DNA of 55,182 nt from Paracoccaceae bacterium (GTDB taxonomy: Bacteria; Pseudomonadota; Alphaproteobacteria; Rhodobacterales; Rhodobacteraceae): assembly GCA_027489355.1 (NCBI GenBank), contig JAIXZY010000081.1, forward strand, positions 1 through 55,182, read 5' to 3'. The notes below the pieces were generated by a model. It was given only the letters and a program-made list of their open reading frames with translations, was not told the DNA's origin and did not search any database. A program made the position numbers and the translations under genes. Below, piece by piece: positions 1 to 55,182 of this stretch. Position 1 is the first letter of the stretch; every line of letters begins with the position of its first letter.

Positions 1-245
1 ACGTGGTGCAGGACGCGCGCCGCAAATAGCGCCGAGGACAGCGCGCAGAGCGGCGAGACGAAGGCCACGACAAGGACCACCGTAGCGGCAAGGCCGCGGC
101 CGTTCCTGCGGAAGACAATGGCGAGAGAAAGAAGAAGCGCAAGGACGATGGGGTCGAGGTTCCAGCGCAGGAAAATGTCCTCCGGCACCGGCGCGGGGCC
201 GCAATAGGGTCCGCCGGACTGGATCACGTCCGGACCTGCCGGCAT
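1..245 (-). CDS. CtaG-like cytochrome c oxidase assembly protein (5' part only)
   Basis: The reverse strand from the ATG at 245 runs open to the window edge and encodes about 81 residues. They begin with an N-terminal stretch containing PYCGPAP and RWNLDP, followed by two hydrophobic segments (around residues 30-45 and 52-75) and the end motif LFAARVLHHV. The WNLDP and A.RMLHH-like pattern is typical of the membrane CtaG family (caa3-type oxidase assembly), which helps deliver copper to haem-copper oxidases in the inner membrane. The protein is truncated by the window, so only the N-terminus is seen. No clear Shine-Dalgarno sequence precedes ATG 245, and the frame stays open upstream, so the start is uncertain. 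It lies 87 bp downstream of the UdgX gene on the same strand. Confidence 0.55.
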   Translation of the reverse strand, partial: MPAGPDVIQSGGPYCGPAPVPEDIFLRWNLDPIVLALLLSLAIVFRRNGRGLAATVVLVVAFVSPLCALSSALFAARVLHH

Positions 246-332
246 CGGGTCAGAAAGGACAGGATCACGGGCTACGCCTTTGCTTGGACTTTCCTTAACG
301 CGGCAGCGCGATCTCCGTTCCCCTTGGCTTCG

Positions 333-1763
333 TCAGCGAAGCGCCAGTTCCCGGGCCTGGGCTAAGTCGCGGGTCAGGGCCGCTTCCGCCCTTGCGCGGG
401 CGGCCGCGTCCGGCAACCGCAGGACATGGGCCGGGTGCAACGACAGAAGGATGGGCACCCCATCGGGCCCGGCTTCCACCGTCCCGGCCCGTTTCAGCAA
501 TCCCGCGCCGCTGCCCGTCAGCGCCTCGGCTGCCGTCGCGCCCAGGGCCAGGATCAGCTTGGGACGAAGAAGCTGGCGTTCCAGATCCAGCCACCAGCGG
601 CAATGCGCGATCTCGTCCGTGGTGGGGCGCTGGTGCAGGCGGCGCTTGCCGCGGGGCTGGAACTTGAAATGCTTGACCGCATTGGTGACGTAGGCGGCGC
701 TCCGGTCCAGCCCGGCGGCCTGGGCGCAGCGGTCGAAGACCTGGCCCGCCGGGCCGATGAAGGGGCGGCCGGAGAGGTCCTCGGCATCGCCGGGCTGCTC
801 GCCGACGATCATCAGCGCGGCGTCGGGCGGGCCTTCCCCGGCGACGGCCTGGGTGGCGCAGACCCCGATGGGGCAGCGGCGGCAGGCGTCATGCGCGGGT
901 TTCAGCGTGGCAAGCGTAAGACCCTCGGTATCCGGCAACTGTCGCTGGGGGCGCAGGCGATCGACATGCGGCGGCGGAATCGTCGGCGCGGCATCCTGCA
1001 TCGCGCGGGCGCGGGCGGGGGCGGTGCGGATCAGCTCGGGGATCAGCGCGGCCTCGGGCAGGTTCTTCCAGTACTTGTGCGGCATCTCGGAGGTCATGGC
1101 CGAGACCATGAGGCGCGCGGGATTGAAGATGCTGGCGAAATAGGTGCGCCAGAGGTCCTCGGTCGCGTCGGGGGGCGGACGGTCGCCCGTTTCCGTGACG
1201 GAAAAGCTCAGCGCCCCGTCCTCGAACCGTGCGGTGAGGTCCGGCGTGGCGATGATCCAGTCCATGTCCCCGAACCGACGCGCGAAGAAGGGGGCGGCGG
1301 CTTCGGTGATGGGGTGCTCCGGCTCGAACCAGGCGGCGAAGGCGCGGCGGGGGGCGTCGGGGCGGCCGACTTCGCGGAACCGGACGAAGGCGTGCATCTT
1401 GTGGATGTCGCGGCGGACGGCCTTTTCCTGAAGCAGAAGCCGGTGCATCGACGGGTCGGACCGGTCGCCCCAGCGCAGCGTCCCGTCGGAAAGGCGCAGG
1501 ACGATGTCGTAGGCGCGGGCGAAGCGTTCGGGGTCGCGGTGGCACAGCGCGGTTTCCAGGCTTTCGATGGCTTGGCGCGCAAGCTTGAGGGCGCGTCCAG
1601 ATCGGTCCGGGACGGGCGCATCCCGGGCAAAGAGGTCCGCGGCGTCATCGCCCCCCACGCGCCAGAGAACCCGGTCGGCCGGGACCCCCTGCTGCGCCAG
1701 CTTGCGGGCGTGATCGCGCCAGGCGGCGACGGTGCCGATCCGGGGCACGACGACCGTGCGCAT
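333..1763 (-). CDS. udgX: DUF4130 - UdgX-type uracil-DNA-binding fusion protein
   Basis: A 476-residue protein. Residues 1 to about 250 match the DUF4130 (TIGR03915-type) repair domain. Residues 290-476 form a family-4-like uracil-DNA glycosylase domain with GEQPGD (321-326), a CRRC cysteine pair (294/297) that could ligate an Fe-S cluster together with later cysteines, and HPAHVLR (443-449). The loop KRRLH at 373-377 corresponds to the KRRIH insertion of UdgX, whose histidine (here His377) becomes covalently bound to the uracil-derived abasic site. A DNA-repair or lesion-capture role is therefore likely in the cytoplasm. Its ATG overlaps the stop of the upstream radical-SAM gene by one base (TGATG), so the two are translationally coupled. 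This fused architecture and partner are known in Alphaproteobacteria. Confidence 0.9.
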   Translation of the reverse strand: MRTVVVPRIGTVAAWRDHARKLAQQGVPADRVLWRVGGDDAADLFARDAPVPDRSGRALKLARQAIESLETALCHRDPERFARAYDIVLRLSDGTLRWGDRSDPSMHRLLLQEKAVRRDIHKMHAFVRFREVGRPDAPRRAFAAWFEPEHPITEAAAPFFARRFGDMDWIIATPDLTARFEDGALSFSVTETGDRPPPDATEDLWRTYFASIFNPARLMVSAMTSEMPHKYWKNLPEAALIPELIRTAPARARAMQDAAPTIPPPHVDRLRPQRQLPDTEGLTLATLKPAHDACRRCPIGVCATQAVAGEGPPDAALMIVGEQPGDAEDLSGRPFIGPAGQVFDRCAQAAGLDRSAAYVTNAVKHFKFQPRGKRRLHQRPTTDEIAHCRWWLDLERQLLRPKLILALGATAAEALTGSGAGLLKRAGTVEAGPDGVPILLSLHPAHVLRLPDAAARARAEAALTRDLAQARELALR

Positions 1764-2989
1764 CAGAAGAGCGACAGCTGTTCGGCCTGCGGCGCAAACT
1801 GGGCGCGAAGGTTTGCGTCATCCAGCTGGCGCGGGGTCCAGCCCGGCAGCTGGATGAACGGCCGCGCGTGGCGCAGCACGCAGCCGAGGCGCGTCAGGTC
1901 TTCATAGCGCAGTGTCCGGTGCCGCCGGGCCTCCAGCATCCGGGCGACCGATTTCGCCCCGAAGCCCGGGACCCGCAGCAGCGTCTCGCGCGGGGCGCGG
2001 TTCACGTCGACGGGAAACTGCTCACGGTGCGCCAGCGCCCAGGCGGTCTTGGGATCCACCTCAAGGTCCAGCATCCCGCCGTCCGACACGATTTCCGACG
2101 GCTGGAATTCGTAGAAGCGCATCAGCCAGTCGGCCTGGTACAGCCGGTGTTCCCGCACCAGCGGCGGGCGGATCAGCGGCAAAAGCTTCGAGGAATCCGG
2201 GATCGGCGAGAAGGCGGAATAGTAGACGCGGCCAAGCTGGTACGAGGAGTAAAGCTGCGAGGCGGTGGCCAGGATCTGCCCGTCGCTGGCCGCATCGGCG
2301 CCGACGATCATCTGCGTCGACTGACCGGCGGGCGCAAAGCGGGCGGGGCGCTTGCCAGTATGGCTTTTGTCGCGCGACGCCTCGCGCCGGGCGCGGACGT
2401 CAGCCATCGCCCTGCGGATGGTCTGGGCGGATTTCTCGGGCGCAAGCGTCTGAAGCGCGGGCTCGGTCGGAAGCTCGACGTTCACCGACAGGCGGTCAGC
2501 CCATTTCCCCGCGTCCTCGATCAGCTCGGGCGCGGCGTCGGGGATGGTCTTCAGGTGGATGTAGCCGCGAAAATTCTCGCGCTCGCGCAGGGTGCGGGCG
2601 ATGCGGACCATGTCGGACATGGTGTCGTCGGGCGACTTCACGATCCCCGAGGAGAGGAACAGCCCCTCGATGTAGTTGCGACGGTAGAATTCGATGGTCA
2701 GCTGCACGACCTCGTCCACCGAGAACCGCGCGCGTTCCACGCGCGACGAGACGCGGTTCACGCAATAGGCGCAGTCGTAGATGCAGAAGTTCGTCATGAG
2801 GATCTTGAGCAGCGAGATGCAGCGCCCGTCCGGCGCATAGGCATGACAGATCCCGGCCCCGCCCGAGGAGCCGAGGCCCTTGCCATCGCCGGACGACCGC
2901 TTCTCGCCCCCCGACGACGCGCACGAGGCGTCGTACTTGGCGGCATCGGCAAGAATCGCCAGCTTCTCGGAGAGGGTGCGCTTCACCAT
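1763..2989 (-). CDS. Putative DNA modification/repair radical SAM protein
   Basis: A 408-residue protein of the TIGR03916 type. The N-terminus (EKLAILADAAKYDASCASSG) is the family hallmark. The radical-SAM cluster motif is CIYDCAYC (Cys69, Cys73, Cys76), a CX3CX2C arrangement, and a C-terminal helix-hairpin-helix-like stretch (VPGFGAKSVARMLEARR) suggests DNA binding. I chose ATG 2989 (MVKRTL...) because family members start there; an upstream in-frame ATG at 3025 would add 12 residues overlapping the SOS box. The reaction is not established for the family. Its constant pairing with DUF4130/UdgX proteins implies a joint repair function. A perfect GTTC-N7-GTTC box sits 3 bp upstream of the chosen ATG, which predicts LexA control. 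Confidence 0.88.
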   Translation of the reverse strand: MVKRTLSEKLAILADAAKYDASCASSGGEKRSSGDGKGLGSSGGAGICHAYAPDGRCISLLKILMTNFCIYDCAYCVNRVSSRVERARFSVDEVVQLTIEFYRRNYIEGLFLSSGIVKSPDDTMSDMVRIARTLRERENFRGYIHLKTIPDAAPELIEDAGKWADRLSVNVELPTEPALQTLAPEKSAQTIRRAMADVRARREASRDKSHTGKRPARFAPAGQSTQMIVGADAASDGQILATASQLYSSYQLGRVYYSAFSPIPDSSKLLPLIRPPLVREHRLYQADWLMRFYEFQPSEIVSDGGMLDLEVDPKTAWALAHREQFPVDVNRAPRETLLRVPGFGAKSVARMLEARRHRTLRYEDLTRLGCVLRHARPFIQLPGWTPRQLDDANLRAQFAPQAEQLSLF

Positions 2990-2991
2990 GC

Positions 2992-3006
2992 GTTCACTAT
3001 ATGTTC
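2992..3006. promoter_or_regulatory. SOS (LexA) box, GTTC-N7-GTTC
   Basis: GTTC at 2992-2995 and GTTC at 3003-3006 are separated by exactly seven bases (ACTATAT). This is the direct-repeat LexA operator consensus of Alphaproteobacteria. It lies immediately upstream of the radical-SAM start codon and would block its transcription or initiation when LexA is bound. The second half also forms a GTTC-GCAT-GAAC inverted repeat (3003-3014). Confidence 0.75.
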
Positions 3007-3167
3007 GCATGAACCGCTGGGGCAAGCCGCAGTCAGTCAGACAATGCCGAACGCACGCGATTGTCAGCTATCATCGGCGGGGCGTCGCAAGATCGACCTC
3101 CGCGACAAACGGCAGGCGCAACCGGCATCCCGCCATGCGGGCGCAGCTTGCGCCTTTTCAACCGGTC

Positions 3168-3195
3168 GGGTGCAATGCAACCCTGCACTGCACCC
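3168..3195. terminator. Hairpin downstream of ribH
   Basis: GGGTGCA at 3168-3174 pairs with TGCACCC at 3189-3195 across a 14-base loop that itself contains TGCA repeats. It lies just past the ribH stop on the minus strand. There is no T-run, so termination is only a suggestion. Confidence 0.35.
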
Positions 3196-3205
3196 GGGCA
3201 GGCGG

Positions 3206-3646
3206 CTAGAGCGCAAGCGATGCGATCTGCCTGACAGCCTGTGCCGCCTCGGCACCCTTCTTGACGAAGTGTTCGGTGAAGAACGCCTGGTGCACTGCCG
3301 TCGGCTGGAAGTGATGCGGCGTAAGACTGACCGAGAAGGTCGGCACGCAGGTCTGCATCTGCGCTTCCATCAGACCGGAAACCACCGCCTGAGCGACAAA
3401 GTCGTGCCGGTAGATGCCGCCGTCGACCACAAACGCAGCGGCCACAATCGCGTCGAAGCGCCCGGTCTGCCCCAGCTTCTTTGCAAGTAGCGGCATCTCG
3501 AACGCGCCGGGCACATCATAGGTGGTGATCTCATGCGCGAGACCTGAGGTTGTCATGTCCTCGCGGAACCCGACCAGCGCCTGATCCACGATCTCTGCAT
3601 GCCAGCGTGCCTTGATGAAGGCGATCTTCAATATCTTTTCAGTCAT
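3206..3646 (-). CDS. ribH: 6,7-dimethyl-8-ribityllumazine synthase, RibH2 type
   Basis: A 146-residue protein that condenses 3,4-dihydroxy-2-butanone 4-phosphate with 5-amino-6-ribitylaminouracil, the penultimate step of riboflavin synthesis. Visible landmarks are FIKARWHAEIVDQAL (residues 10-24), DVPGAFEMPL (44-53) and FVVDGGIYRHDFVA (72-85, with the catalytic histidine at 81). The IYRHDFVA and LTPHHF signatures match the decameric RibH2 enzymes of Brucella and Mesorhizobium rather than the icosahedral class. I chose ATG 3646 because AGGAGG lies eight bases upstream and homologues begin there; the frame stays open through the riboswitch without coding sense. An FMN riboswitch precedes it, so expression should fall when FMN is plentiful. 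It stands alone, with no other rib synthesis gene intact in the window. Confidence 0.95.
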   Translation of the reverse strand: MTEKILKIAFIKARWHAEIVDQALVGFREDMTTSGLAHEITTYDVPGAFEMPLLAKKLGQTGRFDAIVAAAFVVDGGIYRHDFVAQAVVSGLMEAQMQTCVPTFSVSLTPHHFQPTAVHQAFFTEHFVKKGAEAAQAVRQIASLAL

Positions 3647-3695
3647 TGCGGAACCTCCTGTGTCCAGAACGGCCCCAAGGCGATAGCGGCGGGCG

Positions 3696-3709
3696 CGGCG
3701 CATGCGCCG
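3696..3709 (-). promoter_or_regulatory. GC-rich palindrome between riboswitch and ribH
   Basis: CGGCGCATGCGCCG is a perfect 14-bp palindrome between the aptamer and the ribH Shine-Dalgarno. No U-run follows on the minus strand, so it is more likely part of the expression platform (a hairpin that could extend or compete with aptamer pairing) than a standard intrinsic terminator. This role is inferred. Confidence 0.4.
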
Positions 3710-3716
3710 TCCACTC

Positions 3717-3838
3717 CATTCTCTTCCATCCGGACTATACCGTCGGCCCCGGAGTTTCACCGGATCTGCTGACCCCTGAATGACAGGAGCGCTTGCGGGC
3801 TTTACCGCCGGTGGGGAATCGCACCCCGCCCTGAGAAC
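3717..3838 (-). ncRNA. FMN riboswitch (RFN element)
   Basis: On the minus strand the leader shows the RFN landmarks in order: CTCAGGGCGGGG, TTCCCCACCGGCGGT, the CCCGCAAGCGC arm, GTCAGCAGATCCGGT, GGGGCCGACGGT, and the closing ATAGTCCGGATGGAAGAGA. Together these form the conserved multi-stem FMN aptamer. It precedes ribH by about 70 bases. A weak -35-like TTGACG lies upstream on the minus strand at 3873-3868. Confidence 0.96.
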
Positions 3839-3871
3839 ACCACCCAAATGGCAGCAAAACCAAAACTCGTC

Positions 3872-4400
3872 AACGCGAAAACCAGAAGATTCCCGGATCG
3901 AATGAACGAATGAAAGACGCAAACAAAAGGTCGACCTCGGCACGCGGCTTCATGGCTTTGACAGCCGACACATCCCGCCCGAACTGGCAGCAAAGCTCGT
4001 CGACAGAGGCGAATTTTATTTCCGGTCTGAAAAATTCAAGAAGCTGCACCTCGATCTTCTAGACCATAAATATCACGATCAAAATCAATGATATGTGTTT
4101 CCAATCGCGCTCCGAACCCCTGGAAGGTCGGCCTTGCGCCTTTTACTGATACCCCGGCATGTCCTGTTATCGACGTCAATGAAGATTGGACACCTAATTG
4201 AATTGAAGCCTCCGGCAGATCACTATTGGCTGTTGGGAATCCTATAAGGCGTCCCCGCTTGTCTCCATGCATCAGAATCCCCGGACTTTCAGCGGTAGAA
4301 TTATCCCATCCGGACAATCTCCCGGCAATGGTGCCAGAAATTGCCCATCTCGCGGATCATTGCGGCTGGTCCTCAACAGGAATATCTCGTCACGCGCTCC
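3872..4400 (-). pseudogene. Riboflavin kinase (RibF C-terminal domain) remnant
   Basis: On the minus strand, 4317-4036 encodes GDKRGRLIGFPTANSDLPE, the ATP-loop signature of riboflavin kinase, and then ARPTFQGFGARLETHIIDFD and DRDIYG, the conserved end of the flavokinase barrel. That frame stops at 4036. The expected continuation is found in a different frame at about 4059-3930 (IEVQLLEFFRPEIKFASVDE, then GRDVSAVKAM), separated by a TAG and a frameshift. Upstream (about 4317-4370) the fragment IREMGNFWHHCREIV resembles the linker before the kinase domain in yet another frame. The gene is therefore broken at least twice and lacks the FAD-synthetase half. Its base composition is lower in GC than its neighbours. 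It sits directly upstream of the FMN riboswitch and ribH. Confidence 0.72.
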
Positions 4401-4458
4401 AGTCTTTGCGGGAACTGGCATCCGACCGGTGACAAACACACCCGGCTTCTTCGCTGTC

Positions 4459-4968
4459 TCATGCAGTGCGCCTTGCCAAGCCTGCCGATGAACGCCCCGC
4501 CCCCTGCCCGGCGAAAAGGACGGATACGCCGCTTTCCGCAAGCTTTCGGGCAAGCCGAGCGACAGCCCGGTCGCCAAGCCGACCTGTCATTCTCGATCCC
4601 TCCAGCACGACACAACAGGCGTCAAGGTCGTGGGCTGCATCCCGGATCGACCTGCAGAAATCAGCGCTGCGGATGTGTCGACAGTCGTGTCGGATACCCT
4701 GCTCGGCAGCAAGCGACGCAAGCCGCGACAGTTGGTCCCGGGCAAGCTCGGCCTGACCAAGTTCGTAGGTCCGGTTCTCCTCTGCAAGGGGCAGGCAGAC
4801 CGCCCCGGCCGCGCCCGAGATGACTGGAAAGGGAGGGGTGAAGCAGACAAAGCTGACCTGCCCGCCAAAGCTTTCGACATGACGAAGCACCCCAAGCGCC
4901 GCGTCCCGGTCAAAGGGGTGATCATCGACCGCATAGAGGAACCGATGCGTTGAAGCGCCCGAAACCAT
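4459..4968 (-). CDS. UspA-like universal stress domain protein
   Basis: A 169-residue protein resembling the universal-stress-protein fold: an N-terminal strand followed by acidic residues (RFLYAVDDHPFDRDAA), a central helix, and a C-terminal block (VVLEGSR, GDRAVARLARKLAESGVSVLF) where USP proteins have their nucleotide-binding loop. The classic G-X2-G-X9-G(S/T) ATP motif is not clear, so ligand binding is uncertain. I chose ATG 4968 because AAGGAA precedes it and the longer frame upstream looks non-coding. It is the last gene of a long minus-strand series and may be transcribed with the cyclodeaminase gene 122 bp upstream. Family assignment is moderate; function is unknown. Confidence 0.6.
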   Translation of the reverse strand: MVSGASTHRFLYAVDDHPFDRDAALGVLRHVESFGGQVSFVCFTPPFPVISGAAGAVCLPLAEENRTYELGQAELARDQLSRLASLAAEQGIRHDCRHIRSADFCRSIRDAAHDLDACCVVLEGSRMTGRLGDRAVARLARKLAESGVSVLFAGQGAGRSSAGLARRTA

Positions 4969-5090
4969 GTCGAATCCGTTATTTCCTTGCCAGAAAGTGT
5001 ACGGCGGCGCTGCGCATTCGCCTGTCGCATGGCGATGTGACACCTGGCTGCGACCGGCCATTCCGGCATCATGGAACAGCGGCGGAATGC

Positions 5091-6032
5091 TCATGCGCTG
5101 CCCTCGGGGACGAACAGAGCTTGCAGAAGCGCGAGGTCCAGCAAGCCGACTCCCACGCTCTTGAAGAGCGTGATTTCGGCCGGACCGGTCCGGCCTACCG
5201 TACGACCGGCCAGAACGTCACCGATTTCCCTGACCTCCTGCGGATGTTCCAGCCGGACGAATTCGCCGGCAAGCGAAAGGGCGGCCTCGCGGTGGTCCAC
5301 GAAGAGGGTTGCGTCGGCCATCAGATCGCCACCGATCTCGCAGACTGCGGGAGCACTTGATCCCATCGCATTGATGTGGGTGCCGGGACGCACTCCGCCG
5401 GCCTCAAGGATCGGACGTCTCGCACTGGTCAGCGTGGTGATGACATCGGCCGCGCGGGTGGCATTGTCGAGGTCGGCCAAGACTTCGACCTGGACGCCGA
5501 AATCGCGCACATGATGGGCAAGCCGAGCGGCAGCAGCGGGATCGCGTCCCCAAAGCAGCAGGGCAACGTCAGGGTCATAATGTGCAAGCGCACGCAGATG
5601 GGAAGACGCCTGATGCCCGGTGCCGACAACCAGATGCCGCCTTCGGTCGGGACGGGACAGCAGGCGCGTTGCGACACAGCTCATCGCCGCAGTGCGGAGT
5701 TCCGTGACCGCCCCGGCTTCCGCGATGCCCAGCGGTTCCCCGGTTTCGCCGTTGAACAGGACGGCCAGCCCGTGATGCGTCGGCAGGCCCCGCGCCGGGT
5801 TGCCCGGAAAGACGCTGACCACCTTGGCGGACATCAGTCGCGGGCTTCTCTCCCGGTAGGCAGGCATGTAGCCAAGAAGCCCACCCATTCCTGGCGGAAC
5901 CAGCTCGGTCCTCACGGCCTGACCGGCCGCACCCTGGGCAGCGTCCGTCAGGGCATCGGTGACGGCACGCACCACGTCCAGTCCGGACGCCCGCTGCAGA
6001 ACCGCATCACGGTCCAGGTAGACCGCACTCAT
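5091..6032 (-). CDS. Ornithine cyclodeaminase / mu-crystallin family protein
   Basis: A 313-residue protein of the OCD/mu-crystallin family of NAD(P)-dependent enzymes (ornithine cyclodeaminase, alanine dehydrogenase, ketimine reductase). Family features are SAKVVSVFPGNPARGLPTHH with substrate-contact lysine and histidine, GEPLGIAEAGAVTELRTAA, and a nucleotide-binding stretch beginning LVVGTGHQASSHLRAL (a GXGXXA/S variant of the Rossmann motif). The end motif TLFKSVGVGLLDLA is also typical. ATG 6032 (MSAVYLD...) fits family starts; an upstream ATG at 6110 would give an atypical Cys/His-rich extension. It lies in the minus-strand catabolic array, 55 bp after the NTF2-like gene. The substrate is not predictable; an amino- or imino-acid fits the ABC transporter and aminotransferase nearby. 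Confidence 0.9.
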   Translation of the reverse strand: MSAVYLDRDAVLQRASGLDVVRAVTDALTDAAQGAAGQAVRTELVPPGMGGLLGYMPAYRERSPRLMSAKVVSVFPGNPARGLPTHHGLAVLFNGETGEPLGIAEAGAVTELRTAAMSCVATRLLSRPDRRRHLVVGTGHQASSHLRALAHYDPDVALLLWGRDPAAAARLAHHVRDFGVQVEVLADLDNATRAADVITTLTSARRPILEAGGVRPGTHINAMGSSAPAVCEIGGDLMADATLFVDHREAALSLAGEFVRLEHPQEVREIGDVLAGRTVGRTGPAEITLFKSVGVGLLDLALLQALFVPEGSA

Positions 6033-6087
6033 CGCAGTGTCCGGGAACGGTGGGTCGCATGGCCGCGTCTGGGCCTCGACGCACGGG

Positions 6088-6489
6088 TCATGCGATCGGC
6101 AGCACGCCAAGGGCGTGCAGCACCGACGACTTGTTCCAGGACGCCCACTCTTCGACGATCTTTCCGTCCCGAAGGCGCGAAATCGTGATGCCTTGCGCCT
6201 TCACCTTCTGCCCGGTCGGAGGAACGCGTTCGTAGGTCTCCCGATGCGTCCCCTCAGACTGCCAGCGATAGGCGACCTTGTCACCTTCTCCGACCACGTC
6301 CAGCACCGTCGAACGGTTGTCGGGGAACGCCTTCCAGCGCGCGACCAGAGTGGCGATCCATTCGTCGCGGGTCAGCACGCGGTCGCCTTCATGCCGGATG
6401 AAATCCTCAGCCAGCCAGTCCCGCATCGCTTCGGGGCCATCCTCGTTCACGGCCTTCCACAGGGTCGTTATGATCTCGAAATTGTCCAT
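6088..6489 (-). CDS. SnoaL/NTF2-like ester cyclase family protein
   Basis: A 133-residue single-domain protein of the SnoaL-like/NTF2 fold. Visible family features are AEDFIRHEGD, WKAFPD, and GEGDKVAYRWQSEGTH, followed by PPTGQKVKAQGITISRLRDGKIVEEWASWN, read here in two parts. Such proteins act as small cyclases, isomerases or hydrolases, or as substrate-binding accessory proteins. It is the third gene after the flavin monooxygenase/reductase pair (18 bp from the reductase stop), suggesting it processes the product of that oxygenation. The Shine-Dalgarno is weak. The specific reaction is unknown. Confidence 0.82.
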   Translation of the reverse strand: MDNFEIITTLWKAVNEDGPEAMRDWLAEDFIRHEGDRVLTRDEWIATLVARWKAFPDNRSTVLDVVGEGDKVAYRWQSEGTHRETYERVPPTGQKVKAQGITISRLRDGKIVEEWASWNKSSVLHALGVLPIA

Positions 6490-6506
6490 GTCGCGAAGCT
6501 CGCTGG

Positions 6507-7022
6507 TTAGGAAGTGACCACGGGGACGAGCTGCGCGCCGTCGAAGAAGCCGCCCCCCGAATACAGAAGCGACGGCTTGCCCGAGGTTTCGGCGGACAGG
6601 ACTTTTCCGATGAAGATGGTATGCGTCCCGGCCATCAGCATGCTGACGACTTCAAGCTCCAGGTTGGCCGCCGCATCGGTGATGAGCGGCACCTTGTTCT
6701 CGCCCACATGCCAGGACAATCCGGCAAACTTGTCGCCGCCGGACCGCGAGAAGCGCATCGCCACATCCTGCTGGTCGTGTGACAGGATGCTGACCCCGAA
6801 CCGTCGGCTGGCGAAGAACCTGGGATAAGAGCTTGAGGTTTCGTTGATGCAGACAAGCACCATCGGAGGCGAAAGCGACACGCTGGAAAAGGCATTCACC
6901 GCAAGTCCGAACGGCTGCCCGTCCGCCTCGGTCGTGACGATGGTCACGCCCGTCGGAAAGGCACGGTGGACCTTCTTGACCCGGTCGATCAGATCTGCGT
7001 CCGACTGGTCGCTGCTGGACAT
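6507..7022 (-). CDS. Flavin reductase component of a two-component monooxygenase
   Basis: A 171-residue HpaC/RutF-like flavin reductase that uses NAD(P)H to supply reduced FMN or FAD to a partner oxygenase. Seen are FPTGVTIVTTEADGQPFGLAV (given only as a family landmark, residues 22-42), NAFSSVSLSPPMVLVCI (43-59), ASRRFGVSILS, and a C-terminal HTIFIGKV followed by LLYSGGGFF. ATG 7022 is chosen because GAGGAGCG precedes it at good spacing. It lies 71 bp after the luciferase-like monooxygenase, the obvious partner in a two-component system. Membership of the same transcription unit is likely. Confidence 0.93.
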   Translation of the reverse strand: MSSSDQSDADLIDRVKKVHRAFPTGVTIVTTEADGQPFGLAVNAFSSVSLSPPMVLVCINETSSSYPRFFASRRFGVSILSHDQQDVAMRFSRSGGDKFAGLSWHVGENKVPLITDAAANLELEVVSMLMAGTHTIFIGKVLSAETSGKPSLLYSGGGFFDGAQLVPVVTS

Positions 7023-7093
7023 GGGTGCGCTCCTCGTTCGTGGGAACGTGCAGGCGGATACAGTGTCCTGCACCCGCCTGCCCTGCTGTTGGC

Positions 7094-8416
7094 TCACTTG
7101 ACCGGGACGATCAGTTCCGGGACGTGCGAGGTGCGGATGTCCACCCGCCCGACGCCCTGGATGTCGGCCGTCGGCACCGCAGGCACCGGACCGCGACGCG
7201 CCCCGAACTCGGACCGGGTATTTGCGGCGAAGCCTGCCTTGTCCTGATCCCAGACCGGCTTGCCATCCCGCTTGCGGAACCGCGGCATCACCTCTTCGGC
7301 GAAGATGGTCATGTTCTTGCGAACCATCCACGACGGCATCGTCCAGCCATCGGGATACATCAGCAGACGGCCCGCATCCATCTGGGTAGTGATCTCCTCG
7401 ATCCGTTCGGCAACGGTATCGGGCGAGCCGACGATGAACTGGCCGCTCTTGATGCCGTCCTCGAACGTGGTCTTCGCGATGTCCACGCTGCGATAGCCCC
7501 CCCCGGCCGCCATGCCGCGCAGCGACTGCGGTGTGACGTGACCCGGCGGGAAGGAATCGTGGAACGGCGAGCCGAGCGAGTTCTGCAGCACCGACATGAA
7601 ATGCCCTTCGGCCTCCAGCCGGGCCTGCTTGTCGGTTTCGGCGACGTGAACGAAGGCAGTGGCTGCAATCCGGCGGCTGTCAAAGTCCTTCCCGGTCTCG
7701 GCCACGGCCTGCTTGAACTGCTGGCAGTTCCGCAGAAGGACCGGCCACGGGACCAGCACGGCCAGATAGGTATAGCCATTCTCGGCCGCGAACGCGAGCG
7801 AATCCCTGGACCCGGCAGCAGGCACCCACATCTCGGGGCCGGGCTTCTGGATCGGCTTCGGCCAAAGATTGACGTACTCCGACTGGAAGAACTTGCCATC
7901 CCACTTGAACGGGGCGTCGGACTTGAACGCCGCCATGATCATGTCATGCGCCTCGCGGAACCGTTCGCGGGCGTAGGTCGGGTTCATCACGCCAAGCGAA
8001 TGATAGTTGCCACCGATCCCCATCGGCAAGCCAGCGAAGTAGCGGCCCTTCGACAGGATATCCAGCGTCGCGATCTCTTCCGCAAAGCGCATCGGCGTGA
8101 GGTACGAGTTCAGGAGCGCGCCCACGGTCCCGACCCGCATCCGGCTGGTCTTGGCGATGATCGTGGCGGCCATCGTGATCGACTGCCCGACGATCGAGTT
8201 CGGACCGCCATGCTGTTCGATGATGACGACGCCGTCATAACCAAGCCGCTCGGCAAGCACGGTGTCCTCGACGTAATCCTCGACGATCTGCTGACCGCGC
8301 AGGTCGTCGTAATACTTTGTCGGCGTCGTGATGAAGCGGGTCTTGCCCAGTTCGTCGCGGTGCGGAACGAAGGGGTACTTGCCGCCGTTGCAGATGTAGA
8401 ATTCAAGTTCTCTCAT
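7094..8416 (-). CDS. Luciferase-like (LLM) flavin-dependent monooxygenase
   Basis: A 440-residue LLM-class oxygenase, which uses reduced flavin delivered by a reductase to oxidise an organic substrate. Family features include DTVLAERLGYDGVVIIEQHG near residue 50, TSRMRVGTVGALLNSY, RFAEEIATLDILSKGRYFAG, GRDSLAFA-like AAGSRDSLAFAAENGYTYL, and GSPDTVAERIEEI. The N-terminus and the long C-terminus are larger than minimal LLM enzymes. AAGGAG lies eight bases before ATG 8416 and only five bases separate it from the hydrolase gene, so both are in one operon with the flavin reductase. The substrate is unknown; cleavage of C-N or C-S bonds or ring oxidation are precedents in the family. Confidence 0.92.
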   Translation of the reverse strand: MRELEFYICNGGKYPFVPHRDELGKTRFITTPTKYYDDLRGQQIVEDYVEDTVLAERLGYDGVVIIEQHGGPNSIVGQSITMAATIIAKTSRMRVGTVGALLNSYLTPMRFAEEIATLDILSKGRYFAGLPMGIGGNYHSLGVMNPTYARERFREAHDMIMAAFKSDAPFKWDGKFFQSEYVNLWPKPIQKPGPEMWVPAAGSRDSLAFAAENGYTYLAVLVPWPVLLRNCQQFKQAVAETGKDFDSRRIAATAFVHVAETDKQARLEAEGHFMSVLQNSLGSPFHDSFPPGHVTPQSLRGMAAGGGYRSVDIAKTTFEDGIKSGQFIVGSPDTVAERIEEITTQMDAGRLLMYPDGWTMPSWMVRKNMTIFAEEVMPRFRKRDGKPVWDQDKAGFAANTRSEFGARRGPVPAVPTADIQGVGRVDIRTSHVPELIVPVK

Positions 8417-8421
8417 GGGTC

Positions 8422-9234
8422 TTACTCCTTCGAACGGCTGACGAATGCACTGACCATCGCCGCAAGCTCGGTGGGGGCCTGCACGAAGGGAAGGTGCGAG
8501 GTCGTGACATTCGGCGCAGTGATGGTGACCACCTGCGCACCGGTGATCAGGTCGGCGTAGCGGCGGGCGACGTCGTTGTTGATGACCCGGTCATCCTCGG
8601 CGAGGATGATCTGCGTCGGGGCCTTAACCCGGGCAAGGCGACGCTCCAGCTTGGCATCGTGACGCGGTTGCCAGGCGAGGCGGGCCAGCGTGGTCGACTC
8701 GATATAGTTGTGGACGATCGCCTCGACCGGGTCGCCCTCTTCCAGGTAATCCGGGTACTTTTCGTGGTCGCCGTTCAAGACGCGGGCAAGGACTTCCTCA
8801 CCCGTCTGGCGGAAGATGTCGTGCCGGAACGCATCCTTCAGACCGGCCGGAGCGATCAGTTGCAGGCTGGCAAGCCGTTCGGGAAAGAAGGCCGCGATCT
8901 CGGCCGCGATCCAGCCGCCGAAGGAATGGCCCACAAGGTGAACCTTCGCGATGCCCAGCTGGTCCAGCAGTTCCGCGTAGTGGATGACGACATCAGAGAA
9001 ACCGTCCAGCCACTCCGGGAACGGCGTGTCGCCATAGCCGGGATGCTCGGGAACGATCAGGTCCACCGAACGGGACAGAGCTTCGTGGAAGGGCAGCCAG
9101 CGGCGGGTCAGCCCCGCCCCGTGCAGGTACTTCACGGCTTCGCCCGTCCCCTTGCGACGGATGGCTGTCTTCAAGCCATGCACGTCGATGAAGTCAGGCG
9201 CGGTGTAGAAGGGCCAGTGGTTGGCAATGTTCAT
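8422..9234 (-). CDS. Alpha/beta hydrolase (meta-cleavage-hydrolase-like)
   Basis: A 270-residue alpha/beta hydrolase. Nucleophile elbow GHSFGG, acid residue in LAEDDRVIN, and a C-terminal histidine in TSHLPFVQAP complete a Ser-Asp-His triad in the expected order. HGAGLTRRWLPFHEAL carries the oxyanion-hole HG. The overall pattern resembles hydrolases of aromatic ring-fission products, but ester or lactone hydrolysis is equally possible. GAGGAA precedes ATG 9234. It starts a transcription unit: 173 bp separate it from the upstream reductase gene, and that gap holds one of the ATCAC-N8-GTGAC sites (9340-9357). Confidence 0.9.
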   Translation of the reverse strand: MNIANHWPFYTAPDFIDVHGLKTAIRRKGTGEAVKYLHGAGLTRRWLPFHEALSRSVDLIVPEHPGYGDTPFPEWLDGFSDVVIHYAELLDQLGIAKVHLVGHSFGGWIAAEIAAFFPERLASLQLIAPAGLKDAFRHDIFRQTGEEVLARVLNGDHEKYPDYLEEGDPVEAIVHNYIESTTLARLAWQPRHDAKLERRLARVKAPTQIILAEDDRVINNDVARRYADLITGAQVVTITAPNVTTSHLPFVQAPTELAAMVSAFVSRSKE

Positions 9235-9339
9235 GGGGATTCCTCGCAGATGCCGGGGAAGCGGTCCCGACGTTTCACTTGACGGACGACGGGCCTACCG
9301 GGCTCGTCAGATACTAGGCAGGACCGCCCGGATGCCTCC

Positions 9340-9357
9340 ATCACCACGCGTTGTGAC
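9340..9357. promoter_or_regulatory. ATCAC-N8-GTGAC operator candidate, site A
   Basis: ATCAC (9340-9344) and GTGAC (9353-9357) flank eight bases, giving an inverted TCAC/GTGA pair. It lies 106 bp upstream of the hydrolase start. Identical half-sites at the same spacing occur at 17094, 24034 and 33403. Confidence 0.6.
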
Positions 9358-9406
9358 AGCCGCGCGGGGGATGCGTCCTTGCTGGTCGCGGATCGGTGGC
9401 GAAGGA

Positions 9407-10633
9407 TCATGTCGCACTCCCCACCAGGGATTTCAGATCAAGGTTCGCGTCCTCGAAATCCTTGCGTGTCAGGCCCGTTGTCCGGGCCAGAAGGGTGCGG
9501 GCGGCCATGTGATCGGCCGGGGCATTGACGGTTTCGACGCCCGTGAACGTCCCGTCGCGAAAGCAGATCGCTGCAAGGCGGTCGCTGTCCTCGGTCTTTC
9601 GGACAAGGACGTCATCCGCGCCGGCCGTCAGTCCCGCAATCTGAAGCTTGTAGCGCCCCTGATCGCTCCAGAACCACGGAACGATGCCAAAAGCCTCGTT
9701 GCCCCCGACGATGTTCCGGGCCACGCATTTCGCCTGCTCGACCGCGTTCTGAACCGATTCAAGGCGCAGCCGTCCCCGGGGGGCCGGGAAATCGACGCAG
9801 TCGCCTACCGCCCAGATGCAGGGATCCAGGGTCCGCAACGCGGTGTCGACCAGGATTCCGTTCCCGGTCTGAAGCCCCGCCCCCCTGGCAAGGTCGTCGT
9901 TTGGAACGGCCCCCGCCGCCAGAAGCACAAGATCGGCATCGACAACGGCGTCGTCGGCCAGCAGCAGGCCCGTGACCCGCCCGTCCGCAGTGCCGAGGAT
10001 CCGGCCGGCGCCGATCCGATACCGGATTTCGATGCCATCCCTTCGGTGCAGCTGCAGAAGATGCGCCGACACCGCCGCGGATACGGATCGCTCCAGGATC
10101 CGGCTTCCGGCCTCGATCACGGTCACCTTCTTGCCCGCCGACCGGGCAAAGGCAGCGACCTCCAGTCCGATGAAGCCGCCACCGACGATTGCGATGCTTG
10201 CAGCCGCAGACATCGCCGTCCTGAGCCGCTCGGCCTGGGCCAGGGTGCGAAGCTCATGCACGTTCTGCAGGTCGCTTCCCGCCAGCGGAAGCCTGCGGGG
10301 TCGCGTGCCGGTCGCCAGGACCAGATGCTCGTAGGGCAGAGTCCGGCCGTCGGACAAGGAAACCGACCGCGCCTTGCGATCGATCGCCTCGGCACGGGTC
10401 GCCAGCAGCACGTCGACCTGTTGCGCATCCAGAGCCGCCTGCCCCCGCAGCACAAGCTGATCGAAATTGCCGTCGGCCAGGTAGGTCTTGGACAAGGGCG
10501 GACGCTGATAGGGCAGCACCGGCTCGTCGCTCACGATCTGGATGGGCTTGTCAAAGCCCAGCTGACGCAGGCTTAGCGCCACCTGCAGGCCGGCCTGTCC
10601 GCCACCGATGATGACGACCCCCGGCTGGGTCAT
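9407..10633 (-). CDS. FAD-dependent ferredoxin reductase for the P450 system
   Basis: A 408-residue pyridine-nucleotide:ferredoxin oxidoreductase of the putidaredoxin-reductase type. It has an N-terminal FAD motif (VIIGGGQAGLQVALSLRQLG), the YQRPPLSKTYL segment, an NADH-binding GXGXXG (IAIVGGGFIGLEVAAFARSAG, given as two parts of the domain near residue 150), and a C-terminal FAD contact (IWAVGDCVDF). It transfers electrons from NAD(P)H to the neighbouring [2Fe-2S] ferredoxin. Its ATG overlaps the ferredoxin stop (ATGA). A longer in-frame extension upstream runs antisense-like through the ferredoxin and is not coding. Gene order P450-ferredoxin-reductase indicates a complete class I P450 chain. 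Confidence 0.95.
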   Translation of the reverse strand: MTQPGVVIIGGGQAGLQVALSLRQLGFDKPIQIVSDEPVLPYQRPPLSKTYLADGNFDQLVLRGQAALDAQQVDVLLATRAEAIDRKARSVSLSDGRTLPYEHLVLATGTRPRRLPLAGSDLQNVHELRTLAQAERLRTAMSAAASIAIVGGGFIGLEVAAFARSAGKKVTVIEAGSRILERSVSAAVSAHLLQLHRRDGIEIRYRIGAGRILGTADGRVTGLLLADDAVVDADLVLLAAGAVPNDDLARGAGLQTGNGILVDTALRTLDPCIWAVGDCVDFPAPRGRLRLESVQNAVEQAKCVARNIVGGNEAFGIVPWFWSDQGRYKLQIAGLTAGADDVLVRKTEDSDRLAAICFRDGTFTGVETVNAPADHMAARTLLARTTGLTRKDFEDANLDLKSLVGSAT

Positions 10634-10953
10634 TGCTGGGTCTCGGGAAGAAACACGCGCAGACCGTCCAGCGCGTCGCTCATCTGGATCTGGCACGACA
10701 ATCGACTGCCCGGACGACGCTGCGAGGCGACGCAGTCCAGCATCTCGTTCTCGATCTCGCTCGCCGGTGCGGCGAGATGGACGAAAGGCGTATCCACATA
10801 CACGTGGCAAGTCGCGCACATCGCGGACCCGCCACACTCCGCCACGATGCCTTCGACGCCATTTACCATCGCGACCTGCATCACGCTTTGACCGTTTTGG
10901 GCGGTCAGGGTCGTCTCGCGACCATCCGCACTGACGAAGGTGACCTTCGGCAT
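10630..10953 (-). CDS. [2Fe-2S] ferredoxin (redox partner of the P450)
   Basis: A 107-residue vertebrate/adrenodoxin-type [2Fe-2S] ferredoxin. The cluster ligands are in AECGGSAMCATCHVY (CX5CX2C) and the distant fourth cysteine in SRLSCQIQM. Acidic residues follow as expected for reductase and P450 contact. GCAGGAG lies before ATG 10953, and homologues also begin MPKVTF. It sits between the P450 and its reductase, overlapping the latter by four bases, which makes the electron route reductase-ferredoxin-P450 very likely. Confidence 0.96.
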   Translation of the reverse strand: MPKVTFVSADGRETTLTAQNGQSVMQVAMVNGVEGIVAECGGSAMCATCHVYVDTPFVHLAAPASEIENEMLDCVASQRRPGSRLSCQIQMSDALDGLRVFLPETQQ

Positions 10954-11029
10954 ACTGCAACTCCTGCAAGGATCGGGATCGTGGCTTCCTCCACCCCGGC
11001 CAGGCCGGGGCGTCGGGCATTCGGAATGG

Positions 11030-12247
11030 TCAGCTGAAGGCAACCGGAAGGCTGATCAGCGACCGGACAAAGTTGTTGGGCCGCCAGACCGGCTCGCCGG
11101 TCAGTTCGATCCTGGAGACCTTGCGGGCAAGCGCGGCGACCACGGCTTCCCCCTCCGCCCGCGCCAGCATCTGGCCGACACAGGAATGGAGCCCCGTTCC
11201 GAACGTCATCATGCCCGGCGTCTTCCGCGTGATGTCATAGCGTTCGGGATCATCGAACTTCGCCGGATCCAGATTCGCCGAGGCATAGCTCATCATCACC
11301 TTTGCATTCTCGGGAATGACGACGCCGCTCACCTCGGTATCGGCGATGCAGGTGCGGTAGAAATGATGAACCGGAGCGTTGAGACGCAGCGCCTCGTCAA
11401 ACGCGGCCCGCGCCAGGCTGGGGTCGGATTTCAGCTTGGCGAACTCGCCCGGGTTGGTCGCCAGCGACCACAGCACGATCCCCACGGCGGCGATGGTTGC
11501 GTCCATGCCGGCCGCCAGGAAGGCCCGCACCAGCATCGCAGCCTCCTCATCGGTGATCTGGCCGGTGTCGACCTGCTTGTAGATCGCCTCGCCCATGCCG
11601 TCGGGATGAAGCGCCTCGCGCTTGCAGGACTCGGTCATCCACGGGATCGTCTCCGCACCACGCCGCATCCATTCGCGGGTCCGCTCATTGTCCGGCCCGC
11701 TCGCGTTGAAGGTCAGGATGCCGTAATCGATGATCTTGCGGCGATCCACCGACTTCAGTCCGACCGCCCGGGGGAACACGCCGACGGAAAAGGTCTCGGC
11801 CAGATCGGGGATCGCGTCGAACGACCCTTTGCCGACCACGGCATCGACCAGCTTGTCCGCCTCCGCCTGGAAGAGAGGCTTCAGTCCGTTCACGACGTTC
11901 GGCGTCAGGGTGCGCATCATCGCCGTGCGCGTGCGGGTGTGGTAGGGCGGGTCCACCTCAAGGATGATGCTCGGTTTCCGCCAGTTCTCGTGCACGGTGT
12001 AGTCGTTGATGCCGGTCCCGCGCGACGAGACGAACACGTCCTGCCGCGCAAGGATTTCGCCGACGACACGGTGATGCCCGGTGGCAAGGATGCTGTAGCG
12101 GGGGATATAGACGAAATCCCCACGGCCACGAAGCTCGCGATAATTCGGCACGGGGTTCAGCAGATACTCGTCCGAATAGGGGTCCACATCCCAGCTCTCG
12201 ACGTTCGCCGGTTTCTCGATGGCGATATGCCCTTCGACGATCTTCAT
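11030..12247 (-). CDS. Cytochrome P450, CYP199-like
   Basis: A 405-residue bacterial P450. The haem loop FGTGLHSCVG places the thiolate at Cys356, the ExxR motif is Glu285-Ala-Leu-Arg288, and DITRKTPG precedes the haem loop. Across its length it resembles CYP199A enzymes (SSRGTGINDY, ILEVDPPYHTR, FPRAVGLK), which oxidatively demethylate 4-methoxybenzoate-type acids. In the I-helix, AGMDAT (246-251) carries Asp249 followed by Ala250, where most P450s have the oxygen-activating threonine; a threonine comes one residue later. CAGGAG precedes ATG 12247. It heads a minus-strand unit with ferredoxin and reductase and is divergent from an AraC-type regulator. The substrate is inferred to be an aromatic acid. 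Confidence 0.93.
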   Translation of the reverse strand: MKIVEGHIAIEKPANVESWDVDPYSDEYLLNPVPNYRELRGRGDFVYIPRYSILATGHHRVVGEILARQDVFVSSRGTGINDYTVHENWRKPSIILEVDPPYHTRTRTAMMRTLTPNVVNGLKPLFQAEADKLVDAVVGKGSFDAIPDLAETFSVGVFPRAVGLKSVDRRKIIDYGILTFNASGPDNERTREWMRRGAETIPWMTESCKREALHPDGMGEAIYKQVDTGQITDEEAAMLVRAFLAAGMDATIAAVGIVLWSLATNPGEFAKLKSDPSLARAAFDEALRLNAPVHHFYRTCIADTEVSGVVIPENAKVMMSYASANLDPAKFDDPERYDITRKTPGMMTFGTGLHSCVGQMLARAEGEAVVAALARKVSRIELTGEPVWRPNNFVRSLISLPVAFS

Positions 12248-12351
12248 GCCCTTGCTCCTGTCAGTGCCGGATGGCGTTCGCGACACTAGCCAAAACGGGA
12301 CTGGCTGCATACAAGGGCTTCTGACAACCTATCTCTAAATCCGGTCAGAAA

Positions 12352-13134
12352 ATGGTCACCTTCGACCTCTATGAACACGAAGCGATCGAGCTGCCTGTCG
12401 TCGCGGTCGAAGTCGCGATGGGCGAGGACGTCGCCGAAATCCCGATGCATTCGCACCCAAGCGGACAGATCATCGTCTCGCTTCAGGGGGCGGTCAGCTG
12501 CGAGCTGCGCGACGCGCTCTGGATGGTGCCGCCGAATTGCGCGGTCTGGATTCCCGGCCATATCGAACACCGCTGCCGCGCCACCCTGAACGCGCGGATG
12601 TGCTTCCTGATGATCAAGCCGGACTACGCCGCGCGGCTGCCATCGGGCTGCGCAACCCTTCAGATCACCCCCTTCGTCCGCGAGCTGATCCTTCGCATGA
12701 CGCAACTGGATCCGACCAACCCAGAGCCTCATGCGATGAGCATGATCGACGTTGTCCTGGGAGAGCTGGAGCAGATGAAGCCCGCCTCCTTCGACTTGCC
12801 GCTGCCCGCGAATCCCAAACTTCGGCTGATCGTCGACACGATCCTGTCCCGACCCTCGGACCGGCGCACCCTGCCGGAATGGGCTGATCGGCTGGCGATG
12901 AGCGAACGGACCCTGTCGCGCCTGATCGTCCAGGAAACCGGCCTGAGCTTCGGCCGCTGGAGACAGCAGATGCACCTGCTCATGGCGCTGCGAATGCTTG
13001 CCTCTGGCGCTTCGGTTCAGGCTGCGGCGAACGACCTCGGCTATGCTTCGGTGACAGCCTTCATCACCATGTTCAAATCCGCACTGGGGACGACACCCAC
13101 CCGCTACTTCCAGTCGCAAGAGCGCGTTTCCTGA
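12352..13134 (+). CDS. AraC-family transcriptional regulator with cupin sensor domain
   Basis: A 260-residue protein with an N-terminal cupin-like sensor (EIPMHSHPSGQIIVSLQG around residues 30-47, then VPPNCAVWIPGHIEHRC) and a C-terminal AraC double helix-turn-helix from about residue 160 to 255 (LPEWADRLAMSERTLSRL, LLMALRMLASGASVQAAAND, GYASVTAFITMFKSALGTTP). This architecture matches small AraC regulators of aromatic or effector-responsive genes. It is divergent from the P450-ferredoxin-reductase unit across 104 bp, so it most likely controls that operon and itself. I see no obvious direct-repeat operator in the gap. Confidence 0.93.
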   Translation: MVTFDLYEHEAIELPVVAVEVAMGEDVAEIPMHSHPSGQIIVSLQGAVSCELRDALWMVPPNCAVWIPGHIEHRCRATLNARMCFLMIKPDYAARLPSGCATLQITPFVRELILRMTQLDPTNPEPHAMSMIDVVLGELEQMKPASFDLPLPANPKLRLIVDTILSRPSDRRTLPEWADRLAMSERTLSRLIVQETGLSFGRWRQQMHLLMALRMLASGASVQAAANDLGYASVTAFITMFKSALGTTPTRYFQSQERVS

Positions 13135-13204
13135 CCTGCGCCTTCTGTCCGCACGCGCCGCCACGGATGCAAGCTTTGCCCGGTTGCTGCAAATATTTCC
13201 CCGA

Positions 13205-14884
13205 TCAGGCGCGGGCCTGCGGCGTGGCTGGGTCGGCCCCGTCCTGGCCGATCCGCTTGCGCGCGGCGGCGTCGCGTCCTGCGATGTACCCCCAGGCAAG
13301 GTTCGGGCCAAGCGTCGTCCCGGTGCTGACCGCCTTGGTCCCGATCGGGCAAGCCATCGCGACCCCGACGCAGTAAAGCCCCAAGATCGCGGAGCCATCG
13401 GCCCGCAGCACCCGTGCCCGCTCGTCCGTCCGCGGCCCGCCTTTCGTGGAAATGAACGTCCTGTTGAAGGTCAGTGCAACGAATGGCGGCTTGACGATCT
13501 TCTCACGACGGGTCCGCCCAAAGCGATCGGCCAGGCCCTCGTCGATGCCCGCATTGAAGGCATCGACGGTCCGGCCAAGCGTCTCGGGATCGACCGCGAT
13601 CTTGCGCGCCAGCCCGCCAAGCGTCGGCGCGTGTGTGATCCATTCCGACTCCCGCCCGGCAACCAGTCGCGCAATGCGGTTCCGCGCCAGAAACCGTGCG
13701 TCCGCTATGAACCAGGCCGGCAGGTTGACCGGTTGCCCCGCCTGGTTCCTCTTGTCGAGAAGCAGGCCAAGATTGTGATCGTGCTCGTTCACGAACCGCT
13801 CGCCCTGCCCGTTCACGATGACCGCATTGGGTGCAACGTGGTAGAACCAGCCCAAACCCTGCCGCTTGCCATCGATCCGGCCGGGGATCGCCGAGTTGAA
13901 GTTGGCCTGGTCCATGCGATCCACCTCGGCCCCGGCCGCGAGGGCAAGTGCCAGCCCGTCTCCTTCATTGGTCGGCGGGCTGGCCCTGTAATCGACCGGG
14001 CCGGGAAAATGTTCTGCGATCAGGGCGTCATTCCATTCGAACCCGCCCGAGGCGATCACCACCCCGCAGCGGGCTCGAAATCGGCGTGGCGTCCCGGCGA
14101 CCATCGCCGTGACGCCGCGGATGTCCCCGTCGGGCCCCTGGTCCAGTCCAGTGATCCTTGCACCGGTCAGGATGGTGCAGCCGTGATCCAGACAACCCTT
14201 CAGCAAGCCCGTCACCAGGGCGGTACCCATCCCGCGTTGGCCCGCCAGAAGGCGCTTTGCAAGGACGGGAAGCTGTCCAAGCAGGGCCAGAGGTCCCGCC
14301 GTCAGCGGATCGCGTTCAACAACTTCGGCAAAGGTGAAAAGCATCGGCAGCTTCGGCCTGCGGATGCGCCTTGCCCAGCCGCCGACGACACTGCGCCGGA
14401 CAAGACCTGGAGTCAGCATGCGGCCCAGCGGCTTCGCCCCCGGAGCGTCCGGAAAGAGATCCGCGTCCGGCAGCAGCTGAAAACGCAGCGGCGTCTCCTC
14501 TTCGATCAGCCGGAGTGCCGCTCCGGCGGTCCGCGCAAAGGCGGCAAGCCGTCTGCCATCGCTTTCCGCCCAGCCCGGCGGTGCCGTTGCCAGAAGATAG
14601 GCTTCGGCCTCGGCGGGGCTGTCGGACAGACCCGCCTGCGCGGCGACATGGTTCGCCGGGGCATAGATTGCCGCGGCGGACCAGGCCGTGGTTCCACCCA
14701 GTTTCTCGGCCTTCTCGACGACCAGGACCGACAGACCCTCGGAAGCCGCCGTCAGGGCGCACATCAACCCGGCCGAGCCAGACCCCATCACGACAAGGTC
14801 GAACTCCTCAGCCGTAGCGGGAAGGCCTGGCACCGGACGCTCGCTGGCCCTCCCGCTGGCAGAGACCGAAGACCGGGTACGCAC
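13205..14884 (-). CDS. FAD-binding dehydrogenase (fumarate reductase / KstD-like)
   Basis: A 559-residue flavoprotein of the FAD_binding_2 family, which includes fumarate reductases and 3-ketosteroid delta-1-dehydrogenases. Seen are the dinucleotide loop VMGSGSAGLMCALTAASEGL, EKLGGTTAWSAAAIY, VIASGGFEWN, the NEHD segment, and the C-terminal ALGP-like STGTTLGPNLAWGYIAGRDAA (last part only). Such enzymes introduce or reduce C=C bonds next to a carbonyl or acid group. The start is GTG 14884, 12 bp after the stop of the small monooxygenase-like gene, so they share a transcript; its Shine-Dalgarno is weak. Convergent with araC. The substrate is unknown. Confidence 0.87.
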   Translation of the reverse strand: MRTRSSVSASGRASERPVPGLPATAEEFDLVVMGSGSAGLMCALTAASEGLSVLVVEKAEKLGGTTAWSAAAIYAPANHVAAQAGLSDSPAEAEAYLLATAPPGWAESDGRRLAAFARTAGAALRLIEEETPLRFQLLPDADLFPDAPGAKPLGRMLTPGLVRRSVVGGWARRIRRPKLPMLFTFAEVVERDPLTAGPLALLGQLPVLAKRLLAGQRGMGTALVTGLLKGCLDHGCTILTGARITGLDQGPDGDIRGVTAMVAGTPRRFRARCGVVIASGGFEWNDALIAEHFPGPVDYRASPPTNEGDGLALALAAGAEVDRMDQANFNSAIPGRIDGKRQGLGWFYHVAPNAVIVNGQGERFVNEHDHNLGLLLDKRNQAGQPVNLPAWFIADARFLARNRIARLVAGRESEWITHAPTLGGLARKIAVDPETLGRTVDAFNAGIDEGLADRFGRTRREKIVKPPFVALTFNRTFISTKGGPRTDERARVLRADGSAILGLYCVGVAMACPIGTKAVSTGTTLGPNLAWGYIAGRDAAARKRIGQDGADPATPQARA

Positions 14885-14896
14885 GGCCGACCGATT

Positions 14897-15184
14897 TCAG
14901 TAGATCTGCCAGATCGTGTCGAAGGGCTTGCCGGTCCCGCGCGCCTTGGCCAGTTCGCGGATCACCGGACCCATTTCGGCAAGGAACGCGTGCAGACCGG
15001 CCTCGGACTCCCATTCGTCGATGTCCAGGATCTCGCCGTCACGATACAGGCGGCGGTGCGCGATGCACCCATGCCGCTTAAGGGCTTCGTGCAGCATTTC
15101 GGTCTGGGCTGCATGCGTCTTCTCGACCTCCCGGACCCGCTCGATATCGACGTCCGGGATGCGAACCGTAACGACAATGCTCAT
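14897..15184 (-). CDS. Small dimeric alpha/beta-barrel (ABM-like) protein
   Basis: A 95-residue protein predicted to form a ferredoxin-like dimeric alpha/beta barrel: a beta start (SIVVTVRIPDVD), helix (THAAQTEMLHEALKRHG), then RRLYRDGEILDIDEWESEAGL and a C-terminal helix. This pattern matches antibiotic-biosynthesis-monooxygenase (ABM) or EthD-like proteins, which act as cofactor-free oxygenases, isomerases or binding proteins. GGAGGAAAG precedes ATG 15184. It heads a two-gene unit with the FAD dehydrogenase. A hairpin at 15216-15235 separates it from the ABC transporter genes. Confidence 0.7.
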   Translation of the reverse strand: MSIVVTVRIPDVDIERVREVEKTHAAQTEMLHEALKRHGCIAHRRLYRDGEILDIDEWESEAGLHAFLAEMGPVIRELAKARGTGKPFDTIWQIY

Positions 15185-15215
15185 GTGTCTTTCCTCCGTG
15201 AAAGGATTGCTACCG

Positions 15216-15235
15216 TTCCCGCCGACGGGCGGGAA
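15216..15235 (-). terminator. Hairpin after the ABC transporter ATPase gene
   Basis: TTCCCGCC (15216-15223) pairs perfectly with GGCGGGAA (15228-15235) around a four-base loop, between the ATPase stop and the next minus-strand gene. There is no T-run, so attenuation rather than firm termination is possible. An ATAAT-N8-GTGAC half-matching site follows at 15235-15252. Confidence 0.45.
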
Positions 15236-15264
15236 TAATCATGGACTGTGACAGCCCCGCGCCG

Positions 15265-16023
15265 TCAGAGGACCGACCCGACGAAGGCCTTGGTGCGCGG
15301 GTTCGTGGGCCAGCTCAGGACGTCGTTGGGACTGCCCGATTCAATGATCTGACCGTGATCCATGAAGATCACCCGATCGGCCGCTTCGCGCGCAAAGCCC
15401 ATCTCGTGCGTCACGACGATCATGGTCTGGCCGCTTGCCGCAAGTTGCTTCATCACCTGCAGCACTTCATTGACGTTCTCGGGATCCAGCGCGCTGGTCG
15501 GTTCGTCGAACAGGATGACCTGCGGCTCCATGTTCAGCGCGCGCGCGATGGCCACACGCTGCTTCTGCCCGCCGGAAAGCTGGGCCGGATAGGCGTCTGC
15601 CTTGTTCGCCAGCCCGACCCGGGTCAGGTACTCCATCCCGCGCTCGACCGCGACCTCGCGCTTTTCGCCCTTCACGCCGATCGGAGCCTCGATCAGGTTC
15701 TGCAGCACGGTCATGTGCGGAAACAGGTTGAAGCCCTGGAACACCATGCCAATGTTGCGGATGCGCATGGCGATCTCTTTCTCGGGCAGTTCCACCAGAC
15801 GGTCGCCGGCCTCGCGATAGGCGATCAGTTCGCCGTTCAGGGTGATCCGCCCCGAGTTGACGCTCTCCAGATGATTGATGCAGCGCAGAATGGTGCTCTT
15901 GCCCGACCCCGAAGGGCCGATGATGCAGACCGTCTCTCCCGCCGCGACTTCGAAGGACACGTCTTTCAGCACCATGAGAGGACCGAACGACTTGCGGACT
16001 CTGTCGACTTTGATCATTTCCAT
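15265..16023 (-). CDS. Amino-acid ABC transporter ATP-binding protein
   Basis: A 252-residue GlnQ/HisP-type ATPase. Walker A is GPSGSGKST, the Q-loop lies in [15 protein letters not shown], the signature is [15 protein letters not shown], and Walker B is [14 protein letters not shown], followed by the H-loop VVTHEMGFA. It powers uptake through the permease encoded seven bases upstream. No substrate-binding protein lies in this unit, but two candidates lie at 23.1 and 32.4 kb. GGAG precedes ATG 16023. Confidence 0.97.
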
Positions 16024-16029
16024 CTCCGA

Positions 16030-16917
16030 TTAGCGATCCATCCGGCGCATGCGCTTCTCGACGAAGTGCTGCACGGGCGAGATCAGGGCGAGGATCGCGA
16101 GGTACCAGAAGCTGGCGACGAACAGCATTTCCATGACGCGGTAGTTCTGGCCCGCGATGTTTTGCGCCGTGGTCAGAAGATCCCCGCCCGCAATGACAGA
16201 CACCAGCGCACTGGCCTTGACGATGTTGGAAAACTGGTTGCCCAGCGAAGGGACGATGGCCCGCATTGCCTGCGGCAGGACGATGCGCCACAGGATGCGC
16301 GTCCTGCGCATTCCCAGCGCGGCCGCCGCCTCGCGCTGGCCCTTGTCGATGCTCTGCAAGCCGCCGCGGATGATCTCGCCCATATAGGCGGACTCCGCCA
16401 GCCCCAGCGCGATGAACGAGGCGACGAAGGGCGTCAGCAGCTGGTTGACGCGGAACTCCGCGAAGGTGATGTCGGTGAACGGAACGCCAAGAACCAGCGT
16501 CGGCACGAACAGGCCGATGTTGCCCCAGAACAGCAACTGCACGATGGCTGGCAATCCGCGCAGCAGCCAGACGTAGAACCCCGCGATGGCCGAAATGACC
16601 GTGTTCGACGACATGCGGCCAAGGGCGACGAACATCCCCAGCACCAACCCCATCGCCAGCGCGAAGGCGCTCAGTTCGATCGTGATGAGAAGGCCGTTCA
16701 GGATCGGGCCCGACAGGACGTACTGGAAGAACACCGGCCACTTCAGATGCTGGTTCGCCGCCAGCCCGTAAAGCGCGCCCAGCAGGACAAGGACGGCAAT
16801 CCCTCCCGAGACATAGCTCCAGGATGATCTTTCCCGCTGGACAGGAAAGAATGCGGGTCCCTCTCCGGTCGGGGGCTCTGTCATCGGCGCCTTCGCCTGC
16901 AACGTTTGATCGCTCAT
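16030..16917 (-). CDS. Amino-acid ABC transporter permease
   Basis: A 295-residue inner-membrane permease of the HisMQ/polar-amino-acid family. It has an N-terminal cytoplasmic segment (to about residue 30), then several membrane spans, and the EAA loop (GQREAAAALGMRRTRILWRI, then VLPQAMRAIVPSLGNQ). I chose ATG 16917 with an AGGT-type ribosome site; ATG 16884 (MTEPPT) is an alternative. Only one permease gene is present, so a homodimer is expected. The promoter region is shared with the divergent ThDP-enzyme operon and contains site B (17094-17111). Confidence 0.94.
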   Translation of the reverse strand: MSDQTLQAKAPMTEPPTGEGPAFFPVQRERSSWSYVSGGIAVLVLLGALYGLAANQHLKWPVFFQYVLSGPILNGLLITIELSAFALAMGLVLGMFVALGRMSSNTVISAIAGFYVWLLRGLPAIVQLLFWGNIGLFVPTLVLGVPFTDITFAEFRVNQLLTPFVASFIALGLAESAYMGEIIRGGLQSIDKGQREAAAALGMRRTRILWRIVLPQAMRAIVPSLGNQFSNIVKASALVSVIAGGDLLTTAQNIAGQNYRVMEMLFVASFWYLAILALISPVQHFVEKRMRRMDR

Positions 16918-17222
16918 CTGACCTACCTGAGTATTCTGCGGTGACGTCTGCGCAGTGGTCGGAAGCCCGGATCGACCGGACCGGGCCGCAGGCAACAGAC
17001 CTGCGCTCCAGTGCGGGGCCGCAGAACGGATCGCTGCCCTGCCTTCTTCCTTCATGCTTCTGTTGCATCTACCGCGTCCGTCCGGCCCGCCCCATCACAT
17101 GAACGGGTGACAGACGCCCGCCGCGCATTTCCCTATTCAGACCAGGAAGCTTGGGCGGGATCTCTCCCGCCACTCCCCCCTGCAGCGCCCCGGCGCTGGA
17201 CGAAGCAAGGACCGCAAAGCCG
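16918..17222. other. Divergent promoter region, permease / ThDP operon
   Basis: A 305-bp gap between divergent units. Apart from the ATCAC-N8-GTGAC site at 17094-17111, I see no gene, strong promoter match or repeat in it. Confidence 0.5.
17094..17111. promoter_or_regulatory. ATCAC-N8-GTGAC operator candidate, site B
   Basis: ATCAC at 17094-17098 and GTGAC at 17107-17111 with an eight-base spacer. It sits between the divergent permease gene (start 16917) and the ThDP enzyme gene (start 17223), so it could serve both directions. Confidence 0.6.
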
Positions 17223-18887
17223 ATGGACAGTGCATTGAAGATTTCCGCAGCAACGGAAAGCCAGACAAGGCTGGACGCCGCCGAGGCGACGGTTGCCACC
17301 CTCATCACGAACGGCATCGACACGCTGTATGCTTTGCCGGGGCTGCACAATGACCCGCTCTGCGACGCGGCCTTCAAGCGCAGCGGCGAGATGCGGCTCA
17401 TCCACGCCCGGCACGAGCAGGCGACAGCCTACATGGCGCTTGGCGCGGCGCTGGCAACCGGCAAGCCGCAGGCCTTTGCAGCCGTCCCGGGACCGGGCTT
17501 CCTGAACACCACCGCAGCTCTTCTCAGTGCCGAAGGCACCTGCGCGCCGGTCCTCGGCATCATGGGACAGATCCCGCAGCGGGACATCGACCGGAACTTC
17601 GGCCACCTGCACGAGATCCGCGACCAGATCGGCATGGCATCTCACGTCGCCAAATACGCCCGGCGCATCCGGTCTGCCCATGAGGCTCCGCGCATCGTGA
17701 CCGAAGCGATCAGCGCGATGATTTCCGATCGCCCCGGCCCTGCCGTGATCGAATGCGCGATGGACACCTGGGCGACCCGCGCCCCGGTCGCCCTGACCGC
17801 CGAGGCCGCCCGCCCCGCGCAATACCTTGTCGACGGCGAAGCGGTGGAGAAGGCCGCCCGCCTGGCCGCATCGGCAAAGCGCCCGATGATCGTGGTCGGC
17901 GGCGGCGCACTCGAAGCCTCCGGCGAAGTCCGCGCCCTTGCCGAATTCCTTCAGGCGCCGGTCCTCTCCTATCGCCGCGGCCGCGGGGTCATCCCCACCG
18001 ACCATCCGCTTGCAATCAACCTGCCGCAGGGGCACCGCCTCTGGCCGCAGGTCGATCTTGTCATCGCCATCGGCACCCGGCTTTTCATCCAGGAACAGCA
18101 GTGGGGTACGGACAAGGACCTGAAGGTCATCCGCATCGACGCCGACCCCCAGGCGCCGAACCGCCACAAGACGCCCGACGTCGCGATGATCGGCGACGCG
18201 ACGGCCTACACCCGAAGCCTGGTCGACGCGCTGGCCCGCCTCGCCACGCCGGCCGCATCCTGCCCGTTCGACCTGGGCGCCGAGGCCGCCTGGCTTGAAG
18301 AGCGCCTTCGCCGACTGGAACCGCAACGCGCCTACCTGAACGCGATCCGGGCGGCACTTCCCGCGGACGGCATCTTCGTGGACGAGGTGACGCAGGTCGG
18401 TTTTGCCAGCCGCCTGATCTTCCCCGTCCACACGCCGCGAAGCTTCATCTCGCCCGGCTATCAGGACAACCTCGGCTGGGGCTACGGCACCGCGCTCGGG
18501 GTCAAGGCCGCATGTCCCGACCGCCCGGTCGTCGCCATCGCCGGTGACGGCGGCTTCATGTACCAGGTCGGAGAGCTGGCCACAGCCGCACAGCACGACA
18601 TCGGCCTCGTCGTCGTGGTCTTCGACAACGGCATGTTCGGCAACGTCAAGCGCATCCAGCAGGAACGCTACGGCAATCGCGTCATCGCCGCCGACCTCAG
18701 CAGCCCGGATTTTGCCGCCCTTGCGGAAACCTTCGGCGTTGCCGGCCATCGCGTCGAAACCCCGGCCCAGCTGGAGCGCACCCTCGGCCTTGCGCTGGAA
18801 GGCGGGCGACCCGCGCTCATTCACGTCAAGTGCGGCGAGATGCCAAGCCCCTGGGACATGCTCCTTATGCCACGCGTGAGAGGATAG
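17223..18887 (+). CDS. ThDP-dependent enzyme, acetolactate-synthase-like
   Basis: A 554-residue thiamine-diphosphate enzyme. The N-terminal catalytic glutamate is in HARHEQATAYMALG, and the ThDP/Mg motif begins AIAGDGGFMYQVGEL and ends with N in VVFDNGMFGNVK. The middle domain contains MIVVGGGAL. Relatives include acetolactate synthase, benzoylformate decarboxylase and other 2-oxo-acid decarboxylases. Next to an aldehyde dehydrogenase and an aminotransferase, a 2-oxo-acid decarboxylase role (aminotransferase makes the oxo acid, this enzyme the aldehyde, the dehydrogenase the acid) is the simplest reading but is inference. The start ATG 17223 has AAGGA about 12 bases upstream; a frame extension to 17151 looks non-coding. 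It is first of a four-gene plus-strand operon. Confidence 0.9.
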   Translation: MDSALKISAATESQTRLDAAEATVATLITNGIDTLYALPGLHNDPLCDAAFKRSGEMRLIHARHEQATAYMALGAALATGKPQAFAAVPGPGFLNTTAALLSAEGTCAPVLGIMGQIPQRDIDRNFGHLHEIRDQIGMASHVAKYARRIRSAHEAPRIVTEAISAMISDRPGPAVIECAMDTWATRAPVALTAEAARPAQYLVDGEAVEKAARLAASAKRPMIVVGGGALEASGEVRALAEFLQAPVLSYRRGRGVIPTDHPLAINLPQGHRLWPQVDLVIAIGTRLFIQEQQWGTDKDLKVIRIDADPQAPNRHKTPDVAMIGDATAYTRSLVDALARLATPAASCPFDLGAEAAWLEERLRRLEPQRAYLNAIRAALPADGIFVDEVTQVGFASRLIFPVHTPRSFISPGYQDNLGWGYGTALGVKAACPDRPVVAIAGDGGFMYQVGELATAAQHDIGLVVVVFDNGMFGNVKRIQQERYGNRVIAADLSSPDFAALAETFGVAGHRVETPAQLERTLGLALEGGRPALIHVKCGEMPSPWDMLLMPRVRG

Positions 18888-18893
18888 ATCGCC

Positions 18894-20351
18894 ATGCTTG
18901 ACGACACCCAATCGAACACTCAGCTCTTCATCGGTGGCGTCTGGACCGGCGCCGAAGATGGCGCGACCACGGACATCCTGTGCCCGGCAGACGGCAAGGT
19001 GATCGCCACGATTTCGGTGGGAAGCGCCCCGGATATCGATCGGGCCGTTCAGGCGGCCGGACAGGCCTTTTCAGGGGCCTGGGCCGAAACCCCGGCACGG
19101 GACCGCGGGCTTCTCCTTTCCCGGCTGGCCGATCTGATCGAGCGCGACAAGGAAGTCATCGCCAAGCTCGAGGCACTGGAAATCGGTCGCCCCTATGCCG
19201 AACCGCTGATGGTCGACATCACTTCGGCCATTGTCACGCTCCGCCATTTCGCCGGCTGGGCGGACAAGCTTGACGGGCGCGTCCTGTCCAGCCCCGATCA
19301 TTTCGGCCGCCCCGTCCATGCCTACACCACCCGCGTTCCGGTCGGTGTGGTCGGCGCAATCCTTCCGTGGAACGCGCCGACAATGATCGCCTGCTGGAAG
19401 CTTGCCCCCGCGCTAGCCACCGGCTGCACGGTCGTTCTCAAGCCCGCGATCGAAGCACCGCTCGCCATCCTCTATCTCGGGCGCCTGATCGACGAGGCAG
19501 GCTTTCCCGCCGGCGTCGTCAACATCGTCCCCGGAACCGGCCCCGGCGCGGGCTCTGCCCTGGTCGACCATCCCGACGTCGCGAAGATCTCCTTCACCGG
19601 CAGCCCGGTCACCGGACGTCTGATTGCCCGCAAGGCCGCAGAGACCTTCAAACCCGTCACGCTCGAACTGGGCGGGAAGGCCCCCCAGATCGTCTTTCCG
19701 GATGTTGACGTGAAGGCGACGGCGCATGCCCTGGGAATGGGCATCTTCTCCAACCAGGGCGAGATCTGCGCCGCAGGGTCACGCATCCTCGTCCACAAGT
19801 CGATCGAGGCAGACCTCGTCGCCGCACTGAAGGCCGAGGCCGAATCCCGCGTCCTTGGTCATCCGCTTGATCCGGCCGTGACGATGGGGTCGCTGATTTC
19901 GGCGGATCAGATGAAGACCGTGTCGGGTTACATCGCCTCGGGCACCGACGAAGGCGCCCGGCTTGTCACCGGCGGGACCCAACTCGACGGACCCGGCCAT
20001 TTCATGCGGCCGACCGTCTTTGCCGGCGTCAGCAACTCCATGCGGATCGCCCGCGAGGAAATCTTCGGTCCCGTGGCGGCGGTGATCGCCTTCGAAACCG
20101 AGGAAGAGGCCATCGCCATCGCGAACGACAGCCAGTACGGGCTGTCCGCGAACATCTTCACCGAAGACCTCCGCACCGCCCATCGCGTTGCCGCACGGAT
20201 CAAGGCAGGCACGGTCTGGATCAATGGCGGCGGCACGCCCGACCCCCGCTCGGTCTGGGGCGGCGGCGGGTTAAGCGGCATCGGGCGCGAGCTCGGCCTG
20301 TCCGCGCTCCAGTCGCACACCTGCGAGAAATCCGTCTGCGTCCTGCTCTGA
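18894..20351 (+). CDS. NAD(P)-dependent aldehyde dehydrogenase
   Basis: A 485-residue aldehyde dehydrogenase. It has the cofactor/oxyanion asparagine in ILPWNAP, the general base glutamate in LELGGKAP, the catalytic cysteine in NQGEICAAGSRILV, and the EEIFGPVAAVIAF motif. It oxidises an aldehyde to a carboxylate. The gene starts six bases after the ThDP enzyme stop with AGAGGATAG as ribosome site, so co-expression is near certain. The aldehyde is probably the decarboxylation product of the upstream enzyme; that link is inferred. Confidence 0.97.
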   Translation: MLDDTQSNTQLFIGGVWTGAEDGATTDILCPADGKVIATISVGSAPDIDRAVQAAGQAFSGAWAETPARDRGLLLSRLADLIERDKEVIAKLEALEIGRPYAEPLMVDITSAIVTLRHFAGWADKLDGRVLSSPDHFGRPVHAYTTRVPVGVVGAILPWNAPTMIACWKLAPALATGCTVVLKPAIEAPLAILYLGRLIDEAGFPAGVVNIVPGTGPGAGSALVDHPDVAKISFTGSPVTGRLIARKAAETFKPVTLELGGKAPQIVFPDVDVKATAHALGMGIFSNQGEICAAGSRILVHKSIEADLVAALKAEAESRVLGHPLDPAVTMGSLISADQMKTVSGYIASGTDEGARLVTGGTQLDGPGHFMRPTVFAGVSNSMRIAREEIFGPVAAVIAFETEEEAIAIANDSQYGLSANIFTEDLRTAHRVAARIKAGTVWINGGGTPDPRSVWGGGGLSGIGRELGLSALQSHTCEKSVCVLL

Positions 20352-20420
20352 GCACGGGCCCCCACCATCCCAATGCGTGCCGCCCCACCGGCGGCACGAC
20401 GCATCTTCAAGGAGACCGCC

Positions 20421-21605
20421 GTGTTCGACCGCTACCAATCGCCACCGCCAGACGTCATTCTGGAATTGATGCAGGCCTATCGTGCCGATCCGCGCAGCAA
20501 CAAGATCGACTTGGGGATCGGCGTCTACAAGGACGCAACCGGCCAGACGCCCGTCATGCGCGCGGTCAAGGCTGCGGAACTCCGCTACGTCGAAGCAGAA
20601 GCAAGCAAGGCCTACCTCGGCCTTGGCGGCGATGACCGTTTCGTCGACCTGATCCGGCAACTGGTCCTGGGCGACTCCGTCCCGGCGGATCGCATCCGCG
20701 GCATCCAGACCGTGGGCGGAGGCGCCGCAGTCCGTCTTCTGTGCGACATGCTGGCGCGCAACGACGCGGCAGGGACGATCTGGGTCCCCTCCCCCACCTG
20801 GATCAATCATGTGCCGATCGCCAGGGCGGCGGGCCTGCGTGTGCGCCACTACGCCTACTTCGATCCCGCCACGGGGCAGGTCGCCTTCGACCGCATGATG
20901 GCTGACCTCGCCCAGGCCGCCTCGAACGACATCGTCCTTCTGCATGGCTGCTGCCACAACCCGACGGGCGCGGACCTGTCGCTTGCCCAGTGGGACGAAC
21001 TTGGCGACCTGATCCTGGCGCGCAAGCTTCTGCCCTTCGTGGACATGGCCTATCAGGGCTTCGGCGACGGCCTCGAAGCCGATGTCGCCGGCGTCCGGGC
21101 GCTGGCGTCGCGCGTGCCGGAGATGGTCGTCTCAACCTCCTGCTCCAAGAATTTCGGCGTCTATCGCGACCGCGTCGGAACCGCGATGATCCTGGGCGAG
21201 ACTGCCGCCACGGCGGAAAAGGCCAAGGCCGTGCTGCTTTCCGCCGGACGGGTGAACTACTCCTTCCCGCCGAACCACGGCGCGGCCCTGATTGCGCTGC
21301 TTCTGTCCGACCCCTCACTAAGCACTGACTGGAAGGCCGAACTCGAAGGCATGCGCGCAAGGCTGATCGGCAACCGCAAGGCCCTTTCCGACTCTCTGCG
21401 CGCGGCGACCAATTCGGACCGCTTCGACTTCATCACCGGGCACAAGGGGATGTTCTCGCTTCTCGGGCTTTCTGCGGACCAGATCTTGCTGTTGCGAAAA
21501 GACGCGGCGATCTTCATCCCGCCGGATGGACGGGTCAACATCGCGGCCGTGAATGAAGCCGACCTCGGCGTGATCGGAAGCAGCATCGCCGCTGTCATTC
21601 GGTAA
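20421..21605 (+). CDS. Aromatic/aspartate aminotransferase (TyrB/AspC type)
   Basis: A 394-residue PLP-dependent class I aminotransferase. The PLP contacts are all visible: CCHNPTG (Asn), PFVDMAYQGF (Asp, Tyr), SCSKNFGVYRDRVG (Schiff-base Lys), and a C-terminal arginine in PDGRVNIAAV. It transfers the amino group of aspartate or an aromatic amino acid to 2-oxoglutarate. GTG 20421 is chosen because AAGGAGACCGCC precedes it; an ATG at 20373 would add 16 residues with no family match. In this operon it probably makes the 2-oxo acid used by the ThDP enzyme. Confidence 0.95.
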   Translation: MFDRYQSPPPDVILELMQAYRADPRSNKIDLGIGVYKDATGQTPVMRAVKAAELRYVEAEASKAYLGLGGDDRFVDLIRQLVLGDSVPADRIRGIQTVGGGAAVRLLCDMLARNDAAGTIWVPSPTWINHVPIARAAGLRVRHYAYFDPATGQVAFDRMMADLAQAASNDIVLLHGCCHNPTGADLSLAQWDELGDLILARKLLPFVDMAYQGFGDGLEADVAGVRALASRVPEMVVSTSCSKNFGVYRDRVGTAMILGETAATAEKAKAVLLSAGRVNYSFPPNHGAALIALLLSDPSLSTDWKAELEGMRARLIGNRKALSDSLRAATNSDRFDFITGHKGMFSLLGLSADQILLLRKDAAIFIPPDGRVNIAAVNEADLGVIGSSIAAVIR

Positions 21606-21669
21606 AACCCGATCCGTGCACGGCTCCGCCACCCGCGCGGGGCCGCCGCCCATCGAGGAGCAAGTCAGA

Positions 21670-23010
21670 GTGAACCTCGCCGGCTTCAACCCTTTCCGTC
21701 CGGGCCGCCGCCTGGTCGAGCCCGTTGCGCCAGATCCAGACCAGGCGGACCTGCCCCGTTCCGCCGACGTCGCGGTGGTCGGAGGCGGCATCGCAGGCCT
21801 GATCGCCGCCGTCGAGCTTGCGCGACGGGGGCAGAAGGTGGTTCTGCTGGAAAAAGGGCGGGTCGGGGCCGAACAGACCAGTCGCGCTCTCGGCTGGGTA
21901 GCAAGTCTCGGCGACACTGGCTTGCGCCTCCCCCTCAGCCTGCGCAGCAAAGAGCTCTGGCGATCCTACCAGAATGACCATGCCATCGACACATCCTTCC
22001 GGGCCTGCGGACTGACGATCGTCTGCCGTTCCACCCGCGAGATGGAGATGTTTGCAGCCTGGAGCGAGACGGCCCGTGCCGTGGGCGAGGTCGACGCCGA
22101 ACCGCTGGGCCTGCCGGACCTTGCCGCCCGCCTGCCCCAGGTGACGACACCGGGCGCGGTTGGTGCCTGGTGGCAGCCCTCCGACGGCGTGGTCTTTCCG
22201 GCCCAGGTCGCGCCGGCCCTGGCCCGCATCGCGCGCAACCTTGGCGTCCACATCGTAGAGACCTGTGCCGTCAGAGAGATCGACCGCAGCGCCGGGCGGG
22301 CATCGGGCGTCGCGACCGAGAAAGGGCTGTTGCGCAGTTCGGCTGTTCTGCTGGCCGGCGGCGCATGGTCCCGTCGTCTGCTGCGCGACCTGGGCATCAA
22401 CCTTGTGCAGCTGCCGGTCTACAGTTCGCTCTATCGCACCGAGCCCGTCACCTCGGACCTTCCGGCAATCGGCGCGACCGGAAGCTTCGCCTGGGCGCGG
22501 CGGGAGGACGGCAGTCTGGTTATCGGCAACAATTCTGCCATTGCCTCGGTCACGCTCGACAGCCTGCGCCTCTTGCGGCCCTTCCTGCCGTCACTGCTTT
22601 CGGACCACGGCTCGCTCAGCCTCGATCTGGATGCCGACTTCCTCCAGGGCCTGCGGGACGAACGCGTCCGGTCCCCGCACCGGCCGTTTGCGTATGAGCG
22701 GAACCGCATGCTCGGCGCTGTGCCCGATGCAGCGAACGGGCTGAAGGTGCTTGCCTCCCTCCGCCGCGAGATCCCGTCGCTCGCACAGGTTGCCTTGCGC
22801 AGCAGTTGGGCGGGCATCATCGACGTCACACCCGACAAGGCCCCGATCATCGAACAGACTGGCTGTGCGGGCCTTTACGTCTGCACCGGCTTCTCGGCGC
22901 ATGGGCTTGCGATGGCCCCGGCTGCCGCGGAAATGGCCGCCGACCTGATCGTCGGCAACGACCCCCGCCTGGCGCCCGGTCCCTATTCGAACAGCCGTTT
23001 CAAGGCCTAG
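21670..23010 (+). CDS. FAD-dependent amine oxidase-like protein (DAO family)
   Basis: A 446-residue flavoprotein of the glycine-oxidase/gamma-glutamylputrescine-oxidase (DAO) family. The N-terminal FAD loop is VAVVGGGIAGLIAAVELARR, followed by VLLEKGRVGAEQTSRALGW; the C-terminal FAD contact is GIIDVTPDKAPII and CTGFSAHGLAMAPAAAEM. Such enzymes oxidise secondary or primary amines to imines. GTG 21670 (VNLAGF) has GAGGAG upstream and is preferred over the ATG at 21616. It is the last gene of the operon and is followed by a strong terminator. With the aminotransferase it suggests nitrogen removal from the imported compound. Confidence 0.92.
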   Translation: MNLAGFNPFRPGRRLVEPVAPDPDQADLPRSADVAVVGGGIAGLIAAVELARRGQKVVLLEKGRVGAEQTSRALGWVASLGDTGLRLPLSLRSKELWRSYQNDHAIDTSFRACGLTIVCRSTREMEMFAAWSETARAVGEVDAEPLGLPDLAARLPQVTTPGAVGAWWQPSDGVVFPAQVAPALARIARNLGVHIVETCAVREIDRSAGRASGVATEKGLLRSSAVLLAGGAWSRRLLRDLGINLVQLPVYSSLYRTEPVTSDLPAIGATGSFAWARREDGSLVIGNNSAIASVTLDSLRLLRPFLPSLLSDHGSLSLDLDADFLQGLRDERVRSPHRPFAYERNRMLGAVPDAANGLKVLASLRREIPSLAQVALRSSWAGIIDVTPDKAPIIEQTGCAGLYVCTGFSAHGLAMAPAAAEMAADLIVGNDPRLAPGPYSNSRFKA

Positions 23011-23022
23011 GAACCCCTGACT

Positions 23023-23058
23023 GCGCCCGTGACCGAAGCTTCGGCACGGGCGCTTTTT
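23023..23058 (+). terminator. Rho-independent terminator
   Basis: GCGCCCGTG (23023-23031) pairs with CACGGGCGC (23045-23053) and is followed by a T6 run. It ends the plus-strand operon 12 bp after the oxidase stop, between convergent genes. Confidence 0.92.
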
Positions 23059-23110
23059 TGGGAGCAATTTTCGCCAGGTGCGGGGGCGCAGAGGCCCCCG
23101 CATCAGGGCA

Positions 23111-23971
23111 TCACGGATTGATGTCGACCGCCTCGACGGCAAGTTCGCCCACCGTGTACTTGTCCAGGATCTTCTTGTAGGTGCCGTCCGCAACCAGCTG
23201 ATCCATCGCCCCGTCCAGCGCCTCGGCCAGACCCAGCTGGTCCTTCGAGGTCGACATCGTGATCGCGCCGGTCGCCCAGTCCGGCCCGGCCAGATCGACC
23301 AGCTTGGCGCTGCCTTCAAGCGTCGCCTTGATGGCCAGCAGCTCGACCGCCGTATGCAGCCACGCATCCACCGATCCTGACTGGAACGCCGCGAGGATGC
23401 CGGCGTTGTTCGAATACTGCTGGACCTCGATCGCGGGCAGACCGGCAGCGGTGCAGCGCTCGGACGCTCCGACCGCCAGGTCGACGAACCACGACGCCTG
23501 GACAGCGCCGACGCGCTTGCCGCAAAGCGTCTTGTCATCGCTGGTGATGTCGGTATTCGCCGTCGGCACCAGAAGCGAGATCGCATCCTTGATGTAGGGC
23601 ATCATATTCAGGATTTCCTTGCGGTCTTCCTTGAAGCTGATGATGCCCATCGACACGTCGATCGACCCGCTCTGCAGGCCCGGAATGATGCCAGGCCACT
23701 GCATGTCCTGGAACTCGAACGTCACGCCAAGGATCGGCTCCATCGCCCGCGCAAGGTCGACTGCAACCCCGGTCATCTGACCATCCTGCAGGAAGACATG
23801 CGGCGGGATCGTCTGCGGTGCGCCGACCTTGATGACCTTGCTCTCCTTGACCGTGTCCGGCAGCTTGTCGGCAAGCTCGGCGACGACCTGTGCCGAGGCA
23901 AGGCCGGATGCGCCAAGCAGAAGGCCGGCGGCAAGTGCGGCCGTGCGGCCGAACGTGATGGATCTGTCCAT
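23111..23971 (-). CDS. Periplasmic amino-acid-type binding protein 1
   Basis: A 286-residue SBP_bac_3 binding protein with a Sec signal peptide (TAALAAGLLLGASGLASA, cleavage near residue 27). The mature part holds VAVDLARAMEPILGV, MQWPGIIPGLQSGSIDVSMG and a final DKYTVGELAVE. It delivers a small polar or aromatic ligand to an inner-membrane permease; the only permease/ATPase pair in the window is at 15.3-16.9 kb. It is closely similar to the second binding protein at 32.4 kb. It stands as a single gene, with ATCAC-N8-GTGAC site C 63 bp upstream of ATG 23971. Confidence 0.93.
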   Translation of the reverse strand: MDRSITFGRTAALAAGLLLGASGLASAQVVAELADKLPDTVKESKVIKVGAPQTIPPHVFLQDGQMTGVAVDLARAMEPILGVTFEFQDMQWPGIIPGLQSGSIDVSMGIISFKEDRKEILNMMPYIKDAISLLVPTANTDITSDDKTLCGKRVGAVQASWFVDLAVGASERCTAAGLPAIEVQQYSNNAGILAAFQSGSVDAWLHTAVELLAIKATLEGSAKLVDLAGPDWATGAITMSTSKDQLGLAEALDGAMDQLVADGTYKKILDKYTVGELAVEAVDINP

Positions 23972-24033
23972 GTCTTACTCCCTGGGTTGCTGTTCTTCCC
24001 GAACCAACCTTACGGAGCCTCCCCGCCTCGACC

Positions 24034-24051
24034 ATCACAGGGACATGTGAC
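24034..24051. promoter_or_regulatory. ATCAC-N8-GTGAC operator candidate, site C
   Basis: ATCAC (24034-24038), eight bases, GTGAC (24047-24051). It lies upstream of binding protein 1 on the minus strand. Confidence 0.62.
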
Positions 24052-24085
24052 GCGCCCCGTCTGCGAAGGCGAGAGCGGCAAGACA

Positions 24086-24119
24086 GGACCGGCCCGCATC
24101 AGGCGATGCGGGCCGGTCC
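24086..24119 (-). terminator. Long perfect hairpin after the FAH-family gene
   Basis: Fifteen-base arms, GGACCGGCCCGCATC (24086-24100) and GATGCGGGCCGGTCC (24105-24119), enclose a four-base loop. It is 25 bp past the FAH gene stop and upstream of binding protein 1. There is no clear T-run, but the stem is very stable. Confidence 0.65.
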
Positions 24120-24143
24120 GTCCCAGGTGCCGGGACAAGAAGC

Positions 24144-25034
24144 TCAGCGGTCCAGGACAACCGTGTTCGTCAGCGTCCCGATGCCATCCAACTCGACCTC
24201 GACCACATCGCCCGGCTTCAGGAAGACGGGCGGCTTCCGCTTGAAGCCGACGCCCGCGGGCGTACCCATCGCGATCACGTCGCCTGCCTCAAGGTCGATG
24301 AACTCGGACAGGTGATTGATGATGAAAGGAATGTCGAAGTGCATCGATGCCGTGGTGTCGTTCTGCATCTCGACACCGTTCACCCGGGTCACGATCCGGA
24401 CATTGTGCGGGTCGGTCAGTTCGTCCTTCGTCACGACGACAGGGCCGAGGGGGCCGCTCGTGCGGAAGTTCTTCCCCGCAATGTATTGCGTCGTGCGGAA
24501 CTGGTAATCGCGCACCGTGATGTCGTTGAAGGCGGTATAGCCGAAGACATGCTCCATCGCAGCCTCGCGCGCGATCTGCCCGCGATGCGATTTCCCGATC
24601 ACGACGGCAAGCTCGCCTTCCCAGTCAAGCTGTTCCGAGACCTTCGGATACAGCACGTCTGCTCCCGAGCCGACAAGCGTTGACGTGTACCGGTTGAACA
24701 TGATCGGAATCGGGCTCATGTCGAACCCCGCCTCCTTCGCATGCTCGGCGTAGTTCCGGCCGATGCAGAAGAACTTCGGCGGTTGCGGCACGGCGGGCAG
24801 AAGCTGCAGCGTTCCGGGGTCGCGCTGCGCCGCGCCGAACTGGCCGGATGCCTCGCGAACGGTCCTGCGCAGCGCGTCCAGCGCCTCGTTCCCCCGCGCG
24901 ATCAGGTCGTTCACGCTGGCCGGCGCTCCGGCCTTGCCCAGGACCCGGTACAGCGCGGGGACGTCGACGATGCTTGCGTCGACCCACACGCCAAAACTCG
25001 GAAGACCTTGGGAAATATAACTGGCAAGTTTCAT
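24144..25034 (-). CDS. Fumarylacetoacetate hydrolase family protein
   Basis: A 296-residue FAH-family hydrolase or decarboxylase. The C-terminal catalytic domain begins with FCIGRNYAEHAKEAG and contains the metal-binding acidic pair in DWEGELAVVIGKS, then GYTAFNDITVRDYQ and GDVIAMGTPAGVGF. Family members hydrolyse acylpyruvates or process 2-hydroxyhexadienedioate-type products of aromatic ring cleavage. It is divergent from a CMD-family gene across 103 bp that contains a TTGTCCGATATT motif shared with the iclR-adjacent promoter, suggesting IclR control. Confidence 0.94.
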   Translation of the reverse strand: MKLASYISQGLPSFGVWVDASIVDVPALYRVLGKAGAPASVNDLIARGNEALDALRRTVREASGQFGAAQRDPGTLQLLPAVPQPPKFFCIGRNYAEHAKEAGFDMSPIPIMFNRYTSTLVGSGADVLYPKVSEQLDWEGELAVVIGKSHRGQIAREAAMEHVFGYTAFNDITVRDYQFRTTQYIAGKNFRTSGPLGPVVVTKDELTDPHNVRIVTRVNGVEMQNDTTASMHFDIPFIINHLSEFIDLEAGDVIAMGTPAGVGFKRKPPVFLKPGDVVEVELDGIGTLTNTVVLDR

Positions 25035-25066
25035 GGCGATTCCTTATGTTCGTTAATCGGTGATCA

Positions 25067-25078
25067 TTGTCCGATATT
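25067..25078. promoter_or_regulatory. Candidate IclR-type operator motif, copy 1
   Basis: TTGTCCGATATT lies in the divergent promoter between the FAH (start 25034) and CMD (start 25138) genes. It matches TTGTTCGATATT at 26201 in 11 of 12 positions, and both are followed by A/CAG-like bases. Confidence 0.5.
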
Positions 25079-25137
25079 AGGTTACTTTTCTGTCGGCACA
25101 AGCAGGCCACCCGAGATCAACGAAGGAGAAGAACCCG

Positions 25138-25533
25138 ATGACCGACAGAGCTTCCGCCGGAGAGCGTTTCGAGAAAGGCCTTGCCACGCGCAAAGCCGTC
25201 CTTGGGGATGACTACGTCGAACGCTCGCTGGCGAACGCCGGAGAGTTCGGCTGGCCGCTCCAGAAACTCACGACCGAGTTCTGCTGGAACGAAATCTGGA
25301 ACCGTCCCGGCCTGGATCGTCGCGCCCGCTCGCTTCTCAACCTCGGCATGATCGCCGCGCTGAACCGCCCGCACGAATTCCGCATTCACGTGAACGGCGC
25401 GCTCACCAACGGCGTGACGGTCGAGGAACTGCGCGAAGTCGTCCTTCAGATCGCCTTCTACTGCGGGGGTCCGGCGGCCCTTGATGCCAACCGGATCGTC
25501 GTGGACGTGCTGAAGGAACGGGGGCTCCTGTGA
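25138..25533 (+). CDS. Carboxymuconolactone decarboxylase family protein
   Basis: A 131-residue PcaC-like protein. It shows the family core: WNRPGLDRRARSLLNLGMIA, LNRPHEFRIHVNGALTNG and VVLQIAFYCGGPAALDA. No CXXC pair is present, so it is of the decarboxylase (PcaC-like) rather than AhpD-peroxidase branch. Decarboxylation of a gamma-carboxymuconolactone-like intermediate is the family reaction; the actual substrate is unknown. AAGGAG lies nine bases before ATG 25138. It is convergent with the VOC gene, 47 bp apart. Confidence 0.9.
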   Translation: MTDRASAGERFEKGLATRKAVLGDDYVERSLANAGEFGWPLQKLTTEFCWNEIWNRPGLDRRARSLLNLGMIAALNRPHEFRIHVNGALTNGVTVEELREVVLQIAFYCGGPAALDANRIVVDVLKERGLL

Positions 25534-25580
25534 TCCCGCGCCGGGGCGAGGCGGTCGTACGGCCGCCCCGCCCTCCGGCA

Positions 25581-26168
25581 TCAGCAGGACACCGCGACGC
25601 CGGCGATGTTTGCCGACTGCGCGATCATGCGCTGTTCGGTTTCGTCGAACTCCCGGCGGAAGGCCTCGAAGTCGAACGCTTCAAGGTCGATTTCCGTGAT
25701 CGGAGGATAGGCGCGCGGCAGGCCGTTCCAGCCGATCTGGTCGATCCCCCAGTAGAACTCCAGCAGGTTGCCGTCCATGTCGCGCGCGTAAAAGCGCGGA
25801 TGGTTCCCCGGTCCGCCGACGCGGCAGTTGACGATCGTGACGCCCCCGTCGCGGAACTGGCGGAACTTCGACAGCAGGTCCTGCGGCGAGGCAAACTCGA
25901 AGGCGATGTGATGCAGACCCAGCCGGTGCTTGTCGGACTTGGACAGATCCGGATCGGTCAGCTGGAAGATGGAGATGTTGTGGTGGGTCGTGTCGCAACG
26001 GACGAATGCACCCGCGCGGACATGAACGCCGTGGCCGACCTTCTCGACGGGGTAGGTAAAGCGTTCGGTCAGGCGCATGCCCAGTTTCTTCGTATAGAAC
26101 GCAACCGCGGCGTCGATGTCGGAAACGGCGATTCCGACATGGCCAAGCTTGATGGGGCGGGACTGCAT
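25581..26168 (-). CDS. VOC-family extradiol-dioxygenase-like protein
   Basis: A 195-residue glyoxalase/VOC protein. The presumed metal ligands are His10 in LGHVGIAVSDID, a histidine in GLHHIAFEFA and the glutamate in DGNLLEFYWG. Within the second module, GPGNHPRFYARDMDGN matches extradiol ring-cleaving dioxygenases of the bleomycin-like fold. It is shorter than two-domain catechol 2,3-dioxygenases and has a C-terminal extension (FDFEAFRREFDETEQRM) as in some isomerase-like relatives, so ring cleavage is likely but not certain. It is divergent from iclR; overlapping inverted repeats lie between them. Confidence 0.87.
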   Translation of the reverse strand: MQSRPIKLGHVGIAVSDIDAAVAFYTKKLGMRLTERFTYPVEKVGHGVHVRAGAFVRCDTTHHNISIFQLTDPDLSKSDKHRLGLHHIAFEFASPQDLLSKFRQFRDGGVTIVNCRVGGPGNHPRFYARDMDGNLLEFYWGIDQIGWNGLPRAYPPITEIDLEAFDFEAFRREFDETEQRMIAQSANIAGVAVSC

Positions 26169-26180
26169 TCGATTGTCTCC

Positions 26181-26212
26181 TGTTCAATAGTCGAACATCT
26201 TTGTTCGATATT
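26181..26212. promoter_or_regulatory. Overlapping inverted repeats / IclR-type operator motif, copy 2
   Basis: TGTTC at 26181-26185 pairs with GAACA at 26193-26197, and TCGAACA (26191-26197) pairs with TGTTCGA (26202-26208). The right part reads TTGTTCGATATT (26201-26212), also found near-identically at 25067. It lies 13 bp upstream of the VOC start and about 115 bp upstream of the iclR start. Confidence 0.6.
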
Positions 26213-26325
26213 CAGTTATCCGATGCAAGATCGCTTCGTCAAGCCTTGCCATTGCCGTGCGCCGAAAACAAACATGGCTGCAGCTTCCCGCGCGCCGCGG
26301 ACCAGCCACAGAAGGAGATCCAGAC

Positions 26326-27051
26326 TTGGCCGAGATTTCACTGACCGGTGACCAGATGCTGCAGCTTCTGGAGCTGATTGCCTTCGAAGGTCCCCGCACG
26401 ACGGCACAATTGGCCGAGGCGGCGCAGATCAACCGGACGGTGGCGCATCGCCTCCTAAACACCCTGCACGAACGCGGCTATCTCACCCGGCAGGGAAAGA
26501 CTTTCGAACTTGGCCACATCCTTGCCCAGATGGCGCAGTCGGTGGACCTGAACGGCGTCCCCCGGATCGCCCGCCCGGTTCTGCGGCAACTGGCCGACGA
26601 GCTTGGGGAATGCGTGGTCATGCACGGGATTGACGGCGACGATGCCGTGGTGGTCGAACAGGCCGTAAGCCAGGCCGAGATCGTCAGGGTCCAGCATCGC
26701 GAAGGCGCGCGCCATTCCCTGGCCCTGGGCGCCAGCGGTCGCGCGATCCTCGCGTTCCAGCCCGAACGCATCATCAAGCGGCACCTGTCTCGGGCAGAGG
26801 ATCCGGCCCTGCTCAAGACCAGGCTTGATGAAACCCGCAAGATGGGCTTTGCGCGATCCGAGAACGAACTGCAGCTGGGCGTCGCCGGTCTGGCCGTCCC
26901 CCTGCGCGAGGCGGACGGTCTAGTCCGCTACAGCCTGGCCGTCCTGGTCCCGACCCAGCGGTCCGCAGGACTCGATTCCAAGCTGGGGAAGGTGCTTGAG
27001 GCGCAGGAGAAGATCGAGCGGCTCCTGGAAGCCCATCGCAATCCTGGCTGA
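26326..27051 (+). CDS. IclR-family transcriptional regulator
   Basis: A 241-residue IclR-type regulator (from the chosen start). The N-terminal winged helix holds LLELIAFEGPRTTAQLAEAA and QINRTVAHRLLNTLHERGYL; the C-terminal effector domain contains RPVLRQLADELGECVVMHG, GARHSLALGASGRAILAF and GFARSENELQLGVAGLAVPL. I prefer TTG 26326 because AAGGAG lies eight bases upstream; GTG 26257 in the same frame would add 23 residues without family match. It is divergent from the VOC gene and probably controls VOC, FAH and CMD genes through the TTGTYCGATATT motif. The effector is likely an aromatic acid. Confidence 0.93.
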   Translation: MAEISLTGDQMLQLLELIAFEGPRTTAQLAEAAQINRTVAHRLLNTLHERGYLTRQGKTFELGHILAQMAQSVDLNGVPRIARPVLRQLADELGECVVMHGIDGDDAVVVEQAVSQAEIVRVQHREGARHSLALGASGRAILAFQPERIIKRHLSRAEDPALLKTRLDETRKMGFARSENELQLGVAGLAVPLREADGLVRYSLAVLVPTQRSAGLDSKLGKVLEAQEKIERLLEAHRNPG

Positions 27052-27094
27052 CCTGCCGGGCTTGCCAGCCGGCGCATGGACAAAATCCTTGCTA

Positions 27095-27118
27095 ATCGAA
27101 CAGAATCCGTTCTATATT
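27095..27118. promoter_or_regulatory. Imperfect relative of the IclR motif upstream of luxR-type gene
   Basis: GAAC (27099-27102) and GTTC (27109-27112) form a short inverted repeat. The right side, CCGTTCTATATT, matches 9 of 12 positions of TTGTTCGATATT. It lies about 130 bp upstream of the LuxR-type regulator start. Weak evidence. Confidence 0.3.
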
Positions 27119-27245
27119 TGAAAATGATCGTGCCTTCTCCGGCTGATCAAGGGTAAGATCTGTTGACGCCGGCCGAACTGTCCCCCGAAGCACAGGGCAC
27201 CAGGATCCGCCGACCGTGCCGCGACAGCAACCGGGAGCCGCTGCC

Positions 27246-28055
27246 ATGCTGGTGATAGAGAACGATCCGGGCACACGACCATCTGCAGATTTTGCCGACG
27301 GGATTGCCTCGCTGATCAACGACGTCGGAACGTCTCGGTTCGAGGACAGCCTGGCGGCGGTCAGCGGATCGCTTCTCCAATGCTACCAGATCACGGCCTT
27401 CGCCTTCAGCGCGGACCACCTGCCCCGCCCCCTGGGACTTTTCGCGCGTGACCGCGACAAGGAGGTCCGCAAGGCGGCGAAGCGGTATGAAACCGTCCAC
27501 TGGAAGCAGGACCCGTCGAACTTCTTCCTCCGCGACAAGCGGACGAACGGCAAGTCCCTGGCCGTGGTCCTGTCGAAAAAGGACATCGACGACGCCGACT
27601 TCCTCGACGACTGCTATGTCGGGCCCGACGTCGGCCACCGGCTCTCGCTGATTTCCGACTTCGAGGGCCGTCCCGTGAAGCTCAGCTTCCACCGCCGGGA
27701 GCGGTACGGCGATTTCGACCATATGGCTATCGAAGGCGTCCTCAACCATGCGCGGCCGCTGATCTCGCTTGTCCTGAAGCACGTCGACATCACGAACCGC
27801 TTCTGTTCGGACAAGTCCGAGCAACAGATCTTCGAAGAAGTGCTCGAGACCCGCTATCCCGAACTGACCCGGCGCGAACGTGCCGTCTGCGGCCTGATCG
27901 CCATCGGGATGAGCTCCGAAGCAATCGCCCTTACGCTTGGGATCAGCATCAACACGGTCCTGACATTCCGCCGTCGCGCCTATTCCCGACTGAACATCTC
28001 CACGCAGAACGAACTGCTGCGGATCCTGTATCGCGCCTGCGCGCACTGGGCCTGA
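27246..28055 (+). CDS. LuxR-family (HTH) transcriptional regulator
   Basis: A 269-residue regulator with a C-terminal LuxR helix-turn-helix (about residues 205-262): ELTRRERAVCGLIAIGMSSE, IALTLGISINTVLTFRRRAY and SRLNISTQNELLRILY. The N-terminal 190 residues are not a recognisable response-receiver or acyl-homoserine-lactone domain (no conserved phospho-acceptor or lactone-pocket pattern seen), so it probably senses a small molecule or partner by an uncharacterised domain. GGGAG precedes ATG 27246. Convergent with the hydroxybenzoate monooxygenase gene. It is one candidate for binding the dispersed ATCAC-N8-GTGAC sites; that is inference. Confidence 0.88.
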   Translation: MLVIENDPGTRPSADFADGIASLINDVGTSRFEDSLAAVSGSLLQCYQITAFAFSADHLPRPLGLFARDRDKEVRKAAKRYETVHWKQDPSNFFLRDKRTNGKSLAVVLSKKDIDDADFLDDCYVGPDVGHRLSLISDFEGRPVKLSFHRRERYGDFDHMAIEGVLNHARPLISLVLKHVDITNRFCSDKSEQQIFEEVLETRYPELTRRERAVCGLIAIGMSSEAIALTLGISINTVLTFRRRAYSRLNISTQNELLRILYRACAHWA

Positions 28056-28085
28056 GGCGCGTCCAGATCCCGTCCGATCCGGCAG

Positions 28086-28118
28086 CGGCAACGGCGGCCA
28101 ACATGGCCCCCGTTGCCG
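28086..28118. terminator. Hairpin between convergent genes
   Basis: CGGCAACGG (28086-28094) pairs with CCGTTGCCG (28110-28118), and the loop holds a further GGCC/GGCC pairing. It sits between the convergent luxR-type and monooxygenase genes and may end both transcripts. No T-run. Confidence 0.5.
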
Positions 28119-28127
28119 TTCGCCCGC

Positions 28128-30035
28128 TCAGCCTCTTGGCAGGAAATGCCGCGAGAAGAACTCCGTCAGGACGGACCTCGCATCCAGCGGCAGAACCGCC
28201 GCGACATACATGTCAGGTCGCACGACCACCACCGCGCCTTCTTCAGAGATTCCGCGCTCGGCAAAGATGTCGCAGCTCTGCTTGTCGACGGTGCCCCTGG
28301 CGAAGATCTTGTTGATGTCGGTGATGCCGAAGGGCTGCCGCTTAGGCTTGAACACCTTGGGCGCATGCGCCGTCTCAAGCTCGGTATGCAGACACGGGTA
28401 GATCACCTTCACGTCAAAGAACTGGTCGTCGTCCCCTCCGGCCGGGGTATGGCGCACAACCGGCGACTCCGGGTCGGTGCCAAGCCACAGGCCGAACCTG
28501 TGCAGCTTCGACGTCACATCCGAAGGCGAGGCCTTGTCCGCAAAGGCATAGATGCGCCAGCGGCCGTCGGCCTCATGCAGGTGTCCAAGCTGGACCATGT
28601 TGGAATCCGACCGCCGGATCACCTTGGCCGAATGGAAGCGTTTGCCCACCGGGAACCCGGTCGCAAGCGCCTGATGCTCGTTGCCCAGGACGATCTGCGA
28701 CGGCGGATATTCGGTCTTGTATCCGTTCGAGAATTCATAGCCCGCAACATGGGCGCGCTCCAGCTCGGTCGGGTCGCTCAGGGCTTCGGCCGGGGTGGCC
28801 ATCAGCGTCGACCAGGCCTTGTCGAAGTCGATCATGTCCTTCGCGATCACCTTCCGCTCGGCGGCATAGGTGTCCAGAAGCGTCGCAGGGGCGCGGCCTT
28901 CCACCACCGCGCCAAGCTTCCAGCCCAGGTTGAACGCATCCTGCATCGAGACGTTCATCCCCTGCCCGGCTTTCGCCGAATGCGTGTGACAGGCATCCCC
29001 CATCAGGAAGACCCGAGGCGTCTGCTTCCCCACAAGATGCGGCGGAACGTCGTCGAAACCGTCCGTCAGACGGTGCGCCACTTCGTACACCGACCACCAT
29101 CCGACCGATTTCACGTCGATGGAATAGGGGCTGAGAATGGCATTGGCGCGCGCGACGATCGCCTCGAACGGCGTTGACCGCACCGCTCCGTTGTCATCCT
29201 TCCCGGTCTCGCCCAGGTCGACGTAGACGCGGAACAAGTGGCCGCCCTCGCGCGGGATAAGCAGGATGTTGCCGCCGTCGTTCGACTGGATCACGCACTG
29301 GACCCTGATATCCGGGAAGTCCGTCTCGGCCAGCACGTCCAGCACACCCCAGGCATGCATGGCCGCATCGCCGTGCAGCCGATGCCCGATGGCCGTCCGC
29401 ACCCCGCTGCGCGCCCCGTCCGCGCCGACGACATACTTGGCCCGCACCGTGAATTCCTGGCCCTGACGCTCGCCCGAGGTGTAACGGAGCCGGGCCTTGA
29501 CGGGATGGGTCGCGCCCTGCTCTACGGCAAGATCGACGAACTCGATGCCATAGTCGGGCACCACGCGCCCCGGGGCTAGGGCCGCATCCTCCATGAAGTA
29601 ATCGATGACCCGGGCCTGGTTGACGATCAGATGCGGGAACTCGCTCAGGTTCGTCGGATCATCCGGATTGACAACGGTCCGCACGATTTCTGACGGGTTG
29701 GCCGGATTGGGCTTCCAGAACCGGGTTTCGGTGATCTGGTAGGCCTCGTCGATGATCCGGCTGGCAAAGCCGAAGGCCTGGAACGTCTCGACACTGCGCG
29801 ACTTGATGCCATCCCCATGTCCGATTTCCAACCGGGATGGCCGCCGCTCGACGATTCGCACGTTCACGTTGGGAAACCGCGAAAGCTGCGCCGCCAGCAA
29901 GGCCCCGGCGGGACCCGCCCCCACGATCAGCACATCCATCTTTCGCGGAATCTCGGTCGGCCGGTCGATCCCGAAGCCCGAAGCCGGTCGGATGCGCGGA
30001 TCAGTGCGCACATAGCCTTGATGATGGTACTCCAT
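28128..30035 (-). CDS. FAD-dependent aromatic hydroxylase (3-hydroxybenzoate 4-monooxygenase-like)
   Basis: A 635-residue group A flavoprotein monooxygenase of the phenol 2-monooxygenase/MobA type. It has VLIVGAGPAGALLAAQLSRF (FAD loop), the DG motif in YVVGADGARSGVRTA, and the GD motif in VFLMGDACHTHSAKAGQGMN. GHGDGIKSRSVETFQAFGFA and the C-terminal thioredoxin-like domain are also typical. It resembles 3-hydroxybenzoate 4-hydroxylase, which makes protocatechuate. NADPH and oxygen are used. A second flavin hydroxylase gene lies 74 bp upstream on the same strand, so an operon is likely. The exact phenolic substrate is not certain. Confidence 0.92.
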   Translation of the reverse strand: MEYHHQGYVRTDPRIRPASGFGIDRPTEIPRKMDVLIVGAGPAGALLAAQLSRFPNVNVRIVERRPSRLEIGHGDGIKSRSVETFQAFGFASRIIDEAYQITETRFWKPNPANPSEIVRTVVNPDDPTNLSEFPHLIVNQARVIDYFMEDAALAPGRVVPDYGIEFVDLAVEQGATHPVKARLRYTSGERQGQEFTVRAKYVVGADGARSGVRTAIGHRLHGDAAMHAWGVLDVLAETDFPDIRVQCVIQSNDGGNILLIPREGGHLFRVYVDLGETGKDDNGAVRSTPFEAIVARANAILSPYSIDVKSVGWWSVYEVAHRLTDGFDDVPPHLVGKQTPRVFLMGDACHTHSAKAGQGMNVSMQDAFNLGWKLGAVVEGRAPATLLDTYAAERKVIAKDMIDFDKAWSTLMATPAEALSDPTELERAHVAGYEFSNGYKTEYPPSQIVLGNEHQALATGFPVGKRFHSAKVIRRSDSNMVQLGHLHEADGRWRIYAFADKASPSDVTSKLHRFGLWLGTDPESPVVRHTPAGGDDDQFFDVKVIYPCLHTELETAHAPKVFKPKRQPFGITDINKIFARGTVDKQSCDIFAERGISEEGAVVVVRPDMYVAAVLPLDARSVLTEFFSRHFLPRG

Positions 30036-30109
30036 GACCTCTCCTGATGATTGTCCTGCCGACCTGCCGTGCGGGGTCCCGAGCTGGTCGGTGAAATCGC
30101 CTTTCGGCG

Positions 30110-31723
30110 CTAGCCGCGCCCGGTGACCGCAAGCAGAAGCCGGGTCCAGTCCTCTGCCGGCGCCTCGCTGCGCCAGGCCACGTAATGATCCGGCCGCACG
30201 AGAAGGAACCGACCAAGGTAAAGCGCATGTGCCTCTTCGCCCAGGGCCACATGCCTGAACGGAGTATTCAGCGCCTTCGCCGCAGCGGTCGCCCGCGCGA
30301 TCTCGACCGGATCGCAGTCGCCGACCGTGACCAGGTTGATGCCCTCGATCAACGCGCCAAAGATCGGCTCCCGGCCATCGACCAGCGAATGCGGCAGACG
30401 ATGCCCGGGTCTCGCCGTCGGCCGGTACTCGACGACGGTGGCCTCGGGGGCCGCCTCTTCGTCCGACAGGATGACGGGAGAACTCTCGTACGAGGTGCCA
30501 AGTACCAGGCCCGGACTGTAGAACTCGTCCTGCTTTTCCCGGATGATGCGCTCCTTGGCCCGCGCGCGCTTGGCCTCGCCCTCGGGGCCTGCAAGGTCGA
30601 TCCCGGGCTCGTAATAGTCCGCCGGCGCACCCGAGCGATAATTGTGGTTCGCCTGCCCCACGACACGAAGCGCAGCCGCCCGGCGTTCGGCCTCGTAGCT
30701 GTCAAGCAGGGCCGGACCGCCCCACCCTTCGGCGACGGCGGAAAGCTTCCAGCCCAGGTCGGCCACGTCCCCGATCCCGGTATTCAACCCAAGGCCGCCC
30801 GTCGGCGGGTTCAGGTGGACAGCATCCCCCGCCAGAAACACCCGGTTGCGCCGGAAACCGTCAGCAACCAGGTTGTGCGTGTCCCAGCCATCCACCGAGA
30901 TCACGTCAAGCGGCAGATCGAACCCCAGGACCTCGCGGACATAAGCCTCGGGGTTTGCACGGATTTCGGCCTCCAGCTCGGGAGTGACCTTCCAGACCGT
31001 CATCCCGATCCAGTCGTTGTCGTTGTACCCGCGTCCCCAGCTGAACGACGCGTTGGTCTTGTCGGACACCAGCCAGACCTGCTGGCTCAGCCGAAGGGTC
31101 GTCCGTTCGTACAGCCACGGGGCGGCGAACAGGATGCGCAGGTTGCGCGCGGTGGACCCCTGCCCTTCCAGCTTCAGTCCAAGCTGCTTGCGGATTGTGC
31201 TCGCGCCGCCATCGCACCCGATGAGGTAGTCGAACACCTCCTGATGCGCCTCTCCGGCCTGGTCCTGCCAGGCTATTTCGACCACGCCGTCGTTGCGCAC
31301 AAGGCCGGTCACCCGCGCCCCATCAAGCAGCAAGACGTTGGGCAGTCGCTTCTCGATCTCGCGCCGCGCCACCTTGCACAGCGTCTTCTGCGGGATCATC
31401 TGCGTCATTTCGTTCGAGTACGGCGTGTGCGCCCATCCCAGGGCGCGCTCGAAACGCTGAATCTCGTACCCGGCAAAGCCGGTCGCAAAGACGATGTCCA
31501 GGCTGTGACCCTCGACCCTGGGAAAGGCCTCCTGGGCCTTCTCGGCCAGACCGAACCGGCGCAGATGCTCCATCGAACGGATGTTCACCGATCCCGCCTT
31601 CCGGGTGAGCGAGGGCTTGGAATCATCCAGCAGCGTCACGCGATGACCGCGGCGACCAAGATCATAGGCCAGAAGGGTCCCGACGGGTCCACCGCCAACA
31701 ACCGCAAACGCAACATCTGTCAT
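30110..31723 (-). CDS. FAD-dependent monooxygenase (MhpA/TfdB-like)
   Basis: A 537-residue FAD-binding_3 hydroxylase. It has AVVGGGPVGTLLAYDLGRRG (FAD loop, near residue 7), LIGCDGGASTIRKQLG (DG motif) and VFLAGDAVHLNPPTGGLGLN (GD motif). The C-terminal part (RPDHYVAWRS) matches the MhpA/TfdB group, which ortho-hydroxylates phenols or phenylpropionates. ATG 31723 is chosen from family starts; the in-frame ATG at 31783 would add 20 residues. It is more distant from the 28.1-kb enzyme than expected of a recent duplication, so the two probably act on different intermediates. A degraded TTCAC-N8-AGACA site lies at 31811-31828, at a distance like that of sites A-D. Confidence 0.9.
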   Translation of the reverse strand: MTDVAFAVVGGGPVGTLLAYDLGRRGHRVTLLDDSKPSLTRKAGSVNIRSMEHLRRFGLAEKAQEAFPRVEGHSLDIVFATGFAGYEIQRFERALGWAHTPYSNEMTQMIPQKTLCKVARREIEKRLPNVLLLDGARVTGLVRNDGVVEIAWQDQAGEAHQEVFDYLIGCDGGASTIRKQLGLKLEGQGSTARNLRILFAAPWLYERTTLRLSQQVWLVSDKTNASFSWGRGYNDNDWIGMTVWKVTPELEAEIRANPEAYVREVLGFDLPLDVISVDGWDTHNLVADGFRRNRVFLAGDAVHLNPPTGGLGLNTGIGDVADLGWKLSAVAEGWGGPALLDSYEAERRAAALRVVGQANHNYRSGAPADYYEPGIDLAGPEGEAKRARAKERIIREKQDEFYSPGLVLGTSYESSPVILSDEEAAPEATVVEYRPTARPGHRLPHSLVDGREPIFGALIEGINLVTVGDCDPVEIARATAAAKALNTPFRHVALGEEAHALYLGRFLLVRPDHYVAWRSEAPAEDWTRLLLAVTGRG

Positions 31724-31974
31724 TCCGAATGATCTCCTTCTGGGCTGTGCGGCCGGGAACAGCAGGCCGAACGCGTGCAACAACTGACGGACGCGGGGGA
31801 TGCACTGCCTTTCACCCGAACCTAGACACGCCCGCCCCGACCGTCTGTCCTAAGGGGCTGTGATTGCTTGCAGTCCTCGCCCCCGGCAGGGTCCACCCTG
31901 CATCCGGCCCCGCTCTGTCCTGCCCTCTGCCTGGACCTGACCGCAGCCGCGCGCCGGACGTGTCCTGCCAATGG

Positions 31975-32280
31975 TCAGAGCTTGCCGAAATCGGCCGAGA
32001 TGTCGTGTTCCCTCCATTCGTGGAACAACGGTCGGGTGCGCGCGCGAAGGTCGGACGCGCGATACCTGTCGATGGCCGCCTGATCGTCGGCAATCACCAG
32101 AAGCGCGTGACTGTACCCCTTTGCGAACGGAGACCTGTTGCGCCCCCACGTGAAGCTTCTGATGCCCGGGACTTCCGAAAGAATGCGGGCTTCCTGCTCT
32201 TCGAACAGCTTTTCAAGGGCGTCGACGGGGGCTCCCTCCTTCCACTTGAAGATCGCAAAGTGGGTTGCGGTTTCAGACAT
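31975..32280 (-). CDS. Dabb (stress-responsive alpha/beta barrel) family protein
   Basis: A 101-residue Dabb-family protein: a beta start (THFAIFKWKEG), an alpha helix (DALEKLFEEQEARILSEVPG), RSFTWGRNRSPFAKGYSHAL and a C-terminal helix with DLRARTRPLFHEWREHD. These form a dimeric ferredoxin-like barrel. Family members include polyketide cyclases and cofactor-free enzymes acting on aromatic or acyl compounds, but no activity can be assigned. It lies 131 bp after binding protein 2 and precedes the MhpA-like gene, both on the same strand. Confidence 0.85.
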   Translation of the reverse strand: MSETATHFAIFKWKEGAPVDALEKLFEEQEARILSEVPGIRSFTWGRNRSPFAKGYSHALLVIADDQAAIDRYRASDLRARTRPLFHEWREHDISADFGKL

Positions 32281-32411
32281 GCTCTGACCTCTGATCGGGT
32301 GTTGGGGGCGGCACGCCCCGGACCTCCGTGGCCCGAGGCGTCTTGCCGGACCGCATCCGCGTGCCGGCGGCTGGTGGGCCTGCAGCCCTGGCCGCTGCAG
32401 GTCCTCCGGCG

Positions 32412-33314
32412 TCAGTTCTTCGCCGCCGGATTGACGACGATCTCGTCCTTGGCGATGGCGCTCGACTCCAGATTGTACTTCTTAAGGATCTCCAGATACT
32501 CGCCGTTGTCGTGCAGCTGTTGCAGGGCTCCGGCGATCGCATCGGCAAGGCCCGGTTCATCCTTCGAGACCGCTGCAGCCTGCGGATTGCCCTGCCATTC
32601 GTCGAAATGACGGACGACCAGTTCCCCGTTCGAGGATTGCGCGGCATAGGCCAGCTCGCCGGTAGAGGCGGGATAGGCCTCGACAGACCCCGATTTCAGC
32701 GCGACCATCGCAAGGCTGGTGGTCGGATAGTTCATGATCGTGATTGCGGTCTTGCCGCCGGCCACACAAGCGGCGGACTCCGTCTCGAGCTGCTGCAGCA
32801 GGACCGAGCCCTGAACCGCAGCCACCACGCGCCCGCAAAGGTCCGACGGCACCTGGATCGCGTCGGCGACCTCCGACCGGGCCAGGATGCCGCTGACATT
32901 GCTGCGATAGACGATCATGTCCAGGATCTCTTCGCGCTCGGGCTTGTAGGACATGACGCCGATGCTCATGTCATAGTTTCCGGCCTGGATGCCCGGAATC
33001 ACGCCCGGCCATTGCAGGTCGATGAATTCGAACTTGACCCCAAGCACAGGTTCGATGGCCCGGATCAGATCGACTGCCTCGCCCTTCAGCTCACTGCCTT
33101 CAACAAAGATGTTCGGCGGCACGTTCTGCGGACTGACGATGGTGACGACGCCGGCATCCTTGATCGATTGCGGCAGCAGATCCGCCAGCGCCTGATCGAA
33201 CTCTCCTGCGGTCGCGGCGGCGCCCAGCATAAGCGGGAAGAGATGCGCAATGGCGGCAAGCGCCATCGTCGATGTCTTCACCCTGGTCTTCACCTTGGCC
33301 GATTGAATTGTCAT
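32412..33314 (-). CDS. Periplasmic amino-acid-type binding protein 2
   Basis: A 300-residue SBP_bac_3 binding protein with a signal peptide (TMALAAIAHLFPLMLGAAATAG, shown by its hydrophobic core around residues 17-36). Mature motifs VDLIRAIEPVLGVKFEF, LQWPGVIPGIQAGNYDMSIG and EILKKYNLES closely parallel those of binding protein 1, so the two are paralogues. No permease is adjacent. GGGAGCG precedes ATG 33314; an in-frame ATG at 33410 is within non-coding DNA that contains site D. Both binding proteins may feed the single transporter at 15.3-16.9 kb and recognise different ligands. Confidence 0.92.
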   Translation of the reverse strand: MTIQSAKVKTRVKTSTMALAAIAHLFPLMLGAAATAGEFDQALADLLPQSIKDAGVVTIVSPQNVPPNIFVEGSELKGEAVDLIRAIEPVLGVKFEFIDLQWPGVIPGIQAGNYDMSIGVMSYKPEREEILDMIVYRSNVSGILARSEVADAIQVPSDLCGRVVAAVQGSVLLQQLETESAACVAGGKTAITIMNYPTTSLAMVALKSGSVEAYPASTGELAYAAQSSNGELVVRHFDEWQGNPQAAAVSKDEPGLADAIAGALQQLHDNGEYLEILKKYNLESSAIAKDEIVVNPAAKN

Positions 33315-33666
33315 GGTTCGCTCCCTGTTGCCTTTAGCGTCTCCGGCTGCCGTCGACAGCGAGACGCAGCCAGAGCCTGCGACCCGGCTCACCCGTCGCT
33401 CAATCACCATCCGCTGTGACGTTTCGGGACGAGGGCAGTGTTGCCTTCGGCCTGGCGCGCTGCTAACCGCCCGGGCGCTTTCGCGGCCCCCTGCGCTGCG
33501 CCCGCGTCATTGTTCCTTGTGATCGCTGTTGCCGGGCCAACCGGATACTCCGGACGGGTGGTCCAGGTGTTGCGTCACGACCGCTCGCCGGTGGCATGCG
33601 GCCGAGGCGGCGTTCAACCAGAGATCACGCAGGCGGCGACAGCCGTCCCCGTCCCAGAGTTAGGCA
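33315..33666. other. Divergent intergenic region, binding protein 2 / MFS
   Basis: A 352-bp gap without a gene. It contains site D (33403-33420). I see no other repeat or strong promoter in it. Confidence 0.5.
33403..33420. promoter_or_regulatory. ATCAC-N8-GTGAC operator candidate, site D
   Basis: ATCAC (33403-33407), eight bases, GTGAC (33416-33420). It is 89 bp upstream of binding protein 2 and also lies in front of the divergent MFS gene. Confidence 0.62.
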
Positions 33667-35097
33667 ATGCTCATCCGGTATATCCTGTCGCCCTACGACC
33701 GCCGGCTGCTTCCGCTGATGGCAAGCGTCATGCTGGTCAACGTTCTGGCCGCTCTGGACCAGACTGCCCTCGCGAACATGCTTCCCGACATCCGCCGCGA
33801 TTTCGGCGACGACAGGGGCATGACCTGGGTGATCTCCGGCTATCTGATGGCGCTGACCGTCGGTGCCCCGGTCTTCGGCAAGCTCGGGGACATCGGAGGT
33901 CGCAGACGCTATCTGGTCATGTCGATCGTCATCTTCGTGCTGGCGTCGGTTGCCTGCGCGCTCGCGCCGACGCTTCCGCATCTCGTCCTGTCCAGGATCG
34001 CCCAAGGCGTCGGAGCCGCGGGAATCTTCGCCATCCCGAACGCGATCCTGGCAGACGAGGTGCCGGGGCGCGAGCGCGGGAAGTACCAGATCTTCAATTC
34101 CGCCGTCTGGCTGGTCGCCGCGCTCTGCGGGCCGGCCTTCGGCGGGATGCTGCAGTCGCTGGCAAGCTGGCGCGCGCTCTTCTGGATCAACCTCCCCCTC
34201 GGACTCATCGCTGTCCTGCTGATCCTGCGCAGCGTTCCGTCCCGCCCGCCGACCGGCACCGGGCGCGTCGACGGACCCGGCGCCGTCTTCCTCGCGGTGA
34301 CGATCCTTGGCTGGATGCTGTTCGTCGTTCAGTTGGGACATCAGCCGTTCACTCTCCAGGCCGCGCTGATCGGGCTCTGCGCCGTGCTTGCGACCTTCGC
34401 GCTCGCTCTGATCGAGACGAAGGTCAGCGATCCGATGCTGCCGCCCCGGCTGGTCCGAAACCGCGAGTTCGTCATCGGCATCATGGTGGCCCTGGCTTCC
34501 TCGGCGACACAGCTGGGACTGCTGGCCTATCTGCCTGCCTATCTGCAAAGCCGCTTCTCCCTTTCCGCCGTCGAGGCTGGCCTGGCGATGGCGCCGGTGC
34601 TTGTCATGTCTCCCCTCGCGGTGATCTTCAGCACGCGCCGTCTTGCCCGGACCGGCCGGTACAGGCCGCTCGCTCTCCTGGGGTCCATCGTCCTGGTCGC
34701 AGCGACCCTTCTCCTTGCCCTGCTGTCGCCCGTCGTCGGCCTGACCGGGGTCATCACGCTGGCCAGCGGCATCTCGCTCGGCTCCAGCCTGATCGGACCC
34801 ACGCTGATGATCGGCCTGCAGAACCAGGTCGACCGAAGGGACGTCGGCCTCGCGACATCCATGCTCGTCGTCTTCCGCAACTTCGGCGGCACCATCGGTA
34901 CGACATTCGTCGGAGTCATGGTCCTTGGCAGCGGCAACCCCGCCCTGTGGACCTCGGGCAGCATGACCCAAGGCTTCGTCCTGGCATCGGCAGGCGGCGC
35001 GGTCGCGTCTGTCGCGGCCCTGGCGGGAGCGGCGATGCTGAAGGACATGGTCCTTGCAACCCAAGACCAGACGTCATCCGGAAGAAGGAGCGCATGA
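33667..35097 (+). CDS. MFS transporter, DHA2 (EmrB-like) family
   Basis: A 476-residue inner-membrane protein with about 14 hydrophobic spans. The loop 2-3 motif is GKLGDIGGRRRYL, preceded by VLAALDQTALANMLPDIRRD, which is the DHA2 signature (LDxTxVNVALP-like), and TWVISGYLMA matches motif D of drug:proton antiporters. It probably exports a drug-like or toxic aromatic compound; import is also possible. It is followed one base later by the racemase gene, so they form an operon. The shared intergenic region contains operator site D. Confidence 0.92.
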   Translation: MLIRYILSPYDRRLLPLMASVMLVNVLAALDQTALANMLPDIRRDFGDDRGMTWVISGYLMALTVGAPVFGKLGDIGGRRRYLVMSIVIFVLASVACALAPTLPHLVLSRIAQGVGAAGIFAIPNAILADEVPGRERGKYQIFNSAVWLVAALCGPAFGGMLQSLASWRALFWINLPLGLIAVLLILRSVPSRPPTGTGRVDGPGAVFLAVTILGWMLFVVQLGHQPFTLQAALIGLCAVLATFALALIETKVSDPMLPPRLVRNREFVIGIMVALASSATQLGLLAYLPAYLQSRFSLSAVEAGLAMAPVLVMSPLAVIFSTRRLARTGRYRPLALLGSIVLVAATLLLALLSPVVGLTGVITLASGISLGSSLIGPTLMIGLQNQVDRRDVGLATSMLVVFRNFGGTIGTTFVGVMVLGSGNPALWTSGSMTQGFVLASAGGAVASVAALAGAAMLKDMVLATQDQTSSGRRSA

Positions 35098-35098
35098 A

Positions 35099-35830
35099 AT
35101 GCCAGTGACCGAACACCCCTTGTTTCTTGACAGACCGCGGCCGGTGCAGGGCGTCACGCTCGGCATCGTCATCCTGGACACCCGCTTTCGACGATTCCCG
35201 GGCGACATCGGCCACGCCGGCTCGTTTCCGTTCCCTGTCCAGTACGTGATCGCGCGCGGCTTCTCGGATGGGGCGCGGATCCTGCCCGATGACCGGACGA
35301 TCGCCAGCTTCAAAAGGGCGATCGATGACCTCGTGGACCTCGGCGTCGAGGGCATCGGCACAAGCTGCGGGTTCCTGTCCATCCTGCAGCCGCAGCTCCA
35401 GGCCTACAGCCCCGTCCCCATCGCGACCTCCAGCCTGCTGCAGATTCCGCTTCTGCAACGAACTCTGCCGGGAAACCGGCCCGTCGGCGTCCTGACGGCC
35501 AGCAAGGCGGCCCTGACCCCCGCCCACCTGCAAGGTGCGGGTGCCGCAGGCGACATTCCGATCGAGGGACTGCCCCCGGACGGGGTCTTTCTGCGGAACA
35601 TGGCCGCCGGCAGCATGGAAAGTTCGCGGGACGAGCAGGAGGCCGAGGTTCTCGCCGCTGCACGGCGGCTGCTTCAGGACAATCCCGCCCTGGGAGCGAT
35701 CGTGCTCGAATGTACCAATCTTGCACCGTACGCCTCGCGCATCCGACAGGACCTGCGCGTCCCGGTCTACGATGTCATGTCCATGCTGAACTGGTTCCAC
35801 GCCGGCCTCATGCCGCGGCACTATGCGTGA
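35099..35830 (+). CDS. Aspartate/glutamate racemase family protein
   Basis: A 243-residue protein of the Asp/Glu/hydantoin racemase superfamily. The two catalytic cysteines are expected in GTSCGFLS (first half) and LECTNLAPY (second half), both present; VGVLTASKAALT is another family element. Such enzymes racemise amino acids or hydantoins or decarboxylate arylmalonates. ATG 35099 has AAGGAG upstream, located within the end of the MFS gene. It is coupled to the transporter, so it may convert a related compound. Confidence 0.87.
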   Translation: MPVTEHPLFLDRPRPVQGVTLGIVILDTRFRRFPGDIGHAGSFPFPVQYVIARGFSDGARILPDDRTIASFKRAIDDLVDLGVEGIGTSCGFLSILQPQLQAYSPVPIATSSLLQIPLLQRTLPGNRPVGVLTASKAALTPAHLQGAGAAGDIPIEGLPPDGVFLRNMAAGSMESSRDEQEAEVLAAARRLLQDNPALGAIVLECTNLAPYASRIRQDLRVPVYDVMSMLNWFHAGLMPRHYA

Positions 35831-35887
35831 TCGGCGCCCGGGGTGGGGACACACCGGCTTCCAGACCGCACGCCATCGGCCAGAGCC

Positions 35888-36916
35888 TTACGGCAGCCGC
35901 GCCGCCCAGACCCGGAACCGCCCTTGCCCCGTGACCTCGCGCACCAGGCCGCGGGCCTCCAGCAGGTCCAGGTTGCGCAGCACCGCCGCCCGGCTGGCAC
36001 CGGTCTCCGCTTCGGCCTCGGCCGCCCCCAGCATCGGCCGGGCGGACAGCGCCGCGATCAGCCGGCCGGGTGTGCGCCCCGACAGGTCCGCCGTCGCCGC
36101 CCCGGCCCGTTCCCGCCACTCGGCCAGGCGCCCCAGCGCCATCAGCGCCGCCAGGACAGCCCGATGCGCGCCCTGCACCCAGGCCTGCAACCGCTGCTCG
36201 GGCGCGCCACTGGCCGTCAGCGCGGCGAAGCCGGTCAGGGCCAGCGGCAGGAACGGCAGCGCCCCCTGCCCCGCCACCCTGGCCCCCAGAACCGCCGCCT
36301 CCAGCCCGCGCAGATGGTCAGGCCGCTCCTCCAGGCTGCGCCACAGGTGAAAGAGCGCGCAGCCCTGCGTGACGGCAGACAGCACCCCGACCCCCCGCAG
36401 TGCCGCCGCCACCTCCTCGGCCAGCTCCCTGTCGCCCCGCCCTTCGGAGCCCAGCAGATCCGTTACCGCCGCCCCGATCCCGCGCGGCGCTGACGACGCC
36501 AGCCGCCGCGCGGCCCAGGCCATGCGGATCACCCCGCCGCCGTCCTCCTCCGCCGCGCCGATCCGGTACGAGGCCCAGAGCGCCAGCCGCTCGGCTCCGA
36601 CCCGGTCCCCGGTCCACCAGCTGAAGGCCGCCGCCTCATCCAGCGCCAGCCGCTGCACCGCGCCTTGGCCAAAGGCCGCCAGCCGCTCGGCCAGCCGCCC
36701 GGCATCGAAGGCCAATGCCGCAAGCTCTGCCGCCAGCGCCGCCTCGGCACGGCGCCAGTCTTCGCCCGCCACCAGCTCCTGCCTGGGGACACCGGGCAAC
36801 GGGACCGCGTCCTCCGGATCGGCGGGCAGGAACCACAAAGGGTCCTCCGGCCCAGCATCATACGGGCCGGGCAGATCCAGCGGCTCGTCCATTTGCACAG
36901 GCTTGGATGATTTCAT
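35888..36916 (-). CDS. Plasmid-backbone protein with C-terminal winged helix
   Basis: A 342-residue protein that I do not confidently recognise. The C-terminal 60 residues form a helix-turn-helix or winged helix (LGAAEAEAETGASRAAVLRN, LDLLEARGLVREVTGQGRFR). The N-terminal region is Ala/Leu-rich and helical. It resembles proteins of unknown function that sit next to plasmid replication genes in Rhizobiales and Rhodobacterales (DUF1403/DUF1612-like are candidates; unproven). It is downstream of the toxin-antitoxin genes on the same strand. A perfect 10-bp-arm inverted repeat at 36975-37001 is a likely autoregulatory operator. The start is ambiguous: ATG 36916 or ATG 36892, neither with a good Shine-Dalgarno. 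Confidence 0.65.
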   Translation of the reverse strand: MKSSKPVQMDEPLDLPGPYDAGPEDPLWFLPADPEDAVPLPGVPRQELVAGEDWRRAEAALAAELAALAFDAGRLAERLAAFGQGAVQRLALDEAAAFSWWTGDRVGAERLALWASYRIGAAEEDGGGVIRMAWAARRLASSAPRGIGAAVTDLLGSEGRGDRELAEEVAAALRGVGVLSAVTQGCALFHLWRSLEERPDHLRGLEAAVLGARVAGQGALPFLPLALTGFAALTASGAPEQRLQAWVQGAHRAVLAALMALGRLAEWRERAGAATADLSGRTPGRLIAALSARPMLGAAEAEAETGASRAAVLRNLDLLEARGLVREVTGQGRFRVWAARLP

Positions 36917-36974
36917 ATTCGCAGAATGGCAGGATTTTGCGCGCTACCCAAGCATCATCTTCGAGGCGCGCTAC

Positions 36975-37001
36975 GTCACGATAAGGTACAGTTATCGTGA
37001 C
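36975..37001. promoter_or_regulatory. Inverted repeat, probable operator of the HTH gene
   Basis: GTCACGATAA (36975-36984) and TTATCGTGAC (36992-37001) form perfect ten-base arms around a seven-base spacer, 58 bp upstream of ATG 36916 and 38 bp after the PIN toxin stop. The AT content of the arms favours an operator over a terminator. Confidence 0.6.
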
Positions 37002-37038
37002 TCTTTGCTCCTGTTACGCCGTTGCGTTGACCAGACGG

Positions 37039-37452
37039 TCAGATCGCGTCCAGAAACGGGTTTTCGACCTCCACGCCGGTTGGCCGGAAGTCGTCGACAT
37101 TCCCGGTCACCACCGTCGCGCCGCGTGCAAGGGCCGTGGCGGCAATCATCAGGTCCGCCCCGCCATGCCCGATGTCCTGCGACAGCCGCCCCCAGATCCG
37201 CGCCTCCTCTGGCCCGAAGGGCAACAGGCGATCCGAGAAGACCCGCACCGTCCGGTCGACCCAGGCGCGCAGGTCTGCCGCAAAGACCGGGTTCGACCTC
37301 TCCTGCGCGCGGATGCCGCGCTCGATCTCGCCCAAGGTGATGACGCTTAGGAACAGCTCGGTCTCGGGTTTGCCCTGCAGCCAGGCCGCCACCTTCGGCG
37401 CGCGGTCCGGGCGGCGCACGGCCGAGATCACGTTGGTGTCCAGCACATACAT
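37039..37452 (-). CDS. vapC: PIN-domain toxin (VapC family)
   Basis: A 137-residue VapC-type ribonuclease. The acidic residues of the PIN site are visible: Asp5 in VLDTN, Glu in LGEIERGI, Asp in GGADLMIAA and the final NVDDF. It is expected to cleave RNA in the cytoplasm when its antitoxin is lost. ATG 37452 overlaps the antitoxin stop by one base (TGATG). It lies next to the partition genes, which fits post-segregational stabilisation of the replicon. Confidence 0.95.
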   Translation of the reverse strand: MYVLDTNVISAVRRPDRAPKVAAWLQGKPETELFLSVITLGEIERGIRAQERSNPVFAADLRAWVDRTVRVFSDRLLPFGPEEARIWGRLSQDIGHGGADLMIAATALARGATVVTGNVDDFRPTGVEVENPFLDAI

Positions 37453-37694
37453 CAGAAGGCCACGTCGCGCGGCCGGGCCTGCAGCCGCTCCACCTCCTCG
37501 CCGGGAAAATGCAGCAGATGCGCGGCAAAGCTTTCCCGCCGCTCGGCTGCGACCTGGACCAGCCGCTGATATTCCTCGGCCGCAACCACCACGACCGCGG
37601 GCCTGCCGCGCCGCGTGACCTCTTGCGGACGCCCGGACAGCGCCGCCTCGACCACCGCCGAAAACCGGTTCTTCGCATCCTGGAGCGTCCACAT
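37452..37694 (-). CDS. Phd/YefM-type antitoxin
   Basis: An 80-residue antitoxin. The N-terminal DNA-binding half shows the Phd/YefM pattern (LQDAKNRFSAVVEAALSGRP, then EVTRRGRPAVVVVAAEEYQRL) and the C-terminal part is the toxin-binding tail. Such proteins neutralise the toxin and repress the operon together with it. The operator is probably the inverted repeat at 37710-37727 just before ATG 37694. Confidence 0.93.
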   Translation of the reverse strand: MWTLQDAKNRFSAVVEAALSGRPQEVTRRGRPAVVVVAAEEYQRLVQVAAERRESFAAHLLHFPGEEVERLQARPRDVAF

Positions 37695-37709
37695 GCCACG
37701 CCTCCTGTC

Positions 37710-37727
37710 TAGCTAGCTGGCTAGCTA
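37710..37727. promoter_or_regulatory. Toxin-antitoxin operator
   Basis: TAGCTAGC (37710-37717) and GCTAGCTA (37720-37727) form perfect eight-base arms around two bases, followed by TATAT. It begins 15 bp upstream of the antitoxin ATG, the usual place for a Phd-type autoregulatory site overlapping the promoter. Confidence 0.75.
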
Positions 37728-37760
37728 TATACGCCCTGTCCGCACGCCTTGCAACGGGGG

Positions 37761-37782
37761 CGATTTCCCCGCGGGGAAATCG
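37761..37782. repeat. Par palindrome copy 1 (downstream of parB)
   Basis: This 22-bp perfect palindrome has the 20-bp core GATTTCCCCG/CGGGGAAATC with flanking C and G. It lies 15 bp past the parB stop. It is one of five identical cores in the par region and a candidate ParB-binding centromere unit. Confidence 0.85.
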
Positions 37783-37796
37783 GCCCTGCCTCGCCC

Positions 37797-38873
37797 CTAC
37801 CCCAACTCGCGGAAGAACGCCTCGATGGCGGCCTCCAGCCGGGTGCGGTCGACGGTCGAAAAGTCGCGGTCAAGCTGAAGTTCCACCTTGCCCGCCGCGG
37901 CCGTGCATTTGACCTCGCCCGCCGGGATCGGCAGCCGCAGCACCGTCTTGCCCCGCTTGGCCGGCCTGCCCCGCCCCGGATTTCCCCGCGGGGAAATCGC
38001 CACCGGCTCGGTCCGGTCGAACTGCTGCAGGATCGCAACCTCCTCCTCGGCGCTCCGCCGGGGCGCGGCCTGCAAAGCCTGCACGATGCGCGCCGCCAGA
38101 CCCGGCTCCTGGTCCAGCCGCAGCGCCAGCGACAGGCCAAGCGCCCGAGGGATCGCCTCGGGGTGTTCAAGGTGCTTCTCCAGCCGCCCCAGCAGCGAGG
38201 CAAAGCGCCGGATGTAGGACCGCTTCTGCGGGTTGGTCGAGGCGAAAAGGTGGTTCACCGCCTGGTCCAGATCGTCGCAACCCCCCACCCCGTCGTCGAC
38301 ATAGGCCCGCGCAAGACGCGCCATTTCGGCCCAGGAGATTTCCTTTCGGACCAAGTTCTCGTCCACCATCCGGCGGTAAAGCCCCTCGACGGTTTCCCCG
38401 GGGGGAACGAAGCTGGCCGGGATTGCCGCCCAACGGTCGTCGCCTGTCTCGGCCAGCAGCGCGCGGAAGGCGGTCAACCGTCGCCATCCCTCCACCAGCT
38501 CGTACCCGCCCTCGGACAGCTTCTCGACCCGAATCGGGTTCGACAGCCCAACGGCCCGGAGCGAGGCCTTGAGGTCCTCAACCTCCGGGTCGCGCCGCTG
38601 GGTCCGGTCGCGGACAAGCTTCGAGACCCGGACCTCGGACACCGGGATCATGTCGGTGATGAGTCCCAGCTTCTTCAGCCGGACGAACTCATGCGCCAGC
38701 GCGTCATTCTCGGCCCGGATCGCCGCCTCGACTTCGGCACGTTGGCGAGAGGCCTCGCCGGTCTCGGTGATCGCGGTGGCCATCGGCCCCCGGCGCTGCG
38801 GCTCGGTGGGGGCCGGGGTCTCGACTTCCCCGTCGGGAAGGTCGATGTCGAACATGCGGCGCTTCTTGGTCAT
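37797..38873 (-). CDS. parB: ParB-family partition protein
   Basis: A 358-residue ParB/RepB-like DNA-binding protein. The N-terminal ParB nuclease-like domain contains RRDPEVEDLKASLRAVGLSN and YELVEGWRRLTAFRALL (the GERR-like box), followed by ENLVRKEISWAEMARLARAY and a helix-turn-helix region. The C-terminal part should dimerise. It binds centromere sites and works with ParA in plasmid segregation. An in-frame copy of the 20-bp palindrome (37979-37998) encodes AISPRGN near residue 295, outside the conserved domains. A partly matching site (15 of 20) lies at 38391-38410. Its start overlaps the parA stop (ATGA). Confidence 0.95.
   Translation of the reverse strand: MTKKRRMFDIDLPDGEVETPAPTEPQRRGPMATAITETGEASRQRAEVEAAIRAENDALAHEFVRLKKLGLITDMIPVSEVRVSKLVRDRTQRRDPEVEDLKASLRAVGLSNPIRVEKLSEGGYELVEGWRRLTAFRALLAETGDDRWAAIPASFVPPGETVEGLYRRMVDENLVRKEISWAEMARLARAYVDDGVGGCDDLDQAVNHLFASTNPQKRSYIRRFASLLGRLEKHLEHPEAIPRALGLSLALRLDQEPGLAARIVQALQAAPRRSAEEEVAILQQFDRTEPVAISPRGNPGRGRPAKRGKTVLRLPIPAGEVKCTAAAGKVELQLDRDFSTVDRTRLEAAIEAFFRELG
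37979..37998. repeat. Par palindrome copy 2 (inside parB)
   Basis: The perfect 20-bp core GATTTCCCCG/CGGGGAAATC within parB, read as ISPRGN. It is one of three coding copies, each in a different frame. Confidence 0.85.
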
Positions 38874-40174
38874 GCGTCACTCTCCATCTTCGCCCAGGCC
38901 GCAAGGACGTGGGTCTTGAACTCGACATAGGCCTGATCGAACGTCGCCCGCGCACGCCGCCAGGTCTCGCGGGTCATGTCGCGGTAGTCGATCTCGTAGA
39001 TCGAGGACAGGAACCGCCCCGACTGTTCGACCGCCCGGGTATGCTCGATCGGGTGTTCGGTCATCCTGTCCCCGAAAACCTTGCCAAAAGCATCCCGCAT
39101 CGCGCGGTGGAGTTCGTTGCCGGGCTCATAGCGGGTCAGCAGGAATCGGACGTCCAGGAACTCTTTCGGAAGCTTCGATTTCCCCGCGGGGAAATCGGCG
39201 CCGAAGTCCGAGAGGTCGGACAGGGCCTCGGCCAGCTGGCCGATGAACGAGGTGGTGGAGTCGTATTCCCAGTAGCCGGGGCCGGACGGGATATAGAGGA
39301 CGTCGGCCGCAAAGACCGCGTTCATGGACTGGTAGCCGATCGCCGGCGGGCAGTCGAAGATCACCATATCATAGGCGTCGTCGGGCAGCGTATCCAGCCA
39401 GCGCGAGACCGCGGCGAAGAAAGACCACTCCGGGTTCAGGTGGCGGTACTGGGCCGAGGCGAATTCCACGAAGGCCGCGTTGGCGCAGGAGGGGACAATG
39501 TCGATGGTCGGCCAGCAGGTCGGCTTGATGAAGTCGGTCGCACGCAGGTCGCCAAGGCCGGTATCCGAGACCGAAGCGGGCAGACGGCGGGTGGGCACCT
39601 GGCGGCCGCTCTCGGCCCCGGCGGCGCGGGCGTTCATGCGGTCGGTCTCGCGGATCAGGTCGCGGGCCATGATGCCCCAGACGGTGTGCTCTTCCGAGAC
39701 GTCCGCGAGGCCCATGGAATGCGACAGCGTGGCCTGCGGGTCGAAGTCCACCGTCAGGACCCGGTAACCGTCCAGAGCGGCGGCGTGGGCAAAGTGGAGC
39801 GCGACCGTCGACTTGCCGGCGCCGCCCTTGAAGTTCGCCACCGCGACCCGGACCGCCCGCTTGCCCTTCGGCCGCTCGGGCAAAAGGCTGCGGCGGTTGA
39901 TCTTCATCTTGCGGCGAATCTCGTTCACCTCTTCCAGAGAGAACCAGCGCTGGCGACCCTCGTCCTCGATTTCCCCGCGGGGAAATCCGGGCTCGGCCAC
40001 CAGGCGGCCGCGGAAGGTGTTCTGGTTGACCTGGAAGATCAGCTCGGCCACCTCCCACGAGGAGAAGCGGCGCAGCACCTTTTCATTCGCGGGGGAGAAG
40101 GTCTGCTTCCTGATCCAGCCCTGCATCTTGAGCGAGCTGTCGCGAAGCTGCTGGAGGTCCTTGTGTCCGAACAT
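38870..40174 (-). CDS. parA: ParA-family partition ATPase
   Basis: A 434-residue plasmid ParA. The deviant Walker A is KGGAGKST (residues 116-123), preceded by a DNA-binding N-terminal region (FSLEEVNEIRRKMKIN) as in the large, type Ia ParA proteins. VLTVDFDPQATLSH and MVIFDCPPAIGYQ follow as switch motifs. It moves ParB-bound plasmid copies over the nucleoid and may repress its own operon. ATG 40174 (MFGHKD) is the family-like start; the longer frame upstream includes a palindrome copy and is not convincing. Two further palindrome copies lie inside the gene, read as FPAGKS (about residue 330) and FPRGEI (residues 64-69). Confidence 0.95.
   Translation of the reverse strand: MFGHKDLQQLRDSSLKMQGWIRKQTFSPANEKVLRRFSSWEVAELIFQVNQNTFRGRLVAEPGFPRGEIEDEGRQRWFSLEEVNEIRRKMKINRRSLLPERPKGKRAVRVAVANFKGGAGKSTVALHFAHAAALDGYRVLTVDFDPQATLSHSMGLADVSEEHTVWGIMARDLIRETDRMNARAAGAESGRQVPTRRLPASVSDTGLGDLRATDFIKPTCWPTIDIVPSCANAAFVEFASAQYRHLNPEWSFFAAVSRWLDTLPDDAYDMVIFDCPPAIGYQSMNAVFAADVLYIPSGPGYWEYDSTTSFIGQLAEALSDLSDFGADFPAGKSKLPKEFLDVRFLLTRYEPGNELHRAMRDAFGKVFGDRMTEHPIEHTRAVEQSGRFLSSIYEIDYRDMTRETWRRARATFDQAYVEFKTHVLAAWAKMESDA
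39177..39196. repeat. Par palindrome copy 3 (inside parA, 3' part)
   Basis: The perfect 20-bp core, extended to 22 bp by flanking C/G (39176-39197). In the parA frame it reads DFPAGKS, a short insertion relative to the usual course of the protein. Confidence 0.85.
39968..39987. repeat. Par palindrome copy 4 (inside parA, 5' part)
   Basis: The perfect 20-bp core inside parA, read as GFPRGEI, in a third reading frame compared with copies 2 and 3. Confidence 0.85.
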
Positions 40175-40255
40175 CGTGTTCCCAACGTTAAATCCTGCCT
40201 GAAACCGGAAATACGCCGAATTTGACTTCTGCGCAAATGCAGAGTCTGCTTGAGG

Positions 40256-40277
40256 CGATTTCCCCGCGGGGAAATCG
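40256..40277. repeat. Par palindrome copy 5 (upstream of parA)
   Basis: A 22-bp perfect palindrome with the same 20-bp core (40257-40276), 82 bp upstream of the parA start in the gap to the replicase gene. It may bind ParB and be part of par operon autoregulation. Confidence 0.85.
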
Positions 40278-40363
40278 GGCAGGGGCGTCCGGGACCGGGG
40301 TTTCAAGGACTTGCAGGCCCCAGACGATTCGGGGCGGCAGGTGCCGGGCCACAAAGATTTGGG

Positions 40364-40435
40364 GGGACATCTTGACCACCCCACAATGCATTGAGGGGAC
40401 ACAGGTCTCATTTGGCGGGACATTCAAGGTGTCCC
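40364..40435. repeat. GGGACA short repeats, possible iterons or origin
   Basis: GGGACA occurs at 40364-40369, 40396-40401 and 40417-40422, and inverted (TGTCCC) at 40430-40435. The spacings of 32 and 21 bp approximate whole helical turns. It lies between parA and the replicase, where an origin is expected, so these may be replicase-binding sites. The motif is short; origin function is inference. Confidence 0.4.
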
Positions 40436-40502
40436 CCTATACCATGGAACCTTTTTCTTCCTTTGGTTTCAGGGACGGAAAAGAGCCCCACCGCGCGGTC
40501 GC

Positions 40503-40531
40503 TTGACAGAATCGAAAAACTCAACGCTAAT
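40503..40531 (+). promoter_or_regulatory. Promoter of the replicase gene
   Basis: TTGACA (40503-40508), 17 bases, GCTAAT (40526-40531): a consensus -35 with a four-of-six -10, 76 bp upstream of the rep start codon. Confidence 0.6.
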
Positions 40532-40555
40532 CATCCCCAGATCGGAAATAGCGTT
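40523..40555. promoter_or_regulatory. Inverted repeat overlapping the rep -10
   Basis: AACGCTA (40523-40529) and TAGCGTT (40549-40555) are perfect seven-base arms separated by 19 bases. The left arm covers the -10 of the rep promoter, so it is probably a copy-control operator or leader hairpin. Confidence 0.5.
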
Positions 40556-40606
40556 GGAACGACAGAGTCCGACCGGTCTTGCAGCAGTACGAAGGGCAGT
40601 CAGGCG

Positions 40607-41302
40607 ATGCAGAAGGCGGGTCCCGAGCGACGGGCGACGGGGCGCAATGCCGCCTCGATGAAGTATGACATTCTCTCGGCCCTGGGCGCGCATGGCTGCG
40701 CGGGGGACAAGCACCGGCAGCGTCTGGTCCTGCGGCTGATCACGCTGATCGTCGCCCGCTACAACTGGATCGCGGATGAACTGATGGTCGGTCAGCGCGA
40801 GATGGCCGAGCTCTGGTCGATCGACGAACGCAGCGTCAAGCGCGAATTGGCCAAGCTGCGGGAACTGGGCTGGCTGGTGCAGAAGCGGGCGGCAGCGCGG
40901 GGCAGGGTGGCTGTGCACGGTCTGGGCCTTGCCCGCATTCTTGAGGGGACCGGGCCGGACTGGGGGCGGATCGGGCCAGACTATGTGGCGCGCATGGCGG
41001 GGCAGGGCGCTCCAGCGGCGGAAGCGGCTACTTCCAGCAACGTCATCAGCTTTCCGCTTCCTACCGGTGAGGAGGGGGTCTGGCCGCGCATCCAGGCGCT
41101 TCTGCACCGTGAGGATCCGCATCTTTACGCGGCCTGGTTCGCGGCGCTGCGGGCCGAGCACGACGGGGACTGCCTGCGGCTGCTGGCACCCAGCCGGTTC
41201 CATGCCGACTACCTGCGGTCGAACCACTTGCAGCGGCTGGAACGGAGCCTGCACAGCTGCGGGACGGAGGTGGCGCGGATCGAGGTCGTCGCCGCCACCT
41301 GA
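40607..41302 (+). CDS. DnaA-like plasmid replication initiator
   Basis: A 231-residue protein. Residues 60-105 form a winged helix (MAELWSIDERSVKRELAKLR, ELGWLVQKRAAARGR). Residues 158-215 resemble domain I of DnaA (VWPRIQALLHREDPHLYAAW and LRLLAPSRFHADYLRSNH), the helicase- and partner-binding domain, without an AAA+ ATPase. This composition is that of the DnaA-like replicase class of Rhodobacterales plasmids, which is typically adjacent to divergent parAB as here. I chose ATG 40607, after which the sequence is compact and basic; the frame is open further upstream. It defines the element as an autonomous replicon and should recognise an origin nearby. Confidence 0.85.
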   Translation: MQKAGPERRATGRNAASMKYDILSALGAHGCAGDKHRQRLVLRLITLIVARYNWIADELMVGQREMAELWSIDERSVKRELAKLRELGWLVQKRAAARGRVAVHGLGLARILEGTGPDWGRIGPDYVARMAGQGAPAAEAATSSNVISFPLPTGEEGVWPRIQALLHREDPHLYAAWFAALRAEHDGDCLRLLAPSRFHADYLRSNHLQRLERSLHSCGTEVARIEVVAAT

Positions 41303-41323
41303 GGCGCGCCGGGGCACGCCCCG

Positions 41324-41857
41324 TCAGGGCTGGGTGCGAATCCAGATGCCTTCCACCCGGACAATCGCCGGAGCACCGCAATGAAAGCGGTAATAGGTCA
41401 TTCCGCTGGATTGCACCGGCTTGGAAAGGAACCTGCCGCGCAGCTCTTTCGCCTTGCAGAAGGTCGAGGCAACATGGAGATCCATGCAGATTTCCTGTCC
41501 GGGGGAAACCACGAGATCCCGCATTGGCCGTCCCGGGCCAAAGGAATTGGCGGGAATCGTAATTGGCAAGGCACTCTCATGCTTTCGCAGAAAATCCTCG
41601 TCCAGATTGATGCGGTCGACCTTCTGCACGCTGGCGGTGGCGCCGGTATAGGTGCGGATATCGTCGCGGACGCGCAGCGCCTCGACCGGGAGATCGCCAA
41701 ATATGGTGCCGACTCGTGCCTGACCCCCAAAACCGGGGAGATACCAGTCGACGGCCTTCGGCTCGGCCGGTTGGGCCGCGGGCTGGGGTTTGAGTGCGGA
41801 AAGGGCGCTTCGCAGGCGGTGAAAGCGGTCGAACTGAATTATCGTAGAGTCTGTCAT
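41324..41857 (-). CDS. Degenerate Hint_2-domain protein
   Basis: A 177-residue protein resembling the Hint_2 (hedgehog/intein-like) domain common in Rhodobacteraceae: FGDLPVEALRVRDDIRTYTG, ITIPANSFGPGRPMRDLVVS, then CKAKELRG and a final IVRVEGIW. In active Hint domains a nucleophilic Cys (CFxxGT) starts the domain and the motif SPxHR follows RDLxV; here the sequences are ARVGT and SPGQE, so both residues are missing and autoprocessing is unlikely. An N-terminal extension of about 45 residues is unassigned. Base composition is lower in GC than flanking genes. It is convergent with rep (22 bp apart). Function unknown. Confidence 0.6.
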   Translation of the reverse strand: MTDSTIIQFDRFHRLRSALSALKPQPAAQPAEPKAVDWYLPGFGGQARVGTIFGDLPVEALRVRDDIRTYTGATASVQKVDRINLDEDFLRKHESALPITIPANSFGPGRPMRDLVVSPGQEICMDLHVASTFCKAKELRGRFLSKPVQSSGMTYYRFHCGAPAIVRVEGIWIRTQP

Positions 41858-41984
41858 TTTGTCTGTCCTGAATGCAGATCGCGCAGAAACAATAAGGCGC
41901 GCTTGTTACTTGGAATGAACCAATAATTGACTGGCAATCGGGCACTCGGAATACTTTGGGTGTAGCAGAGCGACCGATCCCCGC

Positions 41985-42010
41985 AACCTGTCCGTTTAGA
42001 CAGGTTTTGT
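41985..42010 (+). terminator. Hairpin with T-rich tail
   Basis: AACCTGTC (41985-41992) pairs perfectly with GACAGGTT (41999-42006) and TTTGT follows. No plus-strand gene ends nearby except rep 680 bp upstream, so it may instead be an operator. Confidence 0.4.
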
Positions 42011-42281
42011 GCCCCGATCCTGAACAGTGGCGGCAATCGCGCGGGATTTCCCGAAAGCGCATTCCGCCACTCGCCCCAAGGTTGGAATCGGTCCTGATCG
42101 GGCGATTCGGCTGGTGCGGAGAATGCGATAATCTGGGGTTGAAAAAGGGCGGCCAGAGGTCGCCCCGTCCGCAAAGTGCCGTGGCAGGGTCAAGCTCCTG
42201 CCGGATTCCGGTGGCAGCCATGGGACCCGCAAGTCCTTTGGCGCAAACTCATTCGACTCCGGGGCCGTTGATTTTGGCCCG

Positions 42282-42320
42282 CCTGCCGCCCGGCGCTTCC
42301 CAATCTGGCCGGGCGGCAGG
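42282..42320. terminator. Perfect 13-bp-stem hairpin after nosX
   Basis: CCTGCCGCCCGGC (42282-42294) pairs with GCCGGGCGGCAGG (42308-42320). It begins 13 bp past the nosX stop and probably ends the nos operon; T-rich bases follow only on the plus strand. Confidence 0.65.
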
Positions 42321-42333
42321 TTTGCATTTTCCG

Positions 42334-43227
42334 TCAGGCGGGCAGGGCCATCAGCACTTCGGCGCCAGGGAAGGTCGTGCACATCGCCTGTATCTCTGCA
42401 AGGCCGGAGGCAAGGCAGGCGGCCGTCGACAGCGCGTCGGCGAGGGCCGCCGAGGGGGCGGCGATGGTGACGGCACGCCAGGGCGACAGGACGGGCCGGG
42501 CGCTGCGGGGGTCGAGGATGTGGCTTGTCACCCCGTCGCCGCCGAAGGTCATGCCGAGGGGGGCAGAGGTGGCGAGGCCCTGATGCCGAAGCGCGATCCG
42601 GTCGCCGGATTGCAGCGTCACCGGCCAGGTGCCGTCGGGCAGGGCCAGCATCTCGCCCGTGTCGATCAGGGCGCGGGTCAGGCCCTGCGCGGCCAGAAGC
42701 GCGGCGGTGCGGTCGGCGATGTAGCCCTGGGCGATGCCGTTCAGCGTCAGCGCCATGCCGGGGGCAAGGGTGATCACCTCGGGCGACAGGGTCACGCGCG
42801 ACCAGCCGAGCAGTGCCCGGGCGGCGGCGCGGTCGGGGTCCGAGAGCGGCTGCCCGGCTTCGCGCGCCTGCGCCTCGGCCCGCCAGAGCGGCTGGACGGT
42901 GGGGTCGAAGCGGCCGTCGCTGGCGGCGTGGACCGAACCGGCGAGGGCGAGACATTCCAGCAGCTCGAAGGGCGGATCGGGCAGGCGGCCGTCCTGGTTC
43001 AGCGTGGCGAGGGCAGAGTCGGGGAGGTAGAGGGAGAACACCTGCTCCAGCCGGCGGATCTCGGCCATTGCTTCGGCTGCAAGGCGGGGGGCGTCGGGGT
43101 GGTCGATCCGCAGGGTCACCTGCGCGCCAAGGGCGATGCCGGTCTCGACATGGACGGGAGGGCGGGTCAGGGCCATCGAGGGGGCGAGGGCGGCGGAAAT
43201 CGCGATGAAGCGGCGGCGGGTGAGCAT
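42334..43227 (-). CDS. nosX: NosX, ApbE-type FAD:protein FMN transferase
   Basis: A 297-residue ApbE-family protein with a Tat-like N-terminus (TRRRFIAISAALAPSMAL). Family features are ITLAPGMALTLNGIAQGYIADR (the FAD-binding threonine/lysine region, in two parts), ALIDTGEMLAL and SAPLGMTFGGDGVTSHILDPRS. It transfers FMN to a threonine of periplasmic proteins; the natural target is the FMN domain of NosR, which keeps N2O reductase active. It is the last nos gene, three bases after nosL, consistent with the nosRZDFYLX order of Paracoccus-type clusters. Confidence 0.93.
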   Translation of the reverse strand: MLTRRRFIAISAALAPSMALTRPPVHVETGIALGAQVTLRIDHPDAPRLAAEAMAEIRRLEQVFSLYLPDSALATLNQDGRLPDPPFELLECLALAGSVHAASDGRFDPTVQPLWRAEAQAREAGQPLSDPDRAAARALLGWSRVTLSPEVITLAPGMALTLNGIAQGYIADRTAALLAAQGLTRALIDTGEMLALPDGTWPVTLQSGDRIALRHQGLATSAPLGMTFGGDGVTSHILDPRSARPVLSPWRAVTIAAPSAALADALSTAACLASGLAEIQAMCTTFPGAEVLMALPA

Positions 43228-43230
43228 CGG

Positions 43231-43779
43231 TCAGCCCTCGGACAGGGATTTCAGGCGGCGGGAATAGTCGTCGTCGCCTTGGGGTTCGGTCGTGGCCAGC
43301 GGCGTGATTGCGCTGTCGGGGATCGAGGCGAGGTCCATCAGGTTGCCGCCGTGTTGGGTGGCGAAAGCCTTGGCCTCGGCGGGGTCGGCGAAGGGGACCA
43401 GTTCCGGCGCGCCCATGCCGCCCGTGGCGTCCGAGCCCACGACATAGGTCGCGGTGCGGGCGTCGGTCCAGTTCGCGGCCCCCGGAGCCTCCCAGGTCGC
43501 GCCGTCGGCACCCATGTCGCTGACGTAGACGGCCAGCACGGTGTTCGACTGTTCCGGCAGGCGCAGGTAGGTCACCAGGTCGCTGACCTGACTGAAAAAC
43601 AAGGGTGCGCCCGGCAGGCCGTCGAGGTGGACCTGACCCTTGGGGCCTTCGTGCTCCAAGAGGTTCATCTGGCAGAAATGGCCAAGGGTTTCGGGGGTCA
43701 GGGGAAGTGGATCGGTGTTCTGGGCGACCTCGTCCTGGCAGGCGGCAAGCGCGAGGGCGAAGAGAAGCGCGCGTTTCAT
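43231..43779 (-). CDS. nosL: NosL, copper-chaperone lipoprotein for N2O reductase
   Basis: A 182-residue lipoprotein. The lipobox is LAAC (Cys14). HFCQMNLLEHEGPKGQVHL carries the Cys/Met Cu(I)-binding motif of NosL, and FSQVSDLVTYL follows. It delivers Cu(I) to the NosDFY machine for assembly of the CuZ site in NosZ, acting at the periplasmic membrane face. Its ATG overlaps the nosY stop (ATGA), so the genes are coupled. Confidence 0.95.
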   Translation of the reverse strand: MKRALLFALALAACQDEVAQNTDPLPLTPETLGHFCQMNLLEHEGPKGQVHLDGLPGAPLFFSQVSDLVTYLRLPEQSNTVLAVYVSDMGADGATWEAPGAANWTDARTATYVVGSDATGGMGAPELVPFADPAEAKAFATQHGGNLMDLASIPDSAITPLATTEPQGDDDYSRRLKSLSEG

Positions 43780-44597
43780 GGCGTGACCTTTCGGAAGGCG
43801 GCGGCGGCAAGGGCCAGGGCGGCAAGGGGCCAGAGCAGGACCGAGGCGAGCGATTGCCAGAGCGGGATTGCATCGGCGGCTCCGCCCACCCCGGCGGCGG
43901 CGGCGGCGGCGCCGCTGGCGGTCAGGTTGAACAGGCGGAAGGCGTCGGCGGGATTGGCGAGGAGGGCTATGGGGAAGGCGTCGGTGGTGAACCAGCCGCC
44001 GTTGTCGGCGACGATGGCCGAGAGGAGCGCGAGGTCATAAAGGACGACAAGGCCAAGCCAGAGGCCAATGGCCAGCCCCGCCGCGCCGGAGGGGCGACGG
44101 GAGAGGGCGGAAAGCGCATAGCCCGCGCCAAGGAAGGTCGCGCCGAGGAGGACGGAGGACCAGGAGAGGCGGAACAGGGCCGGGAGGCCTGCGAGCGAGG
44201 TGTTGTCCTTGGCCAGCGCGACCCCGGCGGCGAGGCCGTGGCCGAGGAGGACGGCAAGGGTCAGGATGGCAAGGTGGGCGAGGAGCTTGCCTGCCAGGAT
44301 TTCCCACCGGGCGATGGGGTAGGCGAGGAGGAGGGGCAGGGTGCCACGCTCGGTTTCGCCCGCGATGGCATCGAAGCTCATCAGAAGGGCAAGGAGCGGG
44401 ATCAGGTAGACCGAGAGGGACGTCAGCGAGGCGACGGTGACCGACAGCCGGTCAACGCCAAGGCCGCCCGTGGGGGCGGAGCCGGCCAGCGACAGGACCA
44501 GCGAGAAGACGGCCATCAGTATCAGCGCGATGGCGACCCAGCGGTTTCGCAGGGCGATGCGGAACTCGGTCCGTGCGGTGGAGAGGATGCGGATCAT
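43776..44597 (-). CDS. nosY: NosY, ABC permease of the N2O reductase maturation system
   Basis: A 273-residue membrane protein with six predicted spans. The N-terminus (RILSTARTEFRIALRNRWVA) and YLIPLLALLMSFDAIAGETE are typical of NosY/ABC-2 permeases, followed by RGTLPLLLAYPIARWEILAG. It works with NosF and NosD to drive copper or sulfur delivery for CuZ. Overlaps of four bases with nosF and nosL show tight operon structure. Confidence 0.95.
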   Translation of the reverse strand: MIRILSTARTEFRIALRNRWVAIALILMAVFSLVLSLAGSAPTGGLGVDRLSVTVASLTSLSVYLIPLLALLMSFDAIAGETERGTLPLLLAYPIARWEILAGKLLAHLAILTLAVLLGHGLAAGVALAKDNTSLAGLPALFRLSWSSVLLGATFLGAGYALSALSRRPSGAAGLAIGLWLGLVVLYDLALLSAIVADNGGWFTTDAFPIALLANPADAFRLFNLTASGAAAAAAGVGGAADAIPLWQSLASVLLWPLAALALAAAAFRKVTP

Positions 44598-45490
44598 TGC
44601 GCGGTCCCCTGGCTGAAGTGGGAGTAGAGGTCTTCCAGGCTGGGGGGCAGGACCTCCAGATCGGCGACCTTCTCGCCAAGGCCCGCGATGCGGCCGAGGG
44701 TTTCCAGCTTGTCGCCTTGCGCGCAGGTCAGGTGCAGCGCGCCGTCGACGAGGATCGCGCCGGGCAGGGCGCGGGCAATGTCGGGCGCGTAGCCGTTCCG
44801 CGCGGTGACATGCAGGGTGACGGGCAGGTCGGCGCGGCGGCGGAGGTCGGGGAGCGAGCCCTCGGCAACGAGGCGGCCCCTGGACAGGATGACGATGCGG
44901 TCGGTCCGCGCTTCGACTTCCGTCAGCGCGTGGGAGGAGAGGAGGATCGACGCCCCCTGCGCGGCGAGGGCGTCGAGAAGGGCATAAAACTCACGCCGCG
45001 AGATGGGATCGAGGCCGGAGGTGGGTTCGTCGAGGACGAGGAGGCGCGGGTGGCCGATCAGCGCCTGGGCAAGGCCGACGCGCTGGCGCATGCCCTTGGA
45101 ATAGGTGCCGATCCGCCGGCGGGCGGCCTGGCCGAGGCCGACCTTCTCCAGAAGCGGCATGGCCTGGGATTGGTCCTCGCCGCGCAGGGCGAGGTAGTGG
45201 CGGATCTGTTCCAGGCCTGTCAGCGCGGGGTGGAAGGCGGCGTTCTCGGGCAGGTAGGCCACGGCGCGGCGGGCGGCGGGAGAGCCGGGGGCGGCGTCGC
45301 AGATCGTGACCTCTCCCGCCGTGGCGGGGATCAGGCCGAGGATGATCTTCATCAGCGTGGACTTGCCCGCGCCGTTGTGGCCAAGCAGGGCCACACGCTC
45401 GCCGGGGGCGACGGACAGGCTGACGCCGCTCAGCGCCGCGACCTCGCCGAAGCGCTTAGTGAGTCCCGAGATCGTCAGGGTCGATGTCAT
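44594..45490 (-). CDS. nosF: NosF, ABC ATPase of N2O reductase maturation
   Basis: A 298-residue ATPase. Walker A is GHNGAGKST, the signature YSKGMRQRVGLAQAL, Walker B RLLVLDEPTSGLDP, and the H-loop follows in LLSSHALTE. It energises NosY/NosD. ATG 45490 (MTSTLTI) is the homologous start; it lies inside the end of nosD, a 35-bp overlap in a different frame. Confidence 0.96.
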   Translation of the reverse strand: MTSTLTISGLTKRFGEVAALSGVSLSVAPGERVALLGHNGAGKSTLMKIILGLIPATAGEVTICDAAPGSPAARRAVAYLPENAAFHPALTGLEQIRHYLALRGEDQSQAMPLLEKVGLGQAARRRIGTYSKGMRQRVGLAQALIGHPRLLVLDEPTSGLDPISRREFYALLDALAAQGASILLSSHALTEVEARTDRIVILSRGRLVAEGSLPDLRRRADLPVTLHVTARNGYAPDIARALPGAILVDGALHLTCAQGDKLETLGRIAGLGEKVADLEVLPPSLEDLYSHFSQGTAQ

Positions 45491-46781
45491 CGTAATGGCC
45501 TTGTGTCCAGCGCCCGGCGACTTCGGCTTCATAGGCGGCGATGTCGGGGGCGACGGGGATGATGAGGGGCTGCATCAGCGGGTGGCTGTCGGTCACGCCG
45601 CCCGGCAGGATAGCGGGAAACGAGGACTGGGACCAGCGCACCAGCTGCACGGCGGGCGAGCCGGTCAGCAGCGAGGCGGCGGGTTGCGACCAGAGGATGT
45701 GGTCCATCAGGTCGTTCGGGCGATAGACCCCGTCGGCGATGCCGTCGCCGTTCAGGTCGAAGGCGGGATGGTCGGACCAGAAGTTGCCGCGGTTCTCGAA
45801 GCTCCACTCCATGAAGCGGGTGCCGACGTATTTCACCTGCTCCTGGTTGCCGATGAAGGCGTTGCCGGTCAGCATGTTGCGTTCGGACCCGGCGGTGAAG
45901 TGGATGCCGATGCCGCAGCCTTCGAAGCGGTTGTTGGCGATCAGGTTCTTGTGGGCGTTGTAGATGAAAAGGCATTTCTTCGTGCCGCCGCGCACCAGGT
46001 TCCCGGCCACGTCGGCGCTGTTGGCGAAGTTCAGCATCACCCCATGTTCGCGGTCGCCGAGGGACATGTTGTCGGTCAGCACCACGCGGTCGCTGAACAT
46101 GATCGCAAACCCAAGGTGGTTGCCGATCGAGATGTTGCCCGAGACGGTGGAATCGTGGGTGTACATGTAGTGGACGGCGAAGCGCAGGTCGCGGAAGAGG
46201 TTGTTGCGGTAGGTCCCCTTGCGCGAGGCGTTGGAGAAGATGCCGTCCCGTCCCCAGCGGACGTCGTTGCCCTCGACCACGGTGCCGGGGCTGTTCCAGA
46301 CGTAGATCCCGTTCCCGCGTTCGTTCATGCGCGGGTTCTGGCGGCCCTCGATCACGTTGTCCTTCACAAGGGTGTCGAGCCCCCCATGCACATCGACCCC
46401 GTGCATGTTGTCGGTCAGCCGGTTGCCGATGATCCGCGCGCGGTCGGCGCCCTTGACGATCTTGATCCCGGCGTCGAGGTCCTTGTTCACCTTGCCCGAG
46501 CGGGTGACGTGAAGGCCGGTGAGAACCACGTCGTCGGCGGTGATGGTGACGACGGTCCCCTGATACCCGCCGTCGATGGTGGCCGTCCCGTCGCCCTGCA
46601 GGGTCAGGGGCCGGTCGATGGTGACGGGGCCAATGTAGGCCCCGCCTTTCAGGATCAGCACATCGCCGGGGGCCGCCCCGGCGATGGCTGTGGCAAGCGT
46701 GCCCCTGCCCGGTGCGACAGGCACCTCCTCCGCCCAGAGGGGCGTCGACAGCAAGAGAAGGGCAAGGACACGCAGCATCAT
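45456..46781 (-). CDS. nosD: NosD, periplasmic beta-helix copper-maturation protein
   Basis: A 441-residue periplasmic protein with a signal peptide ([15 protein letters not shown]) and repeated parallel beta-helix (carbohydrate-binding/sugar-hydrolase, CASH) motifs such as [28 protein letters not shown] and [30 protein letters not shown] and [19 protein letters not shown] match NosD. It accepts copper from NosL and hands it to NosZ. The start is ATG 46781 or 46778 (tandem ATGATG overlapping the nosZ stop). Its upstream open frame is antisense to nosZ and not coding. Confidence 0.96.
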
Positions 46782-48736
46782 GCGCCTGTGGGTTCCACGA
46801 ACATCCGGCCGCGCATCTCCATGTGAAGGGCGTGGCAGAACCACTGGCAGTAGTACCAATAGACCCCTGCGTTGGCCGCGACGAAGGTCACGGACGATGT
46901 CATCTGCGGCCCGATCTCCATCGCGACGCCGTGGTTGCCAAGCGTGAAGCCGTGGGTCAGGTCGTCGATGTCGTCGAGGTTGGTGACGATCACCGTGACT
47001 TCGTCGCCTTCCTTCACCGTGAAGCTTTCCAGCGCGAAGTTCGGCGCCTGGCTGGACATGTAGACGCGAACTTTCTTCGGGTCGTCCTTGTCGCGAATCA
47101 CCATGTCCTGCCAGTCGTCCAGGTTCACCCCGTCCGCCTCGGCCTGTTTCCGCGTCTCGGCCCACATCGGGTCCTGCCGGTTCCAGACCGACAGCGGGTT
47201 CAGCTTGGAAGCGGCGACGGCGATGGCGTCGTGCGGCTCGGCGAAGTTCGGGCCGTCGTGGACCACGACCATCTTGTCGCCCGAGATGTCGATCAGCTGA
47301 TCGTTCTCGGGCTTCAGCGGGCCGACGTTCAGGAAGCGGTCCTTCGAGAACTTGCAGAGGCAGACGAGCCACTGGCTTTCGGCCTCGGAGGTTTCTCCCA
47401 TCACGGTCTTCAGGTGGCCGGGCTGGTACTGGACGTCGACCTTGTCCTTGATCGGGTCGACCTGTTCCCCGGCATAGGCGCGGATTGCGTCCTCGATCGA
47501 CCACTTGACCACCTGGCTGTCCAGGAACAGCGAGGTGTAGGCGAAGCCGCGGCCGTCAAAGGCGGTGTGCAGGGGGCCAAGGCCAAGCTCGGGTTCCGCC
47601 ACGACGACGCTGCGCGGGTCGACGTCGCTGTCGAACAGGGTGTCGAATTTGGTCACGTCCAGCACGGTGACGGTGGGCGACAGCTTGCCTCCGATGCAGA
47701 GGTGCTTCTTGTCCGGCGCCATGTTGCAGCCGTGCGGGTTGTTGGCGATGGGGACATAGCGGGTGAACTGCGACTTCGCCTCCTTGCGGCCGTCCAGGAT
47801 GCGGACGCCGTTCAGCTCTTGTCCTTCACCCGCCGCGACGGCGGCCTCGATGGCGGCGATGTTGAAGATGACGACGTGGTCCATCTCGGCGACGGTCATG
47901 TCGGCCAGCGTCATGCCCATCTCGCTGTTGTAGGAGGTCGAGAAGGCCCACTTGCCCTCGTAATCCGCGTCGCAGTTGTCGAGGTTGCCCGACACCATCA
48001 CCTGCCAGGCGGGCATCATCGCCTCGGCGTCGACGGCGGTGAAGACGTTCACATAGGTGCTGACGTCCTGCATCGTGGTGCCGTCGTTGACCAGCGGAGC
48101 CTCATCCTCGCCGTTGCAGAAGATGTATTTGGTGAAAGGCGCCTTCTGCGGCCGCATCCCGTGGATCGCCTTGGCATTCGGGATCTCCAGGATCGCGTCG
48201 CACTTCATCACGTCGGCGCGGACCCGGGCGACGCGGGTGTTGGCCTTGTCGTTCATGAACAGGTACTTGCCGTCGTACTTGCCGTCGGTGAACGACATGT
48301 GGACGTGGTGCAGGTCGCCGTTGTCGTGGACCTTCTTGCCGTTCGCGGCGAGCTGCTTCTTGGTCTTCTCGGTCATCGTGCGCTGGTGGATGCGGACCGA
48401 TTCATTGGTCTCGCCCCAGCCGGTGGCCGAGCAGCGGTTGAAGACCGGGACCCGCATCAGCTCGCGCATCGACGGGATGCCGAGGATGCGCATCTCGCCC
48501 GTCTGGCCCGAGGACCAGAAGCCGTAGTGGGTGTCCAACTGGCCGGGCGCGACGTTGAAGCCTTCGCTGGCCGCCTGCGCGACGGCAGCCGAGGTGCCAA
48601 GCGCCAGCGCGCCGATGCCCGCGCCGGTGCCAAGGGCCAGACGCCCCCCGCCGAATGCGCCAGCCAGTGCCGCGCCGCCTGCCGTGGCCCCCAGAAGGCC
48701 GCGGCGTGAGATCCCCGTGTTCGGTCGTTCAGACAT
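46778..48736 (-). CDS. nosZ: NosZ, nitrous-oxide reductase (clade I, Tat-exported)
   Basis: A 652-residue periplasmic N2O reductase. The N-terminus has a Tat motif ([13 protein letters not shown]). The CuZ-site histidines include GDLHHVHMS and others spread along the beta-propeller, and the C-terminal CuA site is complete in [14 protein letters not shown] (both Cys, His and Met). It reduces N2O to N2. The Tat signal and the nosR partner place it in clade I. It lies 12 bp after the nosR stop. Confidence 0.99.
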
Positions 48737-48748
48737 GGTCTGTCCCTT

Positions 48749-50935
48749 TCATTCAGCAGGTTGGGGGTGTTTGTGGTTCGGGTGGCCCGACAGATCCCGG
48801 GCCGGGGAAGCGGCGGCCGTTTCGCGCCGCTTCAGTTTCTTGATGACCACCGGGCACTTGGTGGTGGACTGGTACAGAACCTGGCAATGCAGGCAGTTGA
48901 TGCATTCGTTCGGGTTGATCTCGCCCGTCGGGTGGATCGACTGCACCGGGCATTCATGCGCGCAGGTCTGGCAGGGGTTGCCACATTCGCGGTACCGCTT
49001 CAGCCAGTCGAACATCCGCATCCGCGCCGGGATCGCCAGCGCCGCGCCCAGGGGGCAGAGGTAGCGGCAGTAGAAACGCTCGACGAAGAGGCCGGCCACG
49101 AGAAGCGCGACCGCATAGGCAACGAAGGGCCAGGCGCGGACGAATTTCAGGATGATGGCGGTCTTGAAGGGCTCGACCTCGGCCAGGTGCTCGGCCTGTT
49201 CGATACTCATCAAGGAGACGCCGAAAAGGCCCAGGAAGATCATGTACTTGATCGGCCAGAGCCGTTCGTGCAGGCCCCAGGGCAGGGTCCATTGCGGGAT
49301 GTGCAACTTGCGGGCGATCTGGTTGGTGAGTTCCTGCAGCGCGCCGAAGGGGCAAAGCCAGCCGCAATAGGCCCCGCGCCCCCAGAAGATCAGCGCGGCG
49401 GCGACGCTGAACCACAGGATGAAGGTCAGGGGATCAAGAAGGAAGGCCTGCCAGGAAAAGCCGGAGGTCAGTGCGCCGAAGAGCGCCATCAGGTTCACGA
49501 CGGAAAGCTGCGCGTTGGCGTACCAGCCCAGGAAGACCAGCGTCACGGTCAGGAAGCCCATGCGGAACCAGTAGAACCGGCGTTCGTTTCGCACGGCGAA
49601 GTGCTGGAAGAAGAACACCAGCGTCAGCACGGCCAGCATCGCGGCGGTGATCGCGATTTCCACCTTCTTGTCGGCCCAGATCCGCTTCCACAGCGCCTGG
49701 TGCGCGGCACCCTCCTCTTGCGTGGCGACGGCCTCGGCCGGGGCTGTGTCGGTGGTGGCGGCGGCGGGGACGGGAACGGGGCGGAGGTATTTCTCGGGCA
49801 GTTGGTAACCGAGGTCGAAGGTGGTGAAGAGCTTCTCGATCGGGCCAACCTCACGCTGGACCAGAAGCTGCAACCGGAACGGCTTGGTCGGGTCGAAGCC
49901 CACGTCGGCCGGGATCTTGAACAGGTCGGTCTCGGTGAAGCCTGGTGCGCCCTTGGCACCGACGGCGACCAGGCGCTTGTGCATCTTGTCCCGGAAGCGG
50001 ACCGACACGTCGTCCTGGATCAGCACGATCCGGTCGAAGATGCCGCCGCGCACATAGCCCGAGCCCTTGAAGCTGTAGAGACCGCGGCCCACGACAAGGA
50101 TCGCGTTCTCGCCCGGTTTCAGCCAGCCGGCCAGATTGGCGGCCTCGCCTTCCCCCAGAAGCGCCCTGGCGATGGCGGGGTGCGAGACGAGCGAGGTCTG
50201 CATCTCGATGAAGGGGGTTTCCGGCGGCTCGGTCAGGGCCTTGTCGGCAGCGCGGGGGTCGCCAAGCGCGGCGAAGGCCGCGTTCACCTGGCCCACGTCC
50301 AGCGACAGGCGACGGAGCGTGCCGTCGCCTTCCAGCGAGGTCCAGTCCGCCGCGGCGGTGGCGTCCGGGTTCAGCTCGAAGGCCGGGCCGGTGGCGGCGG
50401 CATCGGGGGCAAGCCCGCCGAGGCCAAGCGCCCGCGCGACCTTCAGCCCGGCGCGGACGATGGAATCGTCGATCACCATGACCGTGACCGTCGCGCCCGA
50501 GATGATGTCGAGATCGTGCGACTCTCCACCCGACTGCGCCTCGGCCACCAGGTCCACGCCGACATAGCCCTGCGCCAGGGCGTCGATCTTCGACTGCGGG
50601 ATGCCGATCAGGACGATGGGTTCGGAGTGCTTGACGAGTTTCACCCCAATGATCTTTGCGTTCTGGTCGACGGCGACCATCGTGTGGATCGGCTTGCCGG
50701 AATAGCCGGTGGTCGAGACGAAATCGCTGGTGATGAAGGCATAGCCGATGGTCTCTCCGCCCTTCAGCACCGGAACCACGGGCGCGTCGTCGCGGATCTG
50801 GCCGAAGGCCTCGGCCCCCTGCACCAGATCGGGGGCGGTGACCTTGGGCAGAAGGTCGGACAGCACCGTCCGGGCGCTTGCCGGAAGCGGAAGCAGCAGC
50901 ATGACGGCAAGCAGAAGGTGGGCGAGCAACTTCAT
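48749..50935 (-). CDS. nosR: NosR, membrane flavo-iron-sulfur protein for N2O reduction
   Basis: A 728-residue polytopic protein. A signal peptide (LLAHLLLAVMLLLPLPASA) is followed by a periplasmic FMN-binding domain with the covalent-FMN motif SGATVTVM, then transmembrane spans and two CX3CP motifs (CGWLCPFG, CRYLCPLG), and a C-terminal two-cluster ferredoxin domain (CGNPCQTCAHECPV, CINCLHCQ). It supplies electrons and maintains NosZ activity; NosX flavinylates it. ATG 50935 (MKLLAHL) fits the signal peptide. The TTGAC-N4-GTCAA palindrome at 50988-51001 is in position for FNR/NNR activation. Confidence 0.98.
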   Translation of the reverse strand: MKLLAHLLLAVMLLLPLPASARTVLSDLLPKVTAPDLVQGAEAFGQIRDDAPVVPVLKGGETIGYAFITSDFVSTTGYSGKPIHTMVAVDQNAKIIGVKLVKHSEPIVLIGIPQSKIDALAQGYVGVDLVAEAQSGGESHDLDIISGATVTVMVIDDSIVRAGLKVARALGLGGLAPDAAATGPAFELNPDATAAADWTSLEGDGTLRRLSLDVGQVNAAFAALGDPRAADKALTEPPETPFIEMQTSLVSHPAIARALLGEGEAANLAGWLKPGENAILVVGRGLYSFKGSGYVRGGIFDRIVLIQDDVSVRFRDKMHKRLVAVGAKGAPGFTETDLFKIPADVGFDPTKPFRLQLLVQREVGPIEKLFTTFDLGYQLPEKYLRPVPVPAAATTDTAPAEAVATQEEGAAHQALWKRIWADKKVEIAITAAMLAVLTLVFFFQHFAVRNERRFYWFRMGFLTVTLVFLGWYANAQLSVVNLMALFGALTSGFSWQAFLLDPLTFILWFSVAAALIFWGRGAYCGWLCPFGALQELTNQIARKLHIPQWTLPWGLHERLWPIKYMIFLGLFGVSLMSIEQAEHLAEVEPFKTAIILKFVRAWPFVAYAVALLVAGLFVERFYCRYLCPLGAALAIPARMRMFDWLKRYRECGNPCQTCAHECPVQSIHPTGEINPNECINCLHCQVLYQSTTKCPVVIKKLKRRETAAASPARDLSGHPNHKHPQPAE

Positions 50936-50987
50936 CAGGAATCTCTCTCGGCTTGCCCGGACGTGCCACAGCGGGGCTGTGTCGGCC

Positions 50988-51001
50988 TTGACGTACGTCA
51001 A
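50988..51001 (-). promoter_or_regulatory. FNR/NNR-type activator site of the nos operon
   Basis: TTGACGTACGTCAA is a perfect 14-bp palindrome of the CRP/FNR superfamily form TTGAC-N4-GTCAA. It lies 53-66 bp upstream of the nosR ATG, compatible with a class II promoter (about -41.5) responding to low oxygen or nitric oxide. Confidence 0.85.
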
Positions 51002-51153
51002 GAGCCGAGGGAAAGCCGACAGGATGCTTTCGCAGACCGCCATTCGGCGGCAACGCCGAAACAGAGGTCCGGTTCCCGCCGGATCGACCGGGAGTGAGAG
51101 AGGGCAGGGGTGCCGGAGCGGATCGGGGGTCATGTCCCCCGATCAGAGGACGC

Positions 51154-53094
51154 TCAGGTGCTGCGCGAGGCGGCGAACATCGGGCCGCCGCGCCAGCGGG
51201 GGTAGCCGTAGCCGTGGACCTTTACCAGGTCGATGTCCGAGGGCTTGAGCGAGATGCCTTCATCCAGGATCGCGCGGCCTTCGGCGGCCATCGCTTCGGT
51301 CAGGCGGGCGGCGATTGCTTCGGCGGTCAGGGCCGGGCCCTGGGTGATGCGGCCGGCGAGGAGGCTGGCGGTCGTCTCGGACGGTTTCGGCGTGCGGTCG
51401 CCCGGCGCATAGTCGTACCAGCCGCCGCCGGTCTTCTGGCCCTTGCGCCCCGCGCGGACGAGGATGTCGCCCAGCGTCTCGGGCACGTCCTGACCCGCCG
51501 CCCGCGCGCCTTCGCGTTGCAGGAAGGCGATGTCGAGGCCGCCGAGGTCCTGCGCCTCGAACGGACCCATCGCGAAGCCGTAGGCGCGCATGGCTGCGTC
51601 GATGGCGGCGATGGGGGTGCCCTGGCGGACCAGGGTTTCCGCCTCGGCCCGGTAGCGTTTCAGGATGCGGTTGCCGATGAAACCGTCGCAGATCCCGGCC
51701 TGGACGGGGATCTTGCCCAGGGTGCGGGCAAGGGCGAAGCCGGTGGCCAGGGTTTCGGGCGAGGTCGTGGGGGTCGGCACGATCTCCAGCAGTTTCATCA
51801 CGTTGGCCGGGCTGAAGAAGTGCAGGCCGATGAAACGGTCGGGGTGGGGCAGGCCCTCGGCGATCAGGCGGGGGTCGAGGTAGGAGGTGTTGGTGGCAAG
51901 GATCGCGTCGGGGCGGCAGGTCTGGCCAAGCTGGGCAAAGACGGCGCGCTTGACGGAAAGGTCCTCGAACACGGCTTCGATCACCAGGTCGGTGTCGGCG
52001 AGAAGGCTGTAGTCGCTGCCGGCGGTGACTCCGTCCATGCGGGCCGTGGCCTGCGCCTCGGTCAGCTTGCCGCGTTTCACCGCGCCGTCGAAGATGGAGC
52101 GGAGGTTTTGGAGGCCGCGCTGGACGGCTTCCTCGTCGCGTTCGATCAGGGTGACGGGCAGGCCCGCATCGCGCAGGGCCGCGGCGATGCCTGCGCCCAT
52201 CGTGCCGCCGCCGATCACCGCGGCAGACCGGACGTCCTTCGGTTTCGCATCGCCCAGGTGCGCGGGCTTCGGTGCGCCGCGTTCGGCGAAGAAGATGTGG
52301 CGCAGCGCAGCGGCCTGGTCCGAGGCGCGCAGCTCCAGAAAGGTCGCGCGTTCGTGGGCCATCGCGTCAGTGAAGGGCTTTTCGGCGGCCATCCGCAGGC
52401 AGTCCAGCGCGCGAAGGGGGGCGACTTCCCCCTTGGCGCGCTTGGCGATGGCTTTGCGCTGCTCCTCCCACCAGGCCGCGTCGGGCGAGGCGACGGGGCG
52501 GGCCGAGATGGGCTGGGGCAGGGGTTGGGTCAGGGCATTGCGGGCGAAGGCCACGGCCTCGGCGCGCAGGTCGCCGGTGAAGACGGCATCGATCAGGCCC
52601 AGCGACAGGGCCTTCGCGGCCTTGACCGGGCGGCCGGTGGTGACAAGCTCGACCGCCGCTTCCACCCCGGCAAGGCGCGGGGTGCGGACGGTGCCGGACG
52701 CGCCAGGGACGATGCCAAGGGTGACTTCCGGCAGGCCGACCGAGGCGCTGTCCAGCGCCACGCGGAAGCGGCAGCCCATCGCGACCTCAAAACCGCCGCC
52801 AAGGGCCGAACCGTGGATGGCGGCGACCCAGGGCTTGGCTGCCTGTTCCAGCCGGTCCACGAGATCGGGCAGATGCGGCGGGACGGGGGGCTTGCCGAAC
52901 TCGGTCACGTCGGCCCCGGCGATGAAGGTGCGGCCCGCGCAGATCAGCACCACGGCGCGGACCGAGGGGTCGGCATCCAGCGTGCCGACGGCGTCCCAGA
53001 GACCCTGGCGCAGGGCCTGGCCAAGCGCGTTCACGGGCGGGTTGTCGACGGTGACGACGGCGACTTCGCCTTCGTGCTGGATGCTGACGGTCAT
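51154..53094 (-). CDS. Fused enoyl-CoA hydratase / 3-hydroxyacyl-CoA dehydrogenase
   Basis: A 646-residue bifunctional beta-oxidation enzyme (FadJ/FadB-alpha-like). The N-terminal crotonase part has VVLICAGRTFIAGADVTEFG and the oxyanion segment HGSALGGGFEVAMGC, with GLPEVTLGIVPGASGT. From about residue 290 the NAD domain starts (VIGGGTMGAGIAAALRDAG), followed by EAVFEDLSVKRAVF, HFFSPANVMKLLEIVP and a C-terminal dimerisation domain. The reactions are hydration of enoyl-CoA and oxidation of the 3-hydroxyacyl-CoA. It is one base from livF and could serve branched-chain or aromatic-acyl degradation. Confidence 0.95.
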   Translation of the reverse strand: MTVSIQHEGEVAVVTVDNPPVNALGQALRQGLWDAVGTLDADPSVRAVVLICAGRTFIAGADVTEFGKPPVPPHLPDLVDRLEQAAKPWVAAIHGSALGGGFEVAMGCRFRVALDSASVGLPEVTLGIVPGASGTVRTPRLAGVEAAVELVTTGRPVKAAKALSLGLIDAVFTGDLRAEAVAFARNALTQPLPQPISARPVASPDAAWWEEQRKAIAKRAKGEVAPLRALDCLRMAAEKPFTDAMAHERATFLELRASDQAAALRHIFFAERGAPKPAHLGDAKPKDVRSAAVIGGGTMGAGIAAALRDAGLPVTLIERDEEAVQRGLQNLRSIFDGAVKRGKLTEAQATARMDGVTAGSDYSLLADTDLVIEAVFEDLSVKRAVFAQLGQTCRPDAILATNTSYLDPRLIAEGLPHPDRFIGLHFFSPANVMKLLEIVPTPTTSPETLATGFALARTLGKIPVQAGICDGFIGNRILKRYRAEAETLVRQGTPIAAIDAAMRAYGFAMGPFEAQDLGGLDIAFLQREGARAAGQDVPETLGDILVRAGRKGQKTGGGWYDYAPGDRTPKPSETTASLLAGRITQGPALTAEAIAARLTEAMAAEGRAILDEGISLKPSDIDLVKVHGYGYPRWRGGPMFAASRST

Positions 53095-53095
53095 C

Positions 53096-53797
53096 TTAGA
53101 TCCCCAGGTAAGCTTCGCGGATGCGCGGGTCGGCGATCAGGTCCTGCGCCGGGCCGTCCATCGTGATACGGCCCGTTTCCATCACATAGCCCCGGTCCGC
53201 GATCTTCAGCGCGCCATAGGCGTTCTGTTCCACCAAAAGCACGGTCACGTCCAGAGCCTTCAGCCCCTTCACCACGTCGAAGATCTGCGCGACGATGATC
53301 GGGGCAAGGCCCATCGAGGGTTCGTCCAGAAGCAAGCAGGACGGCCGCCCCATCAGCGCGCGGGCCATCGCCAGCATCTGCTGCTGGCCACCCGACAGGC
53401 CGCCCGCCGCAAGGTTGCGCTTTTCCTTCAGGATCGGGAACATCTGGAAGGCGTCGCCCATGTCCTTCTCGACCCGGTCGTCGGCGTAGAGATAGGCGCC
53501 AAGGCGCAGGTTTTCCTCAACCGTCAGGTTGGTGAAGATCTGCCGACCTTCCGGCGATTGCGACAGGCCCCGTCCGACGCGGCGCCAGGCGGGGACGCCC
53601 GACATCGGCTCGCCCCGGAAGGTGACGGAGCCTCCGGCCAGCGGATGCACGCCCGAGAGGCAGCGCAGAAGCGTGGTCTTGCCCGCCCCGTTCGCCCCGA
53701 TGACGGTGACGATCTCGCCCGAGTTCACCGCCAGGTCGATCCCGTGCAGCACTTCGATCCGCCCGTAGCGGGCGCGCAGACCTTCAACCAGCAGCAT
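53096..53797 (-). CDS. livF: Branched-chain amino-acid ABC transporter ATPase LivF
   Basis: A 233-residue LivF-type ATPase: Walker A GANGAGKTT, Q-loop GLSQSPEGRQIFTNLT (LivF has SPEGR), signature LSGGQQQMLAMARAL, Walker B CLLLDEPSMGLAP. It works with LivG, LivM and LivH in uptake of hydrophobic amino acids or, in this subfamily, other organic acids. ATG 53797 lies inside the end of livG (14-bp overlap). The longer in-frame start is not supported. Confidence 0.95.
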   Translation of the reverse strand: MLLVEGLRARYGRIEVLHGIDLAVNSGEIVTVIGANGAGKTTLLRCLSGVHPLAGGSVTFRGEPMSGVPAWRRVGRGLSQSPEGRQIFTNLTVEENLRLGAYLYADDRVEKDMGDAFQMFPILKEKRNLAAGGLSGGQQQMLAMARALMGRPSCLLLDEPSMGLAPIIVAQIFDVVKGLKALDVTVLLVEQNAYGALKIADRGYVMETGRITMDGPAQDLIADPRIREAYLGI

Positions 53798-54554
53798 TTT
53801 CGGCCCCCAGATAGGCAGCGATGACGGCAGGGTTCTGGCTGACCGAGGCCGGGTCGCCCTCGGCGATCTTCTCGCCGTGGTCAAGGACGACGATGTGGTT
53901 GGAAATCCGCATGACCATCTTCATGTCGTGTTCCACCAGCAGGATGGCGACGCCCGAGGCGGCGCTTTCCGCGATCAGGTGGTCGATCTCCTCGGTCTCA
54001 ACCGCGTTGCAGCCGGCGGCGGGTTCGTCCAGCAGCAGGACCTTGGGCTTCAAGGCCATCGCGCGCGCAATCTCCAGCCGCTTGAGCGAGCCGTAAGAGA
54101 GGCTGCCCGCCTCACGCTCCGCCGCGCGTTCGAGGCCCACGCGCTTCAGAAGCTCGCGCGCCCCGGCCTCGGCTTCCTTCGCGCGGCGGCGCGAGGCGGG
54201 GAGGTTCAGGAGGTCGGACAGGACGTGCCCGCTTTCCTGCAGGTGGTAGCCCGAGACCACGTTCTCCAGCACGGTCATCGACTGGAACACCTGGAGGTTC
54301 TGGAAGGTCCGGCACATGCCGCGCCGGGCCAGCAGGTGCGGGGACATGGCGGTCACGTCCTCGCCGTTCAGCATCACCTTGCCGGACCCCGGCTGGTAGA
54401 CGCCCGAGATCATGTTGAAGAGCGTGGTCTTCCCCGCCCCGTTCGGCCCGATGACCGAGACGATCTCGCCGGGTTTCACGGTGAAGGAGACGTCGTTCAC
54501 GGCCTTGAGGCCCCCGAAGCTGATGCCCAGCCCCTCGATCGACAGCAAGGTCAT
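53784..54554 (-). CDS. livG: Branched-chain amino-acid ABC transporter ATPase LivG
   Basis: A 256-residue LivG-type ATPase: Walker A GPNGAGKTT, RTFQNLQVFQSMTVLENV, a SYGSLKRLEIARAMA signature (LivG variant) and Walker B VLLLDEPAAGCN. It overlaps livM by four bases (ATGA) and livF by 14, so these genes are one operon. Confidence 0.96.
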   Translation of the reverse strand: MTLLSIEGLGISFGGLKAVNDVSFTVKPGEIVSVIGPNGAGKTTLFNMISGVYQPGSGKVMLNGEDVTAMSPHLLARRGMCRTFQNLQVFQSMTVLENVVSGYHLQESGHVLSDLLNLPASRRRAKEAEAGARELLKRVGLERAAEREAGSLSYGSLKRLEIARAMALKPKVLLLDEPAAGCNAVETEEIDHLIAESAASGVAILLVEHDMKMVMRISNHIVVLDHGEKIAEGDPASVSQNPAVIAAYLGAENAAG

Positions 54555-55182
54555 TCGTCCCTCCCCCGGATCTTGCGCAGGATCGACGGGACGACGCCTT
54601 CGCGCAGGAAGATCATCACCAGCACCATCACGGCACCGAGGACCAGTTGTTCGTATTCGGCAAAGACGGTCAGCACCTGCGGCAAAAGCGTCAGGACAGC
54701 CGCGCCGAAGATCGCCCCGGCGACGGAACTCACGCCGCCGAGGACGGCCATCGTCACCATCTCGACCGAGTGCATGAAGCCCGCCACGTCCGGGGTGATG
54801 AACTTGTTCTGCAGCGCGAGAAGCGAGCCGGAGACCGAGGCGTAGACGGCCGAGATCACGAAGGCCTGCAGCTTCAGCTTGGTCACGTCCATGCCCACGG
54901 TCTTGGCCGCGACCTCGGACCCGTGCAGAGCGCGCAGCGCGCGACCCGTGGCGCTGTCGCGCAGGTTCAGCGCCAGCCAGGCGCCGAGGATCAGGACGAG
55001 GCCGCAGAAGAAGTACCAGAACTGGCCGTTCGACAGGTCGATCCCTGCGTTCTTCAGCAGGCTGCGCAGGCCAAGCTCGGCCACCTCGATCCCGTCGGGG
55101 CCGCGCGTCAGCTCGCGTTCGTTGTTCAGGACCATCGAGATCAGGATGCCCATCCCCAGCGAGGCGACGGCGAGGTAATAGC
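54551..55182 (-). CDS. livM: Branched-chain amino-acid ABC transporter permease LivM (5' part missing)
   Basis: The 3' part (about 210 residues) of a LivM-type permease, continuing beyond the window. Seen are YYFLAVASLG-like residues at the edge, LRDSATGRALRALHGSEVAAKTVGMDV (the LivHM EAA-like loop, two overlapping motifs), and MAVLGGVSSVAGAIFGAAVL near the end. Several membrane spans are clear. It forms the channel with LivH, which is presumably further upstream. Confidence 0.93.
   Translation of the reverse strand, partial: YYLAVASLGMGILISMVLNNERELTRGPDGIEVAELGLRSLLKNAGIDLSNGQFWYFFCGLVLILGAWLALNLRDSATGRALRALHGSEVAAKTVGMDVTKLKLQAFVISAVYASVSGSLLALQNKFITPDVAGFMHSVEMVTMAVLGGVSSVAGAIFGAAVLTLLPQVLTVFAEYEQLVLGAVMVLVMIFLREGVVPSILRKIRGRDE

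Follow-up and report, generated by a model that had tools for sequence, protein, structure and literature searches.

Perfect palindromes in and around parAB on a DnaA-like replicon in Rhodobacteraceae: putative parS sites whose type goes with predicted recognition-helix residues of ParB

The window, i.e. the whole stretch of 55,182 nucleotides analysed here, carries a replication and partition module, whose features are collected in Table 1. The parA and parB genes, both on the minus strand, share 4 bp and form one operon, which, as in ParABS systems, joins a ParA ATPase (AAA_31) to a ParB (ParB_N, matched slightly above the Pfam cut-off); the ATG at 40174 is the likely start of parA. As in DnaA-like replicons, a divergent gene with a DnaA_N domain adjoins parAB. 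Next to the replication module lies a cluster of the nitrous-oxide reductase type (42334-51133), containing NosL and ApbE (both by Pfam), an ABC-2 permease and a NosR-looking protein with FMN_bind and Fer4_5 domains.

Table 1. Palindromes and genes of the par locus in the window
Feature	Position	Strand	Remarks
VapC-like PIN-domain gene	37039..37455	-	Pfam PIN; VapC model below cut-off; beyond parB
Palindrome copy 1, putative parS	37762..37781	none	outside genes, 16-35 bp 3' of parB stop
parB, 358 aa	37797..38873	-	conserved start motif, ParB_N domain, helix-turn-helix
Palindrome copy 2, putative parS	37979..37998	none	in parB near 3' end, read SPRGN
Weak match, 15/20	38391..38410	none	mid-parB, counted by eye
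parA, 434 aa, RepA-like Walker ATPase	38870..40174	-	Pfam AAA_31; TIGR03453 RepA below cut-off
Palindrome copy 3, putative parS	39177..39196	none	in parA, codon ~330, read FPAGK
Palindrome copy 4, putative parS	39968..39987	none	5' part of parA, read FPRGE
Palindrome copy 5, putative parS	40257..40276	none	83-102 bp 5' of parA ATG, before divergent DnaA-like gene
DnaA-like replication gene	40607..41302	+	DnaA_N domain near C-terminus; start uncertain, open frame from 40391

The palindrome GATTTCCCCGCGGGGAAATC occurs in five exact copies in the window, all of them at parAB, and at 37761-37782, 39176-39197 and 40256-40277 it extends to 22 bp with the C/G neighbours included. Its half-site GATTTCCCCG occurs 10 times, where 100 shuffles give an expectation of 0.36 and a maximum of 4; the five copies are far above chance expectation. 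A sequence-only reading of this DNA had described five 20-bp copies, two flanking the par genes and three inside parB and parA, which agrees with the exact matches and the gene coordinates. Its statement that the coding copies use all three reading frames is borne out by the translations, with one copy per frame, and the weaker match that it placed in mid-parB is present. The own genome (4.21 Mb, 81 contigs) has no exact 20-mer beyond the parAB locus, while the inner 16-mer TTTCCCCGCGGGGAAA is found nine times, five at the par locus and four elsewhere. No exact matches to the palindrome are found in viral contigs.

Relatives were collected by a ParB search, which gives matches at 1e-20 in at least 136 of 295 family genomes. 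The 80 loci fetched consist of the listed matches down to E 1.2e-61, minus the window and the locus of genome G089 (fetched later), together with four distant loci (L154-L157). In all, one of six related palindromes is found without mismatch in 70 of these 80 Rhodobacteraceae par loci, and many loci have at least two perfect copies of one palindrome. The typing table has 85 rows, namely the 80 loci, the window, L204 and L221-L223; L221 and L222 are re-fetches of L152 and L150, and both are left out of the tree. The types are TGT (TGTCCCCGCGGGGACA, 27 rows or 25 distinct loci, L221, in truncated form, and L222 being counted among the rows), CTT (CTTCCCCGCGGGGAAG, 16 rows), TTACCC..GGGTAA (16 rows), TTT (TTTCCCCGCGGGGAAA, the window's type, 9 rows), GTT (GTTCCCCGCGGGGAAC, 4 rows) and TTATCC..GGATAA (3 rows), and the remaining 10 rows, including the four distant loci, are untyped.

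The sites recur at fixed places. These were counted in 68 typed loci having parA and parB together, the window included; the 10 untyped loci, L147 and L152 (no parA match) and L150 (parA match below 50% identity) were left out. A site was allowed up to 2 mismatches, and for TTACCC and TTATCC loci any of four patterns was accepted, which makes the place counts of these loci looser. A site at parA codon ~330 is present in 61 loci and absent in 7; 52 loci have a site no more than 200 bp upstream of parA, 47 have one no more than 200 bp downstream of parB, and 12 have a second parA site. In parB, sites fall in the first part in 17 loci, in the last part (the final 220 bp) in 20, and in the middle stretch, which in the window holds the weak match at 38391-38410, in 9. 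The number of sites per fetched stretch has a median of 4 and a range of 2-11. Exact 16-mers in loci with a CCCC core (four types) are of the locus's own type in 156 cases and of the other three types in none. Sequence-only reading had placed the palindromes within non-conserved loops, which does not fit copy 3, since the place at codon ~330 is one alignment position in most relatives; among the loci compared, copy 3 is the most conserved copy.

The place at codon 330 also shows how the palindrome changes. It is perfect over 16 bp in 41 of 74 loci (distant loci left out), and at least 6 of the 8 symmetric positions are paired in 68 of the 74. The changes are paired, with T-A or G-C at pair 7, C-G, T-A or G-C at pair 8 and C-G or A-T at pair 5. 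Among 1278 parA centres this place is the best, at least 7 of 8 pairs being kept in 0.86 of the loci, against 0.51 for the runner-up. The peptide is FPAGK, VPAGT, LPTGK or LPMGK, or LSADK depending on the DNA. Because this fixed place is palindromic across loci and the peptide follows the DNA, the constraint acts on the DNA, as had been argued from the three frames in the window.

Among the loci compared, the palindrome type goes with the residues of the predicted ParB recognition helix. ParB position 215 is P/A, R, Y or K by type: R in all 27 TGT rows, Y in 16 of 16 CTT rows and P in 8 of 9 TTT rows, the exceptions including L140 (GTT), with R instead of K, and L134 (TTACCC), with P. Positions 215, 223 and 207 are the top three ParB columns by mutual information with type, column 207 at 1.18 being closely followed by columns 12 and 251 (1.17), which lie outside the helix-turn-helix. 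ParB and site have common ancestry, and independent-pair tests on the supported branches of the ParB tree give 2-3 pairs, too few for significance, with none opposite. In a ParB model of middling confidence (mean pLDDT 67), helices span 202-209 and 215-234, with position 215 the first residue of the latter. The best fold matches of the model are Noc, ParB and KorB, with SopB-DNA also among the matches, all at low TM-scores and large rmsd over both domains. In about 70 natural par loci, which have palindromes of six types at set places, a code linking ParB residues to DNA lies ready to be read. The loci are also an example of multiple sites, coding ones among them, that would have to change in step with a single protein.

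Taken together, the palindromes are very probably the parS (centromere) sites of the DnaA-like replicon's own partition system, and the proposal of dispersed parS sites in the sequence-only reading gains support from the symmetric type switching at homologous places and the association with ParB residues. As in ParABS systems, repeated cis sites lie at the operon, and their specificity for the cognate ParB appears as an association. The observations are the sites themselves, the fixed places at which they recur among relatives, the symmetric switching and the residue association; ParB binding, clamp loading, partition and autoregulation are what we infer. ParB dimers would recognise both half-sites via the helix-turn-helix and load at the sites, probably as CTP-gated clamps, and the loaded ParB would form a complex that ParA moves. 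Several identical sites flank parAB and sit within it. Since the palindrome reads without a stop in each of the three frames, the coding copies can be tolerated. Through copy 5, upstream of parA, ParB may in addition repress parAB, and this copy is in that sense a possible operator. That the palindromes are operators or replication-control sites rather than centromeres, to which chiefly the DnaA-like protein or a repressing ParB would bind, would suit the copy upstream of parA in 52 of 68 loci; yet the intragenic copies and those downstream of parB are not at promoter places, the type tracks ParB residues, and ParB-like genes come with scattered copies even when no family ParA is found nearby (see below), so that we regard it as very improbable.

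How far the putative parS sites extend beyond par was seen by counting the exact 16-mers of the three commonest types in 295 family genomes. Overall there are 374 copies, against 3 for reversed controls: 253 TGT copies in 25 genomes, 35 TTT copies in 8 and 86 CTT copies in 19. No genome has two types, and 243 of the 295 have none of the three. Genomes with a 16-mer nearly always have a matching par locus, and every TGT and TTT genome has a copy within its fetched par locus; because types were assigned by the par-locus copies, what is informative is that the other genomes have none. The G094 genome has a single CTT copy about 8 kb off on the par contig, its par locus being untyped, and for the CTT genomes G073 (4 copies) and G157 (1 copy) no ParB match at 1e-20 is among the matches listed; G073 (C1, C2, C3) perhaps has a more divergent orphan ParB. 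Several par-bearing genomes also have copies at other places. Beyond the par stretches fetched there are 168 TGT copies in 9 genomes, 10 TTT copies in 4 genomes (the own genome accounting for 4) and 47 CTT copies in 7 genomes; two such copies in G092 and two in G303 are at the opposite end of the par contig. Sixteen of the genomes with a 16-mer, as well as the two CTT genomes without a detected ParB, have no clear par match or have copies far from par. Among the outside copies looked at, some are in conserved genes, namely Obg and a topoisomerase IV/gyrase A gene in G092 and the TrmD gene in both G118 and G320, as well as Tex, an acyltransferase and a DUF4424 protein in the own genome. That all own-genome matches outside par are codon coincidences is possible for the 14-mer cores, and is rejected for the 16-mer in view of the counts in the 295 genomes.

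The copies are most numerous in four genomes with an orphan ParB-like protein: 79 sites in G118, 62 in G301, 44 in G349 (Pararhodobacter sp. SW119, outside the 295-genome sample) and 33 in G089. Three genomes with a shortened ParB-like protein and the usual ParA missing have 76, 60 and 31 extra copies outside par. The residues of the orphan proteins match the type (R in G118 and G301, Y in G089, A with R223 in SW119), a plasmid-ParB start motif like MTKKRRMFDIDLP is missing, and the N-termini are short, with no obvious membrane-targeting helix by eye; the orphan rows L150 and L152 form long branches in the ParB tree. No match to the window ParA is found near the orphan gene in the stretches fetched from G118 (18 kb), G349 (16 kb) and G089 (9.8 kb), where a ParB relative, a missing partner ParA and many scattered sites are found together, as for Noc; in G301 a distant RepA-like gene (29%) lies beside the ParB-like gene. 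The orphan parB of G118 (L221, 8289-9434) has a photosynthesis-type neighbourhood, with magnesium chelatase and amine-oxidase family desaturase or carotenoid-type genes. Close pairs of sites (below 200 bp) in G301 and G118 are spaced 25-33 bp in 9 of 11 cases, the pairs being hand-picked among the positions listed. Two TGT palindromes of G118 are part of larger structures, one at the centre of a terminator-like hairpin flanked by runs of A and T (L209, 990-1027), the other lengthened into a longer stem (L213, 984-1011). No congener of G118 for comparing site conservation is found among 41 genomes searched. Noc sites are sparse near the terminus; for G089, 25 of the 33 positions were examined, on a contig that starts dnaA-like, and the skew samples are noisy.

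The dispersed copies, together with the copies within genes in three frames, are what a small mobile palindromic element would leave, a Rickettsia palindromic element or REP-like sequence that spread in frame into genes, which had been raised as the alternative. SW119 speaks for it: the 44 copies are clustered, seven of them (L183, 1030-1418) form a tandem array with a spacing of 61-63 bp, and flank identities reach 0.97. In G301 the flanks (9 of 62 sites) have a shared T two bases out and identities up to 0.65. A sequence common elsewhere with no link to par loci, which had been named as telling against parS, is not seen for the 20-mer in the own genome, whereas SW119 does have many copies away from parB. 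Against the mobile element, the flanks are unrelated in G118 (16 of 79 sites), and for these sites together with 21 other TGT copies the median identity is 0.25-0.28 and the maximum 0.53. Inserted codons, as left by a Rickettsia-type element, are not seen among the parA and parB copies in comparison with relatives: copies 2-4 are ungapped against L078 and L026, and the parA alignment near codon 330 is ungapped in most loci. Among the three nearest relatives aligned (L078, L026, L041), copy 1 has no counterpart, the place of copy 2 is exact in L026 and L041 with two changes in L078, that of copy 3 is exact in L078 and L026 with a 2-nt gap in L041, the single exception to the ungapped alignment of the coding copies, and copy 5 keeps its inner 18 bp in all three. 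The parA and parB of L041 (4372-6754, a metagenome contig) each appear split between frames. Since the place of copy 4 is an imperfect, ungapped palindrome in all three relatives, at least this copy arose by substitution, and it is probably recent. With the sequence also switching with ParB type at fixed places and 243 of 295 genomes having none of the three 16-mers, a mobile element is disfavoured and very improbable. Finally, it is hardly credible that FPAGK, FPRGE and SPRGN are merely easy peptides whose GC-rich codons happen to spell the palindrome, for while the 14-mer core does occur in ordinary own-genome genes, e.g. an ABC-transporter-like frame, the 16-mers are absent from sampled genomes without a matching par type, except in G073, G157 (CTT) and G094, and the parA peptide changes along with the palindrome (VPAGT, LPTGK, LSADK).

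With the palindromes read as parS sites, the copies outside par and the orphan ParBs are the less expected part. Tentatively, and with more doubt than belief, we suggest that the host chromosome, too, is marked by the ParB of DnaA-like replicons, scattered and correctly typed sites being acquired by the genomes, and that in several lineages of three specificities (G118, G301, G349 and G089) an N-terminally shortened ParB parted from its ParA became a chromosome-wide DNA-binding system, Noc-like or of another sort. The orphan ParBs may thus have a second role like that of Noc. If the outside copies are indeed bound, plasmid partition proteins would have become chromosome-wide systems more than once in Rhodobacteraceae, a family in which we know of no Noc-type system.

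The kind of system is already known. Petersen et al. 2009 reportedly described the compatibility-group palindromes of RepABC in Rhodobacterales, and Petersen et al. 2011 are said to have described DnaA-like plasmid modules there, with parAB beside the DnaA-like replicase and conserved palindromes noted. In the literature searched, which did not take in Petersen et al. 2011 and was in part available as excerpts, we find the conserved coding site, the association with ParB residues and the copies beyond par nowhere described, and the motif letters have an unrelated maize paper as sole match. The sites are likewise not described in the available text of PMC9025767, PMC5613091, PMC3910554, PMC9426580, PMC6209633, PMC3832669, PMC7383237 and PMC12704722. 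According to the available text on RepABC, the compatibility groups of Rhodobacterales have group-specific perfect palindromes, read as RepB anchors, and a single base, changed symmetrically, tells those of groups 1 and 2 apart (PMC5613091). The palindromes of the window are like these in being perfect and group-specific, with symmetric base changes between groups. Unlike the RepABC sites, which as far as that text goes are 14 nt and in groups 1 and 2 typically stand as two adjacent copies downstream of repC, those of DnaA-like par loci are 16-22 bp, with 2-11 sites per locus, a conserved copy in parA and others in parB. For ParB-parS and Noc-NBS, four recognition residues are described to switch binding between two palindromes differing at outer positions (PMC7383237, available text), and Noc is described to bind sites scattered round the chromosome (PMC4331003, available text). 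The window ParB has a remote sequence similarity to Noc (phmmer E 0.058), and the genomes with orphans resemble Noc in their scattered sites. Orphan ParB proteins are also described in PMC12704722, in the available text of which they lie outside parAB, often without a ParA-binding motif, and the terms Alphaproteobacteria and Rhodobacter are absent from the main text; unlike the proteins so described, the orphan ParBs found here are accompanied by dozens of matching sites.
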